DNA from: Diphasiastrum complanatum
Lineage: Eukaryota > Streptophyta > Lycopodiopsida > Lycopodiales > Lycopodiaceae
Length of the DNA: 64,000 bases
Assembly (NCBI GenBank): GCA_029204225.1
Contig: CM055093.1
Span: 728,117-792,116 of the forward strand
Direction: 5' to 3'
A program made the position numbers and the translations under genes. Position 1 is the stretch's first letter. Every line of letters begins with the position of its first letter. Below are positions 1-64,000 of the stretch, piece after piece. The notes under the pieces are model-generated. The model had not been told where the DNA came from, ran no database searches, and worked only from the letters and a program-made list of their open reading frames with translations.

Positions 1-337
1 ACAAGAACTTCTTTCTCAAAAAGAGATGAGTCGATACATTTGTTGTTTCATATAGATCAGTAAGAATGTCCCATGCCTCTTTGGAACTGGAACATTAGCT
101 ACATGAGCTACTTGTGAATCTTTAAGATTCAGAGATACAATGGCAAGAGCTTTGCCATCCTTACCTTCCTAGGTGGTCAGCATGTCAAGTTGTCGACTTG
201 CCTATTGAACCATTGACGTATTACTAGAGTTTCTTTTTAGTGAGTATCATCTTTGTCTTGAAATTCCACATATGGAAGTCATCACCGTTGAGCTTATTGA
301 TCAAGCAAATTTCTAAAGATATCGATGTACCTTCCAT
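1..337 (-). pseudogene. Ty1/copia gag N-terminal fragment (element A), runs off the window edge
   Basis: Read on the minus strand from an ATG at 337, the sequence gives an N-terminus with the copia gag signature LNGDDFHMWNFKTKM. Further left, in other frames, it gives KEAWDILTDLYETTN and LFLRKKF, typical of the UBN2-type gag domain of plant copia elements. Stops and frameshifts break it, so no full gag can be translated. The rest of the element would lie left of the window. The primer site and LTR just to the right fit a minus-strand element whose 5' end lies at about 1.1 kb. Confidence 0.7.
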
Positions 338-396
338 GATGAATGATCTAAAAAATAGTAAAACAGTCTTAAATACTAATAACAGTTTGGAACGAT

Positions 397-409
397 GGTT
401 GTGATACCA
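397..409 (-). promoter_or_regulatory. Primer-binding site of copia element A
   Basis: On the minus strand this reads TGGTATCACAACC. The first eight bases match the plant initiator-Met tRNA primer site TGGTATCAGAGC, and the rest diverges. It lies between the gag start at 337 and the LTR-like block to the right, where a primer site is expected. Confidence 0.55.
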
Positions 410-1110
410 CTTTTTTGGGCTTTGATAGATGCAGAATGATTAAAGAGAACTCAACATACAAATTATAACTTGATCTTTACCTAACTATAGATTCTGACTT
501 TAACTTAGATTGACATGAAGGATATCTTGTAGGTGTCAAAGACAACCATGAAGGGAGCAAAACAGTTAGGTGTCTAAGACAACCATGTTTCCTTAGAGAT
601 TAGATATCCTAAGTGAGTCATGGAACGAGTATCAGTGTATGAGAGAGAAATTATCAGAAAGCATTCATAGTGAAACACACATAAGAAAATAGAGCATATG
701 AATTAAGTTGTTGTGAATACAACTATCAGATCACGATCCTATGCCCAAGAATGGTTCACAGTAATAGCCCACTATGTGTTGTGATCTTATTACACCAATT
801 ACAGATTGAATGACTATCTCTACTTCTTGAATAACTTTCACTCTCTCTAAGATCTCTGATCCTATGGAATCAGATAATTAAGATACAATGGAGTTCACAG
901 AGGAACTATGAATCATGCTTTCACTAATAGTGACTTTGATTACATTCATTCATCGTCTATTTCTCATTTATTCGTGAATTCCCATTATGTATATATACAT
1001 GCAACAATCACAACAATTGTGGGCAACGAGTGTGAAGTAGTGCAGTTACTGCATAGTACAAAAATGAACTGTAACGTAGTCTACGTCAGACAGGGCAGAG
1101 GAAGAGCTCC
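410..1110 (-). repeat. Probable 5' LTR of copia element A
   Basis: This non-coding block sits directly upstream (minus sense) of the primer site. It carries a TATA-like TGTATATATACA at about 986-997, oriented to drive minus-strand transcription. A short direct repeat, AGGTGTC-A/T-AAGACAACCATG, occurs at about 532 and 580. The outer boundary is a guess, because no second LTR and no target duplication are visible. Confidence 0.4.
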
Positions 1111-1125
1111 ATTTTGAATGGTGAC

Positions 1126-1290
1126 AGTCGACGATCGTCGAAGACTTTGGGCAAGTCGAGTTGACTGGCTTGCTCTTGAGAGGATGTCGATGTCGATGAA
1201 GTGGATGTCGATGACTTCAAAGTCGATGACGAGACGTCGATGACTTCGATGAGTTTGAAGTTAGAGAAGTCGATGACGTGGACTTCAATG
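1126..1290. repeat. GTCGATGA word array
   Basis: GTCGATG occurs six times, with several near copies (TCGATGAG, GTCGATC, GTCGACG), in about 165 bp between the two copia elements. Spacing is irregular, so this is a word array and not a clean tandem repeat. It gives a spurious Ser/Thr-rich reading frame on the minus strand. It may have expanded within an LTR edge. Confidence 0.6.
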
Positions 1291-1368
1291 TCGATCATGC
1301 TTCTGCTTCAATTGATTGATTGCATAGACTTTTGACGTTTGAGAGTAAGGCTACGTTGTCATTTTAGA

Positions 1369-1393
1369 GAGAGAGAGAGAGAGAGAGAGAGTA
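1369..1393. repeat. (GA)n microsatellite at a retrotransposon breakpoint
   Basis: About eleven GA units interrupt the minus-strand copia RNase H frame right after its SSSEAEYKAL motif. The expected remaining RNase H sequence (seen intact in the element at 29.8-35.9 kb) is absent, so the repeat marks the truncation point of element B. Confidence 0.8.
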
Positions 1394-4300
1394 AGGGCTT
1401 TGTACTCGGCCTCACTAGATGACAATGAAATAGTGGCTTGTTTCTTTGACATCCATGATATACCTCCATCACCTATGAAAATCCAATTTGCACTTATGGA
1501 TTTCCTATCCATTTGATTTCCAGCAAAGTCCAAATCTGAAAAACCATACAAGTTAGGTGATGATTTCTCATACAATATGCCAAAATCTCGAGTTCCCATG
1601 ATGTATCTCAAAACTCTTTTTCCTAGCTTCCAATGCTCCTCACTAGGATCTTGCATAAATTGGCTTGATCTACCAACACAATAGCTTATATCTAGTCTTG
1701 TGATGGTTAGATATATAATTGAATCAACTAGCTTTCTATAGAGAGTAATGTCCTCGAAGGATCTTTCATTACTTCTTATAGTTAGCTTTACATTTGACTC
1801 CATAGGTGTATCACAAGACTTTGCATCTACCATATGAAATCTCTTTAGAATAGAATTAGCATACTTCTCTTGACAAATGAAAGTAGATTGAGAAGATCTA
1901 ATCACTTCTATTCCTAAAATGTAATGCAAATGACCAAGATCATGCACCTCAAACTCCTTCTTGAGAGCACTCTTGATATCATCAACATCTTAGTTGTTTC
2001 CACCACTCAAGATAATATCATCCACATAGATTAGCAAGATAGTAACGTCAAAATTTAAAATATAATGACTAATCATATTCACTCATAACAAAATTTTGAG
2101 AGAGTAGAAATGTTTCAAGCTTGGCATACCAACTCCTTGGTGCTTGCTTAAGACCATACAAACTCTTTTGTAGAAGACACACATAATTTGGCTTTGTAGA
2201 TGAAATGTAGCTCTCGGGTTGCTCCATGTACACTTCCTCCTCAAGATCACCATTCAAGAATGCATTTGTAATGTCCATTTTCCATAGATCTCATCCGAAA
2301 AAGAGTAGCAAGAGAGATGATGACCCGAATGCTTACCATCTTTGCCACGGGTGCAAAGGTCTCGTCATAGTCAATACCATGTTCTTGTGCATATCTCTTG
2401 GGCACCAACCTTGCCTTATCCTTATTGATAGATCCATCTTGGTTAGTCTTTCTCTTGAAGATCCATTTGCATCCAATAGCTTTCTTGTCCTTAGGTAACT
2501 CCACCAATCTCCATGTATTGTTCTTCATGCGAGCTTGATACTCAAGATCCATTGCTTGGATCCACTCCTCTTTGTTCCTTGATTTATCTACACATGTAGG
2601 TCCATCAAAAGAGGTCAGGAAATCATAGTTTGGTCTAGCAACTACTTGCTTACCTTTCTCATCAGATGTGAGCCTTGAAGGTGTTTGTCTTTCCCTTGAT
2701 GTTCTCCTTGGCTTTTGACTTGATGAAGGTCCTTCATCATCACCATCTAAAGTAGGATCCATAACATCAATATCAAGATTGTTAGATTCATCCACACCAC
2801 CATTACTTGAAGACACTTTTGGAATGTTCCCCTCATAAAAAATGACATCTCTACCAATAATCATCTTATTAGTAATAGGAATGTAAACCTTGTAGGCTTT
2901 ACTCACCTCACTATATCCAACAAATATACCTTTCCTTGAAAATGGATCCTACTTTGTCCTATCATCAAGAGTTATATTGACATAGCAAGTGCATCCAAAA
3001 GTTGTAAAAAACTTGACACTCGGCCTCCTCTTGAATAGCATCTCAAAAGGTGTTACCTATTGCATAGAAAGTTAGCACACAACAATGCTTGATCACAAAA
3101 TGGTTTAGGAAGATTTGCACTTAACCTCTTAGCTTTGGCACCTTCACATAAGGTCCTATTCTTCCCCTCGGCCACTACATTTTATTGAGGTGTCCTTGGA
3201 GTTGTGTACTCTCTCTTGGTCTCATGCTCATCACAAAGGCTTTGAACTTGGTTGAGATATACTCACAACCATTGTCACTCCTCAAGCACTTGATCCTTGT
3301 GAAAAATTGGTCTTCCTTTGAAATTTTTAACTTCGCAAAGACATTAGACACTTCATCTTTTCTCTTTAATAGATATACCCAACAATATCTACTAAAATCA
3401 TCAATGAAAATTACATACATCTTAGCTCCACTATTGCTAATTGTAGTAATTCCATGAATATCTGAATGTACAACTTGAAAGGCTTTTTAGATCTAGTATA
3501 AGGTAGTCTATCTGACTTTGACAAAGCACAAGACTCACAAACATGATTTATGCTAGTTAAGGGACTTGGAAGGCCAATCACGACTTGCTTTCTAGCTATT
3601 ACCTCCAATGCTTTGAAGTTGAATGCCCCATCCTCTTATGCCAAACCTCTTGCATGGATATTTGCTCACTTGCCACACATCCAACTTGGTTAGCAATAAC
3701 ACAAGCGTCTAGTTTGAATAACTTCCCTTGATTTTTACCTTTTGCAATCAAGACATCCTTCCTTTTGATCATACAAGCATCTCCATCAAACTCCACTTCA
3801 AGTCCTTTGCTTTTAGCAATCGACTCACACTAAGTAGGTTCTTAGTAGTATATGGAATGAACAAAACATCCTTCAAATGAACATTCCTATTTGTAGAGAG
3901 AGAAATAGGAATTGTGCCAATCCCTTTGATTGCACACTCACCATCATTGGCCGTGTAGATCACCCTCTTGTCATCTCTATATGGCAACAAAGAAGTGAAA
4001 TGATCCTTGTAAAAAGTCATGTGTGAGCTTGCTCCACTATCAATCCACCATGGATCAATATCTCCAACAATAGAACTCAAACATGAAAACATCACAAAAG
4101 CATCATCATTTGTGTTTTGAACATCAACACCATCCTCGTCAAGAGTTAGATTGCCTTGCTTGTCTCCTTGATCTCTCTTCTTTTTGTAGCAATCACTAGC
4201 AAAGTGACCCTTGATGCCACAATAGAAGCACTTTGATTTAGACCTATCTTTCTTCATACCAAAAGAAGAAGACTTGCCCTTACCTTTAGACCACTTGCCC

Positions 4301-4943
4301 TTACCTTTGCCCCTGAACTTGCCTTTATTGCCTCCTCATCATCTTGAGATGTTGTAGCTTCACCTCTTTCTTAAAGCCTATATTCTTCATTGATCAAGAT
4401 CTCTTGAAGATTCATCAAACTTGGCAAAGTTTTTTGAATAGTAAGACTTTGTACAATGTTAGCATGATCATCCAACAAACCATGAAGAATAACTTGAACA
4501 AGCTCTCCTTCCTTAATGCTCTCATCAATGCAAGCTAACTCATCACTTAAAACCTTCACTCTCAAAACAAAAGTATTAGGACTCTCTTATTTCTTTTATA
4601 TGCTTTGGAAGATTTGTCTTCTTAGAGTCAACACTCTAGATGTAGACTTGGATTTATAAAGCTTCTTCAAAGCTTCCCAAGCCTCATGAGATAAATTGCA
4701 CTTACCAATCTCCTTGAATAGCTCATTGATAATATTCATCTTGATCATGTGTAGAGCTTTCTTTGCTCTCTTGTCATACCTCACTTGATCTTGTTAAACC
4801 AAGGGTCTCTCCTCCAACCCTACAACAATATCCATCAACTCATGCATTTCAAGAAGTGATTCTATTCTCACCTTCCATGTAGAGTAATTGTACGAGGTAA
4901 GTCTATCATTGCCTTCCAACATGAATCCACTTGATGTAGCCAT
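1394..4943 (-). pseudogene. Copia Gag-Pol polyprotein pseudogene (element B)
   Basis: Pieces run right to left. Gag starts at 4943 and continues through 4784-4596 and 4565-4371. The zinc knuckle CFYCGIKGHFASDC and the protease site WWIDSGASSHMT lie in 4257-3769. The pre-integrase motif HKRMGH and CESCALSKS lie in 3796-3411. The integrase core IDDFSRYCWV and LRSDNG lie in 3420-3175. The RT start GCKWIFKRK and ETFAPVAKM lie in 2906-2247, then TNAFLNGDLEEEVYMEQP in 2278-2069. YVDD is near 2020, and RNase H SEAEYKAL lies in 1947-1394. Frameshifts and stops separate nearly every block. The domain content matches Ty1/copia polyproteins (about 1300 residues when intact). Confidence 0.9.
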
Positions 4944-5529
4944 GTTGCAATGACCCGAATTTCTCTTTCAACGTGTTCCAATGCACAAATCTCTCTTTTG
5001 AATAACAACAAATGTTTCCAAAAAGAAATCACAAGGATATGGAATCTCTCAATTCTCTTCTAGCACTTATAACCAGCAAATCAACACATAGAATGAAGAA
5101 ATCTTGATCAACCTATGATCTACCAACCTTCTAATGAATCTTTCCACTTTTTAAGATTGAAACACACTCTATTGAAGTCCATCAACCTCAAAAAATAGAG
5201 ATCCAATAAAAAATACGGTTTTGACAAAATCACAAAAAAATGAATCTTCCAATTCTTACATGCAATTGCCACAAACTTGATATAGAATCTTGTAGTCTCT
5301 AATTAAGCTTTCCTAATGCATCAAAAATCGTTTAAATCTAGTAAGGCATGTGTAAAATCAGAATTTTCAATATCATAAACCTAAATTGAGTTTTGACCTA
5401 CAAAACATCAATTTTACATATGCAAAATGCTTGATTTTTGAGTAGAAATCAATCTAGCACATTCTAGCATCGGTAACTCCTCAAAATCTTTGATAAATAT
5501 GGCTGATCCTTCCAAAATCTGCAACACAA

Positions 5530-5541
5530 GCTCTGATACCA
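5530..5541 (-). promoter_or_regulatory. Primer-binding site (initiator Met tRNA), copia element B
   Basis: On the minus strand this reads TGGTATCAGAGC, the standard plant copia primer site complementary to the 3' end of initiator methionine tRNA. It abuts the LTR at 5542 with no spacer. Confidence 0.85.
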
Positions 5542-6216
5542 TGTGAAGATTTTGTAAATCACTAAGATCCAAAATCATCTATTGATCTTTGATATGAAAG
5601 ACAACACAATTTACACCATTTGCAATATAGAAAATCAACATCTACTTAATGAAGAGGCACAAACTCAACAAGATATTGATCAAACATCAAACTTATGATA
5701 AGATGAATTTGTTGTCCATACAAAACCAGTAAGTTATTGTATTTCACACGTGTAGATCCGAATATCAACTCAACAATGCATTCTACACACAAAATTGCAA
5801 GATATCATTAGTATAGTGCACCAATGGATAGAGAACTCATGTATAAGCATGAAATGAGATGAGAGAGAGAATAATCATTTCTCCCATGAGTTTACATCTA
5901 TTTATAACAGGTCCATGTCTCATTAATGAGCTTGGTTTCCCTCCATATCAAAATCCCTACTATTAATGTGGACCAAATTCAGTGTATCTAACAGTCAAAT
6001 TTGAATGTGTCCAAACTCGACCTTCTACTTTCCCTCACTTTTTAAAAGTGGTAATTCAAATACTTTTAGACTAATATAACTTTGAAAAGTCAAACTCTAA
6101 GTCTAATATGAAAATCAGCCTCAATTGCCAAATAAACAAATGTGACCAAAATATCAAACTAGTTGACAATTTCAATGTTGAGAGTCTGTTCGAATTTGTC
6201 CACATGGGGGTCTACA
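5542..6216 (-). repeat. Probable 5' LTR of copia element B
   Basis: The inner edge is fixed by the primer site. On the minus strand the LTR ends ...CTTCACA and plausibly begins TGTAGACCCCC at 6216, giving TG...CA ends and a length of about 675 bp, close to the other LTRs here. A TATA-like TTATAAATA (minus sense) lies near 5890-5898. The outer boundary is inferred, because no second LTR survives. The 586 bp between this LTR and the gag ATG at 4943 hold leader sequence with no recognised gene. Confidence 0.5.
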
Positions 6217-6905
6217 ATCTTGTCATATATGCATAAATCATCAATAAGAATCTACAGAAATATTCTTAGAAAACCTTGAAAATGTAGGTAAAATTGGTTT
6301 TAACTTGATTTTTGGCTCTTATCAATACCTAATTATATCTTAATGATCCATCAAAAAAACCATATCATTCATGACCAAGTAATTGATTTTAAATTTTGGC
6401 AAACTTTGATTTTTTTAGTCTTATAATTTGGAACTACCATGATAATTGAGATCTATTCATTGTTAAGCATTAAATAAATGATTATTGCTTGTGAATACTT
6501 GTGAATACTTGTCTATTTAATCTTTTACCATTGATAGATATATTGGATTTAATCGACACCACTCTTGTCAAACATGTGTTGCATTTTCTTTTAAATCGAT
6601 GTGACATTCTCCAAGGCAGCTAGGTGTTCTGTTGATGTCTTGTATAGTCCAAGAAAAAATGTCTTAATAATTAGTTAATGAGCCTATATATATATATATC
6701 TTCTTCTATCATTAGAAATTTAAAGATCTTCAAAGTCTTTTCTTCTTCCATCACAATCTCCTACACATTTTTTAGATAAATCATTCTGGTGTAAAATTTG
6801 TGAGACATTGAAGAGGTGATTTTTATAGATTCTTCCTTTGCATAAAATTTCTAACATCGTGAATCAATAACTTTATGTGCCTCAGCAATGTATACAATGT
6901 GTGTG

Positions 6906-6953
<48 letters not shown>

Positions 6954-7569
6954 GAATTGCAGCTATATTTCAAATCTATTAATGGAATTCTACTTCAATC
7001 TATATTTTTTCCACAACTTTATTATTTTATTGAGCAGCTGTCAATGCATTTTCTCAGTTGTTATTCATGTCACAACTCATAAATATTATAGCAAGTACCA
7101 AACTATGTTTTCAGTTATGTAATGAATTTGTATTTTTTTGTTTTGCCAAATAATTACATAGAACGTAAATAAAATATTATGGCATGGATTTTTTATATAG
7201 TATGTCAATAAAGAGTGTAATAAATGCATCCAAAAATAAATACTTTTTCATAGAATTATGAAGTAGGGTGAAAATATATATATAAACAATCTTGTCAATA
7301 TAAAAACCCTAGGAACGATTTTGACATTTGTGAGTCAATTCGACAGTTGAATAGGACGTATTATATATATATATAGTATTCTTATGAACACAAAGAAGCC
7401 AACAGATTGCGATCCACACCCAGCACAAATCTAAGTACGCTCCCTTTTGTATGCTGATCGCTCTCACAAAAATTGCTATGTGTTTTTGGTGTGTGTGTGT
7501 TTTTTGTGTTACTCAAGTTGACTCGTAGCACGAGCCGCGCGTGTTAGGCATTTGGCTCCCGTCGCACTG
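6217..7569. other. Non-coding AT-rich stretch with a (GT)n microsatellite
   Basis: No coding motif was recognised. A (GT)n tract (one GT>GC change) occupies about 6899-6952, and short TA runs occur near 6690 and 7360. Reading frames across the GT tract are Val/Cys repeats and not genes. Confidence 0.6.
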
Positions 7570-7705
7570 TATATATATATATATATATATATATCTATAT
7601 CTAGTAGTAAAGAGTGTCCGTTGTTGACGGGCAATAGAGACCGATCTAGGTGACGGCCGATGATTTGGATGATGGCCGATCTCGCACATCTCGCATCTTG
7701 AATAT
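7570..7705. repeat. (TA)n microsatellite plus dispersed unit, copy 1
   Basis: About 13 TA units (7570-7595) are followed by a short linker and then AGTGTCCGTTGTTGAC at about 7611, continuing GGGCAAT and then a GC-richer segment with repeated GATGGCCGAT. A second copy starting with the same 16 bases follows another TA repeat at 11506. The similarity fades after about 30 bases but resumes at GTGGATGATG / TTGGATGATG. This suggests a small dispersed element tied to TA microsatellites. Confidence 0.55.
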
Positions 7706-7711
7706 CTAACA

Positions 7712-9492
7712 TTGAAGTCTTTGGAAAAATTTGAGTCATTGAAAAAATTTGAGCCTTTGGAAAAATTCAAGTCTTTGGAAAAATTTGAGTCTTCGGAAAA
7801 ATTCAAATCTTTGAAAAAAAAATTGAGTCTTTGAAAAAATTCGAATCTTCGAAAAAATTTGAGTCTTATGAAAAATTCGACTTGACAGTACAAAGTGTCC
7901 TTCGATCCTTCGAAAAAATTCAAATTAACATTTTGATCCTTTGGAAAAATTTGAGTCATTGAAAAAATTCGAGTCTTCGGAAAAATTCAAGTCTTTCCAA
8001 AAATTTGAGTCTTTGGAAAAATTCGAGTCTATGGAAAAATTTCGAGTCTTTCGAAAATTTTGATCTTTTAAAAAAAGTTGAGTCTTAAAAAAAATCGAGT
8101 CATTTGAAAAATTCGATTCTTTGAAAAAATTGAATCATTAAAAAAATTTGAGCCATTGAAATAATTCGATCCATTAGAAAAATTCGATGCATTGTAAACA
8201 TTCGAGTCATTTGAAAAATTCAATCCTTTGAAAAAATTCGGATCGTTCTAAAAATTCGAGTCTTCCAAAAAATTTGAGTCCTTCAAAAAATTTGAGTTCT
8301 TTTAAAACTTCGAGTCTTTGGAAAAATTTAAGCCTTTCCAAAAATTTGACTTCTTGGAAAAATTTGAGTCTTAAGAAAAATTCGAGTCATTTGAAAAAAT
8401 TCGTGACTTTGGAAAAATTTGAGTCATCAAAAAAATTGGAATTGAAAAAATTGAGTCGTTTCAAAAATTTGAGTCTCAAAAAATTTGAGTCTTTCTAAAA
8501 ATTCGAGTCTTCGAAAAAATTTGAGTCCTTGGAAACATTCGAGCCTTTTCAAAAATTCGAGTCTTTCGAAAAATTTGAGTCTGAAAAAATTTGAATCATT
8601 TCAAAAATTCGAGTCTTTTCAAAAATTCGAGTCATTGGAAAAATTTGAGTCTCAAGAACAATTCCAGTCATTTGAAAAATTCAATACGCTGAAAAAATTC
8701 GAGTCTTTGGAAAAATTTAAGTCATGGAAAAAATTCGAGTCATCAGAAAAATTCGAGTCACGGGAAAATTCAAGTCTATCGAAAAATTTAAGTCCTCCAA
8801 AAAAAATTAGAGTCTTCCGAAAAATTTGAATCTTTGAAAAAATTTGAGTCATCTGAAAAATTTTAGTCGTTCCAAAAATTCGTGTCGTTCAAAAAATCGA
8901 GTCGTTTCAAAATTGAGTCGTTCAAAAAAATTCGAGTCATCGGATTTTACTCTGTGTCAAAAAATATCAAAAGAGTTGAAAAAATTCAACGTTGGGTCAA
9001 AAAAGTTCGATCTTTCGAAAAAAAAAATTGATTCTTTAAAAATGTTCGAGTCTTTTGAAATATTCGAGTCTTCAAAAAAATTTGACTTTTTGAAAAAATT
9101 TGACTTTTGAAAAAATTCGAGTCTTTGAAAAAATTTGATCATTTGGAAAAATTTGAGTCTTTGATGAAATTCGAGTCTTTGAAAAATTTGATTCTTTGGA
9201 AAAAAAACTTCGAGCCTTTGGGAAAACAAAATTCTAGTCTATGAAAAAATTCAAGTCTTTGGAAAAATGCGAGTCTTCAAAAAAATTTAATCCTCTGAAA
9301 AAATTCGAGTCTTTGGAAAAATTCGAATCTTTGAAAAATTCGATTCTTTGAAAAAAAATCTGAGTATTTGGAAGAAAAAAAATTCAAGTCTTTGGAAAAT
9401 TTTGAACTTTAGAAAAATTCAAGTCTTTGGATAAATGCGAGTCTTCAAAAACTTAGATCCTTTGGAAAAATTCGAGTCTTTGGAAAATTTCT
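7712..9492. repeat. Minisatellite/satellite array of about 100 copies of an 18-bp unit
   Basis: The unit is close to GAGTCTTTGGAAAAATTC and recurs with 17-19 bp spacing and 10-30% divergence. The 18-bp period keeps all frames open, so the plus strand gives KFESLE-type hexapeptide repeats and the minus strand NFSKDS-type repeats. Several 60-150-codon frames arise this way, none with a credible start or a non-repeat domain. Non-unit inserts at about 7880-7915, 8940-9015 and 9495-9560 share TTTTACTCT and GTACAAAG words, suggesting older material around which the array expanded. Confidence 0.88.
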
Positions 9493-10255
9493 GAGTTGAT
9501 AGTACAAAGGGTCAGATTTTACTCTAGGTTTAAAAATATACAAAGGGTCGGAATAAATTCGTCTCGATCCGATCCGATCCGATCTAATGATCACATGGGG
9601 TGGGTGGAGTGAGGGTGAGCTTGCTAATGGTTTTAAAGTTGAATTGTCTATCATGCCATAATTAACAAAACCTAGACCTAAGATCAGGGGATAGGAAACG
9701 TCAAAGGATCTTAATTACAAATTATAATAAGCTATAAAGCTATTCAGCGTGGGAAAGTTTTGGGCACCATATCAAGACTGGCACTATCTCATTCTGAAAA
9801 AAGAAACGATTGGTGATTCAAATTATATTACCAATCTTAAAGGTATGATGTAGTTATGATGCTTTGGATCCATGCATGTAGTTGCATGTCTAGTACGACT
9901 CCTAGAACCCATGGCACTTGAGTTTTGGCAAAGGTATTTATCTGTCGATATGTCCCTTCTCACAACATAAAGAAAAACTTCGAACAAAGTGTGCATTTTT
10001 TGGGATAACACTCACGGATTTCCTCTAGAATATTTACAAACTCTTTATTTGACACGAAATACTTTGCATAAATTTCTTTTGGATATGGGTATTTTTAAAG
10101 CCATAATACAAATGTCAAGGTGACCTGTTAAAATCTATAGAGTAAGAATCCACATGTAATACAATAGGTATGTAAAAAGGTCAAATGGTGTTTGTCACCT
10201 GCCCAAGAGCGCCCTACTCCACTGACGTTCTACAAGATGCCATGTAGACTATTCT
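9493..10255. other. Non-coding stretch after the 18-bp array
   Basis: It contains a short GATCC tandem (four copies at about 9565-9584). No gene, transposon domain or RNA gene was recognised. Confidence 0.5.
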
Positions 10256-10500
10256 CAATGGATTGAGTGCTAGCGAGGTAGGACAGGTTCAAACCATCGC
10301 ACTCCACTGATTAGTGAGGCACATCAGGTGATTAGCGAGGATCCATAAGTGATCAGCGAGGATCCACATTAGATCACCGAGGCACATTAGTAATCCCTGT
10401 CATGTAGTATATTATCAATGGATTGAGTACTAGCGAGGTAGGACAAGTTCAGACCATTGCACTCCACTGATTAGTGAGGCACATCAGCGAGGATCCACAA
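10256..10500. repeat. 158-bp imperfect tandem duplication with nested GCGAGGATCC words
   Basis: A block starting TCAATGGATTGAGT at about 10256 recurs at about 10414, about 90% identical over more than 70 bp. Between the copies a shorter motif, GAT(T/C)AGCGAGGATCCA, is repeated three to four times every 20-25 bp. The overall period is about 158 bp. Confidence 0.75.
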
Positions 10501-10985
10501 TTGCAACAGCTCTGTCACTGCTATTTCTATTTCAACACTCTCTACAACATCGTCTTTTCTCGTCTGCAGCTTCACACCAACCTTGAGATGCTCTGTCACT
10601 ACCCTGCTGATTAAGTGTTGCTCTACAAACTGAGGTAGTGTCATAATTGGCACCCCATTGTAGATGCCCTCGAGGGTGGAATTCCAATCGTAGTGCCTCA
10701 TGAAGCCTCCCGTGGAAGGATGAGAGAGGATGCGCACCGTGGCTTCTGTTGCTCTCTCCTTTATCTTTCTCTATTGTCTTTCTTTATGCCTAGCTTCTCG
10801 CTCCTTCAACTCATGCTCCTCCTTCAAATCCAACTGCTTTTGTATCCATTCCTTCTCTTTCTCTTCTTTTGCTATGAGCCTTTCCCGTTTTTCCTATTCT
10901 TGTAGTTCTCTATCGAATTCCTCATCTTCCTTCACGTCTTCTCAATGTAGAGCTGCCTTCATAATATCGAGCAGTGAATCCACAC
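10471..10985 (-). pseudogene. UDP-glycosyltransferase fragment (PSPG box) next to a Lys/Glu-rich segment
   Basis: The minus strand from 10737 to 10471 encodes ILSHPSTGGFMRHYDWNS, then TLEGIYNGVPIMTLP and EQHL. This is the PSPG signature of plant family-1 glycosyltransferases, which transfer sugar from UDP-sugars to small molecules. The invariant HCGW is changed to HYDW, and only about 90 codons of an enzyme usually 450-500 residues long remain. Just upstream in the same strand (10985-10740) is a Lys/Glu-rich, coiled-coil-like segment with three stops, unrelated to glycosyltransferases. It is a captured or decayed fragment with no catalytic N-domain and no function expected. Confidence 0.75.
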
Positions 10986-11141
10986 AATGCGCTTGAATAG
11001 ATAGTGTGTGTGGCGCATGCCCATGGCCGTGAGAGATTCGATGATCATGAGAGAAATAGAGGGAACACAAAATTTAAATTTGTGGAGGTGGGCCCCACCT
11101 ATGAAATTTGTATTGGAAAGAAGGCATACATCCTCCTCTCA

Positions 11142-11302
11142 CACATACATACACATGCATGTATCCAAAAAACCTCCTCCCCTTACATGCATGCATGGGG
11201 AGGAGGGCCATACATGCATCCCCCTCACCATCATTTTTAGTGAAAAAATTGTGTATGCATGGGTGAGGGGAGGAGGATGCATGGGTGCACCCATACCCAT
11301 GC
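11142..11302. repeat. Palindromic word cluster (ATGCATG / GGGGAGGAGG)
   Basis: ATGCAT occurs repeatedly, interleaved with GGGGAGGAGG and its complement CCTCCTCCCC and with GGTGAGGGG / CCCCTCACC. The segment can fold on itself in several registers and abuts the large TA repeat. No protein domain is recognised. Confidence 0.55.
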
Positions 11303-11318
11303 GCAAAACTGTACATAA

Positions 11319-13461
<2,143 letters not shown>

Positions 13462-13990
13462 CTACACACAGTGGGCTGCATCCGTAAAGGCACCAAAAAT
13501 AGTGCATTTGACCCATAAGGAAGTGAAAACTAAAACATCACCCACATATAAGCTCATAGTAGACACAATACCCTTGTCCCCTGGTACCAGCCCTTTTGGG
13601 GTCAAGTGGAAAAAAGGCGGGTGGCTAGGCGGTGGGCATGGGATCCCACGCGCAGCCCACATGTGCGCACAATGTGCAACATTGTCTACTGGACCGGATT
13701 GTTGCCGCTTTCTGCTGTCGACAAACTCCTACACACAGTGGGCTGCTTTCATAAAAGCACCAAAAAGAGTGCATTTGTCGCATAAGTAAGTGGAGACTAA
13801 AACATCACCCACATAAAAGCTCATAGTAGACACACCCTTGTCCCTTGGTACCAACCCTTTTGAGATCAAGTGGGAAAAAGGCGGGTGGCTAGGCGTTGGG
13901 GATGGGATCCCACGCGCGGCCCGCATGTGCGCACAATGTGCGACATCGTCTACTGGATCGGATTGTTGCCACTTTCCACTACCAAAAAAC
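13462..13990. repeat. Tandem dimer of a 267-bp unit
   Basis: CTACACACAGTGGGCTGC begins one copy at 13462 and the next at 13729. The copies are about 88-90% identical, including the segment around GGCGGGTGGCTAGGCG and a GC-rich ACGCGC.GCCC.CATGTGCGC. On the minus strand both copies keep a similar open frame with CHAR-like residues YVGDVLV and GAF..AAHCV. The dimer alone does not show whether this is coding or a transposon-derived repeat. Confidence 0.8.
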
Positions 13991-15454
13991 TCTGACATCA
14001 CTACACAAACACTTTAACTCATGGATACATATGAGCCCTGACTTATTATTAGTTACGTGGGTATGGTTGTTTTCATAGGGTTTTCTTTTGTCATGTACAT
14101 TGATAGTACTTAAAAAAGATGATTACATACTATTAATGTGTATTCGTGCTTCATTTGTTACATCAAGCTTTTAAGGAATGTCGTAAAGTATACTACTTAG
14201 AATTCAGCAAAGTCTTAAACTATCATAGAGCATAAAACGTTTTACTATTCTATTCCATCATCCAAAAATCCCGTCTAAGTATTTGGGGAGGGTTTTCTTG
14301 AAATCATACCTGAATGCGTATAGTAGATTTCTCTTGAGAGGTCGACATGATCGCTTCTTCCACTTGGTTTTGGCACAAGTCCTAATAACATTATGATTAA
14401 GGAGCCATGAGTTTCAAGTCACTTTCCTACATCCTTCTAGAAGTAAAGTGTTTCAAGGCAAGCCATTGATTTGTAAGAGCGGAGTGTCTATTTTACAAAA
14501 TGTACTTGCTTTGGTAACCAAGAATCCTTGTTTATTGATCGTGTTTAAGCATCAACCATATGTTCTTTATTAATCCTACATCTTATTTGAAGATGAATAG
14601 CAAATGTAAAGATTGCTTCGAGCTCATACCTTTCTTAGAGAACATCTTTAGCAACACCTAATTACATATAGGTGAAGCCTTATTGTGTTGAGGAATGTAG
14701 TCTGTTGTAGCATTGTACAAAGAGGGCGCCCATGCAATATGTGCATAAAAGGATACACATTCACAAGTTTAGCAAGACTGATCTTAAAAGGACAGCGTTC
14801 TACTACTATCTAGAATCTACATGATTATGTGAAAGGCTCATAAGCTATCAGTGACCAATCAGTTGTGAAAATCACTCAGAAAATGTGCGGATTCCTTCCA
14901 GCTAGCAACGATGCTAGTCACAAATGGAAGTAAAAAAAGTTGTTGAACCTCTACCAAACAACAATCAACAGTTGTGGCAATCATTCTTACAAGAATGGAC
15001 ATCAGATCATAAGTTACACATTGTTGCACCAATCACAAACACAATGCACATTTTGTATGTAATCAAGCCAAAACATGAATTGTGAATGAATAAGGTTCGC
15101 TAGTCAGTGGCCAGTTGCATGCTTACCGGATTTCTAAAACTTGCTCCAAAATCCGATTTGAGAGTATGCGCTCCAGTGCTCTACAGTGGGCTTGAATTCT
15201 ACTTGTTTTTCATAGAGAAGCCTAAGAAAGCATAAGCATTGCAGAAGTTGATGAGAGGAGAAAGAGGAAGAATGAGAATACATTTTTCTCATACATTTAG
15301 AAGCACAAGATGGTATGAATGCTCACCATTAGATTAAGAGCCCTAATATCAGATGAATCCTAGTCGTGGAAATAGGAGACTTGCACATTGGTGTGTTTGG
15401 CGGAGCCAAAAGAAAGAGTTTTTAATGGGGATTTTCCATAGTCAAATGGAGTCC
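13991..15454. other. Non-coding stretch
   Basis: No gene, repeat array or transposon domain was recognised in this AT-rich segment. Confidence 0.5.
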
Positions 15455-16265
<811 letters not shown>

Positions 16266-17422
16266 ACGCCTCCACAAGATAGAAAAAAGCTAAAGAAGAT
16301 GCAATATTATTACAAAATAAAATCACAAAAAAGAGCACAAATGCTTGAGCAAAGACTTAGTGGGACATCATTGTCATCAAGTTATGGTGTCCAGCCTCGA
16401 CCTAAATTGTAGGTACCATATATTTATTTGTTTAAAACTCAAGACTATATTGATACACATATAAATTAGCTTGTAACATTAAGCTAATCATTCTTGTAAT
16501 TGTAAAATGAAATTAGTGTCAACAGAGGTACAATGAAAAGATATATTGCGAGTGCAAACAATGCAAAGGATTGAAAATTCGAGAAAGATCAATAGTGGCG
16601 CAACATCTGTGAAAGTTTGGAAAGCACATTGAGGAGTCTGACGTGGATTTCGAGGTACATTTTGACTATTTAGTATTTTTCTTATCATATACATATTTAT
16701 AATTTTTTTGAAAAAAAAAAAACTAATGCTTGTATAATGTTTCACTCTTGCAGAATAATACATTGATGTCAATGTCTTATAACACGTCGATTGACAATCT
16801 TATCAACAGGATAAGAAATATCGATTTTGGATCATCTTTGGCATTAGATGAAGATCTTTTTGATGATCAAACTGATGTCACTAGTCACTACACACCTCAT
16901 GATGTGGAAGTTATGCATCTTTCCATCCCGCACATCACTCACTCCACCACACCTCACATAGATGGAGTCTATTCATCCCACATAGATTCTATTAATCCCA
17001 CAACACCTCACATGGATTCTATTCATCGCACAACACCTCACACAAATTCTACTATGGATTATATTCATTCCACGATGTCACCACACATAGATTTTATCTA
17101 TCTCATGAGACCTCACATCGATTCTATCCATCCCACGACACCTCACATCGATTCTATCCACCCCACGACACCTCACATCGATTCTATCCATCCCACATCA
17201 CATCACATACCTTGTGTAGAATCTCCTCTTCTTCCTATCCCATCTAGATCTACTCCATTAAAAAAAAGAACACGAATTGGACGCATTTTAACAAGATTTG
17301 AAAATGAACAACCAAATTTATGTATTGTTGACTTATCCAAGAATGTTTTAAATTCATTAACTGAGCCTCCTCTTCCTCTCTACCTAAAAGCATTGGTTAA
17401 GCCCTTTGATAGAAAGAAATAA
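16266..17422 (+). pseudogene. Transposon-like protein segment with a CxCxxC motif and PHIDSIHPTT repeats
   Basis: A first block (about 16266-16410) reads as a Lys/Gln-rich peptide. A second, at 16520-16655, contains YCECKQCKGLK (C-x-C-x2-C at 16547-16564) followed by RSIVAQHL and KFGKH, with one stop. This resembles the short zinc-binding N-terminal region that precedes many plant CACTA/TNP2-type transposases. A third (16730-17422, 230 codons open) carries five to six copies of an 11-residue PHIDSIHPTTP repeat encoded by a 33-bp tandem. A CACTA-type C-terminal domain lies just downstream but on the opposite strand. Assignment to CACTA is an inference from motif layout and neighbourhood. Confidence 0.4.
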
Positions 17423-17584
17423 TCTTGTCGATGCATTCAATGCAAAAGTGTTGTCCACTAGACCAAAGAGCGGTATGCCGCCTATATAGCCATATTGAAC
17501 AATGCATATATCAAATAATATTTTGAAATAATATGTTACAGTACCAAAGCAATTATTATATATATAATAAATACCAACTACAAG

Positions 17585-18235
17585 CGTGCGCAAGATCCCA
17601 CTCCAAATTCGCTATTTGTTTTCCATTTGCACAAGCATCATTCATGGCTTCATATATCCAAGAAATGTTGCATTGATCTGGGAGCTTCTCGAATTCAGAT
17701 GGAAAAGCCTGGCCCCTATGTGATCATCGACGCCACCATGTTCTATCAATATTCCGTTGATCTTTGGATTTTTCATATAAATCAATCCAAGATGACAATT
17801 CTTATGTGTTATATAGCATGAACGTGCAAACCTTGTCTCTCATACACTCGAAAAATTTAGCACGCGTTCTTTTTCCTTGTGGAATGCTCTCTATGTTGCT
17901 CTCCTCAGCACTATCATGTCATAGTCTTGGAGCCCCTAAATTAAATTGTGTCAAGTACTCTGTAATGTAAAACAAAGGCTCTTGTGCCATCCAATATTCT
18001 GCCATACTACCTTCTACACGAGCTTTCTGGCAAATAAAATCTTTTAGGACTTTCATAAAGATCTCCAAAAAAAATCATCCATCTTGCACTCACAAGGCCC
18101 GCTAGCTCCACCTCATCAACAATGTGAACCAATGGGTGAATTTGGATGTCCATGAATGATGGAGGAAGGCATCTCTTGAAAGCACAAACAATCTCAATAG
18201 TTTCGAGATGCATGCGTCCTATATCTCCTATTTTT
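17585..18235 (-). pseudogene. CACTA (TNP2-type) transposase C-terminal fragment, DUF4218-like
   Basis: Minus-strand frame 18213-18007 gives RCLPPSFMDIQIHPLVHIVD and then ARWMIFFG. This matches the DUF4218 pattern of plant CACTA transposases (PPSFFDVM-HL-VHLVDE ... RWMYPFER). After a frameshift it continues VLKDFICQKARVEGSMAEYW and PLFYITEYL, the conserved block that follows in the family (K-VRN-A-PEGSIAEGY). Stops and shifts continue to about 17585. This is a decayed relic, with no TIRs or upstream catalytic TNP2 domain found on this strand. Confidence 0.75.
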
Positions 18236-18961
18236 GTCTTTTAAAGATATCCATCTGCATATTCATCACATATAGAAATACAAAAATGTCACTAATATAC
18301 AAAAACGCGTGCTCATATAAATGATGTTAAGATTCATGAGCAATACCTTGTAAAGGTCGACAATTCTAAGATAACGTTTCGTATATCTTTGGTCAAACAC
18401 CCTTTCAATGCCACCAGAAATACATGTTGTCAAAATAAATAGGCCAAAATATAATTGTCATGACATTTCATGCCAGCAATCTTGATTATATGCATCACTA
18501 ATTGAACACATCAAATACATATACATGTATCATCTTGTGCCAATCATGAGACTTTAATCCGAATAATTTGTCATCTGCGGTAAATGACCCTCTTATATGT
18601 GAAATTTCACACATGTGGGAATGCCCTAAAGTGTGTGATTGATCTTCTAAGAAAGTTTGTGCACTTGCCAATGGATTGTAGATTGATTTCCAAGATCTAG
18701 ATCAAAAAGCAAGGCATAGAGGCAAAGATGGATGCAATAGCTGATAACCAAAGCTCAAAACATAAGAGGAAAAGCTTCTTGAAAATACAAGGAAAAATTA
18801 AGCTCCTCTCCTCGGGTAGAGAGAGAATAGAGCTATTTGAAACTCATGTAGAGAGAGAAACTCAAACAAGCAAATGTCACCAATAATTTGACTCAAAATC
18901 TCAGCATACTTAATGATCATAAGGAGAAGTACATATAGAGTGTGTGGAGATCCCACCTTGC
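18236..18961. other. Non-coding stretch, possible LTR-like debris
   Basis: No domains. The text around 18600-18960 (palindromic CACACATGTG, GAGAGAGA near 18820) is of the kind seen in retrotransposon LTRs, but no termini or partner copy were found. Confidence 0.35.
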
Positions 18962-19080
18962 ATTCTATTGGACCCCTAATCATAGTTTCTTCAATTCTAT
19001 TGGACCCCTAATCATAGCCTTCTTAATTCTATTGGACCTCTAATAAGGATCTCTTGAATCCTATTGGAACCCTTGACCAA
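18962..19080. repeat. 32-bp tandem repeat, four copies
   Basis: ATTCTATTGGACCCCTAATC starts at 18962, 18994 and 19026, and a diverged copy ATCCTATTGGAACCC at 19058. A similar GAATCCTATTGG phrase occurs in the gypsy LTR at about 23065, hinting at LTR origin. Confidence 0.85.
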
Positions 19081-21070
19081 GGCCGACCCTTTGACTTCAT
19101 CACTCTTCAAATTGTATAGTCACAAGTATCAAGACCCTATTCATATGCCTATCTAGCTCGAGATTACGTCATGACTCATTTTTGGCTCAATAGAGGCATT
19201 ACATGTCAATTTGCTATCTATGCCAATTTTTGGCCCTATCATAACTCTACACAAAGAAGCTTGTCCTAAAAACTTAGAAGACCCCTAAAGCTATGACAAA
19301 CTATTTTACACATGTGGGAACATGCTCCACACATGTGAAATGTACTTTCAAACATAAAAGACATAAAATTGCCAAGCTAGATTTTTGCCAATTATTCACA
19401 CTCCTCAAAAAGATGCTAGATCATTTGAGAAGTTTGTGAAACTTTTTGAGTGGATCCTTTTGTATGTATATGAAGTAGAAAACCAGCAAAAGGATCCATC
19501 AAAGCAGCATCTCACCAAATCCATGATAAGATCTCTTTGGTAGAAATCTCTTGCCAATATCCTTGAAGAGTACTCCACCAATATGCCACTATGATCATGT
19601 GCTTCCTCCATGCTTGATGATGGCCTTTGATTTGAAAGCTTCATTTGCATGATGGCTGCACCATAAATAGGGAAATATGAGGCTTCCAAGCCTCATAAGG
19701 ATCATAGGGATCAAGATCATAAGATGTGAAAACATGATGATCATCAAGATTATGCTTTCTAGCTTGACTAGTCCACATACACTATATCCATGATGGATAT
19801 AATCTTGATATCAGATAAAATCTCGATCTTCTTGAGGCTAATTACTTTCTCAAGGATGTAAGTGTCCTCTTTGGATGCTTCACTTACTCTCAAGAAAAGT
19901 TTACAACATGCCTCAAAACATGTATAAACATGAATTTTCAAATTTGAGCTTCTAGTCATGACACGGTTGCTCTTTTTTCTTTCCAAAACAACCATGTTTT
20001 ATTGGACCTATACTTCTTCACAACTCAACGGAGTTCTTGAATATGACTTTCAAGAGAGTTCAAGATCACATTTAATGTAGTTTAACTCACTTATTTGTCA
20101 CCTCAAGGTTGGGCAGGTTTCTACAAATAATGGCACATTGTACCTTGAGCATGCCTTTACTTGAATTAATGTAATTTTGACAATATTAGATGCTTTAAGG
20201 TGGCATACCTACCACCAAACCTCTCTAGTTAACTTAATGATGTGGATGGAGAATTGTGGCAATTATATCTCTTTGTTTCCATGCAAAGTCTCCATAAAAG
20301 AGCTATAAGAGGACATTACAAGTCATTGCGTAGCATAATTGGAGAACTATAGATGTGTAGAGACACTTTTCCATACTTTTATAAAAATGCTTGCATCTAA
20401 TATTATTAATAATATCTTCATTTTGTTGAGGATTCCACTCTTACATCCACATTGTACTTGATCTCTCAATAATGTATATTATATAATCTCACAACATCAT
20501 ATTCTCTTAACATGGTGAGCAATTATCGTACTTGTGCGCATGTTGTCATGCATGCTTTGCATATAATTGGGCTTGCTTGTGATACCTCTTGTTCAAGTTT
20601 GCAATCCTTTATATTTCTAGCAATTTGTTTTCCTAGTTTTATAGGAACATCAATGTTCACCATAAACAAGCCATTTGCATGTGTGATATGCCAAGATAAC
20701 GTATGTCCCTTTGTCCATGTTTATTTTGTTGGACTAATGTGAAGTTTCGATCCTAATTTGTTGCAATTTTTTTGCACATAAAATTTAAGATAATTAGCAT
20801 TCTTAGGTAGCAATATATGAACACTTCAAAAGTTGTTTATTGCTAAATTATCAAACTTCCTAGTTGTCTTCAATCATTGTCTTTTTCTGTTGTATTTCTC
20901 CATTTTAGGTAGATAATTATTGAAAAATCCCAATCTTTGTTGCTCTAATCAAAGCTTGGCTAATTGTCAAGCTAACCATTTTCAAAATGAGTGCAATTCT
21001 AGATAAGAACCAAGGCTTAGAAGCCTAAAAATACCTTCTTTACAAAGAGTCAAGAAGGAAACACTTGGTG
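19081..21070. other. Non-coding stretch
   Basis: The palindromic CACACATGTGAAATG recurs near 19330. Short open frames (for example 19405-19689 and 19768-19995, minus) match nothing recognised. Confidence 0.45.
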
Positions 21071-21325
21071 CATACCTCTTGGAATCTAATGAGAGGCTAA
21101 ATCATACAAATTATTCTACTTTCAAGGTTAGGATGGAGTAGTTACTAATACTCTAGGATCTATTTGATCCTGTCCTTGGTGATGAGGAGGAGCCTCAAGG
21201 TGCATACAAGACTTGCTCTACATTTGCATTAAATGAATGTGGCAATGAGCTACTCAAGGAAGTAGCGTCTTGTATCTCAAACAAGGAGGCTTGGGATTCA
21301 TTGAAAGCCACATGTCTATTCTAAA
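21071..21325 (+). pseudogene. Copia gag relic
   Basis: Plus-strand frame from 21071 reads AYLLESNERLNHTNYSTFKV with two stops, then NELLKEVASCISNKEAWDSL. This lines up with the gag N-terminus of the intact copia element in this window (AYLLDTNERLNKTNYSIWKV ... NELLREVGDCTSAQDAWETL). Only this piece of gag survives, with no LTR, protease or pol nearby. It is on the opposite strand to the other copia elements here, so it is an independent insertion. Confidence 0.8.
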
Positions 21326-22672
21326 TGCAAAACATTAGATGGAGATGTGGCACATTTGTTCTTTCATTGCTATAAATCAATTGTTGATTTTTTCATTGCA
21401 TGCTTCCATGTCAGGTTCAGGAGGCTATGTTAACTAATTTGCTACTGAATGATATAATTTTTGAAGATGTTGCTATTAATGCCTTCCAACTTGTTAGAGT
21501 TATCAAATTATGGAACATTTGTTTAGAAAGAAATAGTAGGAAATTTGGGATCGGTGATTATGCCATCCCCCCCTTGCTTCTTTTTATGGAAGCTGATAAA
21601 CTATTCCTCCTATAAGCTTTTTTTTTTTTTTTTTCTCCATGTACTTTGTAAAAAGTCTATAATCTATGGTTAATCTTTATGAGAGGAAAAAAAAAATTTC
21701 AAGATAAGATTGGTCATTATCAAAAGCCGTTAGGAAATATGCGCCGCCATAAGTTGTAACTGCCATGAAAAATATAATGGTCAAAATATTCTTCAATAAA
21801 CATTTTTAAAATATGCAAATTTTGTAAATGAAATGAGTAATTATAAATAAGTATATATAATTACATAGAGCATGGCCCTTGTAAAGTATTCATCATTGTT
21901 GATTTTCCAAGTAGGACTCAAAAAATTGAAAGATAGCATTGTAAGTATATATCTCTAGTGGCTACAAGTAGGTCGATGCAAGTATTCTAAAAGCCAAATC
22001 ATACCAAATGCTTACTAGTAAATTGAAGATTAACATAACACTTGTCTTTAAAATGTGTGTTAACAAGTACTACTCTTAAGACATGTCTTAGCATACATTC
22101 TTGATCCAAAATATATTCATAAAATGTGATTTGAGAAGTGACTAATAGTAATTGCTTCTTGTGTGCCAAATAGTTTAAGCTTTAGCTATTGGTAAAAAAT
22201 TATTTGAATCGATGTTCATCTTATACGACAAAAAAATGAGGTAAGAGGATCAAGCAGGACATTGTCACATGCAACATGATGACCTGTATTCCAATAAGTA
22301 CGCATAGGCCAATGTCAAACAATAAAAACAAAATGTAGGGAAAAAAAAAAAGCATAACTTTAGTAAGTTTATGAACAAAAAAAGTACACCTTCATAAAAA
22401 CTAAAAATTTGTTGTCTGGGCAAGGAAGGGAAATGGCAAATTTTATGTACCTCAAAGACAAAGGAAAAGTCAAGAATGATCCTTCAAGTCAAAGGATAAA
22501 GGCAAAGGAAAAGCCAAGAATGATCCTTCAAGTCAGATCTCCAACAAGACATCATCGTCTAGGAAGTCCACCTGTGAAGAGAGATTTATCATCCCGGAAG
22601 TCATCACCTCCACGATCAATTCATGCTAAGAAGACTAACTAGTCAATCTAGCATCAAAGAGACGGAGTTAGT
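21326..22672. other. Non-coding stretch with a 46-bp tandem duplication
   Basis: AAAGGAAAAG(T/C)CAAGAATGAT is duplicated at about 22460 and 22507. The surrounding frame (22409-22642, plus) is Lys/Arg/Ser-rich and unrecognised. The rest shows no gene. Confidence 0.45.
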
Positions 22673-23346
22673 TGTCACGCGTAGGTTCGTTCCCATGAGA
22701 GCGATAGTATAGTTCAGATTTCAACATGAATGGAGGATCTAACACTAACATCCATTAACACTACATCCATTAGCCCTACTTCCATTAACCCTAAATCCAC
22801 AACAATGATAGAAACTTACTCTTCTCTCTCTCCCTTTCTCTCTCACAAGAAGCATAAGAAATAGCAATCCCAATAATGATCAAATCCAACAATTAGCAAA
22901 ATCCAAAGAAAGCATGAGAAATGGAGGAAAAGAAAGGAAGAGCAAGGACATTCATCAATCCATTTCTAAAGAGAACCAATCTGCTTTATTGAAATGAGGA
23001 AATGAACATGAGGAGCAACTCGAGTTGGTCCTTTTTTATAGTAGAGAGGAGGACCCTGGCCTCTGAATCCTATTGGTCCAGTCTTGCCTCTCTTTTTATT
23101 CAAATTTAAAAAGTGTGGGAACCATCAAAATTGGAGGGAAACTCAACTTTATTCACTAACTTGACATTTAGGCCATGCAACATTAAAAGTCTCGCAAAAA
23201 GACCTAAATTCCTTTTATTGACTTTCTAATTAATCAATCAAATATCTATGTGATCATTGGGTTGGACTTACACATGCAGGGTGCCAAATCTCTCTCATTT
23301 ATTAACTAGGGTTAGGGTGGCCTTGGGGTCCGCAAACCCTCCAACA
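22673..23346 (-). repeat. 3' LTR of the gypsy element
   Basis: In minus sense it begins TGTTGGAGGGTTTGCGG at 23346 and ends CCTACGCGTGACA at 22673, giving TG...CA termini and about 674 bp. Immediately upstream (minus sense) is a purine-rich GGTGGAGGATAC that can serve as polypurine tract. Inside is a 15-bp tandem, ACATCCATTAACCCT-like, at about 22746-22800. The partner 5' LTR is missing because the element is truncated near 29600. Confidence 0.65.
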
Positions 23347-23389
23347 GTATCCTCCACCAAAACTGGTGGTGGTCCCACGACACTTGCAG

Positions 23390-26270
23390 TTATTGGGAAC
23401 TTTTATTGGCTTCGCGTCGAATCTTAACTAAATGATACTGCACTTTCTCCATAAAGTCAAGGCGTGCAGTATTGAAATCCAAATTATGCAGCAGGAAACA
23501 ATGGTGGGCTCCGACAATCCACTTGGAAGTTGTCCATGAGGTGAAGCGGGATTCCCAAGAGCCTCCCATCATAGCCGCACGGAAATACAGTCGAGCAATC
23601 GACAACTGATCTTTGATTTGCTCTGAGGCCATTGGCTTATTTGGATCGAATGCCAGGGTAGGAAGGCAATCGTCCCATTTGGTTGCCACTGACGCCAATA
23701 GAGTTAGATCTTTTGCAAACACTGCCGATTGTCGCACCGTTGGATCCGGAGAGTGGACATACTCTCTCTGATATTCTTGTAAGGCCCGGTGGAAGTCCAC
23801 TGAAATGTTCCAGCTGTAAGGCTGATGGATGATTGGCCAATTGGACGTATGGATGGTGATTTTGTCCATAGCCAATCCCAAATCTTTCCATTTTTGTCTT
23901 CGTGGCATTCGCACGTAATAAGGATCTACCCGCAACTGGCGAGGGTTGGCGACGTAACTCCTAATTGATTTCGGAGTTTTCTCAAAAACCATGATTCTCC
24001 ATGTCGGCTGCTCTCCCAGTGCAGGTATTTTGTCCAATTCTTTGCCGGCCTCGATTTCAGAGGTCTTAAATTTGAGAACTCATCCACCACTGGAGGACTC
24101 ATGTGGATGTTGCTTTAAGAAGGTCTGGATGTGGTCCTCGATGCTAATGGTCCTTCTGAATAAATGGCTTGTTCTTGATGAGGATGGACCAGCTTGTACG
24201 GTTGGTATGGTCGGCGGTTGATCTGCTAGATCTGGAGCTCCCCCCTGGTCCATGCTCAAATCAATCCTGTATCCATTTGTACAGCTTCTTGGCGCAAAGG
24301 AGAGAATTGCGGCATGACCGGGACAGAGATTTGTGGTCCGGCTTCCAACACTTGAGCGGCAGCTTTTTCATAGGCGTTGATGGTCTCTTTTGCCTTTGCC
24401 AACTCGGTTGAAGCTGCTCCTTTGAACCTATCAAAGTGGCCTTGGAATCCCTGAAGGGCCACTTTGTATGTTTCCACTTTCTTGAACAAATATGCAATCT
24501 CCGTCGGTCTGACTGGATGATCGGATATTTGCGTTTGCATAGGCATCACGCTCAAGGGTGGTCGCATCCAATTCACCTTGAAGTCATGTGCGATCTTGTT
24601 CGGCCTTCTGTAATTGCCTCTTCAGCAGCTGCACCTATTGCTTGGCCTCTTGCACTGCCTTATCTACCTGATCTTGTGCGGTTGTCAGGGCGTTTTGTAG
24701 GGAGCTGATGTAGGTTTCCAAGCGATCAGCTTGTTGCTGGGCCAATGTCTTTTTGCTTTCAGCCTTTTCTTCATGTTGCTTGGCTATCTTCACCTCTCGA
24801 TCCAGCTGGACAATTTTTTGGTTGATCAGAGTGTTTTCGGATCCTAGATCAGAGATCCTCTGCTCCATTTCCTTCTTCTTATCCAGCATAGACTGGATCA
24901 CTTGCCCAAGGCTTGAAACTAACCCGAGAGCATCACCCGAATCGACGGTCGTGGAGGTGGCAGCAACAGGAGACCTTGATGGTACTGTCCTTGGTAGGCG
25001 TGGAATAGGTGCCAAGGTCTCTTCTTCTTAAAAAATGTCCTCTTCTTCAAACCCTTTAGGCACCGTGGCGTCGAACTTCTTTGGTGACTTTACAGCTGTG
25101 TCGACCCGAAGTGTGGTTGGGCTACCCTGTGTGGGTGGTTGTTGACTGGCATCGTCGACACCAACAATAGATTCATGGATATGCCCGAATCCTCTTCTAG
25201 GGGATTGGAATTAAAAGGGCGTTGAGCTCTGGGGAATTTCAAAGATTTCGGTGGCCCCAAGGTTGTCGGAATCATCGAACATATCCATGAAGAACTAGGT
25301 GTTGGGTGAGGTTGCTTCGGTGTGCGAGGGTGAGGCGGCCTGGGCAGCAGTGATGGGAATGGTAGGCGCAATGGTCACAGACTGTCCTTGTATGGGAGCA
25401 GAGGCGAGGGAAGCATCGGAGACGAGGGGAATGGGAAGTTCAGTGCGAACAGCAGCAGGGGGTGGAAGCGTAGCTGACGAGGTATGCCTAGTGCGACGTC
25501 GTGACGCGGAAGGCGAGTCAGGAATTACGATCTCGCTGCGTGGACGACGACGACTATGACAGCTTGAGGCCTGATGAGATGACTCGGCCGGTGCTTCTTT
25601 GTAAACTGAAAGCACAGAATCCAGGTGGAAGCCATGGATTTTGTTTTCTAAGTGAGAAGCGGCTAAGAGGGACAATAGAGAGCCAGCGGCGAACTGTTGC
25701 TTTGTATTGGCCTTAATAGCTTGCTTGAGCTCACCAGAAATAGTCTTGAACCAGTTATATGGTTCTAGAGGGGCTTTGGCCAACTTAGTATGGGACTCCA
25801 CTATCCTGTGCAAGATTTGAGATGTGATGCGGTCTTTCCTAAGGTTGCCAACCATCAGGAAATGATTCAACAACTAGGCAGCGACGTGGATGGAAGGCTC
25901 AGTGATGGCTTCCAGAAGGTATCCATCATTAGTCCAGTGCAGATCGTTGGTGAGGTCAATGTATGGCTTGATGGCATGTTTGGCGTGCTTGTGATTGGGT
26001 GAGGCTTGCGTACCGGATGAGATTCCTATAGCTGCAAGTGCGGCGTCAGTGACGCGCACTTTGTGTGTGGCTCCTTGGAAGGTGATATAAAACTTGGATT
26101 TCTCGTGCTGAAGGCAAGAGTGATGAAATCCATATTGATGCATCCCGAAAAGGCTCTCTCATGAATACCCATTGCAGTAATTAGAGGCTCCGCAAGGGTC
26201 ATCCACTGAGTGACCATGCTTGTGCTAGGAAGAATCATGATGTCCGTTGTAGATGGGACGTCACGATGGA
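23390..26270 (-). pseudogene. Extra coiled-coil ORF of the gypsy element, degenerate (about 960 codons)
   Basis: Open segments on the minus strand run 26238-26026, 26143-25874, 25873-25295, 25015-24635, 24576-24256 and 24037-23390. From 26143 to 24635 they lie in one frame, broken only by single stops (at 25874, near 25292, near 25218 and near 25027), so this was one reading frame. Frameshifts join the outer pieces. An N-part has KFYITFQGATHKVRVTDAAL, next comes a Ser/Pro/Arg-rich linker (SRRRPRSEIVIPDSPSASRR), then a strong heptad coiled coil (KKKEMEQRISDLGSEN, KTLAQQQADRLETYISSLQN). A C-part is rich in Trp/Arg (PRRQKWKDLG, WESRFTSWTTSKW). No known enzyme motif, signal peptide or membrane segment is seen. 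The N-part loosely resembles plant-transposon-associated domains, but this is uncertain. Confidence 0.6.
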
Positions 26271-27329
26271 TAGTATAGCGTGGAGACTAAGAAGTATCGG
26301 TAGCTAGTCTTTATGTGCCTTGGCATTGTATAACAGGGCCAAGTCTCCCTTGACGAGATCAAAAAAGAAATACAAAAATGCATGCAAGAAAACAGAAGCA
26401 AAATAAACTGGCTAAAACGAATTCTTAAGCAAGATCGAAGAAGATTATCAGGAACATTGACGCCAATGTTTGCTATTATTCTTTTATTTGCTCAGAATTT
26501 TTTTGACTCTCTTCCTACTAGAAGACATGATGATCAGAAAGGAATTATAACGTGTGAAAATGTATCAGAAGGCAATGCAGAAAATTTGGAAGGCTTTGGT
26601 CGCAAGAAAAATTCGCAAGAGCTTCGCTAGCACAAGTGAGGAATGAATCGAATTCAGCCAACTTATAGGTGAATTTGGTGGGTCCATTACACTAAATAGT
26701 AGTTTGGCTGATCAGTTGTGAACAAAAATTTGCAGGCATGTGCAGTATTGTAAAAATAGGCTATAAAAATCTCGGCGAAGGTTTATGGGGATTTGAACCT
26801 ATCAGGCGAATGTTTTCCAAGGCTGGCGAAGGATGAACCTTCACCCAAGAGGGTCCTTTGCCCAAGTATTGTCATAAATGCATTTTTTCACAATCTGAAC
26901 CTATGGACAACTTAATTTTGACATTTTAAGATCATCTAACAGGTCGACGAAGATTCATAATGAGGTTATGATGCTCGGCGAAGGTTCCCAAAATGACAAA
27001 TCATTGGACATTCGCCTGACTCAAAAATTGAATTTTCTCTTGTCAAAAACCTTTGCCCAGCTCAATTTAGATAAATCAAGGGTGGATGTACATTTTGAGA
27101 GCTTATCGAAGGTTTCTGATACTGTATTGGCCAAATCTGCCCAAAACAGTACTTTTCTAAGGCATTTTCCATAAAAATATTGTGCTTCTTTTTCCTTATG
27201 TTGATGACTTCCTGACTTTTGCTCATCAGTCTTTCCTTATCTTGTTTTTTTTTTTAACTGTCTTTTTCCAAAAAAAGTCAGCAAATTAAATACTGAAAAC
27301 AAAAAATTGAAAAACAAATAAAATGAAAA
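26271..27329. other. Gypsy spacer with recurrent GGCGAAGG words
   Basis: Between the extra ORF and integrase, GGCGAAGG or close forms (GGCGAATG, TCGAAGGTTT, and the complement TTCGCC) recur about seven times in about 26775-27120, spaced 40-150 bp. The open frame 26968-27174 (plus) shows no domain. Such spacers are usual between pol and downstream ORFs in large gypsy elements. Confidence 0.45.
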
Positions 27330-29596
27330 AATATATTGAGATCAGGCTTGCTGAACTAGCGGAGCTAGCTGCCAAAACTTGCGTAATCGGCTGCCATTTA
27401 CCGGAGTATCAAATCATTTTCCATCCAAGTTCTCAAGAATTATTGTGCCATAGTGCAGGATTTCCTTCACTTTATATGGGCCCTCACCTGTAAACTTCAA
27501 CTTACCCTTGATCAGCTTGGTTTTGTACATCAATGCAAGATCTCCTGCTTCCAGATCTTTCTTGTGCAATCGATGATCGTGCCATGCCTTGCGGCGGGCT
27601 TTCTCTGCTGCTAAGGCATGAACTGCCATCAATCGAGTTTCACATAATTTGTGCAACGATTCATGACGAAGTTGTAAAGACTGATCATCATTTAATCGTT
27701 TGGTTGCTGCTATGCGTAAGGAAGAGATAAAAAATTCAATTGGCATAACAACATCTTTGACCATAAACCAGTTGAAAAGGTGTTTGATTTGTACTATTTT
27801 TGTAAGCGATTCTGAATGCCCATAATGCTGCATACAATTTATGTTCCCAATCAAACCGACTCGCTTCAACTGTCTTTGTCATAATGGTGCAGAGAATCTT
27901 ATTGGAAGATTCAGCTTGGCCATTCCCTCTGGGATAATAGGGAGTACTAAATTTGTGTATAATAAATAAATCTTCCAGTAAACACTTTAATGTTTGATTA
28001 ACAAAGTGTGTACCCCGATCACTAACAATTTCGATCGGACATCCAAATCTGATTATAATATTTTCATATAGAAACTTGGCCGTAGATTTTGCATCAGCCA
28101 CTTTGACAGCTTTGGCTTCAACCCACTTGGTCATATAGTCAGTTGCGACGATAATGTATCGGGCCTGAGATCCTTGCGCAGTGGGATGAATAGGACCAAC
28201 ATAATCCAGTTCCCATTTTTCAAACGGTGCTTGTGATAAAATCGGATGTAAGGGTTCATAATTCTTTCGAGTAGGCCGTTGTGCTCGCTGGCAGACATCA
28301 CATGTATGAATAAAAATTTATGTGTCCTTATGAAGCGTAGGCCACCAACAACCGGATTGCAAAAGTTTGCGAACAATAATATCTGTAGAGAAGTGTCCTC
28401 CACCCATGCCATCATGTGAAAACATGATTAAATTTGGTACTTCATGCGGTAAAACACATCTTCGTAAAATATTATCTGATCCACAACGATACAATTGTCC
28501 TGCAATTAATTGATAAGGTTGAGCCTTATGAATCAATTGTCTTTTCTATGCTTTTGTCAAAGAGTCATTCGGTTGTCCTAGCATCAGGTACTCAACAATA
28601 TTTGTCGTCCACTCAGGTCCTGCTTCAACATAGAATAACGCAGCATTTGGCAGTTCATCATCCACTTCAATATTAATTGGTGCGGATTCAATTCGCGAAA
28701 CGTGATCGGCTAGATAGAAAGTCAAATTCAGTCAATAATAATAACCATCTTGCAATACGTCCAGTATTACATGTCTTATTTACCAAGTAAAGTAACGATT
28801 GATGATCCGTATAAAATGCAAAGTGTGTTTCCATGAGGTAGTGACGAAATTTTCGAACAGAAAAAATCATGGCCAGCGCTTCACGTTCTGTTGTTGAATA
28901 ATTCGTCTCTGGATCTGTAAGCTGTATGTTTGCAAATCGTATAGGATAATCCTTCTTATAGTCACCTGGCTGCGTCAAAACTGATCCAATGGCGTATTTT
29001 GAGGCATCCGTATGAACATGAAACTCTAATGTCCAATTTGGCAAACGCAGTATTGGTGCTGAAAATAATGTTTTTTCTAACTTTTCCAAGGTTTCTAACG
29101 CCTCTACTGTCCAAATAGGAACAATAGTTAATTCGTATATAGGTCATGCTAAATCCGCAAAGAAGATAATAAAAATTCGATAGTAGTTCGCATGACCCAT
29201 AAACACATAAACTCCTCGAATTGTTGCTGGCGGTGGCAATTCCACCATAACTTTGATCTTAGAATAATTGGTGGCAATACCATGTCTTGATATCACATGT
29301 CCAAGCACCACTCCGTGAGAAACCCTTATCTGGTATTTTTCTGGATTTAGAGAAATCTGATATTTGCGGCATCTTTCAAAGACTTTCTCCAATTGATCCA
29401 GGTGGTCTGTATCTATACTATGAACCCCCAAGTCGTCCAAGTGAATTTCAAGGAATTTCTGCAGATAATCTTTAAAGACAAATTGTATTACTCTTTGGAA
29501 TGAACTTGGTGCATTACAGAGTCCAAACGACATTACTTTGTAAGCATAGGTGTCCCATTCTGTTGCAAAGGCAGTTTTGTGGTGATCGGCGATCTT
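27330..29596 (-). pseudogene. Gypsy pol (partial RT, RNase H, integrase), frameshifted
   Basis: RT: KTAFATEWDTYAYK (frame-shifted, about 29560) then MSFGLCNAPSSFQRV and HLDDLGV, a changed catalytic YxDD region, in 29533-29144. RNase H: HVHTDASKYAIGSVL and TTEREALAMIFSVRKFRHYL, YTDHQSL in 29089-28688. Integrase: HHCC finger with HDGMGGGH and CDVCQRAQ in 28536-28260, core LDYVGP, VSDRGTHF and NGQAESSNK in about 28210-27830, C-terminal KARRKAWHDHRL and KFTGEGPYKV in 27869-27414. At least four frame changes and several stops make it non-functional. The first RT motifs, protease and gag are absent. Confidence 0.85.
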
Positions 29597-29792
29597 GGAT
29601 TAGGTTAGGCAAGGAAAGAAACCCATTACAAAAATGTCATTGTTTTTTTACCAACAGTAAAAAAGTTTTAACACACGTAAAAAAATTTCAGGATTTGTTT
29701 ATTGCTGAGTTGGTGAATTGATTCCTCCTGTTGAGAGCTATTCCTACGGTTTCTGATTCAGCTTTGTAAGGTTTTCTGTTTCAACTTTAGTA

Positions 29793-29797
29793 GGCAT
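29793..29797. repeat. Target-site duplication GGCAT, left copy
   Basis: Identical to 35919-35923 on the other side of the element. Five bases is the copia norm. Confidence 0.93.
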
Positions 29798-30476
29798 TGT
29801 AAAAATTACAGCAAATAAGGATCCTAAAACACTTGAAATGATGAGGGAAACAATAGATTATGATTTCATAAGATTAGCACAAGTTGAACCATCAAAATGC
29901 ATCAAAAATCTATGCTTGAACCTCACTAAATGGCCCAAATCCTTGAAGAAGGCTTCACACGTGTGAAAGTACGGCCTCCCAAAGTCTGAGTACTGTACAC
30001 CAGACCTACATTCAATCCTATAATCATTAGTAATCACAAGTACTCAAACAATTATGAACATAGAGAGCAATTGCACCATTATGAGAGAAAAAACATGAAA
30101 TTGCTTGATTGATTTTGGTGAGATATCATCACCTATATATACATGATCCATCACGGTTTTGGGTAGGTATGAGTAGCCCTAAACCTATCCCTAATGCTAA
30201 TTTTGGTGGATCTTTCATCCCTACCAAGTTAGGGTTGGAATCTTGGAGATCCCTCAACAATGCAAAAATTACCAAAAATAGCTCCTATTTTTTCTCCCTT
30301 GTATCTAAGCATAATTTGGACTCATTCCAAAGGTTCTAACACTTAGGTCTACTTGAGAACATCCTTATGAATGGAATCCTATGCTATTTGGCACGTGTGA
30401 CAAGCCACATCATGACCATCTAACTATTTACAAGTCATATGACCAAAACTAGTCAAGCTAGAATTGTGAATTAACA
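29798..30476 (-). repeat. 3' LTR of the complete copia element
   Basis: 679 bp. In plus sense it begins TGTAAAAATTACAG and ends GTGAATTAACA, so TG...CA in both senses. It carries the copy of the TATA motif CTATATATA near 30132 and the palindrome CACACGTGTG near 29956. It differs from the other LTR at two bases and lacks three T near the outer end. Confidence 0.96.
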
Positions 30477-30487
30477 CTCCTCCTCAC
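30477..30487 (-). promoter_or_regulatory. Polypurine tract
   Basis: In minus sense GTGAGGAGGAG sits directly against the 3' LTR, where plus-strand DNA synthesis of a copia element is primed. Confidence 0.85.
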
Positions 30488-30490
30488 TAT

Positions 30491-33289
30491 CTAGCTTGGT
30501 TCAATCATTGCTTTACTAATCACTCCAAGTGATGATCTGAACTTCATAAAAGGTGTCTTTTGAAGTGGTTTAGTAAGTAGATCAGCTACACATTCATTGC
30601 TTGGAACATGCTCCAAAGCAATCTCCTTGGCTTGCACCATTTCTCTCACAAAGTGATGGCATATCTCAATGTGCTTAGATCTTGCATGGAAGATTGGGTT
30701 AGATGCAAGGTGTTGGGCTGATATATTGTCATTGTAGATGATTGGTGCCTCCTCTGAATCCATGATCTTTAGTTCCACCAATAATCTCTTGATCCAAAGT
30801 ACCTCCTTTGTAGTGGTTGTCAAAGCTTTGTACTCGGCCTCAGTTGAAGATAGAGATATAGTTTCTTGCTTTTTTGAAAGCCATGAAACCACACCTTCTC
30901 CTATGAAAGTTGAATAGGCACTTGTTGATTTCCTATCCCTCTTGTCCCCTGCGAAATCTGAATCACTAAATGCATTAAGGTTAATCACATCTCCTCTATA
31001 TAGAATCCCAAAATCCAATGTACCTGAGATGTATCTTAGAATCCTCTTAGCCTTTTTCCAATGGATATTCAATGGCTTTTGCATGGATTGGCTCAACCTA
31101 CATACACTAAAGCTAAGATCTGGTCTAGTTATAGTGATCCACATTAAGGAACCTATAAGTTGCCTAAACAAAGTGATGTCCATGAAGGATCTTTCATCAT
31201 CTTCATTTGGCACTTTTACATCTTGCTCCATTGGTGTGTCAACACTTTTGCATACTTCCATCTTAAACTTCTTCAAAAGACTTTGAGCATAGTTTACTTG
31301 ACTTATAAAGATAAAATCAGACCCTCTAAGTACTTCTATGCCTAAGATGAAGTGAAGACACCCTAGATCTACCATCTTGAACTCTAAGGATAGATCTATC
31401 TTGATTTTTTCAATACAATCAACACTATTTCCACTAATGATGATGTCATCTACATAAATGAGTAAAAGTACAATACCAACATCATCAAACTTAATGTAAA
31501 GAGTGGGATCATATTCACTTTGAACAAAAGAAAGTGAAATAAGATAGCAATGTAGTCTTGAATTCCAAGATCTCGAGGCTTGCTTCAAGCCATAGATGCT
31601 TCTTTGGAGATGGCATACTTTGTTCTCCATTCCATGCTTGATGAACCCTTGTGGCTGCTCCATATAGATATCCTCTTCCAAAAAACCATTCAAGAAAGCA
31701 TTAGAGACATCCATTTGACATAGAATCCATCCAAAATGTGATGCAAGTGCAATGATTAGTCTTATTGTGACCATCTTGGCCACGGGTGCAAAAGTTTCCT
31801 CATAGTCTATCCCTCTCTCTTGAGCATAACCTTTTGCAACTAATCTTGCTTTATGTTTGTTAACACTCCCATTTGCATTCAACTTAAGCTTGAAGACCCA
31901 CTTGCATCCTATTACATTCCTTTGAGGTCTCTCAACAAGCAACCAAGTTTCATTCTCAATCAAGGCATCATACTCATCCAACATACCTTTATACCATTCT
32001 TTGGAGTTCAATGCATCTTCAACATTAGACGGTTCTTCAAAACTAGATAAAGCATAAGAAGTGGATGAGATACCCTCAACTTTCTGTCCTTTGCCTTGAT
32101 ATGTGAGCCTTGATGGCTCCACTTTTGCCCTTGAAGATCTCCTTGGTGTGATAGGTGGGTTTGGTGCTTGCTCCTCCATGAGCTCCTCCTCAAAACCAAG
32201 ATCTTGCTCCTCGGCCATCTTCTTCTTGATTGTTGGAGCACTTGAGCCTTCTTCAAGCATATGCATATGATGTTCATCAAATATGACATCCCTTGAAACA
32301 ACAAATTTGTTCAAGGATGGGAGATAGAGTTTGTAGCCCTTGCTTGAGCTTGCATATCCAAGCATGATCCCTCTTGTGGAAGATGGATCCTCCTTGGTTC
32401 TTGTTTCCAATGGCACATGCACATAACATATACACCCAAAAACTTTCAAGTGATTAAGATTGGGTTTCTTTCCATACAACATCTCATAAGGAGTTTTGCC
32501 TTCAATGGCTTTGCAAGACACCCTATTCATCAAGTAGTTTGCACATACAAGAGACTCACCCCAAAAGGATTTGGGCAAACAAGCATCTAATCTTAAAGCC
32601 TTAGAACATTCACATAATGTTCTATTCCTTCTTTCAGCAACTCCATTTTGCTGAGGAGTGTAAGGATAAGAAGTCTCTTTCTTGATCCCTTCCTCCTCAC
32701 AAAAGGCCTTGAACTCATTGGAGATGAATTCTCCACCATTGTCACTTCGAAGAATCTTGATGCTATGATTATGATGCTTTTCCACAAACAACTTGAACTT
32801 TACAAAAGTATCAAATACGTGAGACTTGAAAGAAAGTAAGAACACCCAACAATATCTTGAGTAGTCATCAATGAAGGTTAAAAACATGGATGAACCTCCA
32901 TTAGATTTGGTGCTAGCAATGTGCACATCCGAGTGTATGAGTTCAAGAGGATGAGATGACTTTGTGATGGAGTTAGGAAACACCTTCTTATGTGCCTTGG
33001 ATAAGGCACAAGCTTCACAAACCTTGTCTTCCTTCCCAATAGACCTTGGTAGGCCTAAAGCATACTCCTCCTTGATCATAGCCTCCATGGAACCCGAGTT
33101 GACATGTCCAAGTCTTTTGTGCCATAAAGTAAAGGTAGATATCTTGCTCTTCTCGGCCAACATGACAACATTAGTATCCACAAATGCATCCAGCTTATAA
33201 AGTTTGCCAAGTCTAGTGCCCTTAGCCACTATCTTACCCTTCTTCTTGATGAAAACATTCATTTGAAGCAAAGTCAACATTGAAACCAT
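30491..33289 (-). CDS. Copia Pol: integrase, reverse transcriptase, RNase H
   Basis: 932 codons open without a stop. The pre-integrase HKRLGH lies near residue 52. The integrase core acidic residues are in HSDVH (about 119), RSDNGGEF (about 181) and QQNGVAE (about 217). RT carries GCKWVFKLK, ETFAPVAKM, SNAFLNG and the catalytic YVDD at about residue 612. RNase H carries SDSDFAGDK (about 776), SSTEAEYKAL and the tail VADLLTKPL. The natural N-terminus is not its first Met: the frame continues from the gag-protease frame, from which it is offset by one extra base in a T-run (see gag entry). It copies element RNA to cDNA and integrates it. Confidence 0.95.
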   Translation of the reverse strand: MVSMLTLLQMNVFIKKKGKIVAKGTRLGKLYKLDAFVDTNVVMLAEKSKISTFTLWHKRLGHVNSGSMEAMIKEEYALGLPRSIGKEDKVCEACALSKAHKKVFPNSITKSSHPLELIHSDVHIASTKSNGGSSMFLTFIDDYSRYCWVFLLSFKSHVFDTFVKFKLFVEKHHNHSIKILRSDNGGEFISNEFKAFCEEEGIKKETSYPYTPQQNGVAERRNRTLCECSKALRLDACLPKSFWGESLVCANYLMNRVSCKAIEGKTPYEMLYGKKPNLNHLKVFGCICYVHVPLETRTKEDPSSTRGIMLGYASSSKGYKLYLPSLNKFVVSRDVIFDEHHMHMLEEGSSAPTIKKKMAEEQDLGFEEELMEEQAPNPPITPRRSSRAKVEPSRLTYQGKGQKVEGISSTSYALSSFEEPSNVEDALNSKEWYKGMLDEYDALIENETWLLVERPQRNVIGCKWVFKLKLNANGSVNKHKARLVAKGYAQERGIDYEETFAPVAKMVTIRLIIALASHFGWILCQMDVSNAFLNGFLEEDIYMEQPQGFIKHGMENKVCHLQRSIYGLKQASRSWNSRLHCYLISLSFVQSEYDPTLYIKFDDVGIVLLLIYVDDIIISGNSVDCIEKIKIDLSLEFKMVDLGCLHFILGIEVLRGSDFIFISQVNYAQSLLKKFKMEVCKSVDTPMEQDVKVPNEDDERSFMDITLFRQLIGSLMWITITRPDLSFSVCRLSQSMQKPLNIHWKKAKRILRYISGTLDFGILYRGDVINLNAFSDSDFAGDKRDRKSTSAYSTFIGEGVVSWLSKKQETISLSSTEAEYKALTTTTKEVLWIKRLLVELKIMDSEEAPIIYNDNISAQHLASNPIFHARSKHIEICHHFVREMVQAKEIALEHVPSNECVADLLTKPLQKTPFMKFRSSLGVISKAMIEPS

Positions 33290-34460
33290 TGTCTACCATT
33301 TGGCCAACACTTAGTAGATTCTTTTTTATTGTAGGAATGTACAAAACACCTTCTATGTTGATCTTTTTGGAAGATCCTAAGCAAAGGGGAATGCTACCAA
33401 CTCCTTCAATCTTACAAGCTTCATCATTTGCTGTATAGATAGACTTCATAGGTCCATCATAAGTTAAGAGAGAAGAGAAAAACTCCCTTTTACTAGTCAT
33501 GTGTGAACTAGCACCCGAGTCAATCCACCAAGGATCTTCTCCTTTGAAGCTTGTTGAAGAAAATATGGACATCATGAGAGAGTCCTCATGTGAACTCTCC
33601 TCCTCCTCCTCTTTGCTCATGTTGGCTTGGCTTTGATCTTGCTTCCTCTTGAAGCATTCCGAGGCATAATGCCCCATCTTGCTACAATAGTAGCACTTCA
33701 CCTTTGATTTGTCCTTCTTGACTTTGGTTGTTGATGGAGATGCCTTTGGGGGTCCTTCTTGATCCTCAAGCTTTGTAGACTTCTTGAATGTTGATCCTTT
33801 GCCTTTGGACTTGCCTTTGCCTTTGGTGAAGAGAGCTTGGTCATCTCCACCTTGGATGGAAAGCCTATCCATCCTCTCTTGCATTTGGCTCCTTCTTGAT
33901 TCCTCGGCCATGAGTGTGCCTTGGAGTTCTTCAAGTATGGGTAGCTTACCCATAATTGCATATCCCTGAACCAAATTGTCAAATTCAAAGCTTAGTCCAT
34001 TCAATATGAGTTGAACAAGCTCTTCATCCTTGATAGGGTCACCTATAAAGGCTAGCTCTTTGTTCAATTCCTTTACTCTTAGGACAAAAGTATGTGCACT
34101 CTCTCCTTTCTTTTGATAGCTTCTATAGATTTGATTCTTCAAAGCTAACATTCTAGTTTGGTTCTTGGATTCATAGACCTTCTGCAAAGTCTCCCAAGCA
34201 TCTTGAGCTGAAGTGCAATCTCCTACCTCTCTTAAGAGTTCATTTGCAACATTCATTTTTATGCAATGTAGTGCAACATTGCACCTCTTGATGTATTTGG
34301 CTTTTTCTTGAGGATGAATAGGTTCACCCTCCTTACCATTTACAATTTCCATCAGATCTTGCATGATCATGATAGATTCCATTCTAACTTTCCATATGGA
34401 ATAGTTAGTTTTGTTGAGCCTTTCATTAGTATCCAAAAGATATGCATTTATAGATGCCAT
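33234..34460 (-). CDS. Copia Gag and protease
   Basis: 408 codons starting at an ATG (34460) that begins MASINAYLLDTNERLNKTNY, a typical copia gag start. The gag UBN2-type region fills residues 1-230. The zinc knuckle CYYCSKMGHYASEC is near 255-268 and binds element RNA. The aspartic protease site DPWWIDSGASSHMT is near 306-319. The frame ends at a TAA soon after LLSVGQMVDNG. A T-run at 33252-33255 (AAAA in plus sense) contains one base too many for continuity with pol, so gag-protease and pol overlap by 56 bp in different frames. Copia elements normally use one continuous frame. This is a single-base insertion, a +1 frameshift site or a sequencing error. Confidence 0.94.
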   Translation of the reverse strand: MASINAYLLDTNERLNKTNYSIWKVRMESIMIMQDLMEIVNGKEGEPIHPQEKAKYIKRCNVALHCIKMNVANELLREVGDCTSAQDAWETLQKVYESKNQTRMLALKNQIYRSYQKKGESAHTFVLRVKELNKELAFIGDPIKDEELVQLILNGLSFEFDNLVQGYAIMGKLPILEELQGTLMAEESRRSQMQERMDRLSIQGGDDQALFTKGKGKSKGKGSTFKKSTKLEDQEGPPKASPSTTKVKKDKSKVKCYYCSKMGHYASECFKRKQDQSQANMSKEEEEESSHEDSLMMSIFSSTSFKGEDPWWIDSGASSHMTSKREFFSSLLTYDGPMKSIYTANDEACKIEGVGSIPLCLGSSKKINIEGVLYIPTIKKNLLSVGQMVDNGFNVDFASNECFHQEEG

Positions 34461-35223
34461 CTAGTCTCCTAATCAAGGACTTGACACAAATGAAGGTTAC
34501 TTCTATTGATTTGATTGAAGGTCTACCTTATCCCACTTCTTAGGGACCTGAAAAGATCAGTAATAGACTTCCTATAAAGATCTAAGAATGATCTCTAACA
34601 AAATCAAATCATAGAATACTAGAAACAATGCACTTGCTTGATTGAAGTAGACAATACTAGTAGAATTGCCCCTCTTTCTATAAAGAACATTAAAGCTTCC
34701 AAATGATCTGATCAAGAGTGAATTTCAGCAACCTAATATACTTCCAAAATCACTTGTAAAAGATCTAAATGGAACTTAATGAGGATGCAACACAATCTAC
34801 TATCCAATCACAAGCAAAAAATGATCAAAATTGATGAAAAATTGATCTAATTTGGTGCATAAGTCAAGCAATGGTTGGACTGAACCTAAATCACTTTAGG
34901 AGGTGCCTACTACACCTTAGAACAGCCTTGAAGAGTCCCCAAAACTCTGATCTTCCCTCTCCTTGAATGCTAGAAAGCCTCCTCTATGAAATCACCTCCA
35001 AAACTCGCTTTGAATTTATGTGAATTGAATTCAACTTTGCCTCTGGTTTTAGACACCTAAACACCTGCAAATGAAGTCACACAACACCAATCTCCAATGT
35101 ATTTGACTCACTTTGAGTTCTAGAATCAATACTAGATGCTAAGATCCAATCTACACAAGATTTAGATCAAAAATTGTGATCAAATTGAATGAAAACCAAG
35201 GATTTAGCTCATTTCAGGCTTTA
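34461..35223 (-). other. Copia untranslated leader
   Basis: It lies between the primer site and the gag ATG. It holds no open frame of note and presumably contains dimerisation and packaging signals of the element RNA, none identifiable by eye. Confidence 0.7.
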
Positions 35224-35236
35224 GGCTCTGATACCA
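35224..35236 (-). promoter_or_regulatory. Primer-binding site of the complete copia element
   Basis: In minus sense TGGTATCAGAGCC, complementary to initiator methionine tRNA. It begins immediately after the 5' LTR with no spacer. Confidence 0.93.
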
Positions 35237-35918
35237 TGTAAAAATTACAGCAAATAAGGATCCTAAAACACTTGAAATGATGAGGGAAACAATAGATTAT
35301 GATTTCATAAGATTAGCACAAGTTGAACCATCAAAATGCATCAAAAATCTATGCTTGAACCTCACTAAATGGCCCAAATCCTTGAAGAAGGCTTCACACG
35401 TGTGAAAGTACGGCCTCCCACAGTCTGAGTACTGTACACCAGACCTACATTCAATCCTATAATCATTAGTAATCACAAGTACTCAAACAATTATGAACAT
35501 AGAGAGCAATTGCACCATTATGAGAGAAAAAACATGAAATTGCTTGATTGATTTTGGTGAGATATCATCACCTATATATACATGATCCATCACGGTTTTG
35601 GGCAGGTATGAGTAGCCCTAAACCTATCCCTAATGCTAATTTTGGTGGATCTTTCATCCCTACCAAGTTAGGGTTGGAATCTTGGAGATCCCTCAACAAT
35701 GCAAAAATTACCAAAAATAGCTCCTATTTTTTCTCCCTTGTATCTAAGCATAATTTGGACTCATTCCAAAGGTTCTAACACTTAGGTCTACTTGAGAACA
35801 TCCTTATGAATGGAATCCTATGCTATTTGGCACGTGTGACAAGCCACATCATGACCATCTAACTATTTACAAGTCATATGACCAAAACTAGTCAAGCTAG
35901 AATTGTGAATTTTTAACA
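35237..35918 (-). repeat. 5' LTR of the complete copia element
   Basis: 682 bp, the partner of 29798-30476. It holds the element promoter, with a TATA box read on the minus strand as TATATATAGG at about 35571-35580, placing the transcript start some 30 bp further left. The palindrome CACACGTGTG at about 35396 is a G-box-like core (CACGTG), a possible stress- or light-responsive site. The outer end reads TGTTAAAAATTCACAATTC in minus sense. Confidence 0.95.
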
Positions 35919-35923
35919 GGCAT
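35919..35923. repeat. Target-site duplication GGCAT, right copy
   Basis: Matches 29793-29797. Confidence 0.93.
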
Positions 35924-37060
35924 TGCTATATCATAAGAATAGGATCCGTATGATTCATTCACCCATTTTGGCTGGCTTGGTTTTGTTGGTCTAGTGAGCT
36001 AGTGGATGGATTATTCTCAGTTCTCTGTAGTGTTGATTCTCAATGGTACTGATGTTTGAATGCAATCCAGATTAGAAAGGGGATAACACTTTTTCTGCTG
36101 TAGCTTTTGGTTTTAGACATTGTTCGTGTGTTTTGAGTGTTGAGGCCAAAACTGGAGCTGGGGTGTTCAAGTATTTGGTGGCTCTTGCGTGGTGCTCCTT
36201 TTGTGAATGTTTAATCACACAAACTAGACAGGATGCGTCTATCTTTTGTTACAAATATACATTTGCTTTGATCTTTCCTTCAAGAACAAACTTTGAGAAG
36301 CTCAAACCTCAATGCATTCTGCATAATTTTGATCAAGAATGCATGTAGCTCAAAAAGATTAATTCAAGCAAACATGGTTGAAGGACACGCTAAAAATTTG
36401 CCACAAAGCTAATGTGTAGTACTATGAAACTGATGCAGTTTAGAGTCCTTGAAGATAAAATTGTGAAGTTTGAGCGAATTGGGATCTTGGGAGTAGACCA
36501 ACGGCGCCAACTATCTAGTGAGAGCGTCATAGGGATGTTGAGTCAATGCTGGTGCACCAAAGTTTCATCTTTCTGCGGATTGCGAGCATATGTTCAATGC
36601 AGATATAAATTTGCTCCTCACCTCCAACCACATTTAGTTTGCTGAGCATTTGTTGAGTGTAGTTTGCTGAGCATTTGTACAAAACCAAGAAAATCAGAAG
36701 CACAGATGTAGCCACAGAAAACAAATGAACACTATCTAATAAACGTTGACAAGCTATGCTCCATAAAATACACCCTCACGCTGCTCCTCACACTGCTCCT
36801 CACGTTGATGAAGCAAAACTGCTCCAGCCGCGCTGTCCTCATTACGAGATAATGAGCTCCAACACACATTCAGAGCTCCATAGCCCACGCGACGAAGAAC
36901 GACCTCCTTCCATAGCCACCGCGATGCTCGAACGTCCTCCTTCCATAGCCAGCACGATGCCCTAACGCCCGAACCTCTGAGAAAACAAGCGCGGTAAATG
37001 ACGCCATTGAGAGTAACTTCTAGAAATTTCTAATTTTTGTTTTTAGGGAGTCCTTTACGC
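35924..37060. other. Intergenic stretch upstream of the DDT gene
   Basis: No recognised gene. A duplicated 30-bp phrase, CGACCTCCTTCCATAGCC / CGTCCTCCTTCCATAGCC, lies at about 36899-36955. The open frames at 36133-36348 and 36756-36965 (plus) show no domain. A TTTGCTGAGCATTTGT phrase is repeated near 36640 and 36664. Confidence 0.5.
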
Positions 37061-37062
37061 TG

Positions 37063-37175
37063 GGGAAGGCCCCCAGCCTCGGGCCTTCCCTGATTTAAGG
37101 CCCTGGGCCCTCGGGCTCACGCCCTCACACCCAAGGGCCTTAAATCGTGGAAGGCCCTCTGGCTGGGGCCTTCCC
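37063..37175. repeat. Imperfect inverted repeat (41-bp arms) rich in AAGGCCC words
   Basis: Arms 37063-37103 and 37135-37175 are complementary apart from a few mismatches and one gap, around a 31-base loop. Within each arm GGGCCTTCC and GGAAGGCCC alternate, so each arm is itself partly palindromic. The RNA would fold into a stable hairpin. It could be a small foldback element or a small-RNA precursor, and nothing seen decides between them. Confidence 0.75.
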
Positions 37176-37525
37176 TTATACATAACGCTCTCCCTCCATA
37201 CTTGCTAACCAATATGTAAACACAAGCTCCTTCCTTTGTAGAAAATAACCAACAATGTGTTTTTTGCATTTATATTAGCAAACTAAGAATAGATAAATAA
37301 AAATTATAATAGTAATAAAAGACAATTTGTCCAAACCATGGCTTGGGAATGAGATGTCAACCACAACCAAAAGGCCCCATGATTCAATATATCATGATTC
37401 AAGTTGATCAATACATCATGAGGCTTTATCTTAAAAAAGGCCATTCACATCGGTAAAAAACCAAAGACTTTAATTTCAAAAAATAAAAAAGCAAAATATT
37501 CATTTCGCTGCGCAAACTCATCCAA

Positions 37526-37715
37526 GAGTAAAACCTCAATGTTAGAAAATAGTCACAAATAGCTTACTGCTACCGCAACAAAATTAACAATGAACAAAAA
37601 TAACTTCCGAGTAAAACCTGAATGTTACAAAATAGTCACAAATAGCTTACGGCTACCGCAACAAAAGTAACAATGAACAAAAATAACTTCCCACTATAGC
37701 AACAAAGGTAACAAT
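37526..37715. repeat. 83-bp tandem duplication with a partial third copy
   Basis: GAGTAAAACCT begins copies at 37526 and 37609, about 94% identical. A partial third copy, GCAACAAAGGTAACAATC, follows near 37698. Confidence 0.85.
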
Positions 37716-37811
37716 CAAAATAGAAATTCATATTTTGATATATTTGTACCAAAACTTTGAGAAGAGGGGGGAGTAGTAGTACATAGGCAGTGAAGATTTC
37801 CCCCTCACTCT

Positions 37812-37813
<2 letters not shown>

Positions 37814-37858
<45 letters not shown>
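37814..37858. repeat. (CT)n tract about 0.8 kb upstream of the DDT gene start
   Basis: A CT repeat of about 22 units within a longer CT-rich block (37800-37930). Such tracts are common in plant promoters and 5' leaders, where GAGA-binding BBR/BPC proteins can act. Its place upstream of the ATG at 38644 fits a promoter or 5' leader, but no TATA box or transcript start can be fixed. Confidence 0.6.
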
Positions 37859-37860
<2 letters not shown>

Positions 37861-38643
37861 TTTCTTCTATTTTCTCTCTCTCTTTTGTTCTCTCTCGATT
37901 CCGTTCCTCTTCTTTTCTGATTGCTATGGCAAATGCAAATGCATTCCTCTCTTCCTTCTGATCCAGCATCATTCCAATGTCGCCTTTGCCAAAGCACGAT
38001 CGCATCAAACCATGACAAAGCATTCCTTCCTCGGTGAAGGCCACATTTTAGGTTTTTGGTGTGATGAAAAGCAGCAGCCTCCTGTCGCCTCTGCTCTGCC
38101 CTTTTTTTTTCCTGCACTGATAACCCTTTTCTTGCCTCGACATACTTGTAAGGTAACTCATATGGAGCTCCAAGTCAGTCTATGACGATATGATTTTGTA
38201 AAATGACGTTACATGGATCAGATTCAAGCACACAGCAGTCTGCCTTCTATTTTCCGATCATGTGCTTCTTTCAAGGATAGATTACGGATTAGATATTCCA
38301 AAACCCCAAGTGCCTGGACTAGCGCCATATAGTTTGTGTCTTGCAAGCTTTTCAAATACAAGATTGGTGTGCTGAGTCAGGATGTATCGTAGGGCTTGCA
38401 GTATGAGATCCTTGTTTCTTTGCGTAGTTCATCAACCCTAGGATGTTCTTTTATGGTGATGTACCTCACATCTTAAAAACAGCTCAAAAACTTGCTCAAA
38501 TAGGCGAAGCAGAGCTGTACAATCATGGTCTGGGATAACAAGAGAAAAAGGGATGCTCTGGCGTTGCTGGTAGCACAGCAATTATATAGAAGCTCTAATT
38601 TGGATAACTGAAGATAAAACCAGGTGATCTGAGTTTAAAGAAA

Positions 38644-41600
38644 ATGACTGACGCTCGAGCAGCACAGGCAAATGAGCAGCCAAGGAGGCGTCCGACACGA
38701 GCATGTACAGCCCGAACTCCATCTAGACTTGCCCCGCCGGCGCCCACAGTAGCTCGTCCCACAGTTGCTAGGAGAGAATCAAAAGTTGTTGCGGAGGTCC
38801 CTACTCCAATAGTTCTGGTGCCATCTCCTCCCCCCGGAGAGGTGAACCGTTGGCAATTGAGAAGTATGTGGGAGCTGGCCTCTATTTTCAACTTCTTAAA
38901 GGTGGGAATTCTTTCAAAGCTCTTGTACACTACGGTGTGGTGATTTATATTCAACTTTCAAGCAGCACTTATTTGAGATGAGTCGTCAGCATCTCCCCCT
39001 AGCAAAATAAGTGCTCATTGATTTCCCTCCCCGTTTTACGGCTTGATCTCTTAAATTGTTTGACAGCGCACATGCATTTAGTCCACATTGACCTAAGTAT
39101 TTTACACTGAAACCTAGCTTAGTATATCTCATCTATAGTATATCTTAGTATATCTCTTGTTCTTTGGTTTGTTTTTCCTGTTTCTTGTGGAATGCGAGAT
39201 TTTCAAGATTTTCTGAAGGCTTTTCTGGAAAATGCAGACATTTAGATCTTTACTCAGCCTAGACTCGGAGCTTTCCTTTAATGAGCTGGAGTCTTCGTTA
39301 TTGGTTCCAAACAGGATGCTGGAAGATGTACACATCGCGCTACTTAAGGTAGCTTTTATGGACATTTTCATTATCTTGCTCTTTTTTCATTGAGTAGTAT
39401 ATTTCATGATTTGTAGCAACCACGCTGGTTAGCACAAATCTTTTAAGAGATTACTAAAGGGCCAATTGATCATAACGATGAGTTTTCAGATTCATCTTAG
39501 ACAATGAATTATGATGTCCAATCAGAACATCTGGTTTGTGAGCCTGGGTAGCTACCATGCTAATTATTTACTGGCTTGAACAGTTTTCAATCTGGAAACA
39601 TGTCAAAAGTTGGAAGTTTGTGTTTGTCTGATCATTTGTTTTAATAGTAGGAATCACTAGAGACTGCTGACGTTTTGCCAAATCGATAATCTTTGGAAGG
39701 TTCAAGGTTGATGTAAAAGACTTTGAAATTGGCTTATTCTGTACCTTGAGTTGAATTGATTTGTTTAAAATTTCAGCTAAGAAACAAACATTGTCTCTCT
39801 TTTATCTGAGCTCATCTCTAATTTGATCTAGTTTTGATCTATGTTGCATTAATACTTAGACTCCCCTAGTGTTTCGGAATGCAAGTGTTTCATGTTACAA
39901 TTCTAGTTTAGAACTTGAAAAAAAGTTTCAAATCTGGCATAGTCGATGTAAATTCCAGCAACCAAATGCCCAATAAATAAAGGCTATTTCAACTTCCATT
40001 CCCTTTGATTTGTATGGAATTTGTTTTATGATGTGAGGTGTTCATTAAGATGAATTAGATATTCAAATGATATTTAGAATGTACTTGTTAATCAAATGGA
40101 TTGAGTGCATGTGCAGGTATTAGTACTTGAACTTAAAAAATCTAGAAACAGAAGTTCATGCTAACAATCTGGAGAAGACGTGTAGGTTTTACAAGTAGAA
40201 TCTGGAGACTTAAGAGTTTTACAAGTAGAATCTGGAGACTTAAGAACGTAGAAAACATAGTCATTTTTAAGTGGTATGTTTTTGACATTTGACCTTTCCT
40301 TAAGATTATGTGCAGCTTAGAAACCCCCTCCGGCACTTTTGGACTGGAACGTACTGTACGTTCCTTACAGTACGTTTTGGAACGTACTGGGTCGGAACAT
40401 TTTTTAATTAGCTCTAAATTAAAATCGAGTGAGTTAAGATAGCCATAAACTATCAACAACAAATCAAAAAATCTACACATAAGATACAGCTGCATCTGAT
40501 ATGTGGGTATCCATACTGGGCTGCCAAGTAATTAAAATAATATGTCAGTTTCATGAGTGATCCATAATGGCCATTTGGTCCTGCTTCACCTTCATGAGTG
40601 ATCCATAATGGCCATTTGGTCCTGCTTCACCTTGGCTACCTGATTAAAGTGCCACCTGCTAGATATCAGAAATCTGGATGAGCGACCTAAACAGCCAGCA
40701 CTGGGGCGATCAGATTCATGAGTAATCATAATGGCGATCCACTTAGGGTACATGATTAAAGTGCCGCCTGCAAGATATCCAAAATCTGGATGAGTGACCT
40801 CCAGGGCGAGCACCTGGGGCGATCATAAGGACCAGCTTGATCTGGCAAGAATGATTGAAAATTCTTGTAGCTCACATTGATCCTAGAATCACTATTCCGT
40901 TCCTTATCTTGATTCCTTCACTAAAAAATAATGTATTTAAAAAAAAAAATTTCTGGTCAAGCTCCGGAACGAAACGCGTTCCAGAACGGGCAACTATGAT
41001 GTGCAGATACTTAAAGAAGTGCCTGAAGAACAAGAACAATCCAACTTGGTGAAGATATGTATGATCTACTAGAAGTATCTTAGGATCAAAGAACTTAGGA
41101 AAAATATAATGATGAACAATCTCTAAATGATGTGTTTTTGATATCTAACCTTTCTTTAAGGGTATGTATAGGTACTTTGAGGAAGTGCCTGATTACACAA
41201 GAACAAGAATTTGAAAGCTTGCTAAGCTAAAAGAAGGCTTTTTTTATAAGTCTACAGTGAAGGCTCATAGGAGTCTATAAAGAAGGCTTTTCGTAAGTCT
41301 ATAATGAAGGCTCAAAGGAGTCTATAAGAAATGGGGACGACCAAGGAATTGATTGCCCCTTTGGATCCTTTCCGCCATGATTGAGGATGGGCAACCCCTA
41401 GAAAAAGGAGCCTAGTAATTGATGACTCTTATGCAAGATAAGCTGGACATATAATAGACCCTTCCTAAGAAAGTTTGCTCTTGGGGTGAATTCCCAAATT
41501 GTGGCATAGAAAATCCAACTTGAACCTTGTATGCATGTCATAGATCACTCACCTACTGGCTTAAGGGCTTATGTACACCTAGGAAGGGGCGTCGTACTCC

Positions 41601-44600
41601 ACTCTCACATTTCTAATTCCAACTCCCATGCAAATCTCCCTCACCTCTACACCTCACCCTTTCACTTCACTTACCCTTACTTCACTATGAGTCTTCCCCA
41701 CACGTCACACACTGAAACTTGACACATCACCACTCTTGGCAAGCCTCCCCACTCTCGCCTCATCATGTCTCGTAGGGATGCTTGATGTGAATGAATTGCT
41801 TGTAGTATTTTCATTTCTATTCATTCATGTACTTGATGAAAATTCCCTTTGAAAGTTCTTTTAATTTTGTGATAGATTTGAGTAAATTTTCAAGAATACT
41901 TTGCACGTAAGTCAAGGATATGTATTGTGGATCTTTAAGTTATCAAGAATCTTTCGCTTGGAGTTCAAAATTGAAATTTTTTTTGTCATGTATGGTCATG
42001 GCCTACAAAGAATCTAGAAATTTTTTAAAGCAAAAATTGAAGTCCTTGTGACAAAGGATGTTATATATGGTAATGAATTAAGTACTGGCCTGATCTTTAG
42101 ATCCTTAGAAAGTTTTATTAAATACTTTTATGGTTGTAGGTGCTAAGAGTATAGATGCCAGCTCCTAAAATCTTCTGTTGAAGCTAAATGCTACCTTTAT
42201 TTGATGTGCAACGAGGCTTGCAAGCCTCTAAGTTTTGTGATCTTTCTTTGGGTCATATTGTTATTGCAGATACATCAATCCTTCCATCGTTTTTGAAAGA
42301 GTTCTTTTCTAGAGGCACTTTTAGTTCATGCTTGCTTGTTAACCATATTGAAGAATCTTTTGGAGTCCATGGTTTGTTATCCGAATGGAAAGCTGAAGTT
42401 CCAAATTATGTGACGTTAAATTTGGAAAAAGTCTCATTTGTTCCATCTTCTAACAATCATACTTCATTTTCTATTGCGGAGGATGTTCTTCATAAGTTTC
42501 ATATATGTTTACAAAGGAAAAAAGGGATACTGGTTCTCGATTCTTGTTCCCATGCCGAAAGAGCGATTTCTCTTCATTTGATTCAGTTGTGAAAGTGTGT
42601 GTGTAAAATTTAGAAAGTGTGTCGTGAACAGATGAGAAGTTCCACAACCTGCTATAGTTACTAGGGTACTGCTTGTGCCTTATGTACCAGAGGAGCTTGT
42701 TGAGTTCTGTGGTGCGACTACTTGGAGCATAAAATTTGTTTGCTTATGCACCAGGGAAAAGGCTCCCAGTCGCCCCAACTTCAACTAGAAAACTAGACCT
42801 TTACAGAATAGTGATCAATACACTGATCATATATGGAGAACAAAAGTACTGACAGGAGCTTGTATCAGTTGTTACGCATCAGTTGATTTGCAGAATCAGA
42901 GTGAGATCATGTTTATGAGTACAATGAAGCAGAGATGACTGAAAAAATACATCTGATTGGATGTAATGGATTCCGTATCAGCCGCAAGTTTTCAAATAGC
43001 ATTGGAAGGCACAAATTAGAAAAAAACATTTTGACCCACTACGTTCTGGCCCAAAAGTCAGAACGAGTTCTACGAAAGGCAATTATAGTACTAACATGTT
43101 GTACAATAGTTATGAGAAGACCAAAACAATGTCGGGACTAGCTATAGAAACATGTGCACCTATATGCGGTTTGGAACCTCCAAGAGAAGCAAAATGAATG
43201 TGGTTTGTCTTATCTGCATAGCCCTATGCCTTATGAAGCAGATTTTATGCCTGTACTCATTTAGGGCACTCTATGACCTATTGAACTCGTGTAGGTATTC
43301 CTTTTGATGCGCCATTGATAATATTGGTCTTAATGCGTCATCTATATTCAAGCTTAATTTGTTTGACAAATTTTCCATGAAACTTCCTAAGGCTCTTTGA
43401 TTTCAGATGTTAAGTACTATCATAACTATATTTAAGTTGTCGAACATATGCCAATGGAAAAGAATAGTGTAGTTGGTAGTGTATAGTTTGTGGGTCCCCT
43501 CTTTTGTGACAAAACTAAGGATTGGAAAGTGTAGTTCCAAGAATCAAAGTCTTTGGCGTTGTGAACGAGTCACATTTTACCATGGATTAAGTTATATGCA
43601 GAGACGAAAACCAGCCTAATTATCTGGTGTGGAACAATGGCTTGGATGTGAACCAGTAAATGCATGATCTATGCTGGATAGTGATGAAATTATCAAATGA
43701 ATGGTGATGGGTACAACTAGTTACCAATAGCACTAAGAACTTAGATGATGTCAAGAGATGACAAATTAACTGCAATTATACCTTTCTAAACGTAACTAAT
43801 GATTTGTAGGGAGACAAATCTGTTTTTTCTGAAAAAAATTTGGCATTTTTCAAGGATTTTTTTGGGCTGTTTTTGGGGGGGAGACCAAAAAAAATTAATT
43901 AATTAATTAATTAATTAATTCTGCCACGGTTCACACGGTTCTGCTTAAAAAAAAATTGTCAACCGTACGGTTCAAGGTACGGTTCTGAGAACCGTACTGA
44001 ACCGTTAACGGTTCATTGATTCTATGGTCTAATTAATGTCTCTATATAAGGTAGAAGCACCCAACGCGTGTCTATAGCAAAGCTTCTGCTCCGAATCAAG
44101 CACTAGAATTTTAAACTCGATTCTAACTTGACTTTACTAAATAAAGGTAAAGGCCCCTAGAATTAGCATGCAGGCATGGCCCAATAATCCTAATTAATCC
44201 TAGACAACAACATTAGGGGTAAAACAATGTGAACAATAACTTTAACAAGGGGGCTGTTTTCTTGTTTTTAAACAAAATCAAATGCTAATATTAGAAAACG
44301 TAGATGTAGAAAAACATGTATAACTCACTTCAACAAGCTAGATGGTTCCTACCGATAGGTCCTTGGATATGGGCTAGAACACAATGCATGAAGAATATGA
44401 AATTCATATCGTTTGAAACTAAAACAATCAAGCATGCTTCAAGGCAGGCTGTGGCGCCAAGACGTGAATTTTCTTTAGTTTTATAAGGAAATAGGGATTT
44501 CGTGCTATTGACTTTGCTCTTTAGCATTATGTTGAAATTGCTCATTAGTATTATCATATGAAAGTTTTCTCACAATTCTATGTCGATTCCATGCAGGGGA

Positions 44601-47600
44601 TTCCTCCAATCAGTAGAACACCACTTGGCCGAGGAACATGGGTTACAATTCTATGCAAGAAGCTAAAAGATCGATGGTCTTGGGTATGCTATGATTGCAC
44701 TCTCATTTTCTACATCTTGGCAATAAATAAAAGAAAATAAATTCCTTTTCTTGTTTGCTGAAATGTATATTGCTTATTCTGATGACTTTCTGCTTGTTAA
44801 TCCTAGCCTTATGTATATTTGTTCAGGTCGCAGAAGGCCCTTGCCCAATCTTTGCCTCTCATGGGTGGGTTTGATAAATTTTGAGTAGAGTGAAAGCTCT
44901 TTTCAAGTGAGGATTCTTTCTCAATTGTATTATGGAAATATATTGCTGTTCTTTCCTTGCAGAGATGAGGTAGCTATTTACAAAGAGCTTGATCCTGCAA
45001 CCAGAGTGGAGATTTTGAAAGCACTTTGTGAAATACGGGTTGATGTACGATGTCTCCTATCTTTTGCCTTATAATGTTTGATTAAGAAAGCAATTTTTGT
45101 GCAACGTTTTGAATTTTAGAGACTTCTTTGCTTCGTGGCCTCATTGTCTAATATATATGGTGAGCAGTAGTTTAGACTTGCATGATCGCCTCTATGGATT
45201 CTATCAATGTTTTTTCCATGAAAAGGGAGGAAATTTGTTCGTAGCTTTTTTTGTAAGTGTTTCCTTTCTTTATAGATGGATTCTACCAATGTTTGTGGTT
45301 CCTTCATCTTTGTGTGAAGTTTTTGATTTAGTGGTTATCTCTATTCATGTGACTTGTGGCCAAGCAGGGAGGGCGCGCAAGGGAGGGGTTGTAGGGAGGG
45401 CGCGCAGGGAGGGAGGGCTCTCTCTCTCCCTCTTTCCCACACAACTTCTCTCTCTTGCTTAACTTCCCCACACCTGACTTGACCTCCTATGCACACTCTC
45501 TAACCACCGTTGCCCTTTCCTAGTCAGCAGCCTACTATACACACACAAACACCATAACTCTCTCGATGGCAGCTCCTCCTCCTCGCGCCCCTGCTCGTAG
45601 ATCAGCACAATCCCCAGCCACCTCCTCACTCACCTCCCTCGCTCACCACTCACCTCCCCTCGCTGCCCCTTCCCCTAACCCCCTCGCTGCTCCTTCTCCT
45701 TCCCTCGCTGCCCCTTCCTGTAACCTCCTCGCTGCTCCTTCTTCCCCCCTCGCTGCCCCTTCCCTCGCTGCTGCTCCTTCCCTCGCTGCTCCCTCCCCTA
45801 ACCCCCTCGCTGACCTCCCTGATCTCCTAGCTGCCACCCCCTCACCCATCCTCCTCGCTGACCCCTCCTTGTCACCCCCCTCACCTCACCCCCTCGCTGA
45901 TCCCTCACCTCACCCCCTCGCTGATCTCTCACCTCACCCCATTGTCATTCCAGCCCCCCCCCTCGTTGCCACTTCACCTCACCCCCTTGATGACCCATCT
46001 CCCTCTCCTACTACAACTCTCACCCCCCTCTCTGATGGCTGCTCCCCTGAATTCAGCTCCTCTTCTGTCTGACCCTATTCTTCCCACACCTATCATTGCT
46101 CACTCTTCCTCCTTCACGACACCACAGTCTACAGCCAATATTCTGTATACGCCTTCTAAATCAATTGAACTTTTTTCATCTTGGCAGATTGATCAATTCA
46201 AGGCAGATTTCCAATTTTTGCGGTATGAAATTTCACAGCTGAAAGGAACGGTTACTTCTTTGGTCAACGAGAAGAAGCTATTGCAGTCCAAGGTTGCCTC
46301 ACTCGAACAATCCATCGGAATCAAACATGTCGCAGCTTCGGAATCCACCACCAACATGCTACGGGAGGTAGAAACCAAGATTGAGAAGCAACACGAAGAG
46401 GCCCTTTCCTGGGCATCAGTTTTGAAAAAGGGCACCAAATCCAGCGCTCCCATCTCCTCAGTTATCTCAGCCACCATCTCGGAAGAGAAATCTCAAGACC
46501 AAAAATCCCACAATATTAGAGTTCGTGGAGTTCTAGATACACAGGATGCATTGGCTGAAGCTAAACGCTTTCTCGACATCACTCTCGGGCACAGGACAGT
46601 GGGGTTAGACACCGCATGGAGGACCACTAGAGATGCAGCCACACTCATTCTTCGTTTCACCTCCCTCGAGAGCCGTTGAGATGCTTTGCGGTGCAGAGCT
46701 AAGCTACGTGGTACCACTATCTACATGGACGACGACCTCACATATATCCAGGTAGAGGAGAGGCGTAAGGCCTTTCAGGCAGCCCGTGAGTCTGGCAGAC
46801 GAGTCATTTACCGAGATGGACGAGTGCGTTTTCTTGACAACGCACCTAGCAGCTCCCAGTGCTAGGGATTTGGGGTCCCCGGGTTTGGGAGTGCCCCGGG
46901 GCCCCACCCACACCATCTCCAGATTGGAGTATGGAACTGTGATGGTTTACACTCATCCTCCATTGCTGGCGACTTGATCGATTTCATCACTGACAGAGAT
47001 TTGCTGCTCTTTATGGAGACTCATGAGAGTCAGGAGAGAGGATTACCTATTTTTCCAAGATACAGATGGGATTCCGTGTACAGACTTGAGACTAGATCAG
47101 CTAGCGGTCGTGGATCCGGAGGTGTTGCATGTTTATACAGAGAGTCTCTTCATCCGAGCATTGAGTTCATCAGACACGACGAGCATGCACGGTATATATG
47201 GATTCATATTACTGGGCAGGATATTGGATTGGACAGGGACCTCTTTGTGGCGGCCTGTTATTTTCCTCCAGAGTCTTCGTCCTTTGCTGAGCGCACAGGT
47301 TCACCCTACCTTGATTTATCGCCTGATATCATCAGATTCGCAGAGCGGGGGCATATTCTCCTCACTGGAGATTTTAATGCCCGAACCTCTTCACGACAGT
47401 CAGAGTTCTATGACATCACCGACCAGCTCCGCGTTCATGCCCTTGACAGCGATGATATGGGAGTTACCAGGATTTCAGAGGACAACTTGGGACCCTACTA
47501 CCCCTTACGGTGAGCATTTATTGCAGTTTGGAGAGGCCCATGAGTTAGCCATTTACAATGGCCTAACTTGTTGGCCAAAATCTGGCAGTTATACTTGTCA

Positions 47601-50600
47601 CCCTCACAGTGGTGGACATAGTGTTGTGGATTATCTCATGGGATCACCATCTTCCATACCTCTCATATCTGATTTTCATGTATCTCCCACCACTCTCTCT
47701 GATCATTCCTTTCTCTCCTTCGCTATCGGCCGCCTCCCACCTCCCCAACCATCCTCACACCCCCTGCTTACACGGGCACCCAAGTATACATTCAGTTCTC
47801 TCTTTACACCAGTTTACCAGGAGTTCCTAACCTCATTGCTCCATTCCTTCCCTCGCGATAGTACAGTCGAGACTCAAGCTGCCTTTCTTAGCACTTCTCT
47901 TCATATCGCTGCTTCCCTTGCTTTTCCATCTAAACCCCATAAAAGCAGAGGCACCCGCTCCTCATCGATACGACCCCCACACCCCCCGTGGTATGATGTT
48001 GAATGTCGCTCTCTTCGTCAGCTTGTCACCCATGCCCGCACTCACGATCCTCATCTCCTCCACTCCGCCAGGCGCTCTTACCGTCGCACACTCCGCCGAA
48101 AAAAGCGTATATATGATGACTCCAAAGGAACGCGTCTTGTTGATCTTCTCTTTAGTTCCTCTTCAGGTGCCTTTCGGCGTGAGTTTATCCCTCGTGCTCC
48201 ACCACCCCTCCTGGATGACCTTCACATATGGACCGAATACGCTACCAAACTATATACCATACCCACTGACGCACCCATCTCTATCTCCCCACGCCCCTCT
48301 GAGTTCACCTTCTTCACATCTGACATGGTACTTACGGCCATCAAGAGAATGAAGTCCCATGAAGCAAGAGATATCGAAGACCTTGAATCTGAACTCCTAA
48401 CCCATGCTTCCGACCTCCTTGCTCCCACACTAGCCACTCTCCTCAATTCCGCCGTTGTCTCTGGTTTCCCCTCATCCTGGTGCACCAACATCATCCACCC
48501 TATTCATAAAAATGGTGATCCCATGATCCCTGGTAATTACCGCACCATCATGATCGGACATGTTCTCACGAAGCTCTATGGTACCATACTCCAGTCTGCA
48601 GTGAGTTCAGAGGCGGAAGCTCGGAGATTACATGCATTGGGGCAGGCAGGTTTCCGATCTCATTATTCTACCACTGACCATATTTTTACACTTCGAGCCT
48701 TGATCGAGGAAGCTAAGTACAGGAAAGAGAGGGTTTACTGCTGTTTTGTAGATTTCAAGAAGGCCTTTGATTCTGTACCACGCTCCCTGCTCATTCAGAG
48801 ACTTCGTGACCTTGGTTTCTCCACAGATATTGTTTTAGCAGTGATGGCTCTTTATGAGAAGGTCTTGGGATGTTTCCGACATAGCAGTGGCTTATCTGAT
48901 CACATTTGGAGCACCATTGGGGTGAAACAGGGGTGCTCTCTTTCACCGGTTCTCTTTGGATTGTATATTGATGAGTTAGAGCGAGTCATCTCACAGTGTG
49001 GCGGGGGTGGCTGTAGACTTGGCACCATTCTGATTGCTATTCTCCTTTATGCGGATGATGTAGTACTAGTATCCCCGACCAGAGAGGGTTTGCAGAGGCA
49101 GCTGGATAGTTTACAGGGATTTTGTACCAGATGGGGGTTGGGGGTGAACACTGCGAAGACCAAGGTTATGGTCTTCAACACTTCTCGAGCCTTCATGCAG
49201 CGCCAGGAGCTCATCCTAGATGGACAGGCCTTAGAGGTAGGTTCTTCTTATACCTATTTGGGGATACTCTTCTCTGGTCCTACCTTCAGCATGCGGCAAG
49301 CTGCCACCACCCGACTTGGGAAGGGGCATTCCTCTCTTGTTCAGCTTGAGCGGTTCTGTTTCAGGAAGCTCATCCGAGATGTTCGCAGTAAGTGTAGACT
49401 CTTTGATACTATTGTCACCCCCACAGCCTTATATGCAGCAGAGACATGGTGCACCGGCCTCCCTTCATCACATTGGGCCAGCATTTCACGATTGCAGACC
49501 ACCATGTTAGCCCGTATATTCGGGCGAAGCCCTCGGTTCCACATGAGATCCTTCTTGCAGAGTTTGCCGTTCCACCCATTCAGATGTATGCCGCGTTCCA
49601 GCTTATCACATACATTCAGAGAATCCAGGCTCTGCCCGATGAGGATATGAGATATACACAGACAGCACTGGTCTCCTCACACTTTCTTCATGACCGAGGC
49701 TATCGACTATCGTGGTTCTCTCAGGCATTCCATTTCCTCCTTGAGTCATTTGGTATCTCCATTACAGAGCTCCCCTCAGGTACTCATCAGTATATCAGGC
49801 GCATCTTATATCGGGCATATCTCGACCTTACTTGGGGGCGACAGCTTGGGGTGAAACCCGGCTACTACTGGACTCATTTTATTGAGCTTGACATAGCAGG
49901 GGTCCCGGTCTTACCGCATTATTTGGACTCGAGACTATCACATTGCCTCAGATTTACATTGGGACAGCTCAGTGTATCATCACATCAGTTGGCTATTGAG
50001 ACTGGTAGATTCCAGGGTACCTCGAGAGAGGAGCGGATTTGCCAGTTATGCTCTTTAGAGGAGGTGGAGTCAGAGGAGCACTTTATCTTTAGGTGCCCGG
50101 TATATTACGAGATCAGAGGGAGATACCACTGTTTGTTCCGACACAAACCTGTCACCTTACGATCACTCATAGCTTATGAGGATTCCCGATGCGCGGCACT
50201 CATGATACGAGAGATGTTTATACTACGACGGGATTTGTATCAGACAGCCCAGCCGAGTCAGGTTTCTCAGCCTCAGATCACTTCTTTCTTCTCCAGGAGG
50301 AGAGGACGTTTTGATGACGGTGACGATGATGATGATGACCTACTTGCGCATAGAGACCGGAGACAACGTCCCACACATACCCATGTTGCAGCACGAGCTA
50401 CTCGACCTATCACGAGGAGACCTCTTCATCCTCTCAGACGACGTCAGAGACCACCAGTGGCCCTTCATGCCACAGGCCGTATTACATCCTTCTATATCAT
50501 CAGCACCAACAGGACAGGACTAGATGATAGCGTCATATCTCACTCATGACTGTTAGCAGTATACATGCTCCCACATGTTTCTAATAGCATCACATCTATT

Positions 50601-53600
50601 TCAGTTTATAGCTTTAGCTCTAGATTGCTACTTTGTTACTGTTTTGGAGACGTTTCATACGCTCCTATGGTTACCACATACTTGACATGTACATTTACTA
50701 GTCTTATATGCCTTTTGGCATGGAAAAGACATTAATAAAGCTTTCTTTCTTTCTTTCTTTCTTTCTTTCTCTCTCTGCGCCGCGTGCGCGCACACTCCTC
50801 CCCCCATCGGCTGCCTGCCATCGGCGGGCACACTTCGCTAGTATATATTAAAGATATTTTAGAGAGAGAATGTGAGGGTGTGTTAACCCAGCCTACTCTC
50901 CCTATGTCACGCCTACGGATTGAATTGAACTTTCAGACCTTGAGGTGAGGGAAGGAGTTACCAACTAAGAGATTGCTTATATATGGATGAACTCAATTAT
51001 ATTGAGATTTTTTGTTGCACTTTATGATGAAACAATCTCTTGTTTTGCTAATTTTTGGGTACACTTCAGAACCTAAATGTCTGATTTTTGTGTGGTGTCA
51101 TTGTGATCTTAAATGTGCTGTCTGGAATCAAGTATGATATCTTATCTCAAATCCTTGGCATTCATTTTCTAGTCTAAGATGATTATGAACTATTGTAAAT
51201 TTTATTGACTGTCATTTTATTAAAGATTTTATTTATTCCACAAGCTCATTTTATGGGGTGTTATAACATAGCTTCTCATATAAGCTGCAACATAGGGAAG
51301 CTGCTTGAAACTTTTTGTTTTTTCTTGTAGTTCTATTTAAAATTCATGTTAATATATGTATTATGTTCTTTTCCAATCAGTCCTTCAAATTTTGAGCTAG
51401 TTATTAGCTAATTGTAAGTCAACTTGTTCCCAAGTTTTACTACCAATGGAGAGAGGATTGTTGGCGAATAAATTTATGGGCAAAAAATATATGGGCTTCT
51501 AATTTGGCTGATTCTAGTTTTTGTGCGAGTGACATGGTGGTATGGGGAGAGATTTCGTTTTCCCCAACCGAGCTCTTGTGTGAGCTTTGCTTTTTGTCTC
51601 CTCAAGAGATGAGTTATGAGAAATTATTAGAGTCTCAATAAGCACGGGTGGGCAATAATCTACCTTTTGGGAACTCTCTATCATGGCAAGACTGGACCCG
51701 AATGGCAAAGAAACCAGCCTGCGAGTTACTCTAGAAGCCCTAAAACACATGCTGCAAATAAGAATGGGGCAGTTAGCTAATTAATGGCCTGGTGCTTTAA
51801 TAAAATGTCCAGGGAACTTTATAGATCCAGCATAATATCTCCATGAAACAGATGAAAAAGTATCTGAAGGGAACAGTGAGGAGTTTGTGAGAGAGGAGGC
51901 AGGGAGTGCCTGACATGGAATTCCTAGCAAAGAGGACTGGGAGAGAAATTTGAAAAGAGTAGAGGGCAGACAAGATGGGTAAAAGGGGTCACCAGGATTG
52001 CAATGATCAAGGGACTTGGTAATGGCTGAAGGAGGACCCTTTTTCCGTGAGATCTTTAAAAAGAACATCTGCTTCCTCATTATGGGATGTAAGGAACACA
52101 ACATTTCTGAACGTTGCAGGTTCTGAACTTCTTTTTGAAGGAACTCTGGTTATTATTACGTGCTAGTTTCATCTACTTGTGACGTTGCAGTTTAGTAGTT
52201 TCTATTCTTCAATGATATAAGCTGTCAGGATAGTGAATGAAGTCTATGCTATGTATGTGAGGGTTTGATTATCTGAATGCTTTGAGTTGAGTAATAATAT
52301 TTCTTTTACCCTTCTCCAGCTGTACAGTGCATGACATACTTGCATTTCTTTTCATATGTTGCAGCAAGATGATTTTCGGTCTCATATAGATGATTCACTG
52401 AAACATGGGTGTCCCATCTCAGTTTTTCGGAAGGAACGACTTATGTCAGATACATATGGCACAATATACTGGTATAGTTACATTTGTTCTATGACTTGAA
52501 TGTTCTGGAAACTAAGTGCAATTCTTTTTGAGGCAATTGGTTCTTTTTCTTGTTATGGTAACGACACAACTGATACTTCATGTTGGTCAATGTTATAGAT
52601 ATTTCACATCTTTTCCTGATAGGTATGAAGAAGATTCGATTTCAGGCCACCGGTTATACCGTGAATTACAGCAAAAAGTAGAAATAAGGACGAGGGGAAA
52701 AGTTTGGGGACGTACAGCACCTACTCCAGCGGCTGGTCAATGGGAGACGTTAGCAACATGTATTGAGGAATTTCAATCTGTGGCAGTATGGATTTCTGTA
52801 TCATAACTTGCAACTTATGTTTTGGGCTGTTTATCTGCATGTGCATGAAGATTAATTACGCATTTATGAGTATGATCGACATGCTCAAGCTGAAAAAAAT
52901 TACTACGTTGACAAGAAAGAAGATTGAAAATAAATCCAAATTAGTCGTTTTGCGAATATGATCTATTGAAGTAGCAGTAAAATTATCTACAAATCTGAAT
53001 TCAAATTTTGGTAGAAAATAAACAGTGAAGCTTACTCAAGGATCTTGGTGTCAATGCTTCTGGACATGATTTCAGTTTTTGATATCATATTTGATTTGGT
53101 GTAGCTCACTCCTATCCAATAGCAATGCAGGAAAAGCTTGAGTCAAGTAGAAACAGGCACGAAGCAGGCCTTGGAATTAGGATCCAAAATGACATCATTC
53201 CAGAACTAGAAGAGCTTCAAAAGGTGAAACACTGGACTATGGGACTTATTCTAACATTTCTAGCTTTGACATAGTTAAATGCAATTGCTGAGGAAGGTGG
53301 TATGTGTCAGATGAGAAGAGAATTTCATGGTTTGTGCACTTGAAAGTGACATTTCTGAGATATTTAGGTTAATTGCTCCTATTTTTAGTTTGGCTACCTG
53401 ATGAACAGATAGGTGCATGCTAATTGACCTTTGCATCATTTCACATCTGTATGGTGCTAATATTTCAGAAAAAGGAACGAGCAATAAAACGGCAGCAGAG
53501 ACAGGTTCTTTTATTGAACAATGCATTTTATGGAGATGGACTTGCAGTTGGGAGATCACGGAGAGATCGTAAACCAGTCACGTACACTTTTGGTGAGATA

Positions 53601-56600
53601 AATCTTCTTATTAGCATTGGAACTTATATCAATAAACGGGTCTTTTCTCATGAGAGTTTTAATGAATCTTCGTTTCAAGCAACAATTAGCAGCACATTTT
53701 CTAGGTATTAACTAAAGACAATAAACTCGAGAGATGATAGTCTAAGAAAGGATCAGAGTCTCTGAGGAGTATCAGGGGACTGCAATTGTACAAGAAAGAG
53801 ATGATGCATGTTTTGTGAAGTTTGAGAAGCCTTATGTTCTAATTTGCAATATAACATTATGATTATGCATGCAGTGATAAGATACTTCTCCTGTAAATTT
53901 CTATGCCAGAATGGAGTGAGATGGTTAACACAGCGATAAAATAACATCAGAATACTAAAGGGTACTAGAATCAGTGAGTAACACAAGTAGGCTCTTAGGA
54001 AGAACACTGGAACAACAAAGAATGGCAAAGCATTGCCCAACTGCGAAGTCAAGAACTCATCAACAAAAAAAGACATCAATTCATACTATCCTTGATTAGT
54101 GTCTTTCAGAACCGTGCCTTCTTAATTGTAGGTGTTTGTTTTCTTTTGGAAATCTCAGCTGAGGAACTTCAGGACATGCCTATCAGTCTTTTCTAAAGAT
54201 TCGCCTGGTTATTGTCAGGAAGTCAAAATTTCACTAAACAACTTTGGCCTTAAGGGTTTCGATAAAAATCATGTATTCACGGGGTCATTCCTTGAACTGT
54301 GCAAATTTCTCTTAAGATGAAAAATATGAAGGTGGTTCCTGTATACCCTTCACCTGTGGAGATGCTCCAGGAAAACCAAAAACTCTAGTGTATATTAAGA
54401 TGAAAATTTTAAGGTGCTTCTTGTATGCCCTTCACCTCTGAAGTGATAGAAAGTCAGCATATTGGCTTTATTTAAATCTACATAAATTAACGTGGACATA
54501 TTTTTATGCTTATGATCTGCACTTACTCTAGGGTGCTCACAACATGAGTATGGAGTCATCAATGGAATGCATGATTTAATTGGTGGTCGCAGGTCTCGTG
54601 GGTGGAGTCCATTTCCATTTTAAAGCAATATACATGCTTTCTCTGTGGCAAATTGTTTGAGTTTAGAAGCACTAATAATTTTTTCAAATCATGGCTAAGT
54701 AGAAACTCATTTCCTGGCTTGTCTGTGGAAACTCGTTCTTGCATTTCCATGTTTCCCAAGGGAGGTTCCCAGTCTGGGGAAAAGTTTGTAGAACACTTGG
54801 GGAAATATGTATCTAGATTCTATATATAGGAAGGGTTTCTTTATTGGGGAAAAATCAAAGTGTTTCTTTGATCTGTAAGGCCAAAAGGTCAATTTTACTC
54901 CACAACACTTGGTTTCTGGTGACTTTGTAGCCTATTTTTCATGTATTTTAGGGTTTCTACATATTGGGGATTAACATACGCCTGATTTTCAAAGAAAGAG
55001 ACAACCATGATCTCAAGAACTTTAGAATCATAATGGTCTGCAGCCCGATCGCTAAGCTTTATGTGACAATTTTGGACAGGAAAATAAGTAGATGAGCTGA
55101 AGCAAATGAAGTAGGAGCTCCCTCCCAGGTTGGCTCTGGACCTAAATATTCGTGACAGGCCACCATACATCCCTAAGAGCCATATCAAAAGGTGCAGAAG
55201 AAAATGGCCAATTCCTTTATTGTTGCTTTGTTGATTTTAAAGCGTTCAACACATTACCAAGGCAAAAGATATGGGAGAGAATGATCACATCACAATTACC
55301 TTAAAATGGTAGAAAGGCCCTCAGGCTTTATGAGCAAGTATGAGTTGAGTTGCCTAGACACTTGTGGACGATAGAGAAGAGAAGATGAAAATGAAGCTTT
55401 CAACATTGGAGTTGGGCACACATCTCCTCTCTTATACTATTCGGTTTTTCTATGAACGAGCTAGAAAATCGGCTATCAAGGCAAGGACACAAGTGGAGTG
55501 GTCAACGTAATAGGTTATACTTTATTATTGCTCTTTTGTGCTCAAGATGTGGTTCTACTAACCCAATATAGAAGTAATTTTCAGAAGTTGGTTGGCACGC
55601 AACAAATTGTCACCACTCTGGTATCAAAGTTAACGTTAGCAGAACTAAAGTAATGGTGATTGTGTTAGAAATCATAGCATGCAACATTCATTCAATTCAC
55701 GAGAGAGAAGGGAAAGGTAATACATAGTGCTTCTTTCAGAGAATCACAATGCCACAAATATGGAACAAGGGAGATGGAGGAAGTAACGACCGATGGTTGC
55801 AAGTCCATTTACACAAGGTTGGGACCTGACCGTTGTTAATCACATCATATGGCTCTTGGGCCCGTATGATGAATTTATTACACTAAAGTACATTGTGGCT
55901 GCATGTAGTAAATGACTAACTTAAATTAAATAGAACTTATTCGATTTGAATAAAACCTTCAATGAGTCAATGCTATATCTGATCTGTGTGAATCATCCCA
56001 TTGTTTGTCTGATGGCGTATGTATAATGTCTGAGGCCCAAATCAGGGCTAGTTATACGAGTGTGAGTGTTGATGTTTGCTAACAGGTACCTACCAATTAT
56101 ATGATGTATGTTGATCCTAGGTGGGGCTATTCTCCTTGATCACATGCATCACTGTGCTTACACATTTGAGCATTTTGTGCTTTTCTAGAGATCAATGACA
56201 TCTTTAAGGCATAAATTTTTATTCGTCTTCATTGGTGGGATGAAACTTCAGATTCTCACTCGGTGTGAATCTAGATATCAATATTGCAAAACTGCAGGAC
56301 ACACCCTTGGCTTAAAATCTATCACCATGGATCCCTTTCTAGGTATGGAAGGGCTTCATCTACATTCGTGGGATGAAACTTTAGATTCAATATAGATAAC
56401 ATCAACTGCATCCCGAGGTTCTTGTATGGAATTTTTGCAAGGAGTCAGGATGATAGCTGATTCTCAAGTGCAGCATTATTTTTGGTGATTGAATATTGTT
56501 TTTATTCTTCATCTAAACTTTCAAACAACCTATGAAGATATTCCAGTTAACCTATGGTGCAATGTTTTTCTTGTAGTAAACCATCGTTTATATGCTAGTA

Positions 56601-59086
56601 GCCAACATTGTCTTAAGAGCCACATGGACGTTGAAGAAAAATATTTTAAAAAAGCTTGATACTACAGCCCAAAGATGAATGGGGTGGACGCGGACAGGGC
56701 AGGGGTGCGTCTGGGTCCGGACGCGTCCACCCTGGACGCACTAATTTTTTTTTTTTTTTAGTTTAAAAAAAAAAAGGACGCGCCCGGGTCCAGACGCCGG
56801 ACGCAGACGCGAAAAGGCCAAACACCAAATCTGAGGATCTGTTGAACGCAATCCTCATGTAGCTTTCCTCACATGATCCTCAGAAAAACACGGAGCTTTT
56901 AAAGTCATTTTTTCTTGGCTCTCATAGTCGTGTCTTTTGGAACACACGGTTTTTCTGTTTTGTTTTCTATTTTCAAAGCTTTTCTGCAAGGTGTGCTTAG
57001 AGGGCCCTAGAACAGCTATGAGGCTACCATTTTACACTAACTACTGTTTTAGCATCATTGCTGAAATTTCCTGTAGCTCAGAAATTGAGGTTCTAATCAT
57101 TAACACTTGCTGTGCTACAGATGAATACGACCGATCTATCAATGAAGCCATCAACTTTACAAAGTATGAGTCTGCCTTTAGCTACAGCAACATGGTTAAT
57201 GAAAACAAAGCTTTTTGAGGCAACCTTAGCAACACCTATCCAACTTGTTAGTTGCATGAAGTTCAGGATAAACTTGTACTATATGATGAGAGATTTTATT
57301 CTGCACTGATGGCTTGTATGTGGTAATTGCAATAGGAAACGGCATCCATCTCCAGAGCCTACTGCAAGGCCTGTTCAGACAGATCGTATTTTGAGAAATG
57401 GGCCTGCAGATCGTGGGAGACATGATTTGGCAGAAGCAAATGACAGGCTTGATGCCGAGAATGGACACGAAGGCATTGTAGAGAAAGCTCCAGCCAAAAT
57501 TGCAGATCAAAGTGACAGATCTGATCAAGAGTCGCCACGTGCAGTTGGTTCTCGTGGGTACGTTTTTACATTGAAGAAGCTATTTGATTCTTTCTACTGC
57601 TTTATTCAGAGGTGTTCCTGAGTAATAAATTGGTCATGATGTTATGGAGGGGTGAAAGTTTTGAGCTGTGAATGTTTGAAATGAAAATTTTCCAGTTGAA
57701 CAGGTTTACTGTCAAGTCTGATGTTATAATGGGAAACCAAAGGTGATTTAAGCCTGTGAAACTAGGGAATAGAGTCAGGTGTCTTTGAAGTAAGTTCAAA
57801 TTGATACAGTTATTTCCCTTCACTTTTCTAGGCTTCAAATCTCTTAAAAGTTGGATTTGAGCAAGACTTCTATGGACCATGTCACCTCCTCTTTGAAAAG
57901 AGTCTATGGATTGTTGCTTTCATTCATGATGTTGCTCTAGATCCTTGTTTTGCATTTGAATCATCTTCACACATGATTGGTTGATGTATTTTAGTTGCTA
58001 GATTTTAGGACTGACAGGTTTATAGATTGTATTACTTACTGTGGTTCTATATGTTTTAGCATACTATTATTTGTAGACTGTGATTGATGCATGTCTGTTT
58101 GCATTGAACTCATTCACCATCAAAGCTGATGATTGGGAAGTTTGTGCATCGTACTTAAATACTGGGATGTCGCTCCCTGATGATTGGGAAGTTTGTGCAT
58201 CGTACTTTAATACTGGGATATTGCTCCAAAGGGCATCAAAGCTGACACACTTTCTGTGTGTGTTATGCTATGCAGTGAGAGACATCGCCGAAGGCCTCAA
58301 CGTTATGCAGGACATGATTTTGTAGAAGCTGCATATAATGACGATGATGACCAGTACAGTGATGATGAAATAGAAGGGGAGGTGGTTTATTATGATGATG
58401 CGTATGGGGAAGGAAAGGAAGGCTCTGACACAGACGAGGAGTACAGGGGAGAGGAAGATGGTGACATGGAGGAAGAAGAGGATGAAGAAGAAGCAGATAT
58501 TGGGAGTGAAGATAGCGACGAAGATGCTAGTCTGGAGGATGGCTTGAGGGGGACGCATTCTAACAGATACAGAAGAAATGAAGCAAAGAGCAGGCGTAAG
58601 TTAAAGTTTGTCGGCGATTTGCAATCAGGCTTAAGACGCAGTCAGCGGTCTACGCGAAGTTTGATTGATTACAGCAAGTATGAAGGAAGTGATTACGAGG
58701 AGGATACTTTTGATAATCCCCATCGTAAGAGAAGTAGTAGGGTTACTGGTGCCAGAAGTAGTAATAGTTCAGTAGACTTGGAAGAAGATGCCGAAAGTGA
58801 ATCATTCGAAGCACGCAAAGCAGATGAGGGGAGAGATTCGGGTAGTGAGGAGTTAGCTCATACTGAGCTAGAAAGTGACATTAAGAAGCCAATCTTCAGG
58901 GCCTCTGAAAATGGGGAAAGTAGGCCTGAAAATGAACAAAGTAATGTTTTTGTCAAGCGCCGATTTCTAGATTTAAACCAGATAGCCCCTGTTGGTCCTG
59001 GATATGATATACCAAGTTCTAGTTCTAGAGGTTCTGATTATGCTGAAGCAGTGGACATTAATCATCCTGTTGAGCAAAGGGACTAG
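38644..59086 (+). CDS. DDR4: DDT/WHIM-domain chromatin protein, DDR4-like (12 exons, 712 aa)
   Basis: Exons: 38644-38901, 39238-39348, 44597-44683, 44827-44864, 44963-45044, 52365-52471, 52623-52785, 53131-53223, 53469-53592, 57121-57163, 57336-57557, 58276-59086. All introns are GT-AG and phases join without a stop, giving 712 residues. The first 68 are basic and Pro/Ala-rich. The DDT domain starts with RWQLRSMWELASIFNFLK (69-86) and runs to about 150, with SFNELESSL and LEDVHIALLK. A WHIM-type stretch follows: EILKALCEIRVDQDDFRSHI, then VFRKERLMSDTYGTIYWYE and GHRLYRE (about 176-240). A helical EKLE...ELEELQKKKERAIKRQQRQ segment comes next, then an acidic tract (about 458-530), and a C-terminal FLDLNQIAP. 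This order and the FLDLN tail match plant DDR4. DDT and WHIM motifs bind ISWI remodellers (CHR11/CHR17 in Arabidopsis), so a nuclear role in nucleosome spacing is likely. The start ATG is the first in an open exon. A 5' non-coding exon cannot be excluded. Confidence 0.88.
40345..40400. repeat. Palindromic word cluster GGAACGTACTG
   Basis: GGAACGTACTG (twice), GTACGTTCC and CAGTACGTT alternate in direct and inverted orientation within 56 bp, next to an AT-rich block. A second small cluster with GGAACG, CGTTCC and GAACG lies at 40964-40988 after a poly-A run, so the two may be ends of one roughly 650-bp unit. Confidence 0.65.
42188..42592 (+). other. Unrecognised 134-codon open frame inside intron 2
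   Basis: The frame has a mixed, protein-like composition unlike the simple repeats around it (for example SSCLLVNHIEESFGVHGLLS and LHKFHICLQRKKGILVLDSC). A CAG at about 42270 could be a splice acceptor, so it may be one exon of a relic gene or retrocopy. I do not recognise the family. It is not needed for the DDT reading frame, which joins exons 2 and 3 in phase without it. Confidence 0.3.
43890..44020. repeat. Palindromic word cluster ACGGTTC with an AATT tandem
   Basis: After an (AATT)n run (about 43893-43920), ACGGTTC occurs five times and its complement GAACCGT twice in about 90 bp, separated by a poly-A stretch. It can fold in many registers. Confidence 0.7.
45566..46865 (+). pseudogene. 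LINE ORF1 (RNA-binding protein), one stop and one frameshift
   Basis: It starts at ATG 45566 with a Pro/Ala/Ser-rich region built from LAAPSPNPLA-like octapeptide repeats (to about 46050). After a frame change it enters a coiled coil (about 46185-46400, FKADFQFLRYEISQLKGT, NEKKLLQSKVASLEQS). An RRM-like part follows (NIRVRGV ... RDAATLILRF). A TGA at 46677 interrupts the conserved C-terminal part, which continues in frame as ERRKAFQAARESGRRVIYRD and RVRFLDN to a TAG at 46863. The TGA is a likely CGA-to-TGA change at a CpG. The layout matches L1 ORF1p, a trimeric RNA chaperone. Confidence 0.78.
46863..46905 (+). promoter_or_regulatory. In-frame UAG between LINE ORF1 and ORF2, followed by a GC hairpin
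   Basis: ORF1 and the endonuclease share one frame and are separated by the single TAG at 46863-46865. Six bases later 46872-46883 pairs with 46895-46905: 4 + 4 + 3 all-GC pairs, with one bulged T at 46876 and an 11-base loop. No ATG opens ORF2 until 46974, beyond the first conserved endonuclease residues (GVWNCDGLHSSS at about 46926). This suggests readthrough, or reinitiation, as the way ORF2 is translated. It is an inference and has not been tested. Confidence 0.45.
46866..50549 (+). pseudogene. LINE ORF2: endonuclease, reverse transcriptase, zinc knuckle (two frameshifts)
   Basis: The endonuclease begins with VWNCDG and LLLFMETHE, followed by GGVACLY and LLTGDFNAR in the first frame. After a shift near 47480-47505 it continues SVVDYLMG and LSDHSFLSF. 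The RT in the second frame (to about 49520) has NYRTIMIG, QAGFRSHYSTTDH, CCFVDFKKAFDSVPR, GVKQGCSLSPVLFGLYIDEL and the catalytic YADD (49048-49059), then LGVNTAKTKVMVF. A second shift near 49520 enters the C-terminal part with SVPHEILLAEFAVPP and a CQLCSLEEVESEEHFIFRC knuckle (C-x2-C-x9-H-x4-C), an acidic run and a basic Arg-rich tail ending at 50549. It is a typical L1-type order. All catalytic motifs seen are intact, and only the frame is broken. Confidence 0.92.
50550..50776 (+). repeat. LINE 3' UTR and (CTTT)n tail
   Basis: About 190 bases of AT-rich 3' UTR with AATAAAG at about 50733, then seven or eight CTTT units and a short CT run. A tetranucleotide tail in place of poly-A suggests template slippage at the 3' end during target-primed reverse transcription, as seen in some LINE clades. 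Confidence 0.7.
50777..50990 (-). mobile_element. tRNA-derived SINE-like element
   Basis: On the minus strand CTCTTAGTTGGTAACTCC (50954-50971) resembles the tRNA A box, and GTTCAATTCAATCC (50918-50931) fits the B box pattern GWTYRANNC, with a spacing of about 23 bases. A non-tRNA body continues to about 50790 and ends in GAGAGAAAGAAAG. The head is too diverged and lacks paired stems, so it is not a tRNA gene. Its tail runs into the LINE tail (tail to tail). Confidence 0.5.
54960..55690 (+). pseudogene. Degenerate LINE reverse transcriptase relic in intron 9
   Basis: Plus-strand pieces in shifting frames read IMVCSPIAKLYVTILDRKIS, EANEVGAPSQVG, YCCFVDFKAFNTLPRQKIWE, SMNELENRL and QDVVLL. They line up with LINE RT blocks (NYRTI-V---KLY, GFR---T-DH, FVDF-KAFD, LF-LYI-EL, YADDVVLL). 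Many stops and shifts indicate great age. The motif wording differs from the LINE in intron 5, so it is another family. Confidence 0.7.
56686..56812. repeat. Palindromic word cluster GGACGC / GCGTCC
   Basis: GGACGC occurs five times, GACGC in three further contexts and GCGTC(C) twice, with GGGTCC twice, in about 127 bp. The two halves are split by a poly-T run, AG, and a poly-A run (about 56745-56775), which can pair with each other. The local GC content is far above the surrounding intron. Confidence 0.7.
58127..58228. repeat. 51-bp tandem duplication in intron 11
   Basis: TGATGATTGGGAAGTTTGTG begins copies at 58127 and 58178, nearly identical. It lies just before exon 12 and does not affect its acceptor at 58276. 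Confidence 0.85.
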
Positions 59087-62023
59087 GATGGATGTTTCTG
59101 TTGGTTGAGCTTTTCAGCAGTTCACATACTGAAATCTTGAATTCAGAACTCTTTTTACAACTTACCTCTTATCCAATGAGATCATTGTTCTTATATATTG
59201 CTACATTTGCAAGGGGAATTCAAACCCTGTATTGTATATTTCTATGAAAGCATCTGAAAGGACAAACTGATTTCTGGGTCAGTAGGAAGCTATGGAGTAG
59301 GGTAAAGCTGCCATTTGAGTGCAGTGCCAGTTGTGGCAAATGTTATCAGAGTTATCTCTATCTTGCCATTTCTGCAGAGAAGGTTGCTGAGAATTTGTTC
59401 CAAGATATTGACTCTTCTCATGCAATAAGCAATATACATCGAGAATCTCTTTACTGTAGTTATCATCTATGATGACTACTGGTCCTCTTGGAGGACTTTG
59501 TTTTTTTGAGACAGAGCAATTCACACATTTTCATTTCAATATTTTACGTGAGATCCTTACTGTTTAGGATAAATATCGAGTGTTCCATAAAAGTCATGCA
59601 TAATATTTATCATTGATAGTATGTTCTAACCTCTTAGATTAAAGCAGCTGGTGCTTCTCTAAATTTCTTGACTGAAAGGAGTGGCACATGCAAGTAATGA
59701 TACACCATGAGAGCTTGCTGAAACCCATTCCCACAAGTGCTTAATACTGGCCTCAGGTTTTTGTTCGTATATGCCGAAGACTAGCTCCACCAGCTTCAGC
59801 AGTTCTTGTCTGCAGGGGCTGACTCAACCAGTAGTCAACTTGTAGGGACTGAAGGGGCTCAATCAAAGATTGGATTGGCTCTCGGTGGCCCAATTAGTTT
59901 ACCGAGGTTTGTCTCTCTATGTTCATATTGTAGGCTTACTGCAAAAACTTGCTGCAATTACATTGGCGCTACACTGAAATGCATGCAGCTGGATTCTAAT
60001 CATATCAAATGCACTAGCAAGGATGTAGCTGATGGAAATGGACTAGCGTGCGAATGGAAAAGGTTTTTGTTAAAAACAGCTATGCAATTGGGGACACGAT
60101 GATTTGATTAGTTGTGAATGGTTATCATTTTTCTTGTTTCCATGCTAGTAACAGATCAACTCAGAACTTCTTCCTCTGTGATGCTCTGTAATGTACAAAG
60201 GTAATACAAATGCAAGGTATGGCCTTTTCTTGTGCTATGCTGTAGTTCTTTACATTCATTGTCTAATGGCCAATTGTACACAGCACAGATCAAACAACCA
60301 AGTTGCCCTCCAGTATGCCTCTCAGACAGGAAAGAGGAAGTTCTATCCTTCTGACACCTGGTTGCAATCAAAGTTTCTGCCTCTTTTACCTTTAAATGAT
60401 ATACGACCAGTTCAAAAATATATTCATCATGAATTTAAGACTACCCTTTTGCAAAAGTTGTGCATTCTATGTATCAACTAGCTTATTTGCGGATGGTAAG
60501 TAATTCGGCCACCTTGATCCATGAATGCTCAGAAACCAGGTGATGAAATGCACATGTTGCTAGCTTCTGTTGGGAACTTTTCAAATTCCCCAACAAAGTA
60601 CGCTTATGTTTTCTGCTGAAAGAAGCTAAAAGGAAATCATATGTGCCTCTCTGACAATAGAGGGAGCGGAATATCACAAAGCTTGGATGAAGCTTCTTTT
60701 AGGTTGTTACGTAAATAAAAAGGATTTCTAACAAGGACTGAGTGTGAAGGTAAGAATGTAAGAACACTATGGGGCTGCAGTCGGCTTTTTTAGTTTGACA
60801 TATGCCCTCCTCGGTGATTCTATTCACAAGGCTAGCATGCAAGTGTTGGTCACACCCATGCATGGTGCTGGTTATGAGCAAGACATGACAATAGAACACA
60901 GGTACATAGAAGAGTGCAAATGTATCCATAAAGCATTGGAGAATAAGCATAATCAGTGGGAGAAATAGGATCTCCACAAGTGTGTTGTGTCTGAGCTGAA
61001 TACATTGGTCCAATTGAATAGGTGTCAATTTGGAGCTATAGATTTCATTTGTCGACTATCAATAATTAGTCCTAAGGCCTATATACATGTTCCAAGGCCC
61101 CACAAGTTTTAGGAGGTTAGCAGTGCAAATATATTGATAGAGCATGGAACATAGGCATAATTAATGGGTGAAACAATGACCTTCGCAACCATGTATGTAT
61201 CTAAGTTGAATATGTTGGTCCAATTGCTAGGTGTCAACTTAGAACTGTATATTTTATAAAATGGAGGAACAAAGCCATGGTAGCAATAGTGAACAGTCGC
61301 CACCAGACATTGGTAGCTCACACCTCAGTGTGGCAGCTACTCGCTGATCTCTGAAGGAGATTTTTGGAGAATTACTTCTAGTAATGAGTCTTATACAAAG
61401 GTTAGGAATGTGCAAATGATTGACAATAAATGTTCAGTTTAGGTGTCCCTATCCATAATGATTCACTTTCAATCTCACTAAAAAACATGCCATTGTTGAT
61501 GTGATGAAATTTTGTAGTCATCAACTAAAAGGGTTGATTTCGGGTAATGGAAGGTATTGATGTTGTTGAAGATCAAACTTGTGCAACATTGCATAGGCAT
61601 CATACATATGGGATAGAGAACCCATGATGCTTGCTTCTAAGAATCCCTCAACACAACAATGAGGCGAAGAGAGAGATGAAGTTATGTAGAGATGCGTCCT
61701 TCTTAACTAGTTCATTAGTCGTGAATTATTTTGCACTTAAATGGACTTGGCATCATATAATATTGTTGGGCCGATTTGGTGGTCATATATGGTGACATAC
61801 ATTAAGTCACATTGTGTGTACGATTAATACTATGAGTACATTAAATGGACCACTTTGATGTACATTGCGATTGATGAAAGTGCGAATAGATATGAGGTGT
61901 ATAATAAAATGAAATGCTAATGTGGCACTAAGTTGACAATTTCTATGAAATCATGATATTGCTTATATGAATATGAAGATCATATTTCTAAATGGTGAAC
62001 TGAATTGAACTACATGATTTTTC
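59087..62023. other. 3' flank of the DDT gene and intergenic DNA
   Basis: Includes the DDT 3' UTR (no clear AATAAA by eye), a possible alternative exon at 59816-59906, and a diverged direct repeat of about 195 bp around TTGGTCCAATTG (about 61005 and 61214). No other gene recognised. Confidence 0.5.
59816..59906 (+). other. Possible alternative terminal-region exon of the DDT gene
   Basis: It is bounded by CTGCAG and GAG|GTTTGT and open in the frame GADSTSSQLVGTEGAQSKIG. A cryptic donor inside exon 12 (AGAG|GTTCTG, after 59030) would join it in phase (G + GG = Gly) and remove the normal stop at 59084-59086. No transcript evidence is available. It could equally be chance. Confidence 0.22.
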
Positions 62024-62493
62024 TTACAGTAAACACTGGGCAACTTTTTCAACTAGAAAACCATTTTCTTTGGAACGATCACCCGTCCATAGAAACATTC
62101 CTGGCACACCACCGATTTCCCTCTTGAGTATCTTCAAAGCGGAAAAGAAATCATGCATCCTCTGCCCATCACCTCTATGCTTGACAATAGCTTGCGTCTT
62201 GGAAACACCTTAGCAATTATGTTAAACAGATCCACGTAGTCGGAAACATCGCTCTCCACAATCCAGCCTGGGTCCGCAGCCAGAGCTGTTAAAACATCAT
62301 TAATGTCTGCTCTTGGTGGTAAATTGTAGCCTCCGTACTTGCGTAGCCCCGAAAAGATTTTGGTTGTGATTGCGCGCCGCCGTCTATCTCGCAGCTTCGT
62401 CTTCTCCTTTTCTGCAGACCTCAACTTCGCCAGAACACTTGAGTCTTTGCTCTCCGGTCTGCCTTTATCCGGATATCCACCTTCCTTCATCAC
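62024..62493 (-). pseudogene. BZR1/BES1-type DNA-binding domain with atypical tail, frame broken
   Basis: The minus-strand frame from 62493 gives [20 protein letters not shown], then [20 protein letters not shown] and [13 protein letters not shown]. This is the bHLH-like DNA-binding domain of BZR1/BES1 factors, closest in wording to the version fused to beta-amylases BAM7/BAM8 (KLRERHRRAIT...LPARADMNDV). The usual DGTTYR that follows is replaced by VSDYVDLF. From about 62185 a shifted frame reads [20 protein letters not shown] and EIGGVPGMFL to a TAA at 62024-62026 that overlaps a strong donor (ACT|GTAAGA). Either a pseudogene with one indel or a multi-exon gene whose other exons I cannot find. 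The domain itself looks conserved. Confidence 0.65.
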
Positions 62494-64000
62494 TCTCTTT
62501 ATAGACGTGAGCGAGTTCTAGACAAAAACTATTTTCTTTTGCTGGACACCGCTGCTCTCCCTTTTGCTTGGACTCGATACTCTTCAGGCTTGAATGCAAG
62601 CTTGCAAAACCGACAATTCGGCTGAGGGATGTCCGCGTATAATCAATATAGTCCAATTAATCATGTATGATGATCGCTGTTGCTAGCAATCAAAGAATTC
62701 CAACGATGTCTAAAAAAGCGAGGAACTTATTTTCTCTCATACTCAAGCTTTGAGAGGTTGAAGAGAAGACTTACAAAGTTACGAGTCAAAGTTCCATACC
62801 AATATGAACATTCAGGGCGGACTCTCAAATCTGAAGATGCATGTTGGCCAGCGAGTCTCCGACAAGGCTGAGGCTACGGCCAGCGCAATCAGTACGTACA
62901 ACAGTCTCAGCCTGAATGTGTAGCCAGAGAATGAGAGAGATGCATGAGAGTACTCCCTGATCATGCAGAAGCGAATGCGAATGTCCAGACCGGGACGATC
63001 CAACAGGGGCATTCACCAAGCTCAGTGTTGTACTGCTATTTCACTAGTACAAAATTGAATGTCTCGGCCGCATTTGAGAGAGCTAAGTGTAGATGTTGTA
63101 CTCAGGAGTCCAGGTTCAACTGGCATTGACAAAGAAATTCGAATTAGGTAGACGCTATAAAAAAGACTTTTCAAAAGCCGAAATACACCTACACATTTAC
63201 CTCTAAGTTGCTAATAGCTCTGCACTGTGTAGGGAGCTCTGAGGGTGTTATTATTATAGGAAAGCTCATCAAGTGGTGGAATAAGATGAAGCTTGATAGC
63301 AAGCTGCACGTTGAAAGCTCTGTGAGTGACCACTAGCGAGCTGGGCTGGAATCCTAGAGCTCTTGAGACTTAGCCTCATGCAGCATGCTTCAGCTGAGCT
63401 ATTGAAATCAAGGATAGAATGCATGCAGTTACCAGTGGTGAGTTGAGAGTGTGAACAACATCCTTCAAGGGAGGGGGAAAGATCTGCACCTCATACATGG
63501 CAGCACTTGCAATAAGGGATAGCCGGCAACCCTGGCAGAGCTCGCCATCAAGCAATGAATAAATCATTCAAGACGACTTAAATCTTACGAAGAACAACAA
63601 TCAACAAAAGCTGCATCTTTCTTTGGTTAATACTCCAATAGACAGGAGAATCCTACGATATAAGGGCCATTCTTCACCAAGATACCTTCTGATAGAATCT
63701 CGGTGGAAAATAAATAATTGATGATATACTGTCTATAGATTTGTAAAGCCTCAGAAGTCGTAGGAGTTTCGGGAAGCTGAAACAAAAGATTTCACACTTA
63801 TTTCGTTCGACCTATCAAATATCCGAAACAGTTTCGGAGTAAACTGCGCCTTTATCCCAAATTTTGATAGTGGATTTCAATTCTAATGATCAAGAGTGCT
63901 TGTAAGGATTGGTACTTTAAACCCTAAACTACTGCTTAAGATTGCCAATATTGCTTAATGACTCTTTTCTTGGGTTACACCTAGCTCAAGTGTCGGTTCT
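62494..64000. other. Right-end stretch without a recognised gene
   Basis: Short open frames on both strands (62680-62871 plus, 63376-63567 minus and others) carry no recognised motif. The segment to about 62660 could be the 5' region of the BZR-like gene. Confidence 0.45.

Follow-up and report, generated by a model that had tools for sequence, protein, structure and literature searches.

Candidate programmed UAG readthrough between ORF1 and ORF2 of LINEs in the lycophyte Diphasiastrum complanatum, marked by a conserved and covarying 3′ hairpin

Readthrough of stop codons is already known from retroviruses and from viruses of plants, and plant retroelements provide at least one further case, SIRE1 (according to a passage of PMC2194720). 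In the excerpted text of PMC3542737 and PMC5382211, type III readthrough signals consist of UAG-G or UAG-GGR together with a structure 3′ of the stop, with gammaretroviruses and Tombusviridae given as examples; one wording in these excerpts has a G or a purine-rich octanucleotide after the stop, and a structure typically ~8 bases on. Translation of the second open reading frame of LINEs, on the other hand, is understood for few elements, with SART1 and human L1 thought to reinitiate, insofar as the cited passages cover them. Among the matches listed from the open-licence literature, including that on fern and lycophyte LINEs, we found no description of readthrough between a LINE ORF1 and ORF2; the type of signal is known and the type of element is known, and their combination appears to be new.

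The junction considered here lies in a window of 64,000 nucleotides, i.e., the whole stretch of D. complanatum DNA that was analysed (assembly GCA_029204225.1, contig CM055093.1, positions 728,117 to 792,116). Judged by its predicted domains, the element carrying it is a non-LTR retrotransposon of the APE endonuclease type, PF03372 lying upstream of PF00078 as in APE-type LINEs. Its features are as follows, with positions counted from the first base of the window.

45561..50774 (ends approximate), plus strand: LINE (non-LTR retrotransposon) copy; most copies align from ~45562 to 50776, and a 3′ (CTTT)n run occupies 50741-50774
45566..46862, plus strand: ORF1, with a Pro-rich N-terminus, a charged stretch, then a C-terminal domain
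46677..46679, plus strand: premature TGA within ORF1, copy-specific; the first base is C (CGA) in 37 of 40 copies and T in 3
46863..46865, plus strand: UAG between ORF1 and ORF2, candidate readthrough codon (UAG-GGA); TAG in all 40 copies and in each of the 20 junctions compared across families
46866..46871, plus strand: spacer GGATTT from the UAG to the stem; the same in 40 of 40 copies, with stem onset about equal in other families
46872..46883, plus strand: 5′ arm of the hairpin, with U46876 bulged in the all-GC register; supported by covariation
46884..46894, plus strand: apical loop with conserved GG-AG letters, their columns invariant or nearly so in alignments A1 and A2
46895..46905, plus strand: 3′ arm of the hairpin; supported by covariation
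46866..47510, plus strand: start of ORF2, a linker and then an APE-type endonuclease (PF03372, E 2.6e-10), with the WN motif at 46932-46937
47506..49647, plus strand: reverse transcriptase part of ORF2 (PF00078, E 1.1e-29), matching L1 ORF2p and R2 chains
49407..50549, plus strand: C-terminal part of ORF2, bearing a CxxC...H...C motif; PF13966 match weak and under its cut-off (E 0.053)

The window copy is dead: the TGA at 46677-46679 interrupts its reading frame, which also shifts near 46050, 47493, and 49535. An extra A at 46050, missing from all six other copies that reach the site (L002-L006, L008), breaks ORF1; an extra C at 47493, missing from seven of seven other copies, puts the reverse transcriptase in another frame; and the C-terminal part of ORF2 occupies a third frame. 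A single frame thus spans only 46680 to 47513, and within it the TAG at 46863-46865 is in frame with both the ORF1 C-terminal region (46680-46862) and the endonuclease. The co-linearity of these three parts, claimed in a preliminary description of this DNA, is therefore confirmed; its interval 46677..46974, put forward as one frame split by a single UAG, does hold one frame on either side of that UAG, but begins at its first base with a second stop, the TGA. ORF2 had also been described as lacking an ATG before its first conserved residues, and there is indeed none in frame up to the WN motif.

The ORF1 N-terminus (45566-46030) is a Pro/Ala/Leu-rich tandem repeat array, several of its periods being multiples of three, and the array differs in length among copies. 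No Rfam family reached its gathering score within the window, no sequence relative of the endonuclease or ORF1 C-terminus was found in the PDB at the thresholds used, and a scan of viral contigs with the reverse transcriptase, ORF1 C-terminus, and endonuclease confirmed no relative. Elsewhere in the window, a second LINE reverse transcriptase remnant (approximately 54976-55658), 28-39% identical to the first and full of stops, was considered as a further example of the junction and is too decayed to show one. On the minus strand, 30491-34460 holds two long overlapping ORFs of 408 and 933 codons, which we take by eye to resemble a nearly intact Copia-type LTR element. The LINE itself may sit in an intron, presumably of a host gene with an acidic stretch (44500-45060 and 58211-59086, by eye).

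The preliminary description placed an 11-bp all-GC stem six bases 3′ of the UAG-G. A very stable hairpin is present and does start six bases after the UAG, those six bases (GGATTT) including the G that follows the stop; the 11 G-C pairs form only with U46876 bulged (arms of 12 and 11 bases), and the minimum-energy fold differs, with U46876 in a U-G pair and a 1x1 mismatch instead of the bulge. Relative to dinucleotide shuffles, the local fold of 71 bases is not exceptional (z -1.67, with 18 of 200 shuffles equally good). In a comparison chosen after the fact, the element contains 5230 windows of 45 bases, 2 of which (the hairpin itself counted) reach the stability of the hairpin, and an equally stable 3′ stretch follows 1 of the 156 stop triplets in the element (the junction UAG itself), 1 of 3633 on the plus strand of the window (again itself), and 1 of 3520 on the minus strand. 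The hairpin of a single copy alone would have left the question undecided; we regard it as more than chance because it is conserved in other families, as detailed below.

Across those families the GG-AG loop letters (46884-46894) are conserved as well, though the codons to which they belong differ (Gly-Ser or Arg-Ser). A pairing partner for these letters was sought and none was found. The loop complement CTCCCA occurs six times in the window element, one of these sites (50568) lying in the 3′ UTR, within a small hairpin's loop; long-range pairing between the junction loop and the 3′ UTR was set aside on little data, as just 2 of 10 fetched 3′ ends (L077 and L086) match the window 3′ UTR by BLAST, neither with CTCCCA. 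This small search, covering the window element and the 10 other-family 3′ ends, established no pseudoknot or distant partner for the hairpin.

Further copies were sought in the source genome (1.74 Gb, 5176 contigs), the one genome from which all of our data come. A first look gave 4166 candidates, of which 40 (window included) were scored, each with 98% identity or more across 1001 bases; these are the copies closest to the window, hence a biased sample, and two of them (L042 and L045), 99.8% identical over 6199 bases including flanks, are probably one place assembled twice, which leaves ~39 places. Both the UAG and the GGATTT spacer are found in all 40. The same frame is open for at least 61 codons before and at least 215 after the UAG in 27 copies, and one copy is fully open, with 475 codons before the UAG and 1227 after it, although the native start of the family is probably not the first ATG of this copy. 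A length test of at least 440 codons before and at least 1000 after the UAG was passed by one copy, with other ORF1 or ORF2 lesions in the remaining 39. Between the UAG and the endonuclease motif no copy has an in-frame ATG, nor does any within the 19 codons after the UAG; over the interval from -30 to +60 around the UAG, an ATG in any frame is absent from 38 copies and present in 2. The first in-frame ATG after the UAG stands at codon 50, downstream of the WN residues, in 38 copies (window included) and at codon 198 in one, while the last copy reaches a stop earlier.

These 40 near-identical copies show that the UAG is the family state. As evidence their agreement is weak when taken alone, since at ~1% divergence about one change would be expected over the three UAG bases and finding none is unsurprising; likewise, the stem varies about as much as the endonuclease (0.0066 vs. 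0.0076 minor letters per site), so no special constraint is visible from own-family copies alone. The pattern CTCCCAGTGC-NNN-GGATTTGGGG matched the genome 290 times (reversed control, 0), and among the 100 listed of these matches the NNN triplet was TAG in 99 and TAC in 1. Some copies are 5′-truncated and begin inside ORF1 (e.g., L014, L044, and L046), and dispersed copies share the 3′ end. A CT repeat run of at least 12 bases was seen in the 5′ flank of 25 of 27 measured copies and in the 3′ flank of 28 of 35 (loci L009-L047), which suggests a target preference of this LINE family for (TC)n repeats.

Other LINE families of the same genome were reached through a pattern for the GDFNAR endonuclease motif with a codon absent from the window family (1014 matches; reversed control, 0). 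From the 100 listed of these matches, 28 stretches were hand-picked to span different spellings, and their upstream DNA was examined. Nine of the 28 lacked a junction, being truncated or different, and were excluded from the junction counts (L050, L052, L061, L062, L064, L065, L066, L070, and L072), whereas L063 (3′ arm lost) and L059 and L075 (indels) were kept. The ORF1-endonuclease junction was reached in the other 19, and all 19 have TAG followed by G; in the 20-row alignment that adds the window, the T, A, G, and next G are invariant. Clustering these 20 junctions by nucleotide identity gives 8 groups at 75% and 6 at 70%, with seven representative longer stretches 43-84% identical to one another. 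No in-frame ATG occurs within 22 codons after the UAG in any of the 20.

The frame, too, is shared. The endonuclease motif lies in the UAG frame in 16 of the 18 other-family junctions that reach it, and the WN motif (WD in one) does so in 17 of 20 junctions, window included; the exceptions are L057 and L059, shifted by indels, and L073, in which the stretch ends before the WN motif. An additional stop interrupts the linker in L058 and L060. Upstream, at least 14 of the 20 show, by eye, the ORF1 C-terminal motif in the UAG frame. From the UAG to the W, the linker measures 21 to 26 codons (15 in L063) with the frame kept, as would be expected of linkers of varied length if the linker is translated. 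The bases just after the UAG are purines first (GGA, GAA, GGT, GAC), then TT. Directly upstream of one copy there is also a 5′-truncated relative (L048:7590-8073), its 3′ end 69% identical, without a junction.

When junctions were folded individually, a stem of at least 9 pairs appeared in the same register in 19 of 20 (18 of 19 from other families; lost in L063), beginning ~6 bases after the UAG across families. RNAalifold, run unprompted on the 20 rows, returned 11 pairs, 7 of them with compensatory changes; in this structure 89.0% of cells are paired, and its covariation score of 0.497 compares with 0.310 for shuffled alignments (0 of 500 as high) and with at most 0.260 when the structure is slid along the alignment. 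The all-GC register of the preliminary description, scored on the same rows, has 83.3% of cells paired and a covariation of 0.386 vs. 0.257, exceeding all 500 shuffles. Reduced to a single row for each family (8 rows, gap-free), the alignment has 89.6% of cells paired and 5 pairs changed on both sides; its covariation, 0.449 vs. 0.251 shuffled, was attained by none of 500 shuffles and fell to 0.280 or less on sliding. A third set consists of hairpins retrieved with a pattern leaving both upper-stem arms free (1548 matches; reversed control, 4), of which 37, 32 of them distinct, were examined; here 81.6% of cells are paired and covariation is 0.292 vs. 0.191, again above every one of 500 shuffles, with a maximum of 0.181 when slid. 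Two further measures set the stem apart less clearly: as many pairs changed on both sides, or more, occurred in 140 (all-GC register), 80 (RNAalifold), 25 (8-row), and 105 (37-hairpin) of 500 shuffles, and as many pair types in 202, 218, 11, and 289 of 500, respectively. Shuffles ignore relatedness; the slid controls retain it and score well below the stem. Protein constraint may contribute to the conservation of the stem, which is itself part of the coding sequence.

The triplet before the hairpin was read separately, using a pattern for the hairpin 5′ half (849 matches; reversed control, 0). Among the 100 listed of these matches it is TAG in 96, CAG in 2, and TAA in 2, triplets beginning with A being excluded by the pattern; TAG at 96 against TAA at 2 indicates that UAG is kept, and not merely any stop. 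The preliminary description had pointed to other copies as the place to look for the same UAG, frame, and 6-base spacer, an ORF2 lacking an upstream AUG, and compensatory changes in the stem, and each of these was borne out, the covariation score exceeding all 500 shuffles. Within the source genome, none of the four contrary patterns that were looked for occurred, i.e., copies without the stop, a different frame between the ORFs, an ORF2 AUG upstream of the endonuclease, or a stem without covariation. The sequences themselves show the shared frame, the conserved UAG-G, a spacer of fixed length, covariation in the stem, and the absence of an AUG.

We consider it highly probable, on the basis of these sequences, that programmed UAG readthrough makes both ORF1p and an ORF1p-ORF2p fusion. 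ORF1 and ORF2 would act as one reading frame interrupted by a single UAG, such that ribosomes translating ORF1 would meet UAG-GGA (or UAG-GAA and similar) with the hairpin positioned at the channel entrance. The majority would terminate at the UAG and release ORF1p; a fraction, induced by the UAG-G and the hairpin six bases on, would insert an amino acid at the UAG and continue. The product of these continuing ribosomes would be the ORF1p-ORF2p fusion, which would constitute the sole route to the endonuclease and reverse transcriptase. We infer from the sequence that ribosomes read through, as we do the rate at which this happens, the role of the fusion as the working enzyme, and the setting of an ORF1:ORF2 ratio. 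It is also likely, with somewhat less assurance, that the whole LINE clade uses this retrovirus-like UAG readthrough to make the fusion at a set ratio, that the signal predates the split of families now less than half identical, and that the resulting tether between ORF1p and the enzyme could give the element its cis-preference.

A different way to reach ORF2 would be for translation to terminate at the UAG and to begin again, by reinitiation or internal entry, at a non-AUG codon close to the endonuclease, the hairpin slowing the 40S subunit; this would resemble SART1 or human L1 except that there is no AUG. Such a mechanism has precedent, insofar as the available parts of the sources describe it: reinitiation is reported or proposed for other LINEs, with SART1 requiring a downstream structure (PMC5972666), and a stem ~14 bases after a weak start codon can assist a non-AUG start (PMC3542737). 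Near-cognate codons are also at hand in some junctions: six of the 20 (window included) have an in-frame ATT at codon 20, and six have a TTG at codon 18; yet no near-cognate is shared by all 20, and the first 21 codons of L075 contain not one of the ten that were tested. The lack of any AUG before the endonuclease motif in the 40 copies and within 22 codons in the 20 junctions, the lack of a common near-cognate, and the keeping of the frame across families together argue against reinitiation, which moreover predicts neither a requirement for UAG over other stops nor one for the same frame, and we hold it to be unlikely.

Still less credible is the proposal that the UAG and hairpin serve another RNA job (packaging, reverse transcriptase priming, or ORF1p binding) while ORF2 is expressed by another route, e.g., from a spliced or edited RNA. 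Conservation of the loop letters would fit such a job, whereas the fixed position of the stem relative to the UAG speaks against it; a spliced or edited template would, in addition, tend to copy back without the UAG, yet the UAG is kept in the copies, although this is an argument and not a test. That the UAG is simply a decay mutation, in an element whose ORF1-ORF2 frame was formerly uninterrupted, is the least plausible account and may be put close to nil. The window copy does have other lesions, including the C-to-T stop at 46677, and CAG replaces TAG before 2 of the 100 listed hairpins; a decay mutation would nonetheless be expected to be scattered, as is the TGA at 46677 (3 of 40 copies), whereas TAG is found in every one of the 40 copies, in 99 of 100 listed own-family junctions, and in all 19 from other families.

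Should programmed readthrough prove to be the mechanism, a gag-pol-like strategy would have been reached in LINEs. The ORF1p:ORF2p ratio would be fixed by a short, portable RNA signal, which is directly testable, and ORF1p would be physically joined to the enzyme, with a bearing on cis-preference. For plant ribosomes, the junctions also supply candidate readthrough signals whose sequences vary naturally.

Set against known systems, the following comparisons extend as far as the cited passages do. SART1 and human L1 resemble the present elements as two-ORF LINEs in which ORF2 must be expressed behind ORF1. Unlike here, SART1 uses termination-reinitiation at an overlapping stop-start site, and in human L1, where a spacer of 63 bases precedes the ORF2 AUG, reinitiation is proposed to take place at that AUG (PMC5972666); no such AUG is present in the lycophyte LINE, an ORF2 AUG before the endonuclease being found in 0 of 40 copies and 0 of 20 junctions. 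The Candida albicans element Tca2 has an in-frame stop between gag and pol and a potential 3′ pseudoknot, although its stop is UGA; in a yeast dual reporter, its gag-stop-pol junction gave no readthrough (PMC2194720), and by analogy we would consider this result the main caution against a readthrough reading of a similar layout. Soybean SIRE1 is likewise a plant retroelement, said to use suppression of an in-frame stop (PMC2194720), but there the stop precedes an envelope-like ORF, and does not lie between a LINE ORF1 and ORF2.

The preliminary description likened the layout to that of murine leukaemia virus gag-pol, and in part the likeness stands: in both, gag-like and enzyme ORFs share one frame, and a UAG is followed by G and by a close 3′ structure. 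The virus, however, is a retrovirus with a compact pseudoknot after an 8-base purine-rich spacer, whereas in the LINE a plain hairpin is predicted after 6. Tombusviridae replicase readthrough differs in that it depends on long-distance pairing to a 3′ portion of the RNA, for which our small search gave no support in the LINE. Relative to type III signals in general, the spacer falls short of the usual 8 bases and is not rich in purines along its whole length, and the covarying stem, at ~6 bases after the UAG, lies slightly closer than the typical ~8; the stop itself agrees, with UAG-G in 20 of 20 junctions and UAG-GGA in the window. The closest match at the level of the triplet is the UAG-GGR of Tombusviridae, with which the LINE junction also has in common a 3′-proximal structure and a plant host.
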